NCBI GenBank assembly: GCA_001508855.1
Contig: LGFL01000007.1
Location: 1 to 42,084 of the forward strand
DNA: 42,084 bases
Reading direction: 5' to 3'
From: Thermoanaerobacterales bacterium 50_218
Lineage (GTDB): Bacteria; Bacillota; DSM-12270; Thermacetogeniales; Thermacetogeniaceae
Shown piece after piece: positions 1 through 42,084 of this stretch. Both the position numbers and the translations under genes were made by a program. Each line of letters opens with the position of its first letter. Within the stretch, counting starts at the first letter, position 1. The notes beneath the pieces were generated by a model. It was given only the letters and a program-made list of their open reading frames with translations. It did no database searches and was not told where the DNA came from.

Positions 1-1098
1 CGTGGCGAAAACAACAAGGAGGTAGTTGCCGAGCAACTGCAGACACTCTGCTAATTTCTGCGTCCCTAGGGGTTGCATCATCGCCGCCGCCAGCCTGTAG
101 ACAACCGCCACAGAGAGGATTTTCAGAACCGGGAAGCTACACAGCAAGAGAATGGTAAGAGCGCCAACAATCCCAATCGCATTTTTTAGAAACAAGGAAC
201 AGCCGGCAACTGCATCAACAGCGTCCGCCATGATTTTTCCGACAACAGGAACAAAAGCCCCAGTAAGAAACTTAGCAGTCCTCAAACCGATGCCATCAGT
301 GACCGCCCCGGCAACACCCTGAATGCCAAGAATACCGATGAAAAGCGTCAAAAAGAGACCGAGCAAGAGCACACTGCTGTCCCGGAAAAGGTCAGCCAAA
401 CGGGAGACCTGAAAGTGATCGGATAACTGACTGACAATTCCCAGAACAGCGGCGAAAAAGATCAATGGAAAAACAATATTTCCCGTCAGTGCCCCTAGGA
501 AGTTCAAAGAAGCCAGGATCAGGGGGTGGAGGAGAGTTACCGAGGTGACATTACCAAGGGCAGTCATCAAGGTAAGCAGAACAGGCAACAGGGCATGCAT
601 GAAACCAACCATATTGCTGATCGCCTCTTTCCCTGACTGCACAGCAAGGGAAAAGGAACTGAGAGCAAGGGTAAGCAGGGCAAGGAGGCCAATCCCGTGA
701 GCCAGCTTGGCGACCGTGGTCTCCTCAAAAGCGGACTGCAAATGCTGGAGGATCCCTAAAATTGCCCCCAACACCAGTAGCTTTCCCAAAAGAGATGTAT
801 GGGTGAATAACTCCCGGAAAAAGCAACCAAGCAACGTCTTGAAGATGTCTTCCATTTTCACGTTGAGTTCACCGCTCCGGATAGCCTCGAAGATCCTCTT
901 CAGACTGAATTTCGGCACCTGCTCCTGGAGGTCTCTATCGATCTGTTCCAAGTAGCCTTCGAGTTGTTCGAGGTCAAGGCTGTTCAACTGCTGCGATAAA
1001 ATTGGCGAAAATTCTTCTGGTAGCTCAGAAGCAGCAGTGGCACTTACGGGGTTGAGAAGTAAATTGAGGAAAACAGCAAAAACGAGGAAATAGCGCAA
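1..1098 (-). CDS. spoIIIAE: Stage III sporulation protein AE (3' end outside window)
   Basis: The minus-strand frame is open from a TTG at 1098 to the window edge, giving 366 residues. The family is about 400 residues, so roughly the last 30 are missing. A GAGGTG Shine-Dalgarno sequence lies just upstream of the TTG. The protein starts with a hydrophobic signal-like segment ending around PVSATAA, then a charged amphipathic region, then many hydrophobic helices. This is the usual SpoIIIAE layout of a multi-pass membrane protein. In the family, SpoIIIAE is part of the channel ('feeding tube') between mother cell and forespore. It is the fifth gene of the spoIIIAA-AE order seen here, 21 bp after spoIIIAD. 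No stop or frameshift is visible. Identification rests on the translated sequence and on its position in the operon. Confidence 0.93.
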   Translation of the reverse strand, partial: MRYFLVFAVFLNLLLNPVSATAASELPEEFSPILSQQLNSLDLEQLEGYLEQIDRDLQEQVPKFSLKRIFEAIRSGELNVKMEDIFKTLLGCFFRELFTHTSLLGKLLVLGAILGILQHLQSAFEETTVAKLAHGIGLLALLTLALSSFSLAVQSGKEAISNMVGFMHALLPVLLTLMTALGNVTSVTLLHPLILASLNFLGALTGNIVFPLIFFAAVLGIVSQLSDHFQVSRLADLFRDSSVLLLGLFLTLFIGILGIQGVAGAVTDGIGLRTAKFLTGAFVPVVGKIMADAVDAVAGCSLFLKNAIGIVGALTILLLCSFPVLKILSVAVVYRLAAAMMQPLGTQKLAECLQLLGNYLLVVFAT

Positions 1099-1119
1099 AG
1101 GCGGCACCTCTTTTGCTTT

Positions 1120-1506
1120 TTAAGGAAGCAGACGAACTACTGCTTCCAGAATCCCTGTAAGGATTGGGAGTGCTAGTAGGACAATCAGCACCTTTCCCGC
1201 AAGCTCGATCTTGCTGGCGATCGCCCCTTCACCTGCGTCACGACAAATTTGGGCACCGAATTCAGCAACATAAGCGATACCCAAAACCTTCAGTAAAGTT
1301 GTCAGGTAAAAATCCTCTATTTGGGCTTTCCTACTGAGATCCCGGAAAACGCTAATCACGACCCCGACCTTGTCCAGAATCAGCAGAAAAACGAGGATTC
1401 CGAAGCCCAGAGCCAGCAGGACGGCGAACTCCGGTCTTTGTCCCCGGATGAGCACTGCCAGGACGGTAATCACCAGGCCAATTCCGACGACTTGCAAAAC
1501 TTCCAT
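1120..1506 (-). CDS. spoIIIAD: Stage III sporulation protein AD
   Basis: This 128-residue protein is almost entirely hydrophobic, with three to four predicted membrane helices (residues about 3-20, 28-48, 65-85 and 103-125). The composition and length match SpoIIIAD. The family is an integral membrane part of the SpoIIIA-SpoIIQ channel that links mother cell and engulfed forespore. It sits between spoIIIAC and spoIIIAE with short gaps (15 and 21 bp), as in other endospore formers, and is surely co-transcribed. The ATG start overlaps no neighbour. Nothing unusual is seen. Confidence 0.94.
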   Translation of the reverse strand: MEVLQVVGIGLVITVLAVLIRGQRPEFAVLLALGFGILVFLLILDKVGVVISVFRDLSRKAQIEDFYLTTLLKVLGIAYVAEFGAQICRDAGEGAIASKIELAGKVLIVLLALPILTGILEAVVRLLP

Positions 1507-1521
1507 ACTTGTGCCCCCTGA

Positions 1522-1719
1522 TCAAAAAAGGTGGAATACTGAGCGCACCATACTGTAGAGTTCACCAATTAACTGCACCACCATAATCAAAACAACGACA
1601 ACCCCGGCGAGCGTCAGCATCTGTGCCTGCTCCTCTTTATCAGCCTGCTTGAGAATGATGTGAAGAACGGAAATCAAAATCCCCAATCCAGCGATCTTAA
1701 ATACCAGGTCAACATTCAT
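1522..1719 (-). CDS. spoIIIAC: Stage III sporulation protein AC
   Basis: This is a 65-residue membrane protein with two hydrophobic helices separated by a short charged turn containing QADKEEQAQ. The length and this pattern are characteristic of SpoIIIAC. Family knowledge places it in the membrane platform of the SpoIIIA channel in the mother cell. It starts at an ATG, and a purine-rich AAGGAAGGTGG stretch upstream supports translation. It lies between spoIIIAB and spoIIIAD in the canonical order. Confidence 0.93.
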   Translation of the reverse strand: MNVDLVFKIAGLGILISVLHIILKQADKEEQAQMLTLAGVVVVLIMVVQLIGELYSMVRSVFHLF

Positions 1720-1741
1720 CCTGAAACCACCTTCCTTTTGA

Positions 1742-2260
1742 CTATAACAGCAAAAGAACCATACTGATGCCTATAAGAAAGCCCCCATACCTCCAGAGCT
1801 TCCCATTCTTTTCTTTCTCTTTCTCTGCTTCACTCTCGGCTTTTTGTAAATAGTGAATGGTAAGGACGATATTTTTGTGCTGCTCACTCCTGTCCGAAGC
1901 ACCAAGCACCTCTCCAAAGGTCTTCAGGATCATCAGATCACCACTCCTGAGCACAGTTCTTCCTGCTTGATCCCCTAAGGCCTTGTTCCAGGCCTCACCT
2001 GCAGTGTAGCCGCAGGACTTTTCCAGCAACTTCCCTGCTTTCTGAAAAACCACTCCAACTGCAGGCTCAACTGCCTGTCCTACTTTTTTGAGCGCTACAG
2101 GCAAGGGAGTTGCCCCATAGACGATTTCTGTATCAAGCATTTGCAAGGCGGACTGAAAACTCCGCAACTGTTGGGGCCGCCGGCTATAGGTTGAAGCCAC
2201 CCAGAGGCCACCCCAGCCCGCGACTCCGATGATCAACAAAGCACCGATCAGCCTGAACAC
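1742..2260 (-). CDS. spoIIIAB: Stage III sporulation protein AB
   Basis: This is a predicted 172-residue protein with an N-terminal membrane anchor (residues about 2-20), a soluble helical domain containing the RRPQQLRSFQ and EIVYGATPL motifs typical of the family, and a C-terminal hydrophobic helix. The fold is related to type II secretion GspF-like helical domains. The frame is open up to 2293. I chose the GTG at 2260 because GAGG lies about 10 bases upstream and the family starts with this hydrophobic segment at about 171 residues. With this start the gene overlaps the end of spoIIIAA by 13 bp, which indicates translational coupling. Confidence 0.9.
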   Translation of the reverse strand: MFRLIGALLIIGVAGWGGLWVASTYSRRPQQLRSFQSALQMLDTEIVYGATPLPVALKKVGQAVEPAVGVVFQKAGKLLEKSCGYTAGEAWNKALGDQAGRTVLRSGDLMILKTFGEVLGASDRSEQHKNIVLTIHYLQKAESEAEKEKEKNGKLWRYGGFLIGISMVLLLL

Positions 2261-3264
2261 TTTCTGGACACCTCGTTCCCTTGAGAATCCCAAATCCCCT
2301 CGATTGTTCCTGGTCCCTTTCTCCTGCTCAGGAGAACATACCTCTGGAAAATCCCCCTCGAGATGATTTGCCTGATGTAGGGACGTTCTTCAAGCTCCTC
2401 AAGGCAAGCTGCATGAACTGTGGTGAGGATGCCCACACCGGTATTCACCATTTCTCCGAGAGCCTCCACATCCTCAGGTCGGCCAATTTCGTCAGTTGCG
2501 ATTACCTGTGGTGACATCGAGCGCAGAAGCATGATCATCCCTTGAGCCTTCGGACAGTGGTCGAGGACATCGACTCGTGGGCCCAGGTCATGCTGAGGAA
2601 CACCCTGGTAACAAGCAGCGAGTTCGCTGCGCTCATCAACCACCCCAACATTGATCCCCGGAAATTTCAGCGAAGGGACCCCGTAACTGAGATACCTGAT
2701 CAGATCCCGAAGGATGGTTGTTTTCCCAGCACGGGGTGGGGAAATGATCAGAGTATGGTAGATTCCCTTTTCCCGAAAATTCAGGACATAAGGTAGAAGG
2801 GGCTTTGCCGCACCCGGGACGGCGCGAGCAATCCTGAAATTAAGGCTTCCGATTTCTTTTAAGGTTCTCACTGCCCCTTTCTCGAGAACAGCTTTTCCCG
2901 CCAGGCCAACGCGGTGGCCCCCAGGGAGAGTGAGGTAACCCTGTCGGAACTCTTCTTCAAAAGCATAAACCGAGCCCTGGCAGATCAACTGCACCGTTTT
3001 CCAGATATCCTCAGCAGTTACCTTGTAACCAGCAACTGGCGAGGAGACCAGATTTCCAAAAGGGTCAAGAAAAAAGTCATCTTCACCGAGACGCAAGAGC
3101 AATGGCTGGTTGTGACGAAGTCTGATCTCCTCCAAGTCTGAGACCCTGGAAAAGGAAAGCTTGCCCAGGATTCCCCTCAAAGAAGGAGCCAAGTAGACAA
3201 AAACCTCGTTGTTCAGCCTTTTTCCCAGACGGTCCTGGGGTGCCAAAGAAACGATTTGTTGCAC
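2248..3264 (-). CDS. spoIIIAA: Stage III sporulation protein AA (ATPase)
   Basis: This is a 338-residue cytoplasmic ATPase of the secretion-ATPase superfamily and the first gene of the spoIIIA operon. A Walker A motif is visible at about residues 175-183 (SPPRAGKTT), followed by VVDERSE and a Walker B-like region with VIATDEIG. SpoIIIAA is thought to energise the mother cell-forespore channel. The start is a GTG at 3264 with GGAGGGTGA just upstream. The gene follows a strong terminator for the upstream transcription unit (about 3320-3368), so the spoIIIA operon should have its own promoter between about 3265 and 3320. In relatives this promoter is read by sigma-E. Confidence 0.95.
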   Translation of the reverse strand: MQQIVSLAPQDRLGKRLNNEVFVYLAPSLRGILGKLSFSRVSDLEEIRLRHNQPLLLRLGEDDFFLDPFGNLVSSPVAGYKVTAEDIWKTVQLICQGSVYAFEEEFRQGYLTLPGGHRVGLAGKAVLEKGAVRTLKEIGSLNFRIARAVPGAAKPLLPYVLNFREKGIYHTLIISPPRAGKTTILRDLIRYLSYGVPSLKFPGINVGVVDERSELAACYQGVPQHDLGPRVDVLDHCPKAQGMIMLLRSMSPQVIATDEIGRPEDVEALGEMVNTGVGILTTVHAACLEELEERPYIRQIISRGIFQRYVLLSRRKGPGTIEGIWDSQGNEVSRKCSG

Positions 3265-3308
3265 TTCTCACCCTCCCTGCTATTAATAGATATTTGTCCA
3301 GATCCAGG

Positions 3309-3368
3309 GTTATGAAAAAATAAAATAAAAAGGTTCCTCACCTGTTTGTGCTGCCAAGGTGAGGAACC
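3309..3368 (-). terminator. Intrinsic terminator of the aroQ-efp-CD1247 unit
   Basis: On the minus strand a 12-bp perfect stem (GGTTCCTCACCT at 3357-3368 pairing with 3332-3343, 13-base loop) is followed by a long T-rich tract (complement of 3311-3331). It lies about 70 bp after the stop of the zinc-ribbon gene at 3437 and before spoIIIAA. It therefore separates the housekeeping unit from the sporulation operon. Confidence 0.85.
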
Positions 3369-3436
3369 CACTAAAAGCCGGGTCTCAAGCAAGTCTGGCG
3401 AAAATAGAAGCTGCAAGTCACAATCAAAGCCAGACT

Positions 3437-3892
3437 CTAGAGATCCTCGTCACCTGGTGCAGAATCACCAGATTTTTCTTTCTTCCTCTCAGGTAGGGGC
3501 ATCGAACCATCATTGACGAAAACAACTTGATTGCAGTTGGGACAGGTGACTTCAATCACATCTTCGTCATCAAGGATGTCTTCCTCAAAACAAATAATGT
3601 CATGGCACTTCGGACACTCGACTTCTATGTACTTTACTTGTTGATCTCCTGGAGCTTCACTGAAAAACTCCTCTTCATCCCCTTCCTCAAAGTCTTCAAA
3701 ATCTTCCTCGAACTCCTCCAGATACATTTCCAGATCCTCAACAGCTACCTGAAGGTTTTCCAGTTCATCGACAAAGTCAGCGAGGACGCTAATGACCTCT
3801 CTGATGATCTTGTCCTTCTGATCACCTTCAGCCAGCTTCAGTCCTTCTGCCAGACCCTGTAGGTAGGCAATCCTCTCTCGCAAATCACTCAT
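3437..3892 (-). CDS. CD1247-type N-terminal-domain protein with zinc ribbon
   Basis: This is a 151-residue acidic protein. The N-terminal 45 residues (MSDLRERIAYLQGLAEG...) match the helical domain annotated as the 'CD1247 N-terminal domain' in clostridia. A very acidic Glu/Asp/Phe linker follows (about residues 45-80). The second half carries two CxxC pairs (CPKC and CPNC, about residues 93-120), a probable zinc ribbon. Its function is not established. It lies 26 bp downstream of efp and just before a strong terminator, so it is probably the last gene of that unit. A role in protein or nucleic-acid binding would be a guess. Confidence 0.8.
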   Translation of the reverse strand: MSDLRERIAYLQGLAEGLKLAEGDQKDKIIREVISVLADFVDELENLQVAVEDLEMYLEEFEEDFEDFEEGDEEEFFSEAPGDQQVKYIEVECPKCHDIICFEEDILDDEDVIEVTCPNCNQVVFVNDGSMPLPERKKEKSGDSAPGDEDL

Positions 3893-3918
3893 TTTTTACC
3901 CTCCTAAAGTTTGCTAGC

Positions 3919-4476
3919 TCACACGCGCTCAAGGTACTCTCCTGTTCTCGTGTCAACCCTGATCACATCACCTGCCTCGACAAAAAGAGGAACCTGCACA
4001 ACCAGTCCTGTTTCCAGTGTAGCAGGCTTTGTGCCACCGGCCGCTGTGTCCCCACGAACACCTGGTTCGGTATCCACTACTTTCAGCTCCACGAAGTTGG
4101 GAAGCTCAACTCCGATGATTTGCCCCTCATGGGTAAGCAGGTAGATGTTCATATTCTCCTTCAGAAACTTGACATTTTCCCCGAGTTGTTCCTCACTGAG
4201 GCTGATCTGGTCGTAGGTTTCGTTGTCCATGAACACGAAGGAGTTACCGTCTCGATAAAGGTACTGCATCTCCCTGCGGTCAAGGTGAGCCCTGGGGACT
4301 TTTTCCCCTGCCCGGAAAGTTCGATCGATGACCGCCCCTGTCCGCAAGTTTTTCAGCTTGGAGCGCACAAAGGCAGCGCCTTTCCCAGGCTTGACGTGCT
4401 GAAAATCGATGACTTCGTAGATCTCCCCATCAACCTCGATTGTCAACCCAGTCCGAAAGTCATTAGTGGAAATCAT
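3919..4476 (-). CDS. efp: Translation elongation factor P
   Basis: This 185-residue protein has the three-domain beta-barrel pattern of EF-P, the usual length of the family. The N-terminal KOW-like domain has the loop [12 protein letters not shown], whose lysine is the one modified in many bacteria. The C-terminal domain ends with the conserved [15 protein letters not shown] relieves ribosome stalling at polyproline stretches. The ATG at 4476 follows GGTAGGGG. The gene lies downstream of aroQ and the Xaa-Pro peptidase gene, an order common in Firmicutes. A TTGACC at about -35 upstream (4519-4524) could serve a local promoter, but no convincing -10 was found. Confidence 0.97.
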
Positions 4477-4533
4477 TTTCCCCTACCAGCCTTTCGCTCC
4501 TTCCTAAATAATTTTTTATCTATGTTAAGAAGG

Positions 4534-5613
4534 TCAAACGATTAACAGATCCTTGGTTACGGGTGTCAGGACCTCACACCCCGTTTCGGTTACTACCACG
4601 GTATCTTCAATACGAACACCTCCCCAACCTGGTAGATAAAGACCTGGTTCTACAGTGACCACCATCCCGGGCTCGAGGACCACCTCCTGGCCTGGCGCCA
4701 GGCGGGGTTCTTCGTGAACAGAAAGCCCGACACCGTGACCAAGGGCATGGGTAAAAAATTCTCCATAGCCCGCCTCCTGGAGAAAACTCCTTGCTGCACC
4801 ATCTACTTCCGAGGCGGTAACTCCTGGTCTGATCACTTCAAGAGCACGCCCCTGGGCCTCACGAACAAGCTCATAGATCTCCCGCTGACGACGGTCAACT
4901 CTCCTCAAGCAAACTGTCCTGGTGAAATCAGCAGCATAGCCCTGGTATCGCGCCCCTAGGTCAAGCACAACCATCTGACCGCGCCTGAGTTTCTGGTCTG
5001 TAGCAACCCCGTGAGGTAGAGCACCCCTCTCCCCAGCAGCAACAATGGTTTCAAAGGCTGGTGGCCCTCCCCGGTTTTTCCTCATAAAAAACTCCAGGAT
5101 TGCCGCAACTTCTTGTTCACTCTGACCCTCCTCAAGCACCCCGAGGAGGTACCAGAAGGCAGCACAGGTGATCACTGCAGCTTCCTGAATCAGCCTGATT
5201 TCTTCTTGATCTTTGACCATGCGCAACCCTTCTACAAGACCGGAGAGGGGACGCAACTTTACCTTCGCAAGGTTTTTCTCAAACTGCTCGAACATGTAGT
5301 AAGTCAGGTGGTCCTTTTCAAAGCCCAATTCCCGGATCTGCAGGTCGCTACAAGTTTCCCTAAATGCTTCCAAAAATTCACCTTTATAAATCAAAATTCT
5401 GCAATCAGGTGCTTCTTGACATGCCTGCTGTTCATATCTCCCATCTGTCAGCAGAACTGCCTCTTGGGGAGTAATCAAGAGAAACCCGGAGCTCCCGGTA
5501 AAGCCGCTCAAATATCTGCGGTTCTCCGGTTTAGAGACCAGAAAGGCTTCGAGCCCCTCTTTTGCAAGAATTTCCCGGAACCGCTCCAGCCTCTGCTGTT
5601 GCAGGTCCTTCAC
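4534..5613 (-). CDS. Xaa-Pro aminopeptidase/dipeptidase (M24 family)
   Basis: This 359-residue protein has the creatinase-like N-terminal domain and the C-terminal 'pita-bread' metallopeptidase domain. The metal-ligand motifs are visible: [18 protein letters not shown] (two Asp), [15 protein letters not shown] (His) and the two Glu in [20 protein letters not shown]. The family removes the N-terminal residue next to proline (aminopeptidase P or prolidase type). The start is GTG at 5613, overlapping the aroQ stop by 4 bp, with GAAGGGG 9 bases upstream. The gene order aroQ-peptidase-efp is typical for Gram-positive bacteria. Substrate preference (dipeptides or longer) cannot be decided from sequence. 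Confidence 0.93.
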
Positions 5614-6062
5614 CTTTGTTTTGCCCCTTCTTTAAGGAGTTCACAGGCCGCGGTGAGGGCAAGAGAGTAACTGAGGGGACCGAAACCACTGATCTGGCCC
5701 TGAACCACAGGTGCGATTACCGAACGGTGGCGCCACTCTTCACGGGCGTAGATATTGCTCAGGTGAACCTCGATCACAAGCAAAGAAACGGCACTAAGAG
5801 CGTCCCGCAGGGCATAGCTGTAGTGGGTGAGAGCACCGGGATTGATGATGATCGCATCAAAGCGATCTCTTGCCTGGTGAATCTTGTCTATAAGTTCACC
5901 TTCATGGTTTGACTGGAAAAACTCCACACTGGCACCAAGCTCTTCTGCCTGTTCTGTCAACTGCTTGTTGATTTCTTCGAGGGTGACTGCTCCATAAACA
6001 TTTGTTTCTCTTTCTCCCAGCAAGTTCAGATTGGGCCCATGAAGCACCAAAATCCGGAACAA
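5610..6062 (-). CDS. aroQ: 3-Dehydroquinate dehydratase, type II
   Basis: This 150-residue enzyme performs the third step of the shikimate pathway (dehydroquinate to dehydroshikimate). The type II motifs are clear: [14 protein letters not shown] at the N-terminus, [16 protein letters not shown], and [17 protein letters not shown] with the catalytic tyrosine/histidine regions. The start is TTG at 6062 with GAGGGGG upstream. It heads the aroQ-peptidase-efp unit and is separated from the other aro genes (24112-27838) by the Tld and pilus genes. A promoter is expected in the 137-bp gap to tldE, but I could not identify clear boxes. Confidence 0.96.
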
Positions 6063-6199
6063 AACTCTTCCCCCTCTACAAATAACAATGTGTCACAGCA
6101 ATTAACTGTTCGAACAGACCCGATGCAGTTTCTTTACTCCTCTGATTGGGTACTGCTGCTCAACTTTACCTAACATTTATCTTCGCGAGCTGTCATGAT

Positions 6200-7552
6200 C
6201 TACCCGCTGAGAGTGAGGCCAGTGACCCTAATCACAGGTGCTCCTCTCCCTCCGAAAAACCGCACCTCGCTTCCGACTGCATCAACCATCTCCAAAAGCC
6301 TGACGATGTTGCCAGCTATTACCATCCCCCGCACTGGTTTAGTTAATTCTCCGCCTTCAATCCAGATTCCTGCAGCCCCAACAGAAAAGTCGCCAGAAAT
6401 CGGATTTGCTGTATGCATTCCCATTACCTCGGTGAGGTAAAGGCCGCGCTCGGTGTTTCGAATAATCTCTTCGTTCTTTATTTTTCCAGGCGCTAAATAG
6501 AAATTGCTGCTTCCCACCTCAGGTGTTGACTTGTAAGAAGCCCGTAAGGCATTTCCGGTAGAGGCCACCCCATCCCTTGCCGCAGTGTAAGTATTGTGGA
6601 GAAAGCCCCGCAGGTAGCCGTCTTTAATTAGAAGCTTGCGCTGTCCGGGAACCCCTTCCCCATCGAAAGGTGTGCTTAAAATACCTCCTTCGAGAAGGGA
6701 ATCATCGACAATGGTGACACCACTGGCAGCCACCTTTTCTCCCACTTTTCCGACAAAAAGCGACCTGCCTTTCTGGACAGCCTCGGCAGTGAGGGCCGTT
6801 GCCAGAAGCCCCAAGAAGCTGGTGACCACATAGGGATCGAAAACAATAGGAACCTTCATTGTCTCTTTCGGGCGTGCCCCCAGCATTCTTACTGCCTTTA
6901 AAGCGGCCTCTTTGCCAATCGCCTCGGGGTCGAAATCGTGATACCTCCTCGTGAGCTGGAAAGAAAAGCCGGTCTGCTGCTCGCCCTCAGATTCGGCAAC
7001 CAGAACAGCACTGCCACCGCAGAAAGCCCCCTGATGAGAAGCAAGAACTCCGCGAGAATTAGCAATGGCTACCTGATACCAGCTATCCTCATAACTGACG
7101 CGGTCAGTAAGGCGAACACGAGGATCAAAAGAACGGCCAGCCCTTTCTATCGCTCGCGTCTTTTCAATTTTTTCTTCGAGTGGTACCTTTCTCAGTGCAG
7201 GGTCGAGGAGGTCAAGTTCTGGATAGCTGGAAGGAGCCTCAGGTAAGGTGTTGAAGCTGTCTTCGCTGGCCACCTGGAGGTTGGCGAGAGCAGCGTCTAT
7301 CGTTTCTTTGACAGCATTCCAACTGAGGTCCGAGGTGTAAGCAAAGCCGAGGCACCCACCTTTGATCACCCGGATTCCCAGGCCTTCTTCACTAGCTATC
7401 TTGAGAGTCTCCACCTCTCCGTTGCGGACCTCGATAGTCAGATCTTCACTTCGCCCGTAATAGGCCTCGGCCATTTCCGCGCCCCTTCTCACAGCTTCGG
7501 CGACAACAGCAGACACCAGTTCTCTTCCATCAAGCTTTTTCCCGCCATTCAA
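6200..7552 (-). CDS. tldE: TldE/PmbA-family metalloprotease subunit
   Basis: This 450-residue protein is of the TldD/PmbA family. It shows the N-terminal YYGRSEDLTIEVRNGEVE block and the C-terminal region ending EVRFFGGRGAPVIRVTGL, but lacks the HExxxH metal motif. That makes it the TldE (PmbA) partner rather than TldD. In Escherichia coli TldD and TldE form a heterodimeric protease that unwinds and degrades peptides, and both are needed for microcin B17 maturation. The start is a TTG at 7552 overlapping the tldD stop (ATTGA), with AAGGTG upstream, so the two are translationally coupled. The local target is unknown; no peptide-antibiotic genes are seen nearby. Confidence 0.9.
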   Translation of the reverse strand: MNGGKKLDGRELVSAVVAEAVRRGAEMAEAYYGRSEDLTIEVRNGEVETLKIASEEGLGIRVIKGGCLGFAYTSDLSWNAVKETIDAALANLQVASEDSFNTLPEAPSSYPELDLLDPALRKVPLEEKIEKTRAIERAGRSFDPRVRLTDRVSYEDSWYQVAIANSRGVLASHQGAFCGGSAVLVAESEGEQQTGFSFQLTRRYHDFDPEAIGKEAALKAVRMLGARPKETMKVPIVFDPYVVTSFLGLLATALTAEAVQKGRSLFVGKVGEKVAASGVTIVDDSLLEGGILSTPFDGEGVPGQRKLLIKDGYLRGFLHNTYTAARDGVASTGNALRASYKSTPEVGSSNFYLAPGKIKNEEIIRNTERGLYLTEVMGMHTANPISGDFSVGAAGIWIEGGELTKPVRGMVIAGNIVRLLEMVDAVGSEVRFFGGRGAPVIRVTGLTLSG

Positions 7553-8952
7553 TCCTGGTCACCTTCTTTTTCCAGAATTCCACCGACAATCAGCTCAGGA
7601 ATGCGGATCGTCGGCTGGGCATCAGATACGGGAACACCCTGCCCGTCTTTGCCACACGTTCCAATTGCAAAGCCAAGGTCATTGCCGACCATGTCGATCC
7701 GGCGCAGCACCTCAGGCCCGTTGCCGGTAATCGTCGCTCCCCTTACCGGTGCCTTCACTTCTCCATCCTCGATCAGGTAGCCTTCAGTAACTTCGAAAAC
7801 GAAGTCACCATTGACAGTGTTCACCTGACCACCTCCCATTTTTTCGACGAACAGCCCCTTCTTGGTCTCCTTGATGATCTCCTCGGGAGAAGCATCACCA
7901 GGAGCAAGAAAGGTGTTCGACATTCTGGGAATCGGCTGGTGCTGATAAGATTCCCGGCGCCCATTCCCGGTGGGCCTCACTCCATCCTTGCGGGCAGTCA
8001 GGTGATCGTAGAGGTAGCCCTGCAGAACTCCGTTTTCGATGAGCACAGTCCGTTGCGCTGGATTCCCTTCATCATCGCACCGGAAGGAACCATACTTCCC
8101 TGGTAAGGTGGCGTCATCAATCACAGTGACCAACTCTGAAGCCACTTTCTCTCCCTTTTTCCCGGCATAAACGGAAAGCTTCCTCTGCACGAGGTCAGCC
8201 TCCAGACCGTGGCCACAGGCCTCGTGGATCATCGTTCCACCAGCCTCACCGGAAAGAACAACAGGCATCCTCCCCGCCGGGGCATGCCTTGCCTTGAGCA
8301 TCAAAATAGCGCGGTTGGCAGCCTTGCGCCCCAACTCCCAAGGGGTTTCCTCTTCATAAAGCTCAAGGCCTTGTGTCCCTCCTGCTGCCTCGAATCCCGT
8401 CTGGATCACGCCACCATCTGCTGCCACGACATTGACGGCAAGCCTGGTGCGGATGCGCTCATCCTCCACAAATGTCCCTTCAGTGTTGGCAATCACCACC
8501 TTCTGAACCACATCACCATAGCCGACAGTGACCTGCCGGACAAGTTTGGCATCTACAGATCGTGCTGCTTCATCAGCAACCTGAACGAGAGCCACCTTAT
8601 CGCTAATGGGGACCTCGTCGGGACGCTTCTCTACAGGGAAGGGAACAGGCAATTTTTGGGAATTAATAACCACACTGGCATCAGGGTTTTCACAAACTGC
8701 CCCACTCACCCTTTTTGCAAGTTTTAGCAGGTTTTCCTTGCTCAGGTCATTAGTGTAACCGTAAGCAGTATTTTCCCCCTTCAAAACCCTGATTCCGGCT
8801 CCCTCTTCGCGCCCGGCAATCACCCGCTCGATCTTCTTGTCCTCACACCCAATTCTGGTAACCCTCTTTTCCTCAAGAAAGATTTCCGCAAAATCTCCAC
8901 CCTTTTGGGCGACCTGCAGAATCTCCTCAAGATCGGCTTTCGAAAACATCAT
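7549..8952 (-). CDS. tldD: TldD-family metalloprotease subunit
   Basis: This is a protein of about 467 residues with the zinc-binding HEACGHGLEAD (HExxxH) motif near residue 245 and the conserved C-terminal glycine-rich block AIGTCGKDGQGVPVSDAQP. It is the catalytic partner of TldE. The frame is open to an ATG at 8964, but GGGGGAAAGA lies between that ATG and two tandem in-frame ATGs at 8952/8949. The shorter protein is therefore more likely. It is the first gene of a two-gene operon transcribed away from the plus-strand gene at 9268. Confidence 0.92.
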   Translation of the reverse strand: MMFSKADLEEILQVAQKGGDFAEIFLEEKRVTRIGCEDKKIERVIAGREEGAGIRVLKGENTAYGYTNDLSKENLLKLAKRVSGAVCENPDASVVINSQKLPVPFPVEKRPDEVPISDKVALVQVADEAARSVDAKLVRQVTVGYGDVVQKVVIANTEGTFVEDERIRTRLAVNVVAADGGVIQTGFEAAGGTQGLELYEEETPWELGRKAANRAILMLKARHAPAGRMPVVLSGEAGGTMIHEACGHGLEADLVQRKLSVYAGKKGEKVASELVTVIDDATLPGKYGSFRCDDEGNPAQRTVLIENGVLQGYLYDHLTARKDGVRPTGNGRRESYQHQPIPRMSNTFLAPGDASPEEIIKETKKGLFVEKMGGGQVNTVNGDFVFEVTEGYLIEDGEVKAPVRGATITGNGPEVLRRIDMVGNDLGFAIGTCGKDGQGVPVSDAQPTIRIPELIVGGILEKEGDQD

Positions 8953-9267
8953 TCTTTCCCCCATTTATAAGCATTTTGTCCTGCCATCTTCACCATCAAC
9001 CATCATCATACCTTTATTCTTTTCTATTGTCTACCACCACTACCATCACTATACCCGCAGAAAGCGAATTCAAAATTTTGGCGCGCCTCCCCCTGGCAAA
9101 GTCATTACAGCACCCAAAATTCACTCCGGGAAGCAGGATTTGTTTTTTAAAAAAAGAATCTTTGGAGATGAAACCAAGTCTTGGGTAAGATAAGAGTAGA
9201 AACAATCAACTCTTGGAAGTGGAATTGGGATCTTCACTTTTTTCAGTGGTGAAAAGAGGAAGGAAGT
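8953..9267. other. Divergent intergenic region between tldD and the plus-strand hydrolase
   Basis: About 315 bp without a supported gene. For tldD (minus) a TATAGT -10-like box is seen (9048-9053), with only poor -35 candidates (TTTTGA at 9070-9075, 16-bp spacing). On the plus strand an AGGAAGGA ribosome-binding site precedes the ATG at 9268, but no convincing promoter boxes were found. No terminator, repeat or small conserved ORF stands out. Confidence 0.4.
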
Positions 9268-9951
9268 ATGGTGAGGCTTTCCGAGCACCTTTACTATCAA
9301 AAAGGGGAAAATAAAGAAATCGTTGTTGCAGCGCCCCACCATGGCTGTGTGCCTGGCTGCGACTACTTTACCAAAGAAATCGCCACAATGATCGCCGACC
9401 ACCTGAGAGCAACCTTAGTTTTCGCCGAAAGGTTAAAACCACTGGTAGACCTCAACAAAGACCCCTCTCGCGCCTCCACTCCGCACTTTCGTCAGCTTTG
9501 TTTAACATACCAACAGATTGCCCTCGCGGAAGAAGTAGAGCTTTTCCTGGAAATCCACGGCCACGTCCGCGGTCACTACGACCTGGAAATCTCCTGCGGA
9601 TTCGAGTTCGACCCCCACCATCCCCTGGATAAAGAATTCGCAGAGAATTTTTCAGCATTTCGAAACAACCTCAGAAGAGAAATCGCCAATAGGTGGGAGG
9701 AGGGGTTGCCCCTTCCTCCACCATCTATTGGAGTATTTCCTTTCGATCAAGATGTAGTGATGAAGGCCAGAAAGACCTACCTCTTCCAGAAAATCAGGAA
9801 GCTCCAACTGCAGGGAAGGAAAATTTTCGGGATCCACATCGAGGTATTCCGCGACTACAAGACAGGAGACCCCACATCTCCGGTTTTTACTTGCCAGGAG
9901 GTAATGGTAAAAGCCCTGGCAGATAGCATCGTCCGATCCTTTTGGCGGTAA
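9268..9951 (+). CDS. N-formylglutamate amidohydrolase-like protein
   Basis: This 227-residue plus-strand protein has patterns like the N-formylglutamate amidohydrolase/zinc hydrolase group: APHHGC near residue 22, VDLNKDPSRAS near residue 70 (compare VDxNRxP in the family) and LEIHGHVRGHYDLEIS near residue 94, with several His/Asp/Glu placed to bind a metal. Start ATG follows AGAGGAAGGA. It ends 15 bp from the convergent prepilin gene. It is a single gene with opposite orientation to its surroundings. The exact substrate is unknown; a carboxypeptidase-like or amidase activity is the best guess. Confidence 0.55.
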   Translation: MVRLSEHLYYQKGENKEIVVAAPHHGCVPGCDYFTKEIATMIADHLRATLVFAERLKPLVDLNKDPSRASTPHFRQLCLTYQQIALAEEVELFLEIHGHVRGHYDLEISCGFEFDPHHPLDKEFAENFSAFRNNLRREIANRWEEGLPLPPPSIGVFPFDQDVVMKARKTYLFQKIRKLQLQGRKIFGIHIEVFRDYKTGDPTSPVFTCQEVMVKALADSIVRSFWR

Positions 9952-9965
9952 CATGTTCCTTGCCG

Positions 9966-10514
9966 CTATGGCGAGAAAATCTCCCAGCTTTCAGGTGGCT
10001 GGTCACTGACACGCACCCTCCCGGTAATTGCAGCCACAATTACGTACTTGAACTTACCGGAGACCCGGTCCTGAAGAGTAACGGTTCCACCACCAGGGAA
10101 AGGTGCCCCTGTTTTGGAAAAAGAGAGTTCCTGACTGCTTCCAAACTTTGCCTCCACCAGGTTCACGCTTGCGGGAAGCTGCACAGATTTCAATATGATT
10201 GGTAACGGATGGGCTGTCTTCTTCAGGTGATACTTGTCGACAGAGGGATAAAACTTGAGCGAAGTTATGCTTTCGTCAGGTTCTTCACCGAGATTACGCT
10301 GCTGGAGTTCGCGGATATCGGCAGCAATACTCTGAGCATTAGACTCCAGACGGAATGCAGCGAGGGCACGGTTCATTTGGGGAACCGCAATCCCCATCAG
10401 CAGAACCCCGAAAACAAGAAGTACAACTGATACTTCGAGGAGGCTAAACCCCCTGGAAAGAAGATTTTCGCTATACTGGAATTTGACCTGAAGCCGTACC
10501 TCGACAATCTTCAA
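9966..10514 (-). CDS. Minor type IV prepilin (GspH/FimT-like)
   Basis: This predicted protein of about 182 residues has a prepilin signal, SRG^FSLLEVSVVLLVFGVLLMG, with cleavage expected after Gly, Phe at +1 and Glu at +5, then a hydrophobic helix. The C-terminal domain is beta-rich and GspH/FimT-like. The frame extends to GTG 10523, but AAGGAG overlaps that codon and is well spaced (about 8 bases) from the TTG at 10514, so I favour 10514. It is downstream of pilD, separated by about 115 bp in which no terminator is seen. Minor pilins of this type usually prime pilus assembly. It is the last gene of the minus-strand pil cluster. Confidence 0.82.
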   Translation of the reverse strand: MKIVEVRLQVKFQYSENLLSRGFSLLEVSVVLLVFGVLLMGIAVPQMNRALAAFRLESNAQSIAADIRELQQRNLGEEPDESITSLKFYPSVDKYHLKKTAHPLPIILKSVQLPASVNLVEAKFGSSQELSFSKTGAPFPGGGTVTLQDRVSGKFKYVIVAAITGRVRVSDQPPESWEIFSP

Positions 10515-10638
10515 TTTTTTCACTCCTTAATGAAACCATAAACAAGTAAGTCGAAAAGGCTATCCTCGAAAAAGGATCTCTTCAGGGCAATCACCATCCA
10601 AAAGCTGACCTCCGGCAGTTCCCTTGAATTCTGCATAA

Positions 10639-11403
10639 CTACAGCCAGAGGCATCGAAAATACCAATCGATGACCTGCTGGCCCCAGAACAGAGAAACAA
10701 AACTACCGAGAGCGATAAAAGGACCGAGGGGAAGAGGGTCCTTCCGCCCCTTGATCCTCAACATCAGTAGAATAAGACCAGCAAAACCACCCAAACAACA
10801 GCCCAAAAAAATGCTCAAGGGACCCAAAGGCCAGCCAAGAAAAAGCCCCACAACTGCCCCCAGCTTGATGTCTCCACCACCCAGGCCACCCCTGCTGAGG
10901 ACTGCCACCAGAAACAAAAAACCTCCTGCAACAACGGCTCCCAGGAGCGCGACCCCGACTCCCAGGTCGCCAGGCAGAAGAGTGAAGATGATTCCTGCGA
11001 CAAGTCCAGCCAACACCAGCTTGTCAGGGATCAGGTAGTGCTCAACATCGATGAAAGCAGCCGCGATGAGGAGCCCTGAAAGAAAAAAATATTTAAGAAG
11101 AAGAAAAAGATCGTCTCCAAAGTAAAGGAAAACAAGGAAAAATATGGCTGCTGTCACCACTTCTACCAGAGGGTAACGCCAGGAGATCTTCGCCCCACAG
11201 TAGCGGCAGCGACCCCGAAGAATGAGGTAACTGAGCACAGGAACCAGGTCGCACCAGGAAAGGATGTTCCCGCAGTGAGGGCAAAAAGAGCGTCCTGTGA
11301 CAACAGTTTGACCACGAGGCAGCCGGTAGATGACCACATTCAGGAAACTGCCCACACACAACCCGAGTATAGTAATTAAGAAAACACCAAAAGTAAACAA
11401 CAT
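10639..11403 (-). CDS. pilD: Prepilin peptidase / N-methyltransferase (A24 family)
   Basis: This 254-residue integral membrane protein has the N-terminal methylase-like domain with two CxxC pairs (CPHCG and CRYCG, about residues 42-70), then the A24 aspartate motifs: FIDVEHYLIPD near residue 120 and GGGDIKLGA near residue 175 (GxGD-type). It cleaves the leader of type IV prepilins before the +1 Phe/Met and methylates the new N-terminus. All prepilins in the cluster carry matching sites. The start is ATG at 11403 with GGTGAGGA upstream. A probable promoter inside an inverted repeat lies upstream at 11457-11489. Confidence 0.96.
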   Translation of the reverse strand: MLFTFGVFLITILGLCVGSFLNVVIYRLPRGQTVVTGRSFCPHCGNILSWCDLVPVLSYLILRGRCRYCGAKISWRYPLVEVVTAAIFFLVFLYFGDDLFLLLKYFFLSGLLIAAAFIDVEHYLIPDKLVLAGLVAGIIFTLLPGDLGVGVALLGAVVAGGFLFLVAVLSRGGLGGGDIKLGAVVGLFLGWPLGPLSIFLGCCLGGFAGLILLMLRIKGRKDPLPLGPFIALGSFVSLFWGQQVIDWYFRCLWL

Positions 11404-11442
11404 TTATCCTCACCATAAACCAAAAATGCCTGTTTCCCTAGA

Positions 11443-11489
11443 TCAACTTGCCACAAAGTATATCGCCTACAGAGAAAGTGGCAAGTTGA
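11443..11489 (-). promoter_or_regulatory. Promoter embedded in a 12-bp inverted repeat upstream of pilD
   Basis: On the minus strand TTGCCA (11479-11484) and TATACT (11457-11462) are separated by 16 bp, a good sigma-A-type promoter. The arms TCAACTTGCCAC and GTGGCAAGTTGA (11478-11489 and 11443-11454) form a perfect 12-bp inverted repeat with a 23-base centre. One arm covers the -35 box and the other lies just downstream of -10. No T-run follows, so a terminator is unlikely. The layout suggests a dimeric-regulator operator, or an RNA hairpin. Confidence 0.55.
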
Positions 11490-11525
11490 AACACATTAAG
11501 CTACGTTTTGACAAGGCAAAAATAG

Positions 11526-12575
11526 TCAGGCAAGAAGAAATACAGGATGTCTCTCAACCGCTTCCAGAAACTTTTCGACGAGAACGGGATCAAGGTGACT
11601 GCCGCTGTAGCTTTTCAACTCCTCCAAAGCCTCCTGCAAGCTCTGAACATTCCCATCTCTGTAGAGATGGTCAAAAAGATCAGCAACAGCTATGATCCGA
11701 GCTATCAGAGGGATGTCTTCCCCCCGCAAGCCCGCGGGATAACCGTTCCCGTCAAACCTCTCGTGGTGGTAAAGAACCCCCAACCATACCTTGTAGACGA
11801 GTTCCTTCGGTTCCATCTGATATACCAGTTGAGCACCTGCAGTCGGGTGCTTTTGCTGGTCATCTTCCATGAGCTTGCCAAGGTCATGGAGCAAGGAGGC
11901 ATAAGCAAGGGCGCGTCGATCATCTTCACTAAGTCCTAGTTGATCGGCGATTAAGAGCGAATAGGAGCAAACCCTTTCCCCATGGCCTTTATCTGCCTGG
12001 CTGTGCGTCTCGGCAAGATGTGCTATTGTTTTGAGGAGGCTTACGAGGAACCTTTCTTGATAATCACAAAGTTGACAATTGTAGATAATTGTCGCAACCA
12101 GTTCTACCAGTTGCTGGCACGTTCGCAAATCCTCTTTGTTAAAAACTTCATTACCTCGCTTGTTGACCAGTTGAAGAACACCGATTGCCGTTTCTCCAGC
12201 AACAATAGGCAGAACGATCATCGAGCGAGTGATGAAACCGTTCGAAGAGTCAAACCACTGAGTCCAGCGGCTCTCCCTGGTAACATCTTCGACCAGAACC
12301 GGCTCCTTGGTCTCCACAACCTGTCCAGGAATCCCTTCACCCCTTTGCAAACAAAGTCCTTTGAGGTCATCAGCGCGGGGACCTCGAACCACAAGAGGCA
12401 GCAAAACGTCTTTCTGGCCATCGAGAAGCCAGAAGGTCGTTGCTTCCGCATTGACCATCTTCATCGCTTCATCAACAACGATTTCCGCGACCTTCTGGAA
12501 ATCACGAACCGAATTCAATTTCCTGCAAAGAGATAGCAGCCTTTGTGGTTCCAAAAAAACCCCATTTTCCACCAT
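11526..12575 (-). CDS. GAF domain + HD-GYP domain protein (probable c-di-GMP phosphodiesterase)
   Basis: This 349-residue protein has an N-terminal GAF sensor (about residues 25-165) and a C-terminal HD-GYP domain (about 180-345). Key residues are present: LLHDLGK with His230-Asp231, KHP at 242-244, YHHERFDGNGYPAGL with GYP at 278-280, and VADLFDHL. HD-GYP proteins break down cyclic di-GMP. No response-regulator or membrane part is seen, so the GAF domain is the probable sensor. The frame extends to 12683, but GGAGGAGGA sits just before ATG 12575, which is chosen. It lies between pilO and pilD in the pil cluster, suggesting control of pilus activity. Confidence 0.88.
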   Translation of the reverse strand: MVENGVFLEPQRLLSLCRKLNSVRDFQKVAEIVVDEAMKMVNAEATTFWLLDGQKDVLLPLVVRGPRADDLKGLCLQRGEGIPGQVVETKEPVLVEDVTRESRWTQWFDSSNGFITRSMIVLPIVAGETAIGVLQLVNKRGNEVFNKEDLRTCQQLVELVATIIYNCQLCDYQERFLVSLLKTIAHLAETHSQADKGHGERVCSYSLLIADQLGLSEDDRRALAYASLLHDLGKLMEDDQQKHPTAGAQLVYQMEPKELVYKVWLGVLYHHERFDGNGYPAGLRGEDIPLIARIIAVADLFDHLYRDGNVQSLQEALEELKSYSGSHLDPVLVEKFLEAVERHPVFLLA

Positions 12576-12591
12576 AAGTCCTCCTCCCCAA

Positions 12592-13368
12592 CTATTTGAG
12601 GACAAGCATGGTTTCATCATGAGGCGCACTTTTAACACCTGATTTATCCTCTGATTTACCTCCCGAATTATTTCCTGATGCATTCTCTTCTGAATCCGCA
12701 GGAGGCAGCTTCAGGTGACCGCTAAGTTCTGGAAGAGGAGCTACTGCTCCTGCAGGGTAGAAGAGGTTATACTTGCCAAGATTCCACCTGGCGAGTTCTT
12801 CTAAGCAAAGCCTTCCTTCCGGTGTTTTTGTGGAGTAAACGACAAATTCCCAGTTGGTCTTGACCATACCGGGAGATTCAGGTGAATCCATTGCCTCAAT
12901 CTTTAGGCTTCTGATCTCTGAAAAATTGCTCAGGTTCTCCAAGTCACTGCAGAAAGCGAGGATGTCTTCAAAAGAACCCTCGGCAGCAATCTTAAATGGA
13001 AGCTCGAGAGTGTGTTCGTTCTCCTTGATCTCTCCTGGCTCCAGACTGGTTACTTCCACATTTCTGGCAGCAGACCATAAGCCGACGAGAATCACCACCG
13101 AACCATCCCTGATCTCGCTTTCGAAGAGCCCCTCAACACGCTCGACTTCCTTCTTTACTTCTGCGAGCTTCTTGTTTTCTTTTCCCAAGGAAGTCACCAG
13201 GGCCTTTGCCTTCTGCAACTCCGATTCTTTTTTTGCCAGTTCTTCCCTGAGTTGGGCGTAAGCTCTGGCCTGTGGTAATAACAAAAATCGAAAAAAAACG
13301 AAACCTGTTGCTACTGCTAAAAAAATTGCTAGAAATAATCTTCCTCTAGGGCTCAATCTTTCGAGCAA
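12592..13368 (-). CDS. pilO: Type IV pilus inner-membrane assembly protein PilO-like
   Basis: This 258-residue protein has a short cytoplasmic tail, one membrane helix (residues about 11-30), a coiled coil (about 35-85) and a ferredoxin-like extracytoplasmic domain, which is the PilO layout. The last 45 residues are rich in Ser, Asp, Glu and Asn and end in a short hydrophobic stretch. The start is a TTG at 13368, with GGAGGT about 10 bases upstream, 3 bp after the pilN stop. PilM, N and O together form the alignment platform around the assembly motor. No PilP follows, in line with a monoderm cell. Confidence 0.85.
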   Translation of the reverse strand: MLERLSPRGRLFLAIFLAVATGFVFFRFLLLPQARAYAQLREELAKKESELQKAKALVTSLGKENKKLAEVKKEVERVEGLFESEIRDGSVVILVGLWSAARNVEVTSLEPGEIKENEHTLELPFKIAAEGSFEDILAFCSDLENLSNFSEIRSLKIEAMDSPESPGMVKTNWEFVVYSTKTPEGRLCLEELARWNLGKYNLFYPAGAVAPLPELSGHLKLPPADSEENASGNNSGGKSEDKSGVKSAPHDETMLVLK

Positions 13369-13371
13369 TCT

Positions 13372-14013
13372 TTAGGTGACCTCCTTCAACCTGGCAACTA
13401 ACTCAAACTTTATTCCTGCTTCCTCCTCAACTGCTTTTTTCAACTTTATCTCCTCAAAATGGCCTGAATCATAAAGCTTGGACATGTAAACCCCAATCGA
13501 GGCCAGGGTTCTGGAAAAACCTTTAAAACTCACGGTATTTGGCCCCTGGCTTGATGAACCAGCACTTTCTTCTGATGTAGTCTTACCTGAAGCTTTATCA
13601 GATTTGCCTGTAGACTTGTCTGAAGATTTTGAAGATTCATCTGAAGACTGAGTACCAACCTCCAAATCCGTCAGCCACAGGTCAACAGGTGTAACCATGG
13701 CAAGGTCGAAAAGGAGGTCATAGTAGCTTCTCTTCTTTTCCATGATCGAAGTGTATTCGTTTAAAGCCGACTCCAGGTTTTTTCTTTCATTAATTACCTT
13801 TTTAGCCCTGGCAACTGTTGGCTCCAAGACTCTCAACTGTTCTTTGGTAGCCGCAAGTTCCTCTTTTAGGGCAAAAAAACTGCCCAAAAAAATACCGTAG
13901 GCGCCAAGAAGAGATACAACTGCTACGGTAACCCCGGCAACAAGCAGTAGTCTGCGGACATCGATGATGCCCTCCCTTTGGAGCTTGGGTGGCAGCAGGT
14001 TGACCTTATACAT
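13372..14013 (-). CDS. pilN: Type IV pilus assembly protein PilN-like
   Basis: This is a 213-residue protein starting MYKVNLLPPKLQRE, the family's N-terminal motif that binds the PilM groove. A membrane helix (about residues 23-45), coiled coil (about 48-95) and extracytoplasmic domain follow. The ATG at 14013 overlaps the pilM stop (TGATG) and fits the family motif better than the longer frame to 14061. Residues about 121-159 are a low-complexity Ser/Lys/Asp/Gly insert that splits the extracytoplasmic domain. I know of no such insert in the well-studied PilN proteins. Confidence 0.9.
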   Translation of the reverse strand: MYKVNLLPPKLQREGIIDVRRLLLVAGVTVAVVSLLGAYGIFLGSFFALKEELAATKEQLRVLEPTVARAKKVINERKNLESALNEYTSIMEKKRSYYDLLFDLAMVTPVDLWLTDLEVGTQSSDESSKSSDKSTGKSDKASGKTTSEESAGSSSQGPNTVSFKGFSRTLASIGVYMSKLYDSGHFEEIKLKKAVEEEAGIKFELVARLKEVT

Positions 14014-15065
14014 CAGGAGACCACCTCCCGCAGGGCCAACCCAATGGCAACCGAAAAACACGGGTCAAATTCTACACCATCAGAAAAAGCAACATCAGGA
14101 ATCCCAATCTCCACCGGAAGCCCGAGAACTTCCTGCAGATAACTGTCCAAACCTTTCATGTTGCTGGTGCCGCCGCTCAACACCAGCTTCTCTACCGAAA
14201 GTTTTTCCTGGGCCGAAAAATACTCCAGCGACCTCTGCAACTCCTTCGTCAATTCCAGCAGGCCGTCCCGAAAAACGTCTGCCGTTTGGAGCACACCAGG
14301 ACTCTCGGCTTCCACTGAAGGAGAAAGGTCAGCCTCCTCCTTCATCTGCTGAGCCTTATCGAATTCTAGACCGTATGTTTCCATCAGATACTCTGTGAGC
14401 GAATCACCACCAACGGGCAACAGGCGCAAGAACCTGATCAAACCATCCCTGACGACAACAAAATGGGAGGTCCGCGCTCCTATGTCAAGGAGGGCAAAAG
14501 TGCCCGCCTCGGGTTTTCTGCCAAAAAGGCGCCACAAGGCAAAGGCCTGGAAATCAACCGCAGTCACCAACATCCCGGCGCGGGAAAAAATGCCGTAATA
14601 CTGGTAAACAGTGGCCGCAGGAACTGCCAGCAGGAGAACATTTTCCATGTTTTGCGTGTTCTCACGGTTATTATTGCCTACAGGACCAAGGCAGACGTAT
14701 CTGATCAGCAACTGGTCGGTAGGTGTGGGAACAAACTTTTCTACCTCAAACTTGACCGCCGCTTCCAGTTCTTTTTCACTCATCCTGGGAAAGCGAACTA
14801 CCCGGCTGACCAGCTTTTCCCCACCAATGCAGGTAATCACTTCCTTGAGGGGAGGGTTAACCACCTCTTTGAGTGCCTCAACCAGGGCCTGCTCATCAAG
14901 TTGTTCGGTCCAGACACCCTGGGGACTAGGATGCTTCCTCAAAGCAACAACTGTGGGTTCACCATCAATAATCTTCACCTCAGCAGCTTTGATATAGGAA
15001 GCTCCTATGTCAATGCCGAGAAAGTGTCTTTTCTTAGGCAAAATTTTCTGCAACAGCCTTTTCAC
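14013..15065 (-). CDS. pilM: Type IV pilus assembly ATPase-like protein PilM
   Basis: This 350-residue protein has an actin/FtsA-like fold: GIDIGASYIKAAEV (phosphate 1) at about residues 18-31, FALLDIGARTSHFVVV (phosphate 2) near 190-205 and LVLSGGTSNMKGLDSYL (adenosine) near 295-311. PilM is cytoplasmic and binds the N-terminus of PilN. The start is a GTG at 15065, with AAGGAGG at ideal spacing. It is the first of the M-N-O set, with pilN overlapping by one base. Confidence 0.95.
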   Translation of the reverse strand: MKRLLQKILPKKRHFLGIDIGASYIKAAEVKIIDGEPTVVALRKHPSPQGVWTEQLDEQALVEALKEVVNPPLKEVITCIGGEKLVSRVVRFPRMSEKELEAAVKFEVEKFVPTPTDQLLIRYVCLGPVGNNNRENTQNMENVLLLAVPAATVYQYYGIFSRAGMLVTAVDFQAFALWRLFGRKPEAGTFALLDIGARTSHFVVVRDGLIRFLRLLPVGGDSLTEYLMETYGLEFDKAQQMKEEADLSPSVEAESPGVLQTADVFRDGLLELTKELQRSLEYFSAQEKLSVEKLVLSGGTSNMKGLDSYLQEVLGLPVEIGIPDVAFSDGVEFDPCFSVAIGLALREVVS

Positions 15066-15089
15066 CTAGAAAGCCTCCTTGATGAGGAC

Positions 15090-16430
15090 TTATTCCCTCC
15101 AGCTGGTTATCCTAATGAAACAAGTGGTCCAGTTAAGGTTTTGGACATATTGGCCGACCATAATATCATCATAAGTAAACTCAACCTCACACCCTTGTGA
15201 TTGTATATTTGCAACAACCATCCCGCCAGTAATAAACACCTTGTTTGCTACATCCGCGCTACCTCTTGAATAAAGCAAGGCTTCTATCTCTAAGTTCGCC
15301 TTCTTAGTGACAAAACCGCCGGTGGAAAGTATTGCCAAGCAGTGGTCTTGATCATTGTCTTGCCGCCTCAGGTCTTCATCGAACATTACGTTCCCATCAA
15401 CCACAAAAATAGCGCTCCCTGAATATTCACCTGAAAACGTGGCATCACCGTCAACATAATAAATACCGCTGAGATCGCTTAAATTGCTACTGTTGAAAGT
15501 AACAGGGCCTTGATAAACGTAATCCGCGTTTTGTGCATACCAGCGCACCTTTTCGTCACTCAAAAGATCCGGATATTGAGGTATGAGAGACAAGCAATCG
15601 AGGTCTGACTGTACTTCCCACTTATTGGGATTATTATTTCGCCACTCTTCATCTAATTGATTAATGTCCTTTACGTAAATCTTTCCGTTGATCTTCACGT
15701 TCTCACCTATCTCAACCCGACCTGACTGGACATAAAGGTTATTGAGTGTTGCTCCAGTACCAAGCAACACAGAAGATTCCTCTCCAACATTATACCCCGC
15801 ACAGTACACATCACCTTCTATGAAGACAACCTCGTTCCCCTGCATATCCTCAAGAGTTACCTTCGTTAGAGCATAAACATTCCCATACACATACGATCCT
15901 GCTGAAAGCTCCATTTCGCCATCACTTGCAATTGTCTCGCTTACAATTTTGGCACCGTGGGCCAATTTCAAGCCAGCAAGAAACATCGTCCACATACCTT
16001 GAAAAATGTCCTGTGAGTAGACATACTCGATCTCAGCTACGACTGTTAATGTTTTCGCAATTCCCGCAAATTCTCCTGTCGATTCTATCTCCAGTGTAAC
16101 AACATTGTTTTCCTCGTTTATCTTTGTGACATATATCTTTTCAAAGGTACCACCTGCATAAGAACTTTCGCCTCCTAAATCATCGTGAAGGAAGTCACGC
16201 GAAACATCCAACCCCAGGTCTTCTACCCAGCCAGGATTACTTTTCGCCTTCGCCAGAACCTTTTCAACTCCTGCTTCAGCGATGTAATACGCCTTTGTGA
16301 GATAAACCTCACGGGTGGAATTTCTCTTGACGGCAGTGCTGATGGCAAGTGCAGTCTCGCCCACCACGAAGATCAAAGCAGTAAACAGGAGAACAATGAT
16401 TAAAGCTTGCCCTTTCTGATTTGCACACAC
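15090..16430 (-). CDS. PilX-like pilus protein with large beta-rich C-terminal region
   Basis: This 446-residue protein begins NQKGQALIIVLLFTALIFVVG, a PilX-type N-terminus (hydrophobic helix, Glu after GQ missing; a 'GE' occurs later), then AYYIAEAGVEKVLAKAK, as in PilX N-terminal domain proteins. The rest (about 130-440) is rich in short beta-like repeats (YVYGNVYALTKV, VFIEGDVYCAGY, YVDGDATFSGEY), recalling polymer-forming beta-helix proteins. A 20-residue C-terminal segment ends in RITSWRE. It may sit at the pilus tip or shape it, possibly as an adhesin. The GTG start is preceded by GGGAGG. No orthologue function can be assigned. Confidence 0.75.
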   Translation of the reverse strand: MCANQKGQALIIVLLFTALIFVVGETALAISTAVKRNSTREVYLTKAYYIAEAGVEKVLAKAKSNPGWVEDLGLDVSRDFLHDDLGGESSYAGGTFEKIYVTKINEENNVVTLEIESTGEFAGIAKTLTVVAEIEYVYSQDIFQGMWTMFLAGLKLAHGAKIVSETIASDGEMELSAGSYVYGNVYALTKVTLEDMQGNEVVFIEGDVYCAGYNVGEESSVLLGTGATLNNLYVQSGRVEIGENVKINGKIYVKDINQLDEEWRNNNPNKWEVQSDLDCLSLIPQYPDLLSDEKVRWYAQNADYVYQGPVTFNSSNLSDLSGIYYVDGDATFSGEYSGSAIFVVDGNVMFDEDLRRQDNDQDHCLAILSTGGFVTKKANLEIEALLYSRGSADVANKVFITGGMVVANIQSQGCEVEFTYDDIMVGQYVQNLNWTTCFIRITSWRE

Positions 16431-16456
16431 AAAAATCCTCCCTTATAAAATAGGAA

Positions 16457-16954
16457 CTAGGTAGCACGGAGATGCACCTTGGTGCTTAACTCGATAACCC
16501 CACTGTTCCCCTTTTCACCTCTTACAGTGATGGCAACGGTGTTGCTCTCGGAGTCGTAGCGAAAATTTAAATCGGTAACATTGCTGGCAACCGGCTGCCA
16601 CTCACCCCCAACCTTTTCTTCTATTTCTTGTTGCTCCTCATCAAACCTGTAACCACTGCTTTCGGTTTCCGAAAGGCTAAACTCTAGCCAGGGTCCATCA
16701 GTCTGATCTTCAAGCTCTTCTCCATTCTCGCCACAAACAGTAACACTGACAGCCTGCCTAATGTTCCGAGACATCTTGTCAAGAGCAATCCGCAGGCTCT
16801 CCTGAACCTCTATCTGCTGCTGTTCTCTGTAGTAGCTGCGGTAGCCAGTGACATATATCAGAGCAACAGCACTAATGACTATTGCGAATATTGTTAAGGC
16901 CATTATGGCTTCTACAAATGTAAATCCGCTCTCATCTAACCTCTCGATATTCAC
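16457..16954 (-). CDS. Minor type IV prepilin (PilW/GspJ-like)
   Basis: This 165-residue prepilin has a short leader ending DESG^FTFVEAIMALTIFAIVIS, with the expected Glu at +5. It is a small single-domain minor pilin with KMSRNIRQA following the helix, as in PilW/GspJ proteins. GTG start; GGCGGTGA lies immediately upstream. Together with the neighbours at 15090 and 16959 it makes a minor-pilin set (V-W-X order), which usually primes pilus assembly. Confidence 0.82.
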   Translation of the reverse strand: MNIERLDESGFTFVEAIMALTIFAIVISAVALIYVTGYRSYYREQQQIEVQESLRIALDKMSRNIRQAVSVTVCGENGEELEDQTDGPWLEFSLSETESSGYRFDEEQQEIEEKVGGEWQPVASNVTDLNFRYDSESNTVAITVRGEKGNSGVIELSTKVHLRAT

Positions 16955-16958
16955 GATT

Positions 16959-17525
16959 TCACCGCCTAAGTTTTTCGGTCGTCAGTGACACTTCTTTCTG
17001 GCGGCCGCGGTCCTCGTAGTAAACAACAACAGTAACTGTTTTGAGATCTAGGGTTTCATCTTCAGTGACATGAATCCTGAACTCGTAATCGTAGTCATTC
17101 CCTTTAAAGATGACATAAGTTGTATCATTCGCTATCGGTTTTGTCCTCCATAAAGGCCCAACAGTAGCCACTCGAGACTCACCATCATAATCTACAACTT
17201 CCCTCACCTGGCCGGCCCCTGTCCCACCCGTAGTGGCGATTAAGTAGCCATTGTAAAAATCATCTTCACTACTTGCCCTACTCTCAAGTCTTATCCAATC
17301 ATCACCAGCATCTTGAGTTGTTCCCAATTGACTGTCAGGGATGCTTTTGATTTCCTCAAGAATTTCTCGCGCCTGATTGAGGGCAGCAACCTCGTGACGC
17401 GCCTGAGCAGTAAAAATGTTTCCAGTAAGGAATAATCCCATCAGGGCAACAGTGATCACAGCAAGAATCAATATCACTACTGCAACCTCAATCAAGCTAA
17501 ATCCAGCCCTGCTTTTCCCACCCAC
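16959..17525 (-). CDS. Minor type IV prepilin (PilV/GspI-like)
   Basis: This 188-residue prepilin has a leader of eight residues before G^FSLIEVAVVILILAVITVALMG, with Glu at +5. After the helix, ALNQAREILEEIKSIPDS is typical of PilV. GTG start at 17525 follows a weak purine-rich stretch; no other start fits because a stop lies upstream in frame. It is the first gene of the pilV-W-X-M-N-O run. Its promoter must lie in the 330-bp region upstream, which also holds a hairpin at about 17786-17822. Confidence 0.82.
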   Translation of the reverse strand: MGGKSRAGFSLIEVAVVILILAVITVALMGLFLTGNIFTAQARHEVAALNQAREILEEIKSIPDSQLGTTQDAGDDWIRLESRASSEDDFYNGYLIATTGGTGAGQVREVVDYDGESRVATVGPLWRTKPIANDTTYVIFKGNDYDYEFRIHVTEDETLDLKTVTVVVYYEDRGRQKEVSLTTEKLRR

Positions 17526-17855
17526 CGGATAACACCACTTTTTTACTTTTCAATGGTTTTCGACGATTTGACGGATTCTCCTTCCTCGAAGCGACTCTTT
17601 GTCGGTCAAGACTAACCCCCACCATTTTTGCAACCCAGTCCCAAGATGAAGAATTCTAAGAAATATTTTGCAGGAAAAAGGAAACCGATGACGAATAAAG
17701 AGTCAAAAACTTTCCCAAAGCAAAACTAAACTCGTCGGAAATTTTCCAAAGAATCATTATGATTCCCAATTGCTCACGCAAAAGCAAAAAAAGCGGTTGT
17801 CAATGATCCTTCCAGAACCGCTACCTAGAATTTAATTCACAGAGGAGCACTGGAC
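17526..17855. other. Divergent intergenic region between minor pilins and the O-antigen-ligase-like gene
   Basis: A 330-bp region between oppositely oriented genes, without a supported ORF. It holds a hairpin with a T-run on the minus strand (17786-17822), a TTGACC-like -35 candidate on the minus strand near 17610 without a good -10, and the GAGGAG ribosome-binding site for the gene at 17856. I looked for the conserved bases of a c-di-GMP riboswitch here because of the pil context, and did not find them. Confidence 0.4.
17786..17822 (-). terminator. Hairpin with T-run on the minus strand upstream of the minor-pilin run
   Basis: AGCGGTT (17792-17798 on plus) pairs with AACCGCT (17816-17822), with a 17-base loop. 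On the minus strand it is followed by seven T's (17786-17792) and a T-rich tract. On the plus strand there is no T-run. Since no minus-strand gene ends here, it would stop antisense transcription from the gene at 17856 or act as an attenuator for the pilin run. Confidence 0.45.
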
Positions 17856-19121
17856 ATGAACCTTACACACTTCGCAGAGGCAACGAAAGCACTGCTGAAA
17901 AAACTCTTCAATAAAGAAACACTGAGCATCAGGCACTTAATTCTCTGGTTCATGGTTGCTGTTTATCCGCTAGTGATTGTCCCTCACCCATTTTACATTG
18001 TCTTTCCCGCAGGAACAGCCCCACCAAGCTATATTTGCGGTCCTCGCTACGTCATCCTCGGTGTTGTTTCAATTATTGCCCTGATCATCCTGATCAAAGA
18101 CAGAGCAGAAATAAACCACCCGGCTTTTGTCCCTCTGATGTTTTTCATCATTTTTTTGTTAATTTCTTCCTTTCTGGCCCCGATTCCGATGACCGCCTGG
18201 ATCGGCAGCCCCTTCCGGTTTACCGGAGCTAGCACCTACTTCTTTTGCATCATCTTGTTCATCCTCGCCCAGACAACAGGAAAAACAGAAAGGCTTTTCC
18301 GTCCACTTGTAATAACCGCCACAATTGTCTCTTTTCTCGCCCTACTCCAATACTTCGGGATCGATCTTGTTCCCCCTGGTATTGGCTACTCAGAACCAAA
18401 GACAGGAAGTGGGACTCTAGGAAATCCGGACTTTTTAGGCACATATACAGTATTCATTCTCCCAGCCGCAGTCTCTCTTTTTCTACGCTCGAAAAAACCA
18501 TCTTGGCTTTTCTGCGCTGGCATGGTTTATACGGGGCTTCTAGTGAGCCTCTGCCGTGGTGCCTGGCTCGCTGGCGTCATTGGTTGTCTCGTTTTGGCCA
18601 TGTCCGCGTGGAAAAGGCAGGAAGACCGCAGACCTTTCCTCCTACTGACAGCAGTTTTTCTGATGATCACCATTGCCCTTCTCCCAGTCCAGGACTGGCA
18701 CCTCCTGAAAAGAATTTGCTCCTTATCTGATGAACTCACCAGTGGGGTCCACCTGGAGCACGAAGCAGGTTCCTACAGGTTGTATATTTGGAAGAACTGC
18801 CTCAAGCTGATCCGAATTTTCTGGGCCTTCGGCATTGGCCCCGATCACCTCATCTATGCTAAACTGATGCTTCCCAACAACACCATAGCCGACAAAGCCC
18901 ACAACATTTACCTGGAGATTGCCGTTACGATGGGCATCTTTGCCCTGATTTCTTACCTCGCCTTCCTGAGCTTTTTCTTGAGAAAATGGAAAAACGAAAC
19001 AGGCTTTGTTCTCTTCGTGATGATCCTTGTCTACCTCATCCAGGGGTTCTTCAACATCGATGTGGTGATGGTCATGCCCCTCTTCTGGATAATCCTTGGG
19101 ATATCCCTTTCTCTACCCTGA
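17856..19121 (+). CDS. O-antigen ligase/polymerase-family membrane protein
   Basis: This 421-residue protein has about 10-11 hydrophobic helices. The Wzy_C-type region is visible: SLCRGAWLAGVIG near residue 230 and, after an extracytoplasmic loop with RLYIWKNCLKLI, a conserved AHNIYLEIAVTMGIFALISY near 345-365 (His and Glu). The family polymerises or ligates oligosaccharides, and in pilus systems transfers glycans to pilin (PglL/PilO-type). GAGGAG lies 8 bases before the ATG. It is opposite in direction to the surrounding pil genes and is followed by its own terminator, so it may be a separate or acquired unit. The substrate is inferred from context only. Confidence 0.78.
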   Translation: MNLTHFAEATKALLKKLFNKETLSIRHLILWFMVAVYPLVIVPHPFYIVFPAGTAPPSYICGPRYVILGVVSIIALIILIKDRAEINHPAFVPLMFFIIFLLISSFLAPIPMTAWIGSPFRFTGASTYFFCIILFILAQTTGKTERLFRPLVITATIVSFLALLQYFGIDLVPPGIGYSEPKTGSGTLGNPDFLGTYTVFILPAAVSLFLRSKKPSWLFCAGMVYTGLLVSLCRGAWLAGVIGCLVLAMSAWKRQEDRRPFLLLTAVFLMITIALLPVQDWHLLKRICSLSDELTSGVHLEHEAGSYRLYIWKNCLKLIRIFWAFGIGPDHLIYAKLMLPNNTIADKAHNIYLEIAVTMGIFALISYLAFLSFFLRKWKNETGFVLFVMILVYLIQGFFNIDVVMVMPLFWIILGISLSLP

Positions 19122-19133
19122 AAATACGATTCG

Positions 19134-19184
19134 GTTATCCTTGGCTTGTTCCTGGTACTCGCCTGCAAGGATAACTTTTTGTTT
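19134..19184 (+). terminator. Intrinsic terminator of the O-antigen-ligase-like gene
   Basis: The 10-bp stem GTTATCCTTG (19134-19143) and CAAGGATAAC (19166-19175) is followed by TTTTTGTTTT. It is correctly placed 12 bp after the plus-strand stop at 19121. Confidence 0.82.
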
Positions 19185-19224
19185 TAGCTGTTCAAACTCG
19201 AGTGAGAGAAGTTCTGTCATTAAC

Positions 19225-19254
19225 AAAAGAGGGAAGGAAATGTAATTCCTTCCC
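19225..19254 (-). terminator. Intrinsic terminator of the major pilin gene
   Basis: The 9-bp stem GGGAAGGAA/TTCCTTCCC (19231-19239 with 19246-19254, 6-base loop) is followed on the minus strand by TCTTTTGTTAA. It is about 50 bp after the stop of the pilin gene. Together with the plus-strand terminator at 19134 it separates two convergent genes. Confidence 0.78.
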
Positions 19255-19300
19255 CTTCCATCTCCATCACTCAGCAAAGACCCTGTAAACAAACGCTAGA

Positions 19301-19747
19301 CTAATGATATACGTTCGTGGTAGACGTTGTGATTGGTGGGTTAGACCTTCCTTTTGTTCCTGTGGCAACAACATAAGTATTATCACCAACTGGTTCTGAA
19401 GTGTATATTATATATCCTTTATACTTATTATTCTCAATAGCTTCTGTTGCAACATAAGTATATTGTCTGGTCTCGTCGCCGCCAATAACGGCAGTAGATA
19501 ACCCTGCAGCACTTATATCGGTATCACTAGTAGCTGGATAGCTATGGTGTTCGGCGTAGTAACTGTCAACTGCTGCCTGCATAATAGAAATCTCTGCCTT
19601 AGCCTTCGTAACCCTGGCTTTGTCAATGTAACTTGTGTAGAACTTGATGCCAGTCCCCATGAGAACGGCGATGATGATCAGGACGACCATCATCTCGATC
19701 ATGGTAAAGCCCTTTTCATTGCCCAGGTATCTTTTGAGGTCGAGCAT
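19301..19747 (-). CDS. pilA: Major type IV pilin (PilA-type)
   Basis: This 148-residue prepilin has a leader of about 13 residues ending NEKG^FTMIEMMVVLIIIAVLMG, with Glu at +5, then a helix containing KFYTSYIDKARVTKAKAEI. The C-terminal domain is short, Thr/Tyr rich, with no cysteine pair and a Thr/Asn tail. Its length and position beside pilC-pilT-pilB mark it as the major pilin candidate. The frame is open to 19789. I favour ATG 19747 because GGGGAGGG and AAAGGA lie upstream and the leader then has a usual length. A terminator follows at about 19225. Confidence 0.88.
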   Translation of the reverse strand: MLDLKRYLGNEKGFTMIEMMVVLIIIAVLMGTGIKFYTSYIDKARVTKAKAEISIMQAAVDSYYAEHHSYPATSDTDISAAGLSTAVIGGDETRQYTYVATEAIENNKYKGYIIYTSEPVGDNTYVVATGTKGRSNPPITTSTTNVYH

Positions 19748-19937
19748 TCCTTTTATTACCCTCCCCATCGCTATTAAATTTAGTTTCAACTTGTTAGGAG
19801 AACTACCAACTCTATTGCAAGATCTTCCAAATTGTTGGACTTCAACTCCTCTTCTCTACACGCCTCCTTCCTCACGAATTTTTCGGTATTAATACCCCGA
19901 CATCCGCAAGGATGATCATCGAAATTTGGTACCCTTT

Positions 19938-21167
19938 TTAGGGGATTCCAGCTCCAGCCTGCATCGCCCCGGCCATGCTGAAAAGGGGCAGGTAGATGGA
20001 AAGAGCGATAAAAGCCACCATCAGGCCAACCCCGGCAATCAAAAAGGGTTCCACGAGGCTGGAAAGCCTGCCAATCATCGCCTCGACTTCTTGTTCGTAA
20101 AACATCGCCGCCCTGTCAAGCAGGTCGTCGACTGCCCCGGATTCCTCCCCAACGGCGAGCATGTGAACTGCCATTGGTGGGAAAATCTTGCTCTGCAAGA
20201 AAATTGGAGCCATTCTCTCCCCTTCTCTGATGTTTGCCCTGGCGGCAGCAATTTCTCGAGCAGCAATTGTGTTTCCGGTAACATTTTCTACCGTCTCCAG
20301 CGACTGAATCAAGGGAACACCACTGCGCAGGAGAGTCGCCAGGGTGCGGGCAAACCTGGCCACAACAGTTTTCTTTACAAGGGGCCCGAAGACAGGCAGT
20401 TGTAATACCAGCTTATCAACAAATTTCTTCCCTCTCTCGGTCGCCGCCAGCCGCCTCAAGCCGAAGAACAGAGCGAACAGGCCGAAGATGATCAGATACC
20501 AGTATTTAGAAAGAAGATGACTGACCGCAATCAAGATCCTCGTGGGAAGAGGCAGTGTTGCCCCCATCTGGGTGAAAATATCGACGAAGATGGGGACCAC
20601 CAGGACGAGTAGTGCAGTCACTGCCAGAAAGGCCATCCCTGCCACCAGCAGGGGGTAGGTCATCGCTGATTTGATTTTCTCCCGCAGTTCGTTTTCCCTT
20701 TCAAAGTGAGTAGCAAGTCGGCCAAGGGCGGCGTCAAGAGTTCCGCTGATTTCCCCTGCGACCAGCATATTCAAAAAGATCTCTGGAAAATGCTCCCGGT
20801 GACTGCGAAACGCCTCACTCAAGCTTTTCCCTTTTTCAACATCAGTGACGACCTCTTGCAAGATCTTCCGCAACTGCTTGTTTTCCGTCTGCTGCGCAAG
20901 GATGTTCAGGCACTGGAGCAAGGGAATCCCTGCCTCACTCATGGTGGCAAACTGGCGGCAGAACACCGCCAGGTCTTTGACCTTGATCTTGAATCCGAGC
21001 AACTTGCTGAAATCAAGTGACAAACTGCGAACAGGCTTGATTTCCACGACGAAAAAGTTCTTTTCCCTGAGGAGACTAATTGCTGCTCCCTGATCCTCAG
21101 CCTCAACCCTTCCAGAAACAAGGTTGCCTGAGAGGTTCCTCGCTTTGTAGGCATAGAGTTGAGGCAT
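19938..21167 (-). CDS. pilC: Type IV pilus inner-membrane platform protein PilC
   Basis: This 409-residue protein has two repeats of the T2SSF helical domain (about residues 70-190 and 270-390) and three membrane helices (about 170-190, 218-240 and 375-400). Conserved motifs FCRQFATMSEAGIPLLQCL and FARTLATLLRSGVPLIQSL mark the two repeats. It is the platform on which PilB and PilT act. ATG start with GGAGG at good spacing. It follows pilT by 63 bp and precedes the major pilin by about 190 bp. Confidence 0.96.
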   Translation of the reverse strand: MPQLYAYKARNLSGNLVSGRVEAEDQGAAISLLREKNFFVVEIKPVRSLSLDFSKLLGFKIKVKDLAVFCRQFATMSEAGIPLLQCLNILAQQTENKQLRKILQEVVTDVEKGKSLSEAFRSHREHFPEIFLNMLVAGEISGTLDAALGRLATHFERENELREKIKSAMTYPLLVAGMAFLAVTALLVLVVPIFVDIFTQMGATLPLPTRILIAVSHLLSKYWYLIIFGLFALFFGLRRLAATERGKKFVDKLVLQLPVFGPLVKKTVVARFARTLATLLRSGVPLIQSLETVENVTGNTIAAREIAAARANIREGERMAPIFLQSKIFPPMAVHMLAVGEESGAVDDLLDRAAMFYEQEVEAMIGRLSSLVEPFLIAGVGLMVAFIALSIYLPLFSMAGAMQAGAGIP

Positions 21168-21230
21168 CTGGTTATTCCTCCTTCCTCTCCTCCAACAATT
21201 TCCTCTGGTTTTGCTGCCTTGTTTTAGTGT

Positions 21231-22343
21231 CTAACCTCCAATCGACCTGAGCAGGCTTTCGGGGTCATTCGCCCTGTTTAATACCTCTTCTTTACTGATC
21301 AAGCCTTTCTGGTAAAGTGTCCTCAAAGACATGTCAAGGGTTTGCATCCCGTACCTGGCACCTGTCTGCAGTTGGGCAGGGATCTGGTAGGTCTTTCCTT
21401 CCCGAATCAGGTTCCTGATCGCTGGGGTAGCTACCAGGATTTCGAGAGCAACAACCCGGCCCGGTCTGTCGATTCTGGGAATTAGTTGTTGAGAAACAAT
21501 TCCTTCGATGGTATTCGCCAGTTGGACACGAATCTGCTCTTGCTGAGCTGGAGGAAAGACATCGATGATCCTGTTGATCGTTTCCGCAGCACTCGAAGTG
21601 TGCAATGTCGCCAGGACTAAGTGGCCAGTTTCCGCAGCGGTAATGGCAATTGAGATCGTCTCTAAGTCGCGCATCTCGCCGACAAGGATCACATCAGGAT
21701 CTTCCCGGAGGGCGGCCCGCAGAGCAGTAGCAAAGGACTGGCTATCCTGGCCAATTTCCCTCTGGTTGACGATTGAAAGGTTGTGCTTGTGCAAGTATTC
21801 GATCGGGTCCTCGAGAGTAATGATGTGCACCCTCTTTTCCCTGTTGATGAAATCGATCATCGCCGCAAGGGTGGTCGACTTTCCGCTTCCTGTAGGCCCA
21901 GTTATCAAAACAAGACCGTGAGGCCGCATCGCCAGGTAGCCCAGAACATCAGGTAAACCAAGTTCCTTAAAAGAAGGGATGCGGGTACTGAGCAGGCGCA
22001 TGACGACCGCGGTGCTGTTCCGCTGTTTGAAAACATTCACCCTGACCCTGGTTACACCGGGAACGGAGTAGGAAAAATCGAGTTCTCCTTTCTCTTGGAA
22101 CTTCTCGTACTGCAACTGGTTCATCAGTTCGTGGGCAATGGCATCAGTGTCATTTGGAGATAAGTTTTTGATTTCGTTCTCACTGATCTCCTCAACTTTT
22201 TCTTTCAATTCCGGATCATCCAGAGGAAAAAGCACTCCATTTATCCTGAAGACGGGTGGTCTGCCGACAGTAATGTGGATGTCTGAGGCCTTCAACCTGG
22301 CGGCAGCGGTGATCACCCTGTCGACAAACTTCTGATCTTTCAC
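21231..22343 (-). CDS. pilT: Type IV pilus retraction ATPase PilT
   Basis: This 370-residue protein has Walker A LITGPTGSGKSTT (about residues 147-158), Asp box/Walker B LREDPDVILVGEMRDLETI, and His box ETGHLVLATLHTSSA. These, with the absence of a long MshEN domain and a zinc site, make it PilT rather than PilB. PilT depolymerises the pilus to retract it. The GTG start overlaps the pilB stop by 4 bases and has GGAGGAG upstream, so translation is coupled. Confidence 0.96.
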   Translation of the reverse strand: MKDQKFVDRVITAAARLKASDIHITVGRPPVFRINGVLFPLDDPELKEKVEEISENEIKNLSPNDTDAIAHELMNQLQYEKFQEKGELDFSYSVPGVTRVRVNVFKQRNSTAVVMRLLSTRIPSFKELGLPDVLGYLAMRPHGLVLITGPTGSGKSTTLAAMIDFINREKRVHIITLEDPIEYLHKHNLSIVNQREIGQDSQSFATALRAALREDPDVILVGEMRDLETISIAITAAETGHLVLATLHTSSAAETINRIIDVFPPAQQEQIRVQLANTIEGIVSQQLIPRIDRPGRVVALEILVATPAIRNLIREGKTYQIPAQLQTGARYGMQTLDMSLRTLYQKGLISKEEVLNRANDPESLLRSIGG

Positions 22344-24013
22344 GTTTTCTCCTCCCTGAAAGCAACACGCATGATCTCTTTGATCGTGGTCAACCCTTGC
22401 AAAGCCTTTTGAATCCCATCATCTTTAAGAGGGATCATCCCTTCGCGGAGCGCCTCTTCCCTCAACTCTTCTGCGGATGCCCTTCTTAAAATCAGACGCC
22501 TGAGTTCGGGTGTTATCGTGAGAACCTCATGGATGGCGAGGCGACCGCGGTAACCGGTGTAATTGCACTGTTCGCAACCCCTCCCAGCAAAAAGCGTCAC
22601 CTTCGCTTCTTCGAGTCCTGCAAAAGCAGCCTCGGCCTCATCAGGTTGATAAGGTTGTTTACACTTCGGGCAAATCCTGCGTACCAGGCGCTGAGACACC
22701 ACACCAATAACCGAAGATGCCACCATAAAAGGCTCGATCCCCATGTCAACAAGCCTGGTGACCGTCCCTGGAGCATCGTTGGTGTGGAGAGTGGAAAGCA
22801 CCAGATGGCCGGTAGTGGCGGCGCGCACAGCGATCTCGGCGGTTTCCAGGTCTCTGATCTCACCGATCATGATCACGTCAGGGTCCTGGCGCAAGAATGA
22901 CCTCAGGTAAGTGGCGAAGGTTGCTCCTGCCTTGACATTGACCTGAGTCTGGTTGATGCCTTCGAGAACGTATTCCACCGGGTCTTCGACAGTGATGATG
23001 TTTTTCTCGATGCTGTTAATGGCATTGAGAGCGGTATACAGAGTGGTGGTTTTACCGCTACCGGTGGGACCGGTAACCAGAACCATCCCATAAGAACTCC
23101 TAAGGAAGTTCTTGAACTGTTCGAGGTTGTATTCTGAAAAACCCAGCTTCTCCAGGGTGAAATTTTTGATGCTTCCTTTGTCGAGGATGCGGATAACCAC
23201 CTTTTCGCCGAAGATGGTAGGCATCGTGGAAACCCGAAGATCGAACTCTCGGTCTGCCAACTTCCAGGGTATTCTCCCATCTTGCGGAACACGGCGCTCG
23301 GCAATATCCAGGTTGGCCATTACTTTAATCCGGGAAACGATGGCATAGATCATTTTTCTGGGTAGATTCATCACTTCCCTGAGCATCCCATCTACGCGGT
23401 AGCGCACCCTGATGCCCTGCTCAAAAGGCTCGATGTGGACATCACTGGCTTCTTCGTCGATGGCTTTAATGATCAAAGAATTTACCAGGCGGATAACCGG
23501 GGCTTCGTCAATAATAACCTCTTCGACAGCTTCCTCTTCTCCGGGAAGCTCCGGTTCTCCCCCCAGTTCCTGGATTGCCTTTTCCACCTCAGGAATGCCG
23601 AAGTACTTTTCGATGAGGCTATTGACTTCCCTTTCGGTCGCTTTCAAAGGCTCGATATCGAGACCTGTGAGGAGCCTCAAGTCATCAATGGCAACGACGT
23701 TCAAGGGATCGACCATTGCCACGAAAAGGCGTTTGCCCTCTTTCTTGATCGGGAATAACTTGTATTTCCGGATCACCTGCTCTGGAACAATCCTCAGAAG
23801 TTGGGGATCTACTTCTTCTCTCGGACCCAACTCCTCGATCTCCAGCACCTTGTTCAGTTCCTCTTCTGAAATCATCCCCAGTTTGACAAGAACCCGACCC
23901 AGAAGCTCACCTGTCTTCGATTGCACCCGCAGAGCTTCATTCAATTGTTCCCTAGTAATTAGGCCCCTTTCAATAAGTCTTTCCCCGAGCAGTTTTCTCT
24001 TTGGAACAGCCAT
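22340..24013 (-). CDS. pilB: Type IV pilus assembly ATPase PilB
   Basis: This 557-residue extension ATPase has a MshEN N-terminal domain (about residues 8-140). Its first part repeats the pattern LxxxLxxRGLITxxxLxxAL...QxxxGELLGRVLVKLGMI, a motif known to bind c-di-GMP in MshE-like proteins. Then come Walker A VTGPTGSGKTTT (314-324), Walker B/Asp box LRQDPDVIMIGEIRDLETAE, His box TGHLVLSTLHTND and a four-Cys zinc site CPKC/CEQC near residues 455-485. The start is ATG with GAGAGGT upstream. It begins the pilB-T-C-A run, about 100 bp downstream of aroB. Confidence 0.97.
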   Translation of the reverse strand: MAVPKRKLLGERLIERGLITREQLNEALRVQSKTGELLGRVLVKLGMISEEELNKVLEIEELGPREEVDPQLLRIVPEQVIRKYKLFPIKKEGKRLFVAMVDPLNVVAIDDLRLLTGLDIEPLKATEREVNSLIEKYFGIPEVEKAIQELGGEPELPGEEEAVEEVIIDEAPVIRLVNSLIIKAIDEEASDVHIEPFEQGIRVRYRVDGMLREVMNLPRKMIYAIVSRIKVMANLDIAERRVPQDGRIPWKLADREFDLRVSTMPTIFGEKVVIRILDKGSIKNFTLEKLGFSEYNLEQFKNFLRSSYGMVLVTGPTGSGKTTTLYTALNAINSIEKNIITVEDPVEYVLEGINQTQVNVKAGATFATYLRSFLRQDPDVIMIGEIRDLETAEIAVRAATTGHLVLSTLHTNDAPGTVTRLVDMGIEPFMVASSVIGVVSQRLVRRICPKCKQPYQPDEAEAAFAGLEEAKVTLFAGRGCEQCNYTGYRGRLAIHEVLTITPELRRLILRRASAEELREEALREGMIPLKDDGIQKALQGLTTIKEIMRVAFREEKT

Positions 24014-24111
24014 AATTTTACCTCTCAGAAAGAAAATAGCTTTTGAGTTTATTCGCCAGGTTTCTCCAGTTTTCCTGCAAGAACTCTTCCGAAAATAAGA
24101 TTTTGATCTTT

Positions 24112-25191
24112 TTAGGACAGCATCTCTAGAGCAGCCATGATCTCCTCGGGTTTGATGTCAGAAAAGATCTCAACCCGACCCAGGGCAAGGGGAAGAACAA
24201 AGCGGATCCTCCCTCTTTGCACCTTTTTGTCCTTTTTCATGATCTCCAGGAGTTCTTCACCGAATGCGGGAACTTGTGTAGGGAGACCAACTCGCTCCAA
24301 AAGGGAAACCAGGCGTCTTTTAAGCTCTGGTGCCAGCAGACCTCTCCTCACGGCAATCGTAGCCGCGACAACCATACCGAGCGCAACGGCCTCCCCGTGT
24401 CTGTAGACCCGATAATCTGTGATCGCCTCGATGGCGTGACCAACAGTGTGCCCAAAGTTGAGAATCGCCCGCAATCCCGCTTCCTTTTCGTCTTTTTCCA
24501 CAATTTCCGCTTTAATTGCACAGGAATTTCGCACAATTTTTGTCAGCACCTTCTGGTCAAGGTCAAAGATCTCTTCCAAGTTCTTCTCCAGAAAACAAAA
24601 AAATCCTTGATCCCAGATCACACCGTACTTGATCACTTCGGCCATTCCAGCCCGCAGTTCTCTCCGGGGAAGGGTCCTCAATGTGGCGACATCAGTGAAA
24701 ACGAGCCGGGGCTGGTAAAAGCAGCCAATCATGTTTTTCCCTTTCGGGTGGTTAACACCGACTTTTCCTCCAACAGAGCTGTCAACCTGAGCCAGGAGAG
24801 TTGTCGGAACCTGAACGAAAGGAACGCCCCTCATGTAGGTCGCAGCAAAAAAACCGGCAAGATCACCGATGACCCCGCCCCCGAGAGCAACCACCGCGCT
24901 CTGGCGCTCGAGGCCATTCTCAAGAGCGTAGTCATACAATTTACTAGCAGTCTCGAGTGACTTGTACTCTTCTCCATCTGGCAATTCCTTGTAAAGAACT
25001 TCGAAACCAGCCCCTTTGAGGGACGATACCACCTGTTCACCGTAGAGAGGACCCACAACTTCATTGGTAATCACAAAAATTCTGGGAGAAAACGAAAAAG
25101 GAAGCAAGACCCTACCAAGCTCTCCCAAGATCTCCGAGCCGATAAGGATCTCGTAACTGCGCTCCCCAAGGTTAACCTTCAAGCTTTCCAC
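24112..25191 (-). CDS. aroB: 3-Dehydroquinate synthase
   Basis: This 359-residue enzyme makes 3-dehydroquinate from DAHP with NAD and a divalent metal. Visible motifs are ALGGGVIGDLAGFFAATYMRG (NAD binding, about residue 100), PTTLLAQVDSSVGGKVGVNHP, GMAEVIKYGVIWD, RAILNFGHTVGHAIE (metal His) and YRHGEAVALGM. Start GTG at 25191, inside the 3' end of aroK (20-bp overlap), has AAGGTGAAGG upstream. The aroE-aroC-aroK-aroB order is a normal shikimate operon. Confidence 0.97.
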   Translation of the reverse strand: MESLKVNLGERSYEILIGSEILGELGRVLLPFSFSPRIFVITNEVVGPLYGEQVVSSLKGAGFEVLYKELPDGEEYKSLETASKLYDYALENGLERQSAVVALGGGVIGDLAGFFAATYMRGVPFVQVPTTLLAQVDSSVGGKVGVNHPKGKNMIGCFYQPRLVFTDVATLRTLPRRELRAGMAEVIKYGVIWDQGFFCFLEKNLEEIFDLDQKVLTKIVRNSCAIKAEIVEKDEKEAGLRAILNFGHTVGHAIEAITDYRVYRHGEAVALGMVVAATIAVRRGLLAPELKRRLVSLLERVGLPTQVPAFGEELLEIMKKDKKVQRGRIRFVLPLALGRVEIFSDIKPEEIMAALEMLS

Positions 25192-25747
25192 GATCCTTCA
25201 CCTTCTCGATTTCCCAACCCTGCTCTTCGAGGAGGGAAACAATTTGTTCAACAACTTTCTCAAGGCCTAAACAAGAAGTATCGATCCTGAGGTCGCAATT
25301 CTGGTAGAAGGGAGCACGAAATTTCAAAAGCTCCTTAATCCTTCCCACTGGTTCTCTAGAACAAGATAAAAGCGGGCGCTCCTCACTTGCAAGCACCCTT
25401 TCCGCAATCACCTCAGGACTGGCTTCCAAAAGGATGATCACTCCTCTTTCCCGGAGCTTCCTGATGTTTTCCGGATTTAAGACCACACCTCCACCCGTTG
25501 CGATCACGCAGTTTTCCCGCCCGGCGACTTCTTCAACTACCTTGCTTTCCTCGGCACGAAAGTAATTTTCTCCATACCTGGCGAAAATCTCCGGGATCTT
25601 TAAACCAGTTCTCCTTTCGATCTCTTCGTCTGTATCAACGAAATCCATCTGCAGGCGTCTGGCCAGATAACGCCCTACTGCAGATTTTCCTGTTCCCATG
25701 AACCCAGTTAACACAATGTTTCTTTTCTTCAAGGTCTCACCAGCCAC
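25172..25747 (-). CDS. aroK: Shikimate kinase
   Basis: This 191-residue enzyme phosphorylates shikimate at position 3. Motifs: Walker A LTGFMGTGKSAVGR (about residues 13-26), DTDEEIERR (shikimate/Mg binding), ATGGGVVLNPEN (glycine loop) and the lid region with EERPLLS. GTG start with GGAGG six bases upstream, immediately after the aroC stop. The tail of about 15 residues after the conserved part overlaps aroB. Confidence 0.96.
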   Translation of the reverse strand: MAGETLKKRNIVLTGFMGTGKSAVGRYLARRLQMDFVDTDEEIERRTGLKIPEIFARYGENYFRAEESKVVEEVAGRENCVIATGGGVVLNPENIRKLRERGVIILLEASPEVIAERVLASEERPLLSCSREPVGRIKELLKFRAPFYQNCDLRIDTSCLGLEKVVEQIVSLLEEQGWEIEKVKDRGKLEG

Positions 25748-26920
25748 TCAAAACCTCCGCACATCATCAAGATATTCCTTCCAGCGATGACAGAGTTCCT
25801 CAAAGGTGTCCCCACCGAACTTCTCGAGCACAGCAGACGCAAGGACCCAAGCGACCATCGCCTCTCCAACGACAGCAGCAGCAGGAACAACGCAAACATC
25901 ACTTCTCTCAAAAGCTGCATCTACAGGCTCCCTGGTCACGATATCGACACTGGGAAGAGGGCAGCGAAGAGTAGGGATCGGCTTGACCACGGCTCGAAGA
26001 ACAAGAGGCTCTCCATTGCTGATACCACCTTCCAGACCCCCTGCATTGTTGGTGGTGCGGTAGAAACCCTTCTCTGGGGAGTAATAAATTGGGTCATGAT
26101 ACTCCGAACCAGGGACCGCGGCTCCCCGGAAGCCCAGGCCGATCTCCACACCTTTGACAGCGGGAATGCTCATGAGGCCCGCAGCAAGTAGAGCGTCAAG
26201 CCTTCGGTCCCAGTGGACATGAGAGCCGAGACCAGGGGGGATTCCAAGACATACCACCTCAAAGATGCCGCCGAGGGTGTCACCATTTTCCTTTGCTTCT
26301 TTGATAGCTGCAACCATCTCTTGCGAAGCGACGGGATCAGCACAACCAACAACGGACTCTTGGGCCCTAGTGGCCACTTCCTGGTAATTCCCACCTTTCA
26401 ACCTGGCTTTCACATTGCCGATCTGAACCACATGGCTGAAAATCCTACAGTCAAGGTGCTCAAGCAGAGCCCTGGCAACGGCACCGGCAGCAACCCGGGC
26501 TGCCGTCTCCCTGGCACTTGCTCGTTCCAGGACATTGCGGAAATCGGTAAACCTGTATTTGATTCCTCCTGGGAGGTCAGCGTGGCCGGGGCGCGGTCTG
26601 GTAAGCTTTTGTTCTTCTTCCTTCCGGGGATCGATCCCTTCGACTTCTGGAGACATCACTTCCTTCCAGTTGACCCAGTCCAGGTTCCTGATAAGCAGGG
26701 CAAGAGGAGAACCGAGAGTCAAGCCTTTGCGAACACCTGAAAGAATCTCTACCCTGTCTTTTTCGATCTGCATCCTCTGCCCGCGGCCGAAGGAAGACTG
26801 GCGACGCGCCAACTGGTGATCGATGACTTTTTTACTGAGAGGCATCCCCGCGGGTAAGCCCTCGATCACCACGACAAGTGCGGGCCCATGTGATTCCCCT
26901 GCTGTCAAGAAGCGAAGCAT
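25748..26920 (-). CDS. aroC: Chorismate synthase
   Basis: This 390-residue enzyme makes chorismate from EPSP using reduced flavin. Signature segments: [21 protein letters not shown] at the start, [50 protein letters not shown] and [12 protein letters not shown]. The length is normal and no motif is missing. ATG start with a purine-rich leader. It is followed at once by aroK with no gap. Confidence 0.97.
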
Positions 26921-26962
26921 TGTTCCCCTTCCTTTTATTCAAAATGTTTTAAAAACCAGGTT

Positions 26963-27838
26963 TCAGCGTGACGCTTGCCTGGACAATTGTTCTTCCAGGA
27001 CAGAGCGCATCAAAGAGACAGGTGCCTTTTTCCCGGTCCAGAGTTCAAAAGCAAGGGCACCCTGGTAGACGAGCATTCCAAGTCCGCTCAAAACCCGGCA
27101 CCCTCGTTCAGCAGCACCGGAAAGCAGGCGCGTCCGCGGGGGATTGTAAACGAGGTCACACACCAGGACTTCCGGAGGCAGTAGCAAGGGATCGATCAAA
27201 GGCTCCTCATCGTGGTGAGGATACATGCCCACTGGTGAGGCGTGAACGAGGAGTTGAGCTTGCTCAAGCGCGTTCCTGACAAGTTCTGCTTCAAGCCCTG
27301 CACCGATTGTCTGACATCCCGTTTTCTCGGCAACATCCTGAGCCAGCAACTGGGCACGGGCAGGGGTTCTGTTGAAAATCCAGAGGAAACCAATCCCCCT
27401 CAAAGCAAGGGCAAAGGCCACCGCCCTTGCTGCTCCCCCGGCACCCAAAAGCACCACTTTTTTTCCTTCAGGGTCAAACCCAGCCTCTTCCTGAAGGGAT
27501 CTGATGAAACCAGCGCCATCAGTGTTATAGCCGACCAGCAAACCGTCCCTGTTGACAACCGTGTTGACGGCGCCGATTAACTCTGCTTCTTTGTCCACCT
27601 GGTCAAGATGAGCGAGGACTTTCTCCTTGTGAGGGATGGTGATGTTAACACCGCCCATCCCCAGGGCGCGGATCGATGCTACTGCTACTGAAAGATCCTC
27701 CCTTTTTACCTGAAAAGGCACGTAACAGCAGGGAAAGTCATAAAAGGCAAAAGCAGTGTTCTGCATGAGCGGGGAAAGGGAATGACCCACCGGATCGCCG
27801 AACAGCCCGTAGACCCTTGTCTTTCCGGTAATTACCAT
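26963..27838 (-). CDS. aroE: Shikimate dehydrogenase
   Basis: This 291-residue NADP-dependent enzyme reduces 3-dehydroshikimate. Motifs are GDPVGHSLSPLMQNTAF (shikimate binding), VNITIPHKEKVLAHLD (catalytic Lys), GAVNTVVN, LLGAGGAARAVAFAL (Rossmann loop), FNRTPARAQ and GLGMLVYQGALAFELW. ATG start. It is the first aro gene of the operon, after yqeG (24-bp gap). Confidence 0.97.
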   Translation of the reverse strand: MVITGKTRVYGLFGDPVGHSLSPLMQNTAFAFYDFPCCYVPFQVKREDLSVAVASIRALGMGGVNITIPHKEKVLAHLDQVDKEAELIGAVNTVVNRDGLLVGYNTDGAGFIRSLQEEAGFDPEGKKVVLLGAGGAARAVAFALALRGIGFLWIFNRTPARAQLLAQDVAEKTGCQTIGAGLEAELVRNALEQAQLLVHASPVGMYPHHDEEPLIDPLLLPPEVLVCDLVYNPPRTRLLSGAAERGCRVLSGLGMLVYQGALAFELWTGKKAPVSLMRSVLEEQLSRQASR

Positions 27839-27862
27839 TAATTCAGGCCCCTCTTTTCAAAG

Positions 27863-28366
27863 TTAACTATCGCCTCGGTTTTGTCTCTCAATAACCAGCC
27901 TTTCAATTATTCGCACCAAGCGCGTTCCAATGAACTCCTTCTTGCTGATCGGAGGGACAAGAATCGTGTACATTCCCAACCTGTTTCCCCCCAGAACATC
28001 AGTAAAAACCTGGTCCCCAATCACTGCTGTTTCCTCGGGGCGGGTTTTCATGATTTCGAGAGCACGCCGGAAGCTCTTGCGCCTCGGCTTTTGGGCGCGG
28101 GCCACGAAAGGCAAACCGAGCTTCCCGGCAACTTCCTCCACACGACGCGGAGAGTTGTTGGAAACGAGACAGACCTGGAAACCTGCCTCTCGCAATTTCA
28201 CCAACCAGTCCACTGCTTCTTGAGAAAGCTCGGGGTTCTGCCACTCGGTGAGGGTGTTGTCAAGGTCGACAATCACCCCGCGAATCCGGCTCTTTTGCAA
28301 ATCTTCAAAGGGGATTTCGAATACAGACTGGTAAATTTTCTTGGGTTGCAGTAAGTTGAAGAACAT
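27863..28366 (-). CDS. yqeG: YqeG family HAD IIIA-type phosphatase
   Basis: This 167-residue HAD-superfamily protein has motif I VDLDNTL (about residues 34-40), motif II LVSNN, conserved Lys in AQKPRRKSFRRAL and motif III AVIGDQVFTDVLGGNRLG. YqeG is found next to aroE in many Gram-positive bacteria; its substrate is unknown, possibly a phosphatidylglycerophosphate or sugar phosphate. The gap to the upstream small gene is 12 bp. The Shine-Dalgarno sequence (GGAG) is unusually close to the ATG. Confidence 0.92.
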   Translation of the reverse strand: MFFNLLQPKKIYQSVFEIPFEDLQKSRIRGVIVDLDNTLTEWQNPELSQEAVDWLVKLREAGFQVCLVSNNSPRRVEEVAGKLGLPFVARAQKPRRKSFRRALEIMKTRPEETAVIGDQVFTDVLGGNRLGMYTILVPPISKKEFIGTRLVRIIERLVIERQNRGDS

Positions 28367-28378
28367 TTCTCCAAATGA

Positions 28379-28606
28379 TCATCCCTTGTAACCGCGAAGT
28401 CTCCGAATTCTCTCATCAACTTGAGAGATTTCCTTCTCCAATTCTTGTTTCCACTCCTCCAACTGCATCTTGTATTCTTCCAGCATTTCGATTTCTTCCT
28501 CAACAGTTGGAAAAGAACCATGCCTTCCCCAGAAAGGAGACATCCCCCAGCCAAAAGCAAACCCAAAAGGCCCACCAAACTTCCACCAGAATCCTCTACC
28601 AGTCAC
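28379..28606 (-). CDS. Small coiled-coil protein with aromatic/Gly-rich N-terminus
   Basis: This 75-residue protein has a first half rich in Gly, Phe and Trp (TGRGFWWKFGGPFGFAFGWG) and a second half that is a strongly charged helix or coiled coil (EEEIEMLEEYKMQLEEWKQE). This resembles DUF5320-type proteins, where a Gly/Met-rich start is followed by a coiled coil. The function is unknown. GTG start with GGAGGGAGG upstream, and a 4-bp overlap with the upstream Clp1-like gene stop, support real translation. It lies between the Clp1-like kinase gene and yqeG. Confidence 0.72.
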   Translation of the reverse strand: MTGRGFWWKFGGPFGFAFGWGMSPFWGRHGSFPTVEEEIEMLEEYKMQLEEWKQELEKEISQVDERIRRLRGYKG

Positions 28607-29691
28607 GCTCCTCCCTCCCCAACCCTGGGTTCAGATTTCTGGTTAGAGTGAAAACGGAAGCTCCCAAACTGGATCTCTCGGATTTCCTGAGTTTCTCTAA
28701 AAGGTGATAAGATGATGATTTTCTCCTGGCGGAAATCGATCCCCTTAATCACACCAAGGGAACGTGCGACTCCCCTTCCATCGATAAGCCCTACCAGAAG
28801 GCCCTCGAAGTAGGTCGGCTGGTACTGAGCAATCCGGCTTCTCCCTAAGCCCAACCCGGTGCGCAACCAGACTAGTTCTTCTTCATTCAACTGCTCTTCT
28901 GCTACCAGCCAACTCTGTTCAGGACTGAATTCCATCCAGAGTATTTCTTTTCCTAGAGAACGGGAAATTTTCTCCTTCCAGTCCTTGTTTAGCGGTTGGC
29001 CGCTTCCCAGAAAAGTGCGCGAGAAAACGATACTCTGAAAAGAAAACTCACGGAGGCTGCTTCCCTCAAAAAACCGATACCAGTTCTCCGCCCTCCGGCG
29101 CGCCCTCAAAGGAGCAGTTTTCGGTGTTACTGCCGGGGAAACCGGTAGCAGGTGAACATAGCACTTTCCTTCCCAGAGGCGGGCGAGACTCTCCAACTCT
29201 TTTCGGCGCTGAAAGAAAACCACATGGTCGGGCCTCAAAAGATCAAGCTTATACTCTTTTAAGACCCTCCCCAGACTACCCTGAACCAGCCCTGTTGTGT
29301 CCACCACAACTCGTCCTTTACCCTGGCACTCGAGGGCACTCAAGGCATATTCCACCATCTTTTTAGTTCCAACCACACAAGGGAGGAGATTCCCCCGAGG
29401 GCTGATGGCGCCGACAAAGTAGAAGTGAGTCATCGGGATCTCACTTAGTTCCTCTACAGGCTGGTCAGGGAAGCCGACACCGATGGTTCCCGGAGGGCCA
29501 ATGCTCGATTGTCCGACATCAGCATCAACTACTGCACACTTCAACCCTGAATCCAGCAGGTAGTTCACCAAAAATGCGGCGAAGGTGGTTTTTCCACTAT
29601 CAGCACCACCGACAATCACCGCAACCTGGCCTTGTTCCGCAATTTTTGCAGCCACAGAAAACCATTCCTGAGGATAACAGACCTCACCCAA
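28603..29691 (-). CDS. Clp1/Grc3-type polynucleotide 5'-hydroxyl kinase-like protein
   Basis: This 362-residue protein has Walker A VGGADSGKTTFAAFL (about residues 27-41), a DADVGQSSIGPPGT block (residues 56-69, as in the Clp1/Grc3 DxDxGQ signature) and VVDTTGLVQGSLGRVLKEY. A second domain of about 150 residues follows. Family members phosphorylate the 5'-OH end of RNA or DNA; eukaryotic members act in tRNA and rRNA processing. Bacterial homologues are often annotated only as 'Clp1/GlmU family'. Start is TTG at 29691 with AAGGAGAGG upstream. It follows the sigK 3' half (29806) and may be transcribed from it. Confidence 0.8.
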   Translation of the reverse strand: MGEVCYPQEWFSVAAKIAEQGQVAVIVGGADSGKTTFAAFLVNYLLDSGLKCAVVDADVGQSSIGPPGTIGVGFPDQPVEELSEIPMTHFYFVGAISPRGNLLPCVVGTKKMVEYALSALECQGKGRVVVDTTGLVQGSLGRVLKEYKLDLLRPDHVVFFQRRKELESLARLWEGKCYVHLLPVSPAVTPKTAPLRARRRAENWYRFFEGSSLREFSFQSIVFSRTFLGSGQPLNKDWKEKISRSLGKEILWMEFSPEQSWLVAEEQLNEEELVWLRTGLGLGRSRIAQYQPTYFEGLLVGLIDGRGVARSLGVIKGIDFRQEKIIILSPFRETQEIREIQFGSFRFHSNQKSEPRVGEGGA

Positions 29692-29805
29692 TCTGCCAGC
29701 CTCTCCTTCGCGTTTCTAACAACAATCTTAGCAGAATTTCTGAAGTGGTCAAGCAAAAACCTGAAAAAGTTGCAATTGAAGCAGCCAAGTAAGATCTATT
29801 CAGAA

Positions 29806-30078
29806 CTACCTTTCGTGGGACAACTCATTAAACAATTTTTTGATTGCTTTCTTTTCGATTCTCGACACATAGCTCCGGGAAATTCCCAGCACCTTGGCAA
29901 TCTCCCGTTGCGTGCGCTGCAGCCCGCTGAAGAGCCCGTATCTCATTTCGAGAACCTTGCGCTCTCTTTTACTCAATTTCTTGAACTTTTCCAGGAGATT
30001 CTGTTCTTCAAACCGGTTCTCAACCACATCAGAAACCTCTTGTGCATCTGTTCCCAGAACATCCATTAAGATCACTTC
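29806..30078 (-). CDS. sigK: sigK 3' half (SpoIIIC-type; sigma region 4), split by skin-like element
   Basis: The frame is open from the crossover core at 30077-30078 to 29806 and encodes 89-90 residues of sigma region 4. RKVLEMRYGL and the helix-turn-helix TQREIAKVLGISRSYVSRIEKKA match the C-terminal part of sigma-K. It lacks regions 2 and 3 and any ribosome-binding site of its own (a GTG at 30075 is in frame, but no clear start exists). It should only be translated after excision of the element joins it to the 5' half at 32353. The joined reading frame is DGNE|VILMDVLG and needs no insertion or deletion. Confidence 0.92.
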   Translation of the reverse strand, partial: EVILMDVLGTDAQEVSDVVENRFEEQNLLEKFKKLSKRERKVLEMRYGLFSGLQRTQREIAKVLGISRSYVSRIEKKAIKKLFNELSHER

Positions 30079-30088
30079 GTTAAACTCC
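30077..30088 (-). repeat. Skin attachment site at the sigK 3' half
   Basis: On the minus strand the site reads GGAGTTTAAC followed by GA. GA (30077-30078) is the proposed crossover dinucleotide, and the arm GGAGTTTAAC (30079-30088) belongs to the element. It is the partner of the arm at 32344-32353, to which it is complementary in 8 of 10 positions when both face the core. Confidence 0.75.
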
Positions 30089-30144
30089 TTACGTTATCGA
30101 CATTTTCCCTCCTCCAAACGTGAAAATTATGAAATCATCTGTTT

Positions 30145-30327
30145 TCATCCCTGTGAATTGTAGCAGTTTACGATAGCCCTGTACAACATTTTCATCCGTT
30201 TCCGGCGTTCTTCTTCGGAGATTTCCGGACGATAAACCCGAATCGAAGTGTCGCCAATCTTCATTTCAGCGACCAACCTTTGGCCATCTTTCTGGCCATC
30301 TTGTTCTCCTGGGCTTGGCTTCACCAT
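30145..30327 (-). CDS. Small skin-borne protein (candidate recombination directionality factor)
   Basis: This is a 60-residue charged protein (MVKPSPGEQDGQKDGQ then MKIGDTSIRVYRPEISEEERRKRM). The start at ATG 30327 has AGGTGG upstream; the frame is open to 30354 (69 residues). No known domain is recognised. It is encoded inside the excised element, in the opposite direction to the recombinase. Its size and charge fit small recombination directionality factors of serine recombinases, but this is only inference. Confidence 0.6.
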   Translation of the reverse strand: MVKPSPGEQDGQKDGQRLVAEMKIGDTSIRVYRPEISEEERRKRMKMLYRAIVNCYNSQG

Positions 30328-30425
30328 CGAACCACCTGTTAATGATCTATTCACTCAGGCATCAAGGACAACCTTCAGAGCATATTTTTACATGTAGATA
30401 AAGACGATATCGGAGCGGATCTACC

Positions 30426-31955
30426 TTGGCAGAGATACCATTTGACCTCCAGAAGGTGGCAATCTACTTGAGAAAATCGCGGGCCGAGCTCGAAGCCGAA
30501 GCCCGCGGTGAAGGAGAAACTCTAGCCAAACACAAAAAAGCCCTTCTTGAACTAGCTGCCAGGAATAGACTAAATGTTGTCGCAATACGAGAGGAAATAG
30601 CCAGTGGTGAACGCATAGATGACCGCCCGGAAATGCAGCGCCTTTTGAGGGAAGTAGAAGCAGGGGAATATGACGCTGTCCTGTGTATGGACCTTGACAG
30701 ACTCGGGCGTGGGGACATGATCGATCAAGGGAGGATCCTGGCAGCCTTTAAGAGTTCCTCCACCCTGATCATCACTCCCAGGAAGGTCTACAACCTCGAT
30801 GATGAGCTTGACGAAGAGTGGAGTGAAATTGAGGCCTTTTTCGCCCGTCGAGAGTTGAAGATCATCAACAAGAGGCTCCAGCGGGGGCGGGTCATGGCCG
30901 CTAAAGAGGGGAAATTCATCGGCGCTCACACACCATTTGGCTACGACAAGGGCCCAGACAACATTTTAGTGCCGAACAAAGACGCTGAGATTGTCCGCCT
31001 TATTTTCAACTGGTATGTTTACGGAGAAAACGGTGAGCAAATGGGAAGCACCAAGATCGCTCACCGCTTGAACCAAATAGGAATCAAGAGTCCGATTCGG
31101 AGTATCGCCTGGGATGCTTCTTCAGTTCTCTCTATTCTCAAAAACGAGGTCTACATAGGACGGATCCAGTGGAAAAAGTCATTCCGCGACAAGAGCAAAA
31201 GAGTTGGGCGTCTGAGACCACGTGAAGAGTGGATTGACATACAAGGCAAGCACGAACCAATAGTGGATGAAGCCCTGTTCTGGACTGCCCAGGAACTTAT
31301 GAAAAAAAGAAGGAAGGTGCCGACAAAAAAGGGTCCCAAAAATCCCCTTGCTGGGCTTATTGTTTGCGGCAAGTGTGGCAGAAAGATGGTGTTGCAGCAG
31401 GGAAAAGTGAACATGATCAAGTGTGTCAATCCCTACTGTAGCAACAAATCATCTTCATTCCACTTTGTCGAAGAGCGACTGCTCAGCGCAATCAGAGAAG
31501 AACTCTCGAAATTAGAAATCAAAATAGAAATACTTGAGCAAGAAGCCGCTGCTGCAGCCGCAGGACCGCCGGTTCCTTCCACTCTTCTTCCGGAACTGGA
31601 AAACCAGCTTGCTGAACTCAAAAAACAAAAGTCCCGCATCCAGGACCTTCTCGAACAGGGAATTTATGACATTCCTACCTATCTTGAGCGCGACAAAATA
31701 ATTTCCGAAAGAATCAAGACAGTCGAGCAGGCGATAGCCCAGACAAAGCAGAAAATCGCCGAATACAAAGAGAAGCAAAAAGCCTCCAAAAAACTCTTCC
31801 CCACCATTCGGCACGTTCTTGATGCATATCATGCAACTGATGATGTGGTCAAGAAAAACATGCTACTAAAATCAATAATCAAGAATGCGGTCTACACCAA
31901 AGAAAAGACCGCCAGGCTCGATAACTTCTTCTTAGATGTCTACCTTTTACTTTGA
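30426..31955 (+). CDS. spoIVCA: Large serine recombinase of the skin element (SpoIVCA-like)
   Basis: This 509-residue large serine recombinase has the catalytic domain at about residues 10-155 with Ser18 in YLRKSRA, Arg in DDRPEMQRLL (about 67) and MDLDRLGRG (about 90-96), a recombinase domain (about 165-300), a zinc ribbon (C314, C317, C333, C338) and a coiled coil (about 360-455), then a C-terminal tail. All expected parts are present, so it looks intact. TTG start with GGAG 10 bases upstream. GCATATT at 30380-30386 fits a sigma-E -35 box, though no -10 was clear. The protein would excise the element and then be lost from the mother-cell chromosome. Confidence 0.92.
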   Translation: MAEIPFDLQKVAIYLRKSRAELEAEARGEGETLAKHKKALLELAARNRLNVVAIREEIASGERIDDRPEMQRLLREVEAGEYDAVLCMDLDRLGRGDMIDQGRILAAFKSSSTLIITPRKVYNLDDELDEEWSEIEAFFARRELKIINKRLQRGRVMAAKEGKFIGAHTPFGYDKGPDNILVPNKDAEIVRLIFNWYVYGENGEQMGSTKIAHRLNQIGIKSPIRSIAWDASSVLSILKNEVYIGRIQWKKSFRDKSKRVGRLRPREEWIDIQGKHEPIVDEALFWTAQELMKKRRKVPTKKGPKNPLAGLIVCGKCGRKMVLQQGKVNMIKCVNPYCSNKSSSFHFVEERLLSAIREELSKLEIKIEILEQEAAAAAAGPPVPSTLLPELENQLAELKKQKSRIQDLLEQGIYDIPTYLERDKIISERIKTVEQAIAQTKQKIAEYKEKQKASKKLFPTIRHVLDAYHATDDVVKKNMLLKSIIKNAVYTKEKTARLDNFFLDVYLLL

Positions 31956-31967
31956 TGGTTTCTTGCT

Positions 31968-32192
31968 TCAGCACTCGCAACGCCGACGTATCTCTGAGTA
32001 GAGCTTTTGCGGTTGTATCCCTGCAATGGCGAACCATGCCCGTTCAGGTCCACCCTCGGCGGCGCGGCGAAAAAAATCTTGGGCGTCTTTTTGCAAAGCA
32101 GAACTGAAAGGCTTCAAGGCATCGAGAGCAGCACGCACCAACACAGCCAGAGCAAGCCTCCGGTAAACAGACTGGGTGTCTGGGGTCTCCAC
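31968..32192 (-). CDS. Small skin-borne protein, phage-type accessory protein
   Basis: This 74-residue protein starts at a GTG with a perfect AGGAGGTG seven bases upstream, strong support for translation. Its ending, AWFAIAGIQPQKLYSEIRRR, resembles small phage proteins with the pattern 'DAxxFFR ... W ... AGIxPxxxxxxI' that are common in Firmicutes prophages. That suggests the element descends from a phage. The function is unknown; it could be a directionality factor or a regulator. It is tail-to-tail with the recombinase gene (12 bp apart). Confidence 0.65.
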   Translation of the reverse strand: METPDTQSVYRRLALAVLVRAALDALKPFSSALQKDAQDFFRRAAEGGPERAWFAIAGIQPQKLYSEIRRRCEC

Positions 32193-32280
32193 GCCCGAAC
32201 ACCTCCTGGGTGCTTTTGCAAATCAACTATCATTTTGACTTTCTTCTAAAATATATTAAACCCCCATAGACCTCTTCCCT

Positions 32281-32775
32281 TCAAGTCCTTTCGGAGAATA
32301 TCCGGTCACCAGGAAATTGTGAGATATGGTGTAGATAGCCCGCGGAGGTAAACTCGTTACCATCCTTATCCACCCCAATAGGTTCGTAGAGAGAAACCTC
32401 AACCCTCGACTTTTTCGAAGCACGCAAACTCATCAGAATTTCGTTTTCAATACAACGGGCAGCATATGTGGCTAGTTTCGTCCCTTTGTTCTGATTATAA
32501 GTATTAATTGCCTTAATCAGGCCAATCGTCCCGATGGAAATCAAATCTTCCTGCTCTTCTGGTGTGAGGTCGAACTTCTTGATGATATGAGCAACAAGAC
32601 GCAAATTGTGCTCAATGAGGATGTTTCGCGCTTCTTCATCCCCCTCCTCGAGGCGCTGGAGATAATAAGCTTCCTCATCTTCAGAAAGAGGTTGAGGAAA
32701 GGCGTTGTTGCAGATAAATCCAAAAACAAAGAAAAGAGTGGATAATAGAGAGAAGTAATCTGGAAATCCAAACAT
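32281..32775 (-). CDS. sigK: sigK 5' half (SpoIVCB-type; pro-sequence, sigma regions 2-3), split by skin-like element
   Basis: This predicted 164-residue ORF encodes the N-terminal part of pro-sigma-K. A hydrophobic pro-sequence of about 22 residues precedes [17 protein letters not shown], the same place as in Bacillus subtilis pro-sigma-K; there the site is cut by SpoIVFB. Region 2 motifs include [34 protein letters not shown] and [18 protein letters not shown]. After GNE (32353) the remaining codons are encoded by the element and are unrelated to sigma-K. I chose ATG 32775, after GTAGGGGT, because it matches the family pro-sequence length; the frame runs to 32850. Confidence 0.93.
32344..32359 (-). 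repeat. Skin attachment site at the sigK 5' half
   Basis: On the minus strand the sequence reads TAACGA (plus 32354-32359), then GTTTACCTCC (plus 32344-32353). GA (32354-32355) is the proposed crossover dinucleotide. The element arm is complementary to the arm at 30079-30088 in 8 of 10 positions, giving a 10-2-10 site in the excised circle. Confidence 0.75.
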
Positions 32776-33019
32776 GTTTTCTACCCCTACCATGCCTGTA
32801 GGTATAATCAGGAAAAAACAAGCTGTTACCAAGAACAGCTTTAGAACCAATACCGATCACTCCAGTTCTACACAATTTAAAAAAGAACAACAACATCGTG
32901 GCATTGAACCACTTACAGTTCTAGTCCTGGAAGAAATACTGGGAAAATAAACCTGGAAGAATAAATCTGGGTATATGAATTTTACGGAGATAGCTACCTT
33001 AAATCATATGGAACTCAAG
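32776..33019. other. Region upstream of sigK with no clear gene
   Basis: Between the sigK start and the PBP remnant about 245 bp hold no supported ORF. The sigK promoter is expected here (sigma-E in relatives). A TATACC (32803-32808 on the minus strand) is present, but no matching upstream box was clear. Confidence 0.35.
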
Positions 33020-33446
33020 CAAAAAAAGTGCATGTCTTTCGCTGGATCGCCTTCTGCGTCCGCCCTTCCTCTAAAGATCTTCAGCTATCTTCCGTCAATG
33101 GCAGAAAAAGCTTCTGCTCAGCAAGGGCGTGTTTTTAAGGAAGCCAAGTAACACCTGGGTTTCCTGAGGAAAGTAGGAAGGAAGGAAACACAGCAGACAC
33201 GCAAGCAGAATCGTGTAGTGACTTCACCTTGGATTCAAGTAGTTCGCTACGCAAAAAATTCCCTATGGGACTCAGAGCAATCCGCCGTGTCCGCTCTTGA
33301 ACTGCATCAGGAGCCAATTGGCAGCCTTTGTAGATCTGAAGGTAAGCAAGGCGACCCCATAAAATCAGAAAACCACAGAAAAAACAGCAAAAAAGGAAAG
33401 AAAGCCGCCGCTTCTGTAAGCGATTCAAAAAGAAACCCCCCATCAA
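33020..33446 (-). pseudogene. Remnant of a class B penicillin-binding protein (SpoVD/PbpB-like N-terminus)
   Basis: A 103-residue frame (33135-33446) has an N-terminal anchor of a class B PBP (KRRLSFLFCCFFCGFL), then RLAYLQIYKGCQLAPDA and QERTRRIALSPIGNFLRS, where the family has a RGxIxDRxG segment. That segment is missing its Arg and Asp. After a stop at 33135, similarity appears to continue in pieces (ALAEQKLFLPLTEDS, stop, RSLEEGRTQKAI) down to about 33020. No transpeptidase domain follows. It lies between mltG and sigK. Because the match is by eye, the extent is approximate and the family (SpoVD or FtsI) is not certain. Confidence 0.6.
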
Positions 33447-33497
33447 CAGCAGGTCTTCAGCACATAGCCTGCCACGAGGGGAGGGAAAATATTCCCT

Positions 33498-34619
33498 CTA
33501 TTTAAGGTAGATTTTAGCAGCGGTCTCGTGTTCCTCAAGCGTGTGACTGAAGTAGTGAGACCCGTCACCACGGGAGACAAAATAGAGATAATCAACATCG
33601 GCAGGGTAGAGAACCGCTTTAATTGAAGCAAGACCAGGATTGGCGATCGGTCCAGGTGGGAGACCATCGTGGAGATAAGTATTGTAGGGAGAATCTACCT
33701 GAAGGTCTTTATAACTCAATCTCTCCTTTTGCTCACCAAGAGCATAGAGAACTGTAGCACAGGACTCCAGGCGCATACCTCGGTGCAACCTATTCAAGAA
33801 TACCGCGGCGATCAGTGGTCTTTCCTCATCCAGCTTCGCTTCCCTCTCTACCAGGGAGGCAAGAGTGACCACTTCCCTAACAGTAAAACCCAGCTCCTGG
33901 GCACGTTTTTCCAATTCCGGGGTAAAGGCCTCAGCAAAACGCTTCAACATCATGTCGACAATTTCCTCTTCTGAAGACCCGGCACGAAACCTATAGGTGG
34001 CAGGAAAAAGGAAACCCTCCAGTCTCTTAGGACCAGCAGGAACACCCTCGAGGAAAGGGTAAGAAAAATCCCCAGAAGCGACCACTTCCTGGAAGCGCTT
34101 CTTATCAACGATCCCCTTCCTTGCAAGGAGTTCGCAGATCTGGGCAACAGTGTATCCTTCTGGGATTGTCACCCGGTGATAAACCACCTTACCGGAAGCG
34201 ATCACCTTGATGATTTCAGGGAGGCTCATCTTATTGCTCAGTTGATATTCCCCGGCCTGAAGCTCCTTTTCTGTTCCTGTAAAACGGGTGTAAAAAACGA
34301 AAAAATCACTATTTTTAATAAGTCCCGACCTTTGAAGGATCTCACCTATTTGCCTGGTTGAAGCACCTTCGGGGATCTTGACCAAAACCACTCTTTCAGC
34401 TCCAGAATTACCTGCCGCTGGAGCAAGCTGCACCCCGAGGTAATACTTCGCCCCCAGAACTAAACCTCCCACAAGGAAGATGATCACCAAAATCCCCAGT
34501 AAGCGGTAATTGTGAAAGGGTCTCAGGCTCTTCCCCGGGAATAACATCATTACTAATCCAGCGTCCTTCCTCAATAGCAGATAAACTAAGGAATATCCAG
34601 CAGATCTGCTCATAGTCAT
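33498..34619 (-). CDS. mltG: Endolytic murein transglycosylase MltG (YceG-like)
   Basis: This 373-residue protein has one N-terminal membrane helix (about residues 40-60), a LysM-like domain with VLVKIPEGASTRQIGEILQ, and the catalytic YceG domain. The catalytic Glu is in LASLVEREA, and YNTYLHDGLPPGPIANPGLASIKAVLYPAD is characteristic. MltG cuts nascent glycan strands at the outer face of the membrane. The frame begins at ATG 34619 with GGTGA upstream; an internal ATG at 34550 or 34547 (MMLFPGK) is an alternative. Confidence 0.93.
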   Translation of the reverse strand: MTMSRSAGYSLVYLLLRKDAGLVMMLFPGKSLRPFHNYRLLGILVIIFLVGGLVLGAKYYLGVQLAPAAGNSGAERVVLVKIPEGASTRQIGEILQRSGLIKNSDFFVFYTRFTGTEKELQAGEYQLSNKMSLPEIIKVIASGKVVYHRVTIPEGYTVAQICELLARKGIVDKKRFQEVVASGDFSYPFLEGVPAGPKRLEGFLFPATYRFRAGSSEEEIVDMMLKRFAEAFTPELEKRAQELGFTVREVVTLASLVEREAKLDEERPLIAAVFLNRLHRGMRLESCATVLYALGEQKERLSYKDLQVDSPYNTYLHDGLPPGPIANPGLASIKAVLYPADVDYLYFVSRGDGSHYFSHTLEEHETAAKIYLK

Positions 34620-34676
34620 TAAAAATGCTTCACCGCGGCACGGCTGACATGGAAAATGTTGCCGATCCTGTGTTAT

Positions 34677-35441
34677 TTACTTTTCAAGAGACATCCTGAT
34701 CAGGTCACCTGTCTGAACTCCTAGATTTGCGGCTGCCGAACCGTTCTTTAGAGAAATCTCCAGTGTTCCTGCTGAGCCAGTGATCGCAAAGAGCATCCCT
34801 TCAGGAGCTTCCGCATAAGTCCGGAAACAAGGTAAAACCTCCTTGATGACCGTTGTCCCGGAGCGGGTGACTTCGACTTCGTAACAGGAAGCTTCTGGCA
34901 AAGGTGGAAGGTTGGTAATGATATTCCCAAACCTGTCGATGGTCACGATCTCTCCCCACCTGCCCTGGCGATAAAAAACGAGAGGTACCCTCATAGCAGC
35001 AGGGGTGCCAAGTTCCTCTAGAGACGCTCCCTGTGCCAGCCTGGCAGCCGCAGGAGCAAAAACATCTCTACCGTGGAAGGTAGGGCTTGCTTCCGGAGCG
35101 ACCGGTAGGGCAACAGATTTAAGGCACTTATCATCCGCTACCGCAGGGTAGAGGAGACCATTGTCCGGTCCCACGAAAAAGTAGTGAGAGGTCCGCACTG
35201 CCAGACAGGCGCGCTCACTTCCTACACCTGGATCGACAACAGAAAGGAAAATGGACTCTGGGGGAAAGTAGCGGTAAGACTGGAGAAGCAACCACGCGCC
35301 CTCTCTGATGTTCTGAGGAGCCACTTCATGAGTCAGGTCGACAATCCTTGCCCGGGGATGGATCCGGTAAATAACACCTTTCATAACCCCTGCATAGATT
35401 CCACTTCCGAAGTCGGTCAAGAGAACGATCAACCGGTTCAT
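34677..35441 (-). CDS. SAM hydrolase / SAM hydroxide adenosyltransferase family (DUF62)
   Basis: This 254-residue protein begins with LIVLLTDFGSGIYAGVMKGVIYRIHPRARIVDLTHEVAP, the N-terminal signature of the fluorinase-like SAM hydrolase family. VVDPGVGSERACLAV and FVGPDNGLLYP follow. Family members hydrolyse S-adenosylmethionine to adenosine and methionine. It starts within a 4-bp overlap with the vanW stop. It is preceded by vanW and followed by mltG. Confidence 0.9.
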   Translation of the reverse strand: MNRLIVLLTDFGSGIYAGVMKGVIYRIHPRARIVDLTHEVAPQNIREGAWLLLQSYRYFPPESIFLSVVDPGVGSERACLAVRTSHYFFVGPDNGLLYPAVADDKCLKSVALPVAPEASPTFHGRDVFAPAAARLAQGASLEELGTPAAMRVPLVFYRQGRWGEIVTIDRFGNIITNLPPLPEASCYEVEVTRSGTTVIKEVLPCFRTYAEAPEGMLFAITGSAGTLEISLKNGSAAANLGVQTGDLIRMSLEK

Positions 35442-36928
35442 TGATTCACCCCGACCTGATCTTGAAGCTCTCCTTCCTGCTGCTCAGAAATCTCAGACCC
35501 CTCTTCTTCCCCCTCGTTTTCAGGTGGCAGAAGGGGTGAAAGAGGCTTCTCCTCAGGCAAAGGAGGAACGGGCGTTTCTGGAACAGGCATTGTCCCGACG
35601 CGCACAATTTTGTCGAGAGGGTGGTAGAAATCACTGGAAACCAGTTGCTTTTCTAGCCTACCACTTTTTTTCAGGTAGCGGTAAACCCGAACCTTGTAAC
35701 CCTTACAACCCTCCTGCTCAACCACCGTTTTCCCCTGATAGAGGTTGGGATCCTCTTTGGTGACTGTTTTCGGTTCTAGAATTTGGTCGACGACAACCTT
35801 CAACTGGACATCTTTCTTTTCTTCTGTGTTCCCAAAAATCTTTACTGTCAGTGCCCCTCCCCGAACCCTGGTCCGGATCAGCAGGTAACCACTTGTGTTG
35901 TTCCTGAACTTCAGGTCCTTCCAACCGTAGGCAACAGTGGCATCTCTTCCTAGAGGAACATACCACACAGGCAAGGAATGGTTGCTTCTCTCCACAATCT
36001 CCAGACCTGCAAGCAAAGCAGCGTTGTAAAGTGTTGAAGAAACTTGACAGACCCCACCACCAACTCCAGGAACGAATTCGTCACGGAAAACGATCAGGGC
36101 TTCTTTGTAACCTGCCTCCTTGCTCCTGGGACCAACGACATGGTTAAAGGAAAAAACTTCACCTGGTTTGACAAACTGGTTGTCAAGGGCATCAGCAGCC
36201 ACGTGGATGTTGTAGGTTCTGTTGACATTGTTGACATCAAAGTAGGTAGTGTAAGATGAGAGCAATCCCCGGATCTTCATTCCTTCGATGTAGTCAGTGG
36301 TTATGTGTGGCTGCTGTTCTCTCAGTTGCAGGACTACTCTGGAAACAGAGGAACTCCGGAGACCTTCTAGTAATCTCAATGATGCTTCGAGATCGAGCAC
36401 CTTTCCGGGTTTCCCCGGAATCACGACAACCTCGTCCTTCTCAGTGATCCGGAGACAGGCATCTTCAGGCGGAACGATGAAATTTTGAGCGAGTTTCTCG
36501 AGCACAGAACTTGCTTTTCCCCTGTCCAGAGAAGAAGCGAGGGGTAAACTCACTCCCCCACGAAGAATCTTCCCCAGTTCCCAAAGGCGCTTCCAAAAAG
36601 GCCCTCTTCGACCCATTTGATACGCCTGCTCAACTATTTCCTCAATCCGAAGTTGATAGCCTAGATCCTTCCGCTTTATTTTCCACACCTGTTCCCCCAG
36701 AACAACGGTCACGGAAGAAGACAAAAACTCCTCTTGTAATGGCAATAAATGCTCAATTGCCTGTTCCCTGGTAAAGCCTCCAACGCTGATGTTTCCGACC
36801 TTGACCCCTGGGAAAATTTTGTCCTGCCAAGAGCAAACCCAGGCACTGACCCCGATACCAAGGCTCAACAACAAGGAAACCAGGAAGATTAATTTGTGGG
36901 AAGTCCCGAAAGACTCCTCACACCTCAT
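35438..36928 (-). CDS. VanW family protein with G5 domain
   Basis: This 496-residue protein has an N-terminal signal anchor (about residues 12-35), a YoaR-like repeat region (about 45-220), a VanW domain (about 225-360) with FSFNHVVGPRSKEAGYKEALI and GVGGGVCQVSSTLYNAAL, and a G5 domain (about 370-445). A Pro/Glu-rich tail ends the protein. It is presumably extracytoplasmic and cell-wall associated. VanW is linked to vancomycin-resistance clusters, but most homologues, like this one, are housekeeping proteins of unknown role. The start overlaps the DUF1292 gene by 11 bp. Confidence 0.88.
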   Translation of the reverse strand: MRCEESFGTSHKLIFLVSLLLSLGIGVSAWVCSWQDKIFPGVKVGNISVGGFTREQAIEHLLPLQEEFLSSSVTVVLGEQVWKIKRKDLGYQLRIEEIVEQAYQMGRRGPFWKRLWELGKILRGGVSLPLASSLDRGKASSVLEKLAQNFIVPPEDACLRITEKDEVVVIPGKPGKVLDLEASLRLLEGLRSSSVSRVVLQLREQQPHITTDYIEGMKIRGLLSSYTTYFDVNNVNRTYNIHVAADALDNQFVKPGEVFSFNHVVGPRSKEAGYKEALIVFRDEFVPGVGGGVCQVSSTLYNAALLAGLEIVERSNHSLPVWYVPLGRDATVAYGWKDLKFRNNTSGYLLIRTRVRGGALTVKIFGNTEEKKDVQLKVVVDQILEPKTVTKEDPNLYQGKTVVEQEGCKGYKVRVYRYLKKSGRLEKQLVSSDFYHPLDKIVRVGTMPVPETPVPPLPEEKPLSPLLPPENEGEEEGSEISEQQEGELQDQVGVNQ

Positions 36929-37184
36929 CCTCGTCCTCTAGCATCTCCTGCCAAGTGTCAGCCACCTGTTCCCACTCTTCGTCATCTTCAATTTCGCAGA
37001 GGATTTCATTGCCACTTTCGTCTACATCAAATCTTAAAATAATTGCCTCCTCCTCATCAACAGGCTGGAGAATGGCGTACTCCTTCCCTGCCACTTTAAC
37101 GACATCGATGAGATTGAATTCATGCTCCTGACCTTCTTCATCTGTCAGGATCACAGTAGATTCACCATTGTTGTTAAGATTCAC
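36918..37184 (-). CDS. yrzB: DUF1292 domain protein (YrzB-like)
   Basis: This small acidic protein of about 88 residues has the conserved DUF1292 pattern: ILTDEEGQEHEFNLID, VAGKEYAILQP and EEAIILRFD. It is usually found between ruvX and other genes of the alaS cluster in Gram-positive bacteria; its function is unknown. The frame is open to GTG 37193, but GGAGGTG overlaps that codon and is spaced correctly for the GTG at 37184. The acidic C-terminus overlaps the vanW start. Confidence 0.85.
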   Translation of the reverse strand: MNLNNNGESTVILTDEEGQEHEFNLIDVVKVAGKEYAILQPVDEEEAIILRFDVDESGNEILCEIEDDEEWEQVADTWQEMLEDEDEV

Positions 37185-37248
37185 TACATCCACCTCCGAA
37201 TTTTATTTTTCAACTAAAAATCATTATTTCCCAATACTGCCATCTTAT

Positions 37249-37689
37249 TCATGAGCTTCTTCCTCCTTCACTGCTCTTCTCCCTGCGAAGGTAGCCTTCC
37301 AAAATCAAGCAGGCGGCTACTTTATCGATAACCTTTTTTCTCTTGCTTCTGCTGAGGTCACCTTCGAGGAGGATCCTCTCGGCAGCAACAGTAGAAAGGC
37401 GTTCATCCCAAAAGGAAACAGGAACCCCTAGATACTCCTCAATTTTTTTTCCAAAGGAGACGACTTCTTTACCTTGCTCACCAAGCTTCCCATCCATGTG
37501 CAGGGGAAGGCCAACAACGATCCTTTGCACCCGGTACTTTTTCACGAGGCCGCTAATTGCCTTCAGGTCCTCATGTAAGCCCCGGCGTCGGATCGTTCCC
37601 ACGCTTTGGGCCGTCATGCCAAGAGGGTCACTTATAGCGACACCTATCGTTTTTGTTCCCACATCGAGTCCCAACACACGCTTCTCCAT
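37249..37689 (-). CDS. ruvX: Holliday junction resolvase RuvX (YqgF family)
   Basis: This 146-residue RNase H-fold protein has GLDVGTKTIGVAISDPLGMTAQ with the catalytic Asp at about residue 8, IVVGLPLHMDGKLGEQG, FWDERLSTVAAERIL (catalytic Glu/Asp) and KVIDKVAACLILEGYL. In other bacteria it is linked to Holliday junction resolution and 16S rRNA maturation. ATG start, just downstream of the aldo/keto reductase gene. Confidence 0.94.
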   Translation of the reverse strand: MEKRVLGLDVGTKTIGVAISDPLGMTAQSVGTIRRRGLHEDLKAISGLVKKYRVQRIVVGLPLHMDGKLGEQGKEVVSFGKKIEEYLGVPVSFWDERLSTVAAERILLEGDLSRSKRKKVIDKVAACLILEGYLRREKSSEGGRSS

Positions 37690-37694
37690 AGGAA

Positions 37695-38648
37695 TCAGAA
37701 CACCCTAATGTAAAAGTGGGGACAGGCCGCGGCGCAGTAGCCGCACAAAACACAGAGTTCTTCCCTGACCTGGACCTTCCCCTGAGGACCTACAAAAAGC
37801 GCCTCTTGGGGACAGGCCTGAACACATTCCCCACAACCCTCACACCAGTCCTCAATGTGAAGCCTGCGCCTTTTCCTGGAAACGAGCCTTCTTATCTTCT
37901 CAGGAACCGGCAAACCAGAGGCCACCAGAACGTTATATTCAACTTCTTCACGGGATTTCATTCCCACGGCGACAGCAGCAGCCGCCTGCTGGCTGAAGGC
38001 AAACTTCAGCGCAGTGTCCGCCTTACTGATCAGGTTCCCTCCGCCCAGCGGTTTCATCAAGTAAACCCCCTTTCCGGCAGCACTTGCCCTCACAATTGCC
38101 GCAACCATATCTTCGACACTCCCGTCCCTGATCCCCAACCCTGTGTAATTCAGCAGAGGGTGAATCACCTCGATTTCCGGGACAGCAGTCGCTGCTTTGA
38201 CACCAGCCACATGATGGGTAGAAATGCCTACAGCCTTGATGATGCCTTTTGACTTCGCCTCAATGAGGTATTCCAGTGCTCCCCGGTGGCCTTTCAAGGT
38301 CAACTCTGATTCCTGCTCATGGAGGAGAAAAATGTCGATGACGTCTCTATCGAGTTCTCGACGTGCTTTTTCCACACTCCGCTTCATTTCTTCGAAAGAC
38401 ACAGCATAAGACTTTGAAGCGATCACCAGATCTTTCCCCTTAACCTGGTGGAGAAGTTCTCGCAAATAAGGATAGGTACCGTAGAGTTCGGCAGTGTCAA
38501 AAAAATTAACCCCCCTCTCGACAGCGTATCTCATGATCGAAACACCCTCAGGAAGGGGCAGGTGTGCCTGAAGGGGGCCAATCGTCAAAACACCAAAGCA
38601 CAGCCTGGAAACCCTGATTCCTGTTTTGCCGAGCAAACGGTATTCCAC
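37695..38648 (-). CDS. Aldo/keto reductase with C-terminal 4Fe-4S ferredoxin domain
   Basis: This 317-residue protein has an AKR barrel, with NFFDTAELYGTYPYL (Asp/Tyr), VIASKS (Lys) and IFLLHE (His) forming the usual catalytic tetrad. The C-terminus (about 265-315) holds two 4Fe-4S motifs, CEGCGECVQACP and CVLCGYCAAACP. This fusion is common in anaerobes. The substrate is unknown. GTG start with GAGGAG upstream. It lies between ireB and ruvX, likely in one operon. Confidence 0.9.
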   Translation of the reverse strand: MEYRLLGKTGIRVSRLCFGVLTIGPLQAHLPLPEGVSIMRYAVERGVNFFDTAELYGTYPYLRELLHQVKGKDLVIASKSYAVSFEEMKRSVEKARRELDRDVIDIFLLHEQESELTLKGHRGALEYLIEAKSKGIIKAVGISTHHVAGVKAATAVPEIEVIHPLLNYTGLGIRDGSVEDMVAAIVRASAAGKGVYLMKPLGGGNLISKADTALKFAFSQQAAAAVAVGMKSREEVEYNVLVASGLPVPEKIRRLVSRKRRRLHIEDWCEGCGECVQACPQEALFVGPQGKVQVREELCVLCGYCAAACPHFYIRVF

Positions 38649-38663
38649 TGGAAATCTCCTCTT

Positions 38664-38924
38664 TTACTCTTCACCAAGGTAACTTTTGATCAGTTCTTCC
38701 AGGATTTCGTCTCGTTCCAGTTTCCTGATCAAGTTGCGGGCATTTTTGTAACTGGTAATGTATGCTGGGTCACCTGCAAGCAAATACCCAACCAGCTGGC
38801 TGACAGGATTGTATCCCTTTTCCTTCAAAGCTTGATACACTGACTCCAAAATTTCCCTCGTGAGAGACTTCTTCTCACCCTTCAAACGGAAGGTCATTGT
38901 TTTGTCCAAATCATTGCCGGGCAT
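38664..38924 (-). CDS. ireB: IreB family regulatory protein (YrzL/UPF0297)
   Basis: This 86-residue protein has [68 protein letters not shown], the family signature. It is named for a substrate of the IreK kinase in Enterococcus. The frame runs to 38957, but the ATG at 38924, after GGGGGTGG, gives the family's usual length and the typical D-K-T-M start. It is directly downstream of alaS. Confidence 0.92.
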
Positions 38925-39007
38925 CGGAGCCACCCCCGCCTCTTTCGCTTTTCTCAACTATTGATTCTGCAAAAAGGCAAACATTCCCTCCCAAGACGCA
39001 GAAAGAT

Positions 39008-41644
39008 CTACCTCTTTTCGAGATGGTGGCGGACGATCTCCCGGCCCTTTCGCAAAGCCTCCTCAAGAAGTGAGGGGTTTTTTCCCCCCGCCTGGGCCAT
39101 CTCTGGCCTTCCACCTCCGCCACCTCCGGCTACTTTGGCCACCTCACTGATAATCTTACCCGCGTGGAGGCCCGCAGCAACCAGATCTCTAGTGACAAAA
39201 CTGACAAAACCCACCTTTCCGTTGAAGGGACTCCCCAGGATAATCACCCCTGAGCCCAACTTCTCTTTCAACAAATCCCCAAGAGAGCGAAGGCTCTCCA
39301 TATCAGGAACCTCGACCCTTGCCACCAGAAGCTTGATCCCCCCGACCTCCACCACCTTCGCCAGAAGAGAACCCACCTCAGTGCGGAGAAGCTTGCCGCG
39401 CAGCTCAGCAATCTCTTTCTCCTGCTTCTGCAACTGCTTCTGCAACTGCAGCACCCTGTCCAGCAAACGGTCGGGAGTAGTTTTCAAAACATCGGAAATC
39501 TTGTTGAGCAACTCACTTTGCTGGTTCCAGTAACCAAGCAGGGCTTCACCTGTTACTGCTTCGATCCTGCGGACTCCCGTCCCGATCCCGGTTTCTGTGA
39601 GGATTTTCAAAAAGCCGATTTCGCTCGTGTGCTGCACATGGGTGCCCCCGCAAAGCTCTTTACTAAAGTCTCCGATCTCGACGACCCGCACCTGGTCGCC
39701 GTACTTTTCTCCGAAAAGGGCGAGAGCACCACCAGCGATCGCCTTTTCGCGCTCGAGGACATAAGTCCTAACCACAAGGTTTTCTAAAATCTTTTGGTTG
39801 ACGAGGTCTTCGACCTGCTGCAATTCTTCCCTGGTAAGAGGGGCAAAATGGGAAAAATCGAAGCGGAGACGGTCTGGAGCCACAAGTGAGCCCATTTGCT
39901 GCACATGTTCTCCTAAAACAGTGCGCAGGGCTTGGTGCAGGAGGTGAGTAGCAGTATGGCTGCGTGCCGTCGCCAGGCGGAGCCTTTCATTGACCTGGGC
40001 GAGAACAAGGTCACCTTTACGGATGATTCCCCGGTTCACCCGTCCCTGGTGGATGATCAGCCCCTCCTCTATCTGTTGGGTATCTTCGACAAGAACTTCT
40101 CCTTCAGGACCGCTTATGGTACCCTTATCACCAACTTGTCCTCCTCCCTCGGGATAGAAGGGAGTGACATCAAGCAAAATCTGCACAACTTCACCCTCGG
40201 TGACTTCTTCCACTTCTCTTTCACCCTTAACGAGAGCGCGCACCTCTGACCTCGTGGCAAGGCATGAATATCCTTGAAAATCGGTAACCTCTTCCCTGAA
40301 CGACGACCACACAGGAGAAAGGGTAAAAGCGTTCACCTCCAGCCTGGCGGCACGAGCCCGCTCCCGCTGCTTTTCCATTTCTTCGTTAAAACCTGCCAAA
40401 TCGACTTCCAGACCATGTTCTGCCAGAATCTCATTCGTTAGCTCCAGCGGGAAACCAAAAGTATCGTAGAGACGAAAAGCCACTTCGCCAGGCAACACCC
40501 TCTCCTTTTTTTCTTTCAGTTGTTCCAGATGCTCCTGGAGGATCTGCAACCCCTGTTCCAGAGTTTCACTGAAGCGCGATTCTTCCAAAGAAACGATCTT
40601 CTGAATGTATTCCTCTCTTTCCTTTAACTCCTTGTAGGGGTCCTGGTAGAGCTCGATCACCTTCCTGGTGACCCTGTTCAAAAATTGCCCTTCGATGCCC
40701 AAGAGCCTGCCGTAGCGAACCGCCCTCCGCAGGATCCTGCGCAAGACATAGCCTCTTCCTTCATTTGCAGGAAGGACACCGTCAGCAATCAGAAAAGTGA
40801 CCGCACGGCTGTGGTCAGCAATGACCTTCAAGGCCACATCACTGTCTTGGTCATCTCCGTAACCGACACCAGCAAACGAAGAAACCTCTTTGATTAACGG
40901 AAACAGGAGGTCGGTCTCGAAGTTGGACTCAACTCCTTGTACCACTGAAGCTATCCTCTCCAGCCCCATACCGGTATCAATGTTCTTTTGAGGCAATGGT
41001 GACAAGTTCCCGCTTTCATCTCTGTTGAATTCCATGAACACCAGGTTCCAAATTTCAAGGAACCTGTCACAATCACAGGCAACCCCACAATTTGGCGAAC
41101 CACAGCCTCGTTCTGGCCCAAGATCGATGTGAATTTCCGAACAGGGACCACACGGACCTACAGGACCAGCAGCCCAAAAATTCGTTTCCTCATCAAGAGG
41201 AACCACCCGTTCCTGGGGCACTCCGATTTCCTTCGTCCAAATTTCTTTCGCCTCGCGGTCATCCTTGTAAACGGTGATCCACAAATCTCTTGGAGATAAT
41301 CCCAGTTCCTTCGTCAGGTACTCCCAGGCCCAGGCGATGGCCTCCCTTTTGAAGTAGTCACCAAAAGAAAAATTTCCTAGCATCTCGAAAAAGGTATGAT
41401 GGCGAGCTGTTTTTCCCACAGACTCGAGGTCCGGTGTTCGTAGACACTTCTGAGCTGTAGTAATCCGCGTCTTCGGTGGTTTGGCTTTACCGAGAAAAAA
41501 GGGTTTAAAGGGAACCATTCCAGCCACGGTCAACAAGAGAGTGGGATCGTCCTTAGGAATGAGAGAGGCGCTTGGAAGAATCAAATGGTCACGCTGGGCA
41601 AAAAAATCGAGAAATTTCTTGCGTAGTTCGGCACCACTTAGCAA
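39008..41644 (-). CDS. alaS: Alanyl-tRNA synthetase
   Basis: This 878-residue enzyme charges tRNA-Ala. It has the class II core at the N-terminus (LTVAGMVPFKPFFLG, and ARHHTFFEMLGNFSFGDYFKREAI), the editing domain motif HTATHLLHQALRTVLGEHVQQ, the CGGTHV zinc motif and a C-terminal DHHA1 domain ending AGGGGGGRPEMAQAGG. The TTG at 41644 is chosen, not the in-frame ATG at 41686, because the promoter -10 at 41689-41694 puts transcription start near 41682, and GGGGAGTG precedes the TTG. The length then equals that of Bacillus subtilis AlaS. ireB follows 83 bp downstream. Confidence 0.96.
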   Translation of the reverse strand: MLSGAELRKKFLDFFAQRDHLILPSASLIPKDDPTLLLTVAGMVPFKPFFLGKAKPPKTRITTAQKCLRTPDLESVGKTARHHTFFEMLGNFSFGDYFKREAIAWAWEYLTKELGLSPRDLWITVYKDDREAKEIWTKEIGVPQERVVPLDEETNFWAAGPVGPCGPCSEIHIDLGPERGCGSPNCGVACDCDRFLEIWNLVFMEFNRDESGNLSPLPQKNIDTGMGLERIASVVQGVESNFETDLLFPLIKEVSSFAGVGYGDDQDSDVALKVIADHSRAVTFLIADGVLPANEGRGYVLRRILRRAVRYGRLLGIEGQFLNRVTRKVIELYQDPYKELKEREEYIQKIVSLEESRFSETLEQGLQILQEHLEQLKEKKERVLPGEVAFRLYDTFGFPLELTNEILAEHGLEVDLAGFNEEMEKQRERARAARLEVNAFTLSPVWSSFREEVTDFQGYSCLATRSEVRALVKGEREVEEVTEGEVVQILLDVTPFYPEGGGQVGDKGTISGPEGEVLVEDTQQIEEGLIIHQGRVNRGIIRKGDLVLAQVNERLRLATARSHTATHLLHQALRTVLGEHVQQMGSLVAPDRLRFDFSHFAPLTREELQQVEDLVNQKILENLVVRTYVLEREKAIAGGALALFGEKYGDQVRVVEIGDFSKELCGGTHVQHTSEIGFLKILTETGIGTGVRRIEAVTGEALLGYWNQQSELLNKISDVLKTTPDRLLDRVLQLQKQLQKQEKEIAELRGKLLRTEVGSLLAKVVEVGGIKLLVARVEVPDMESLRSLGDLLKEKLGSGVIILGSPFNGKVGFVSFVTRDLVAAGLHAGKIISEVAKVAGGGGGGRPEMAQAGGKNPSLLEEALRKGREIVRHHLEKR

Positions 41645-41688
41645 GATTTTACACTCCCCGGCTCGAACCAGCGATTTTTTGCCCATTC

Positions 41689-41717
41689 ATTATACTGAAG
41701 ATTTCAAAACTTGTCAA
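41689..41717 (-). promoter_or_regulatory. Sigma-A promoter of alaS
   Basis: On the minus strand TTGACA (41712-41717) and TATAAT (41689-41694) are both exact consensus, with 17 bp between. Expected transcription start is near 41682. No T-box leader fits, since only about 40 bases separate this point from the TTG start. Confidence 0.88.
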
Positions 41718-41736
41718 TCAAGCCGAACAATGGAGA

Positions 41737-42084
41737 TTAAACGAGTTTTGACCAGAAAAACCTGACCACAAGCCGAATAATCCCGGCGAAGGGCACTGCT
41801 AGAATGACTCCCAAGGGGCCAAAAAGGTAGCCACCAGCGAGCAACACGAAAACCACCACCAGTGGGTGAAGCCCGATCCGCTCCCCCATTAGTCGGGGGA
41901 CGAGGACACTGCTCTCGATTTGCTGGGCAAGCAGATAGATCCCCAGCATCAAGACGCCTTTGAGCCTGCTTTCAGCAAGGGCGAAGCCAACCACGGGAAC
42001 AGCAGCAACAACTGGTCCAAAAATCGGAATCAGGTCGGCGACTGCGGTAAACAGCCCAATGAGGATGGAAAAAGGCAAACCAAT
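41737..42084 (-). CDS. AI-2E family transporter, C-terminal part (5' end outside window)
   Basis: The minus-strand frame is open to the window edge and ends at 41737. The visible 115 residues have membrane helices and GLFTAVADLIPIFGPVVAAVP, then MGERIGLHPLVVVFVLLAGGYLFGPLGVILAVPFAGIIR, which is typical of the C-terminus of AI-2E (PerM-like) permeases. These membrane proteins export diverse small molecules or act in secretion. It is upstream of alaS, a conserved neighbour in Firmicutes. Confidence 0.9.
   Translation of the reverse strand: MGLPFSILIGLFTAVADLIPIFGPVVAAVPVVGFALAESRLKGVLMLGIYLLAQQIESSVLVPRLMGERIGLHPLVVVFVLLAGGYLFGPLGVILAVPFAGIIRLVVRFFWSKLV

What the first reader, a model, noticed from the sequence alone, without database searches (positions are those of the whole stretch)
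29806..32775. Split sigK with a minimal (about 2.28 kb) skin element
The two sigma-K halves are separated by 2277 bp that hold a large serine recombinase gene and two small genes. The join at TAACGA restores DGNE|VILMDVLG in frame with no indel, giving about 230 residues (pro-sigma-K of Bacillus subtilis has 241). The recombinase looks complete, so excision is probably functional. The element is much smaller than the skins of Bacillus subtilis (about 48 kb) and Clostridioides difficile (about 15 kb). I cannot verify whether it is the smallest known.
Basis: partly seen in the sequence, partly recalled or inferred. Interest (0 to 1): 0.93.

Follow-up and report, generated by a model that had tools for sequence, protein, structure and literature searches.

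The report
Tiny excisable insert in sigma-K
A spore-control gene in this bacterium is cut in two by a 2.3-kb DNA insert that carries little more than its own cutting enzyme, and in relatives the same gene is split by even smaller inserts, or apparently into three or four pieces, so it probably has to be stitched together during spore formation.

Summary
Confirmed. sigK lies split at 29806-30082(-) and 32354-32775(-); joining at the 6-bp repeat TAACGA removes 2277 bp and restores SigK in frame with no residue lost. The insert holds a large serine recombinase, a divergent 69-aa gene with homologues, an unsupported 74-aa ORF, and a sigma-E-like promoter overlapping a SpoIIID box. Most likely it is a prophage reduced to its excision unit, cut out in the sporulating mother cell; excision is untested.

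It is not the smallest. In its order (20 held genomes, including Thermacetogenium phaeum and Syntrophaceticus schinkii) sigK is split in 15, uninterrupted in 4, not found in 1. Eleven of 12 elements measured are 1.78-4.4 kb; the window ranks eighth. Splits fall at three sites; the window uses site C. The 11 site-B elements pair a recombinase with a small overlapping ORF, as in B. subtilis skr-spoIVCA, and share an identical SpoIIID box; their recombinases follow the sigK tree. Relatives of the window's recombinase sit at site C in a 43-kb tailed prophage and in contigs where sigK appears cut into three or four pieces. My searches of open-access papers found neither reported.

The parts
30083..32359 (.). 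whole intervening element, 2277 bp (one copy of the core counted)
   Evidence: in-frame join and size; G+C 0.48, same as flanks
32354..32775 (-). sigK N-terminal part (starts ATG 32775; a longer frame opens at TTG 32850; reads on past the break to a stop at 32281)
29806..30082 (-). sigK C-terminal part (region 4)
32354..32359 (-). core TAACGA, N side (attL)
30077..30082 (-). core TAACGA, C side (attR)
32330..32353 (.). element-side arm at the N end; GTTTnCCTC and TATCTACAC shared with the related element in L138
30083..30106 (.). element-side arm at the C end; imperfect inverted repeat of the other arm in the predicted circle
   Evidence: 14 pairs against a shuffled mean of 11.3; 4.7% of 300 shuffles reach it
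30145..30354 (-). 69-aa ORF (a likelier start is ATG 30327); candidate recombination directionality factor
   Evidence: homologues in L138, G392, G025 and G021; AlphaFold beta-hairpin plus helix, pLDDT 73, no fold match
30359..30388 (+). sigma-E-like promoter GCATCAA-15-CATATTTT overlapping SpoIIID box AAGGACAACC (30364-30373)
   Evidence: the only sigma-E-like match of the window with a SpoIIID box close to its -35 region
30426..31955 (+). large serine recombinase, 509 aa, TTG start, motifs YLRKS and DLDRLGR
31968..32192 (-). 74-aa ORF without support as a gene
   Evidence: no family over cut-off, no IMG/VR relative, best hit elsewhere E 0.99

Best explanation
The insert is a skin-type, sporulation-gene-intervening element stripped down to a site-specific recombination unit. 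Inferred working: during sporulation sigma-E and SpoIIID switch on the recombinase at 30426 in the mother cell; with the 69-aa protein (or another RDF) it recombines the two TAACGA att sites, ejects a 2277-bp circle and leaves an intact sigK encoding pro-sigma-K. The forespore keeps the split gene, so the element is inherited. It most likely descends from a prophage with a site-C integrase that lost everything except integrase, the small gene and att arms. Shown here: exact in-frame join, att-arm conservation with a related element, recombinase and small-gene homology to larger site-C elements, promoter match by sequence, SpoIIID gene. Inferred: excision, its timing, the RDF role, descent by deletion.
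For: Exact profile join and core. Same insertion site and related recombinase (48%) in G025, where the element is about 43 kb and encodes terminase, portal, major head, sheath, tape-measure and baseplate proteins. L138 recombinase is 67-69% identical, carries a homologue of the 69-aa gene (tblastn E 2e-17) and a conserved arm outside the restored gene. Four further IMG/VR contigs (L190, L193, L194, L198; recombinases 42-45% identical) also have the sigK N part ending at site C. Promoter with SpoIIID box; SpoIIID in the genome at 136 bits, over its cut-off. Order-wide pattern: 15 of 20 split; at site B an identical TAGGACAATC box in 11 of 11; dN/dS 0.13-0.18 for recombinases of four congeners with dS like that of sigK; recombinase and sigK distances correlated, Mantel r 0.86 with G040 and 0.83 without it, 0 of 5000 permutations in both.
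Against: No excision product was seen for this genome: its contig runs through both junctions. The window element has no close cellular relative among the genomes searched, so its own selection could not be measured (pS saturated against L138). Its attP inverted repeat is only marginal (4.7% of shuffles). The 69-aa gene as RDF rests on position and weak homology (single-sequence E 0.005-0.05 in a small set, except L138). The larger relatives G025, G392 and L138 lack the SpoIIID box on the recombinase strand, so promoter control is not universal. Over the recombinases examined the strict box is enriched but not exclusive near sigK: 17 of 37 linked against 5 of 34 unlinked, p 0.005, rows not independent because many linked ones are one family; 4 linked and 1 unlinked locus gave no recognisable recombinase frame (replacing the incomplete counts).
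Confidence: 0.86

Rival explanations
1. Decaying insertion: sigK is dead, sporulation is being lost, and the recombinase is a relic.
For: small 1.77-Mb genome; no excision seen; a PBP2-like gene that stands next to sigK in relatives is a 103-aa stub here.
Against: Recombinase open and complete, both sigK parts in frame, SpoIIID and two SigE genes in the genome, spoIIIAA, spoIIIAB and spoIIIAD in the window; pN 0.20 against pS 0.88 for the recombinase versus L138; promoter match kept.
Confidence: 0.08
2. The element is a free mobile unit (IS-like serine transposon) that happens to sit in sigK.
For: only a recombinase plus small ORFs; 18 loci with recombinases 29-44% identical to the window's showed no sigK within about 1.5 kb.
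Against: Single PF07508 match in the genome; the relatives at 48-69% identity that I could place sit at the same sigK site; in the order, site-B elements follow the sigK tree.
Confidence: 0.04
3. No excision is needed: the halves are made as two polypeptides that work together. The C part has AAGGAG a few bases before a GTG.
For: sequence only.
Against: The AAGGAG lies in the att arm and belongs to its inverted repeat; it does not explain a conserved recombinase.
Confidence: 0.02

Closest known systems
skin element of Bacillus subtilis (spoIVCA + RDF gene skr)
   Same: interrupts sigK, serine recombinase transcribed towards the N part, RDF as small ORF beside the recombinase, sigma-E/SpoIIID control (passages of PMC6957869, and PMC10745906)
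   Different: 48 kb with prophage genes against 2.28 kb; other insertion point (by its AATGA core, recalled, the site-B position; the window is at site C); skr overlaps spoIVCA, whereas the window's small gene is divergent. The site-B relatives do show the overlapping layout.
skinCd of Clostridioides difficile (CD1231 + RDF CD1234)
   Same: LSR plus 72-aa RDF; the RDF gene is under sigma-E and SpoIIID (passages of PMC5025042)
   Different: 19 genes; opposite orientation to B. subtilis (recombinase beside the 3' part); sigma-K without pro-sequence. The layout resembles site-A elements of G002/G009, but whether the site is the same was not tested.
island IV in sigK of B. cereus biovar anthracis
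   Same: skin-type element without phage genes, excised in sporulation (abstract and passages of PMC10745906)
   Different: 22 kb with a restriction system; inserted at nt 195, which by my recalled numbering is the site-A position, not site C
gin element in gerE of B. cereus ATCC10987
   Same: non-phage intervening element, recombinase GirC plus directionality factor GirX (abstract, first results section and discussion of PMC5595907)
   Different: other gene, 31 genes, three recombinases
[quoted passage not shown]
   Same: the 1.78-kb relatives and probably the window element consist of little besides such a unit
   Different: in the passages that I saw it is described as a part of larger elements
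XisF, fdxN-element excision recombinase of cyanobacteria
   Same: best NCBIfam match of the recombinase, 103.9 bits; excises DNA in a terminal cell type (recalled)
   Different: well under the family's cut-off of 375 bits; different host and gene

Membership tests
sporulation gene-intervening (skin-type) element | interrupts a mother-cell sporulation gene, reading frame restored by precise removal | tested here: met
sporulation gene-intervening (skin-type) element | encodes a complete site-specific recombinase | tested here: met
sporulation gene-intervening (skin-type) element | short identical core at both ends and inverted-repeat attP arms | tested here: inconclusive
   core met (6 bp). Inverted repeat marginal in the window, 14 against 11.3, 4.7% of shuffles. 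One arm conserved in L138
sporulation gene-intervening (skin-type) element | sporulation-specific (sigma-E/SpoIIID) expression of recombinase or RDF | tested here: inconclusive
   sequence match at 30359-30388, SpoIIID gene present; expression not measurable
sporulation gene-intervening (skin-type) element | RDF protein | tested here: inconclusive
   69-aa ORF with homologues near related recombinases; no fold match
sporulation gene-intervening (skin-type) element | excision in sporulating mother cells | not testable with these tools
   needs DNA of sporulating cells
prophage | capsid, tail, packaging genes | tested here: not met
   2277 bp; the ORFs listed leave no room. The site-C relative G025 does have them
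fdxN-type XisF recombinase | NCBIfam NF041201 score over cut-off | tested here: not met
   103.9 against 375 bits

The most novel reading that the evidence does not exclude
In this order sigK has become a multi-piece gene assembled by DNA splicing. Prophages entered it repeatedly at three points and were pared down to self-excising recombinase-plus-RDF units that are now inherited vertically as a fixed part of the developmental programme. In some relatives two or three such units of different recombinase families sit in one sigK, so sigma-K is made only after two or three separate excisions, an AND gate written in DNA.
Probability: 0.55. Interest if true: 0.87.

Novelty: new variant of a known kind. 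Interest (0 to 1): 0.72.

Why it matters
It has long been unclear whether skin elements are parasites that are tolerated or switches that the host uses. A lineage in which the insert has shrunk to an excision module, with purifying selection and co-descent with sigK (shown for the site-B units), argues for retention of the switch itself. Named relatives (T. phaeum, S. schinkii) make it testable. The 1.78-kb units look like natural minimal excision cassettes (attL-int-small ORF-attR). sigK genes in three or four pieces, if confirmed, would show several programmed DNA excisions needed to build one bacterial protein.

Tried and rejected
Smallest-known claim: rejected. 74-aa ORF as a gene: no support. 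RDF identity by fold: model pLDDT 73, pTM 0.37, 35 matches and none under E 0.001. 69-aa ORF in annotated phages: no match; in IMG/VR by single sequence: none, although tblastn on a fetched contig found the L138 copy. Selection on the window element itself: pS saturated, and my sigK exon comparison was out of frame, so it is not used. An early core finder capped the core at 8 or 10 bases and gave false 3-base cores for G005 and G019, a wrong reading for G162 and for G243; one search replaces them. In one search the G019 row was mis-anchored (no core) and is not used. Counts of the SpoIIID box near sigK-linked and unlinked recombinases were made with too strict motif filters (in one search most unlinked P0002-like recombinases fell out and the difference was not significant, p 0.14), with the filter mended, is the one used. 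Three-piece sigK in G014 stays inferred: its middle piece is not in the assembly. Assembly-graph evidence of excision in G392 is noted but not relied on. Paper searches showed no report of kilobase-scale skins or of sigK in three pieces; open-access PMC only, no preprints, listings and passages only. The sizes of SP-beta-like spsM elements in B. amyloliquefaciens are in a figure that is not held, so I cannot rank those.
Full report
WHAT IS THERE. The window (contig C102 of a 1.77-Mb, 121-contig assembly, 94% complete) encodes on the minus strand the two parts of sigma-K. NCBIfam SigK models are matched at 10-145 and 145-231 (NF004471) and at 9-143 and 143-226 (TIGR02846), so nothing is missing or duplicated at the break. 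The six bases TAACGA stand at 32354-32359 and 30077-30082, 2277 bp apart, and joining there reads DKDGNEVILMDVLG. The N part begins with a hydrophobic stretch ([30 protein letters not shown]), which by comparison with B. subtilis (recalled) is a pro-sequence. No SigK-model match in the assembly reaches the cut-off; the two best are SigE genes. The window also holds spoIIIAA, spoIIIAB and spoIIIAD.

THE ELEMENT. Between the cores lies one large gene: a 509-aa serine recombinase with Resolvase, Recombinase and zinc-ribbon domains, PHROG integrase family 95 at 359 bits, transcribed towards the N part of sigK. A 69-aa ORF lies divergently upstream of it. A 74-aa ORF has no support. G+C of the element and of the flanks is 0.48. 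Beginning 67 bases upstream of the recombinase start is GCATCAA-15-CATATTTT overlapping AAGGACAACC; the second fits the SpoIIID consensus WWRRACARNY and the whole resembles a sigma-E promoter (consensus sequences recalled). My loose patterns occur 4 and 15 times in both strands of the 42-kb window, this place included; a same-strand SpoIIID box between 40 bases before and 20 bases after the start of a sigma-E-like match occurs once, here. SpoIIID is encoded in the genome.

RELATIVES AT THE SAME SITE. I call the three break points A (about residue 55 of the G015 fragment), B (about 102) and C (about 130). Site C is the window's. In the order the window's recombinase has no close homologue: 1 of 20 genomes at E 1e-60, its own. 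Over 398 genomes drawn from the phylum, 20 have one at E 1e-50, the own genome included. Of the 20 fetched loci other than the window's, G025 and G392 (48 and 51% identity) lie beside a sigK part that ends at site C, and 18 show no sigK within about 1.5 kb. In G025 the element spans about 43 kb, and the eight of its proteins that I sent to PHROGs match tail tape measure, baseplate wedge, baseplate hub, major head, sheath, portal, terminase and a RecE-like exonuclease. The closest relative is an IMG/VR contig, L138: recombinase 67-69% identical, a homologue of the 69-aa gene (54.7%, E 2e-17), and a matching arm next to the core, outside the restored gene. IMG/VR contigs L190, L193, L194 and L198, with recombinases 42-45% identical, also show the sigK N part ending at site C. 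Homologues of the 69-aa gene also occur on the opposite strand upstream of the recombinase in G392, G025 and G021 (single-sequence E-values 0.005-0.05 in a small set). Hence the reading that the window element is a prophage reduced to integrase, small gene and ends. In the excised form the two arms would form an imperfect inverted repeat: 14 pairs in the window (shuffled mean 11.3, 4.7% of shuffles reach it) and 16 in G025 (0.3%).

THE ORDER. The genome search holds 20 genomes of the order, all in one family. Names: G003 has the length of Thermacetogenium phaeum, 2,939,057 bp; contig lengths identify G018 as Syntrophaceticus schinkii Sp3 and G005 and G011 as Thermacetogenium sp. UBA5472 and UBA4966. 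sigK is split in 15 of 20 (window; site A in G002 and G009; site B in G003, G004, G005, G006, G010, G011, G012, G016, G017, G018, G019; G014 with the N part ending at A and the C part starting at B), uninterrupted in 4 (G001, G007, G013, G015) and not found in G008. Sizes with both parts on one contig, 12 of 15: 1778, 1780, 1781, 1784, 1794, 1796, 2106, 2277 (window), 2286, 3723, 4384 bp, and G010 about 28.2 kb from the coordinates. The smallest contain a recombinase of about 500-520 aa and a small upstream ORF. All 14 site-B recombinases that I aligned (13 genomes, G014 twice, G040 from another family) have such an ORF; it overlaps the recombinase start by 28-91 bases in 12 and abuts it in the two of G014; G040's is the weakest match (E 6e-4). 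This is the layout of B. subtilis skr-spoIVCA, where the 64-aa Skr overlaps spoIVCA and is the RDF (passages of PMC6957869). All 11 single-site-B elements of the order share TAGGACAATC upstream, G014 has TAGGACAAAC, and G040 has none. A SpoIIID-like box (TAAGACAAGC) also precedes the site-A recombinases of G002 and G009, but not the one of L138.

ARE THEY MAINTAINED? Between four congeners (G006, G012, G017, G019) dN/dS is 0.13-0.18 for recombinases, with dS 0.25-0.34; their sigK halves give dS 0.12-0.35. The small ORF is less constrained (0.36 and 0.48 in the two pairs tried). Recombinase and joined sigK proteins of 12 genomes give compatible trees, several forks of the sigK tree being poorly supported, and correlated distances (Mantel r 0.86 with G040, 0.83 without, 0 of 5000 permutations in both). 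So the site-B unit has probably been inherited with its host for a long time, although G015 lacks it while its congeners G004 and G010 have it. For the window's site-C unit such a test was not possible. The strict SpoIIID box lies upstream of 17 of 37 recombinases next to sigK and of 5 of 34 others (p 0.005; 4 and 1 loci dropped for want of a recognisable frame; rows not independent).

MORE THAN ONE ELEMENT. L138 holds only residues 54-132 of sigK, in frame without stops, between a site-A and a site-C recombinase. L152 shows the same pair. L211, from a 61-kb contig, holds residues 54-106 and 103-135 separated by a 4019-bp element, with recombinases of three kinds at sites A, B and C: by inference at least four pieces. 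L200 (B and C) and L301 (A and B) look doubly split but the evidence there is short. Genome G243 carries residues 51-106 and 100-217 on one contig about 23 kb apart, behind a site-A recombinase. In each case the missing N or C parts lie off the contig, so the full gene has not been seen. In G392, contigs C14 and C24 end at the att core, and C18 repeats the last 99 bases of C14 before entering the element. A mixture of joined and split molecules would break an assembly there, but the expected branch is one base further on, so I treat this as a lead only. Single small elements also occur outside the order: G162, 1802 bp (core only 3 bases); G335, 2681 bp; Desulfocucumis palustris, 3186 bp; Peptococcaceae bacterium BRH_c4b, 3313 bp.

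COMPARISON AND VERDICT. The window element works, most likely, like the skin of B. subtilis and meets the structural features of that class, with excision, timing and RDF untested. Published intervening elements in sigK or gerE whose size I saw are far larger: 48 kb, B. subtilis, and 22 kb, B. cereus biovar anthracis; 19 genes, C. difficile; 31 genes, gin; 57 kb by its coordinates, C. tetani; 105 kb, Alicyclobacillus. S. schinkii was reported simply to have SigK (passage of PMC4642661), and in the T. phaeum genome paper the words sporulation and sigK are not found. My paper searches covered open-access PMC only and found no report of such small or multiple elements. I file it as a new variant of a known kind.

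Noticed in passing
L138:9540-9776, L152:10145-10387, L211:11591-11689 and 15697-15855, L200:11551-11682, L301:9815-9988: sigK fragments bounded by two att sites, next to different recombinases: sigK in three or (L211) at least four pieces.
   Followed up: partly
G243 contig C40, L333:2278-2445 and L334:5720-6073: Cellular assembly with sigK pieces 51-106 and 100-217 about 23 kb apart behind a site-A recombinase.
   Followed up: partly
L335 (C14 end), L336 (C24 end), L131 (C18): Contigs of G392 end at the att core with a 99-base overlap, as if joined and split sigK were both in the sample; expected branch is one base off.
   Followed up: partly
L043 end (G014 contig C80): The contig with G014's site-A recombinase stops exactly at the att core CATCAA, where the unassembled middle piece of sigK should begin.
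   Followed up: partly
L136:2138-3277 and L137 (G000 C31:8111-9284): Two divergent sigE genes (both over SigE cut-offs, 78% identical), each beside a sigG-like frame (82%), in the window's assembly; duplication or a foreign contig.
   Followed up: partly
33135-33446: 103-aa stub (a 62-residue match, 45%) of a PBP2-like gene that is 549-566 aa near sigK in relatives; looks truncated.
   Followed up: partly
L058, L083, L084, L100: Recombinases with a perfect TAGGACAATC box upstream but no sigK within about 1.5 kb; perhaps other sporulation genes are interrupted.
   Followed up: no
L053 (G034 C1:589174-589503): An extra sigK N-terminal part beside an uninterrupted sigK at 613868 in a closed genome (length as recalled for Syntrophomonas wolfei).
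   Followed up: no
L027 and L039 (elements of G003 and G012): Similar cargo genes of 154 and 125 aa (GERSILxYFPTS motif) inside two otherwise small elements.
   Followed up: no
L134 (G162), L118, L119: Small site-B elements in other families with the recombinase in the opposite orientation (same direction as sigK).
   Followed up: partly
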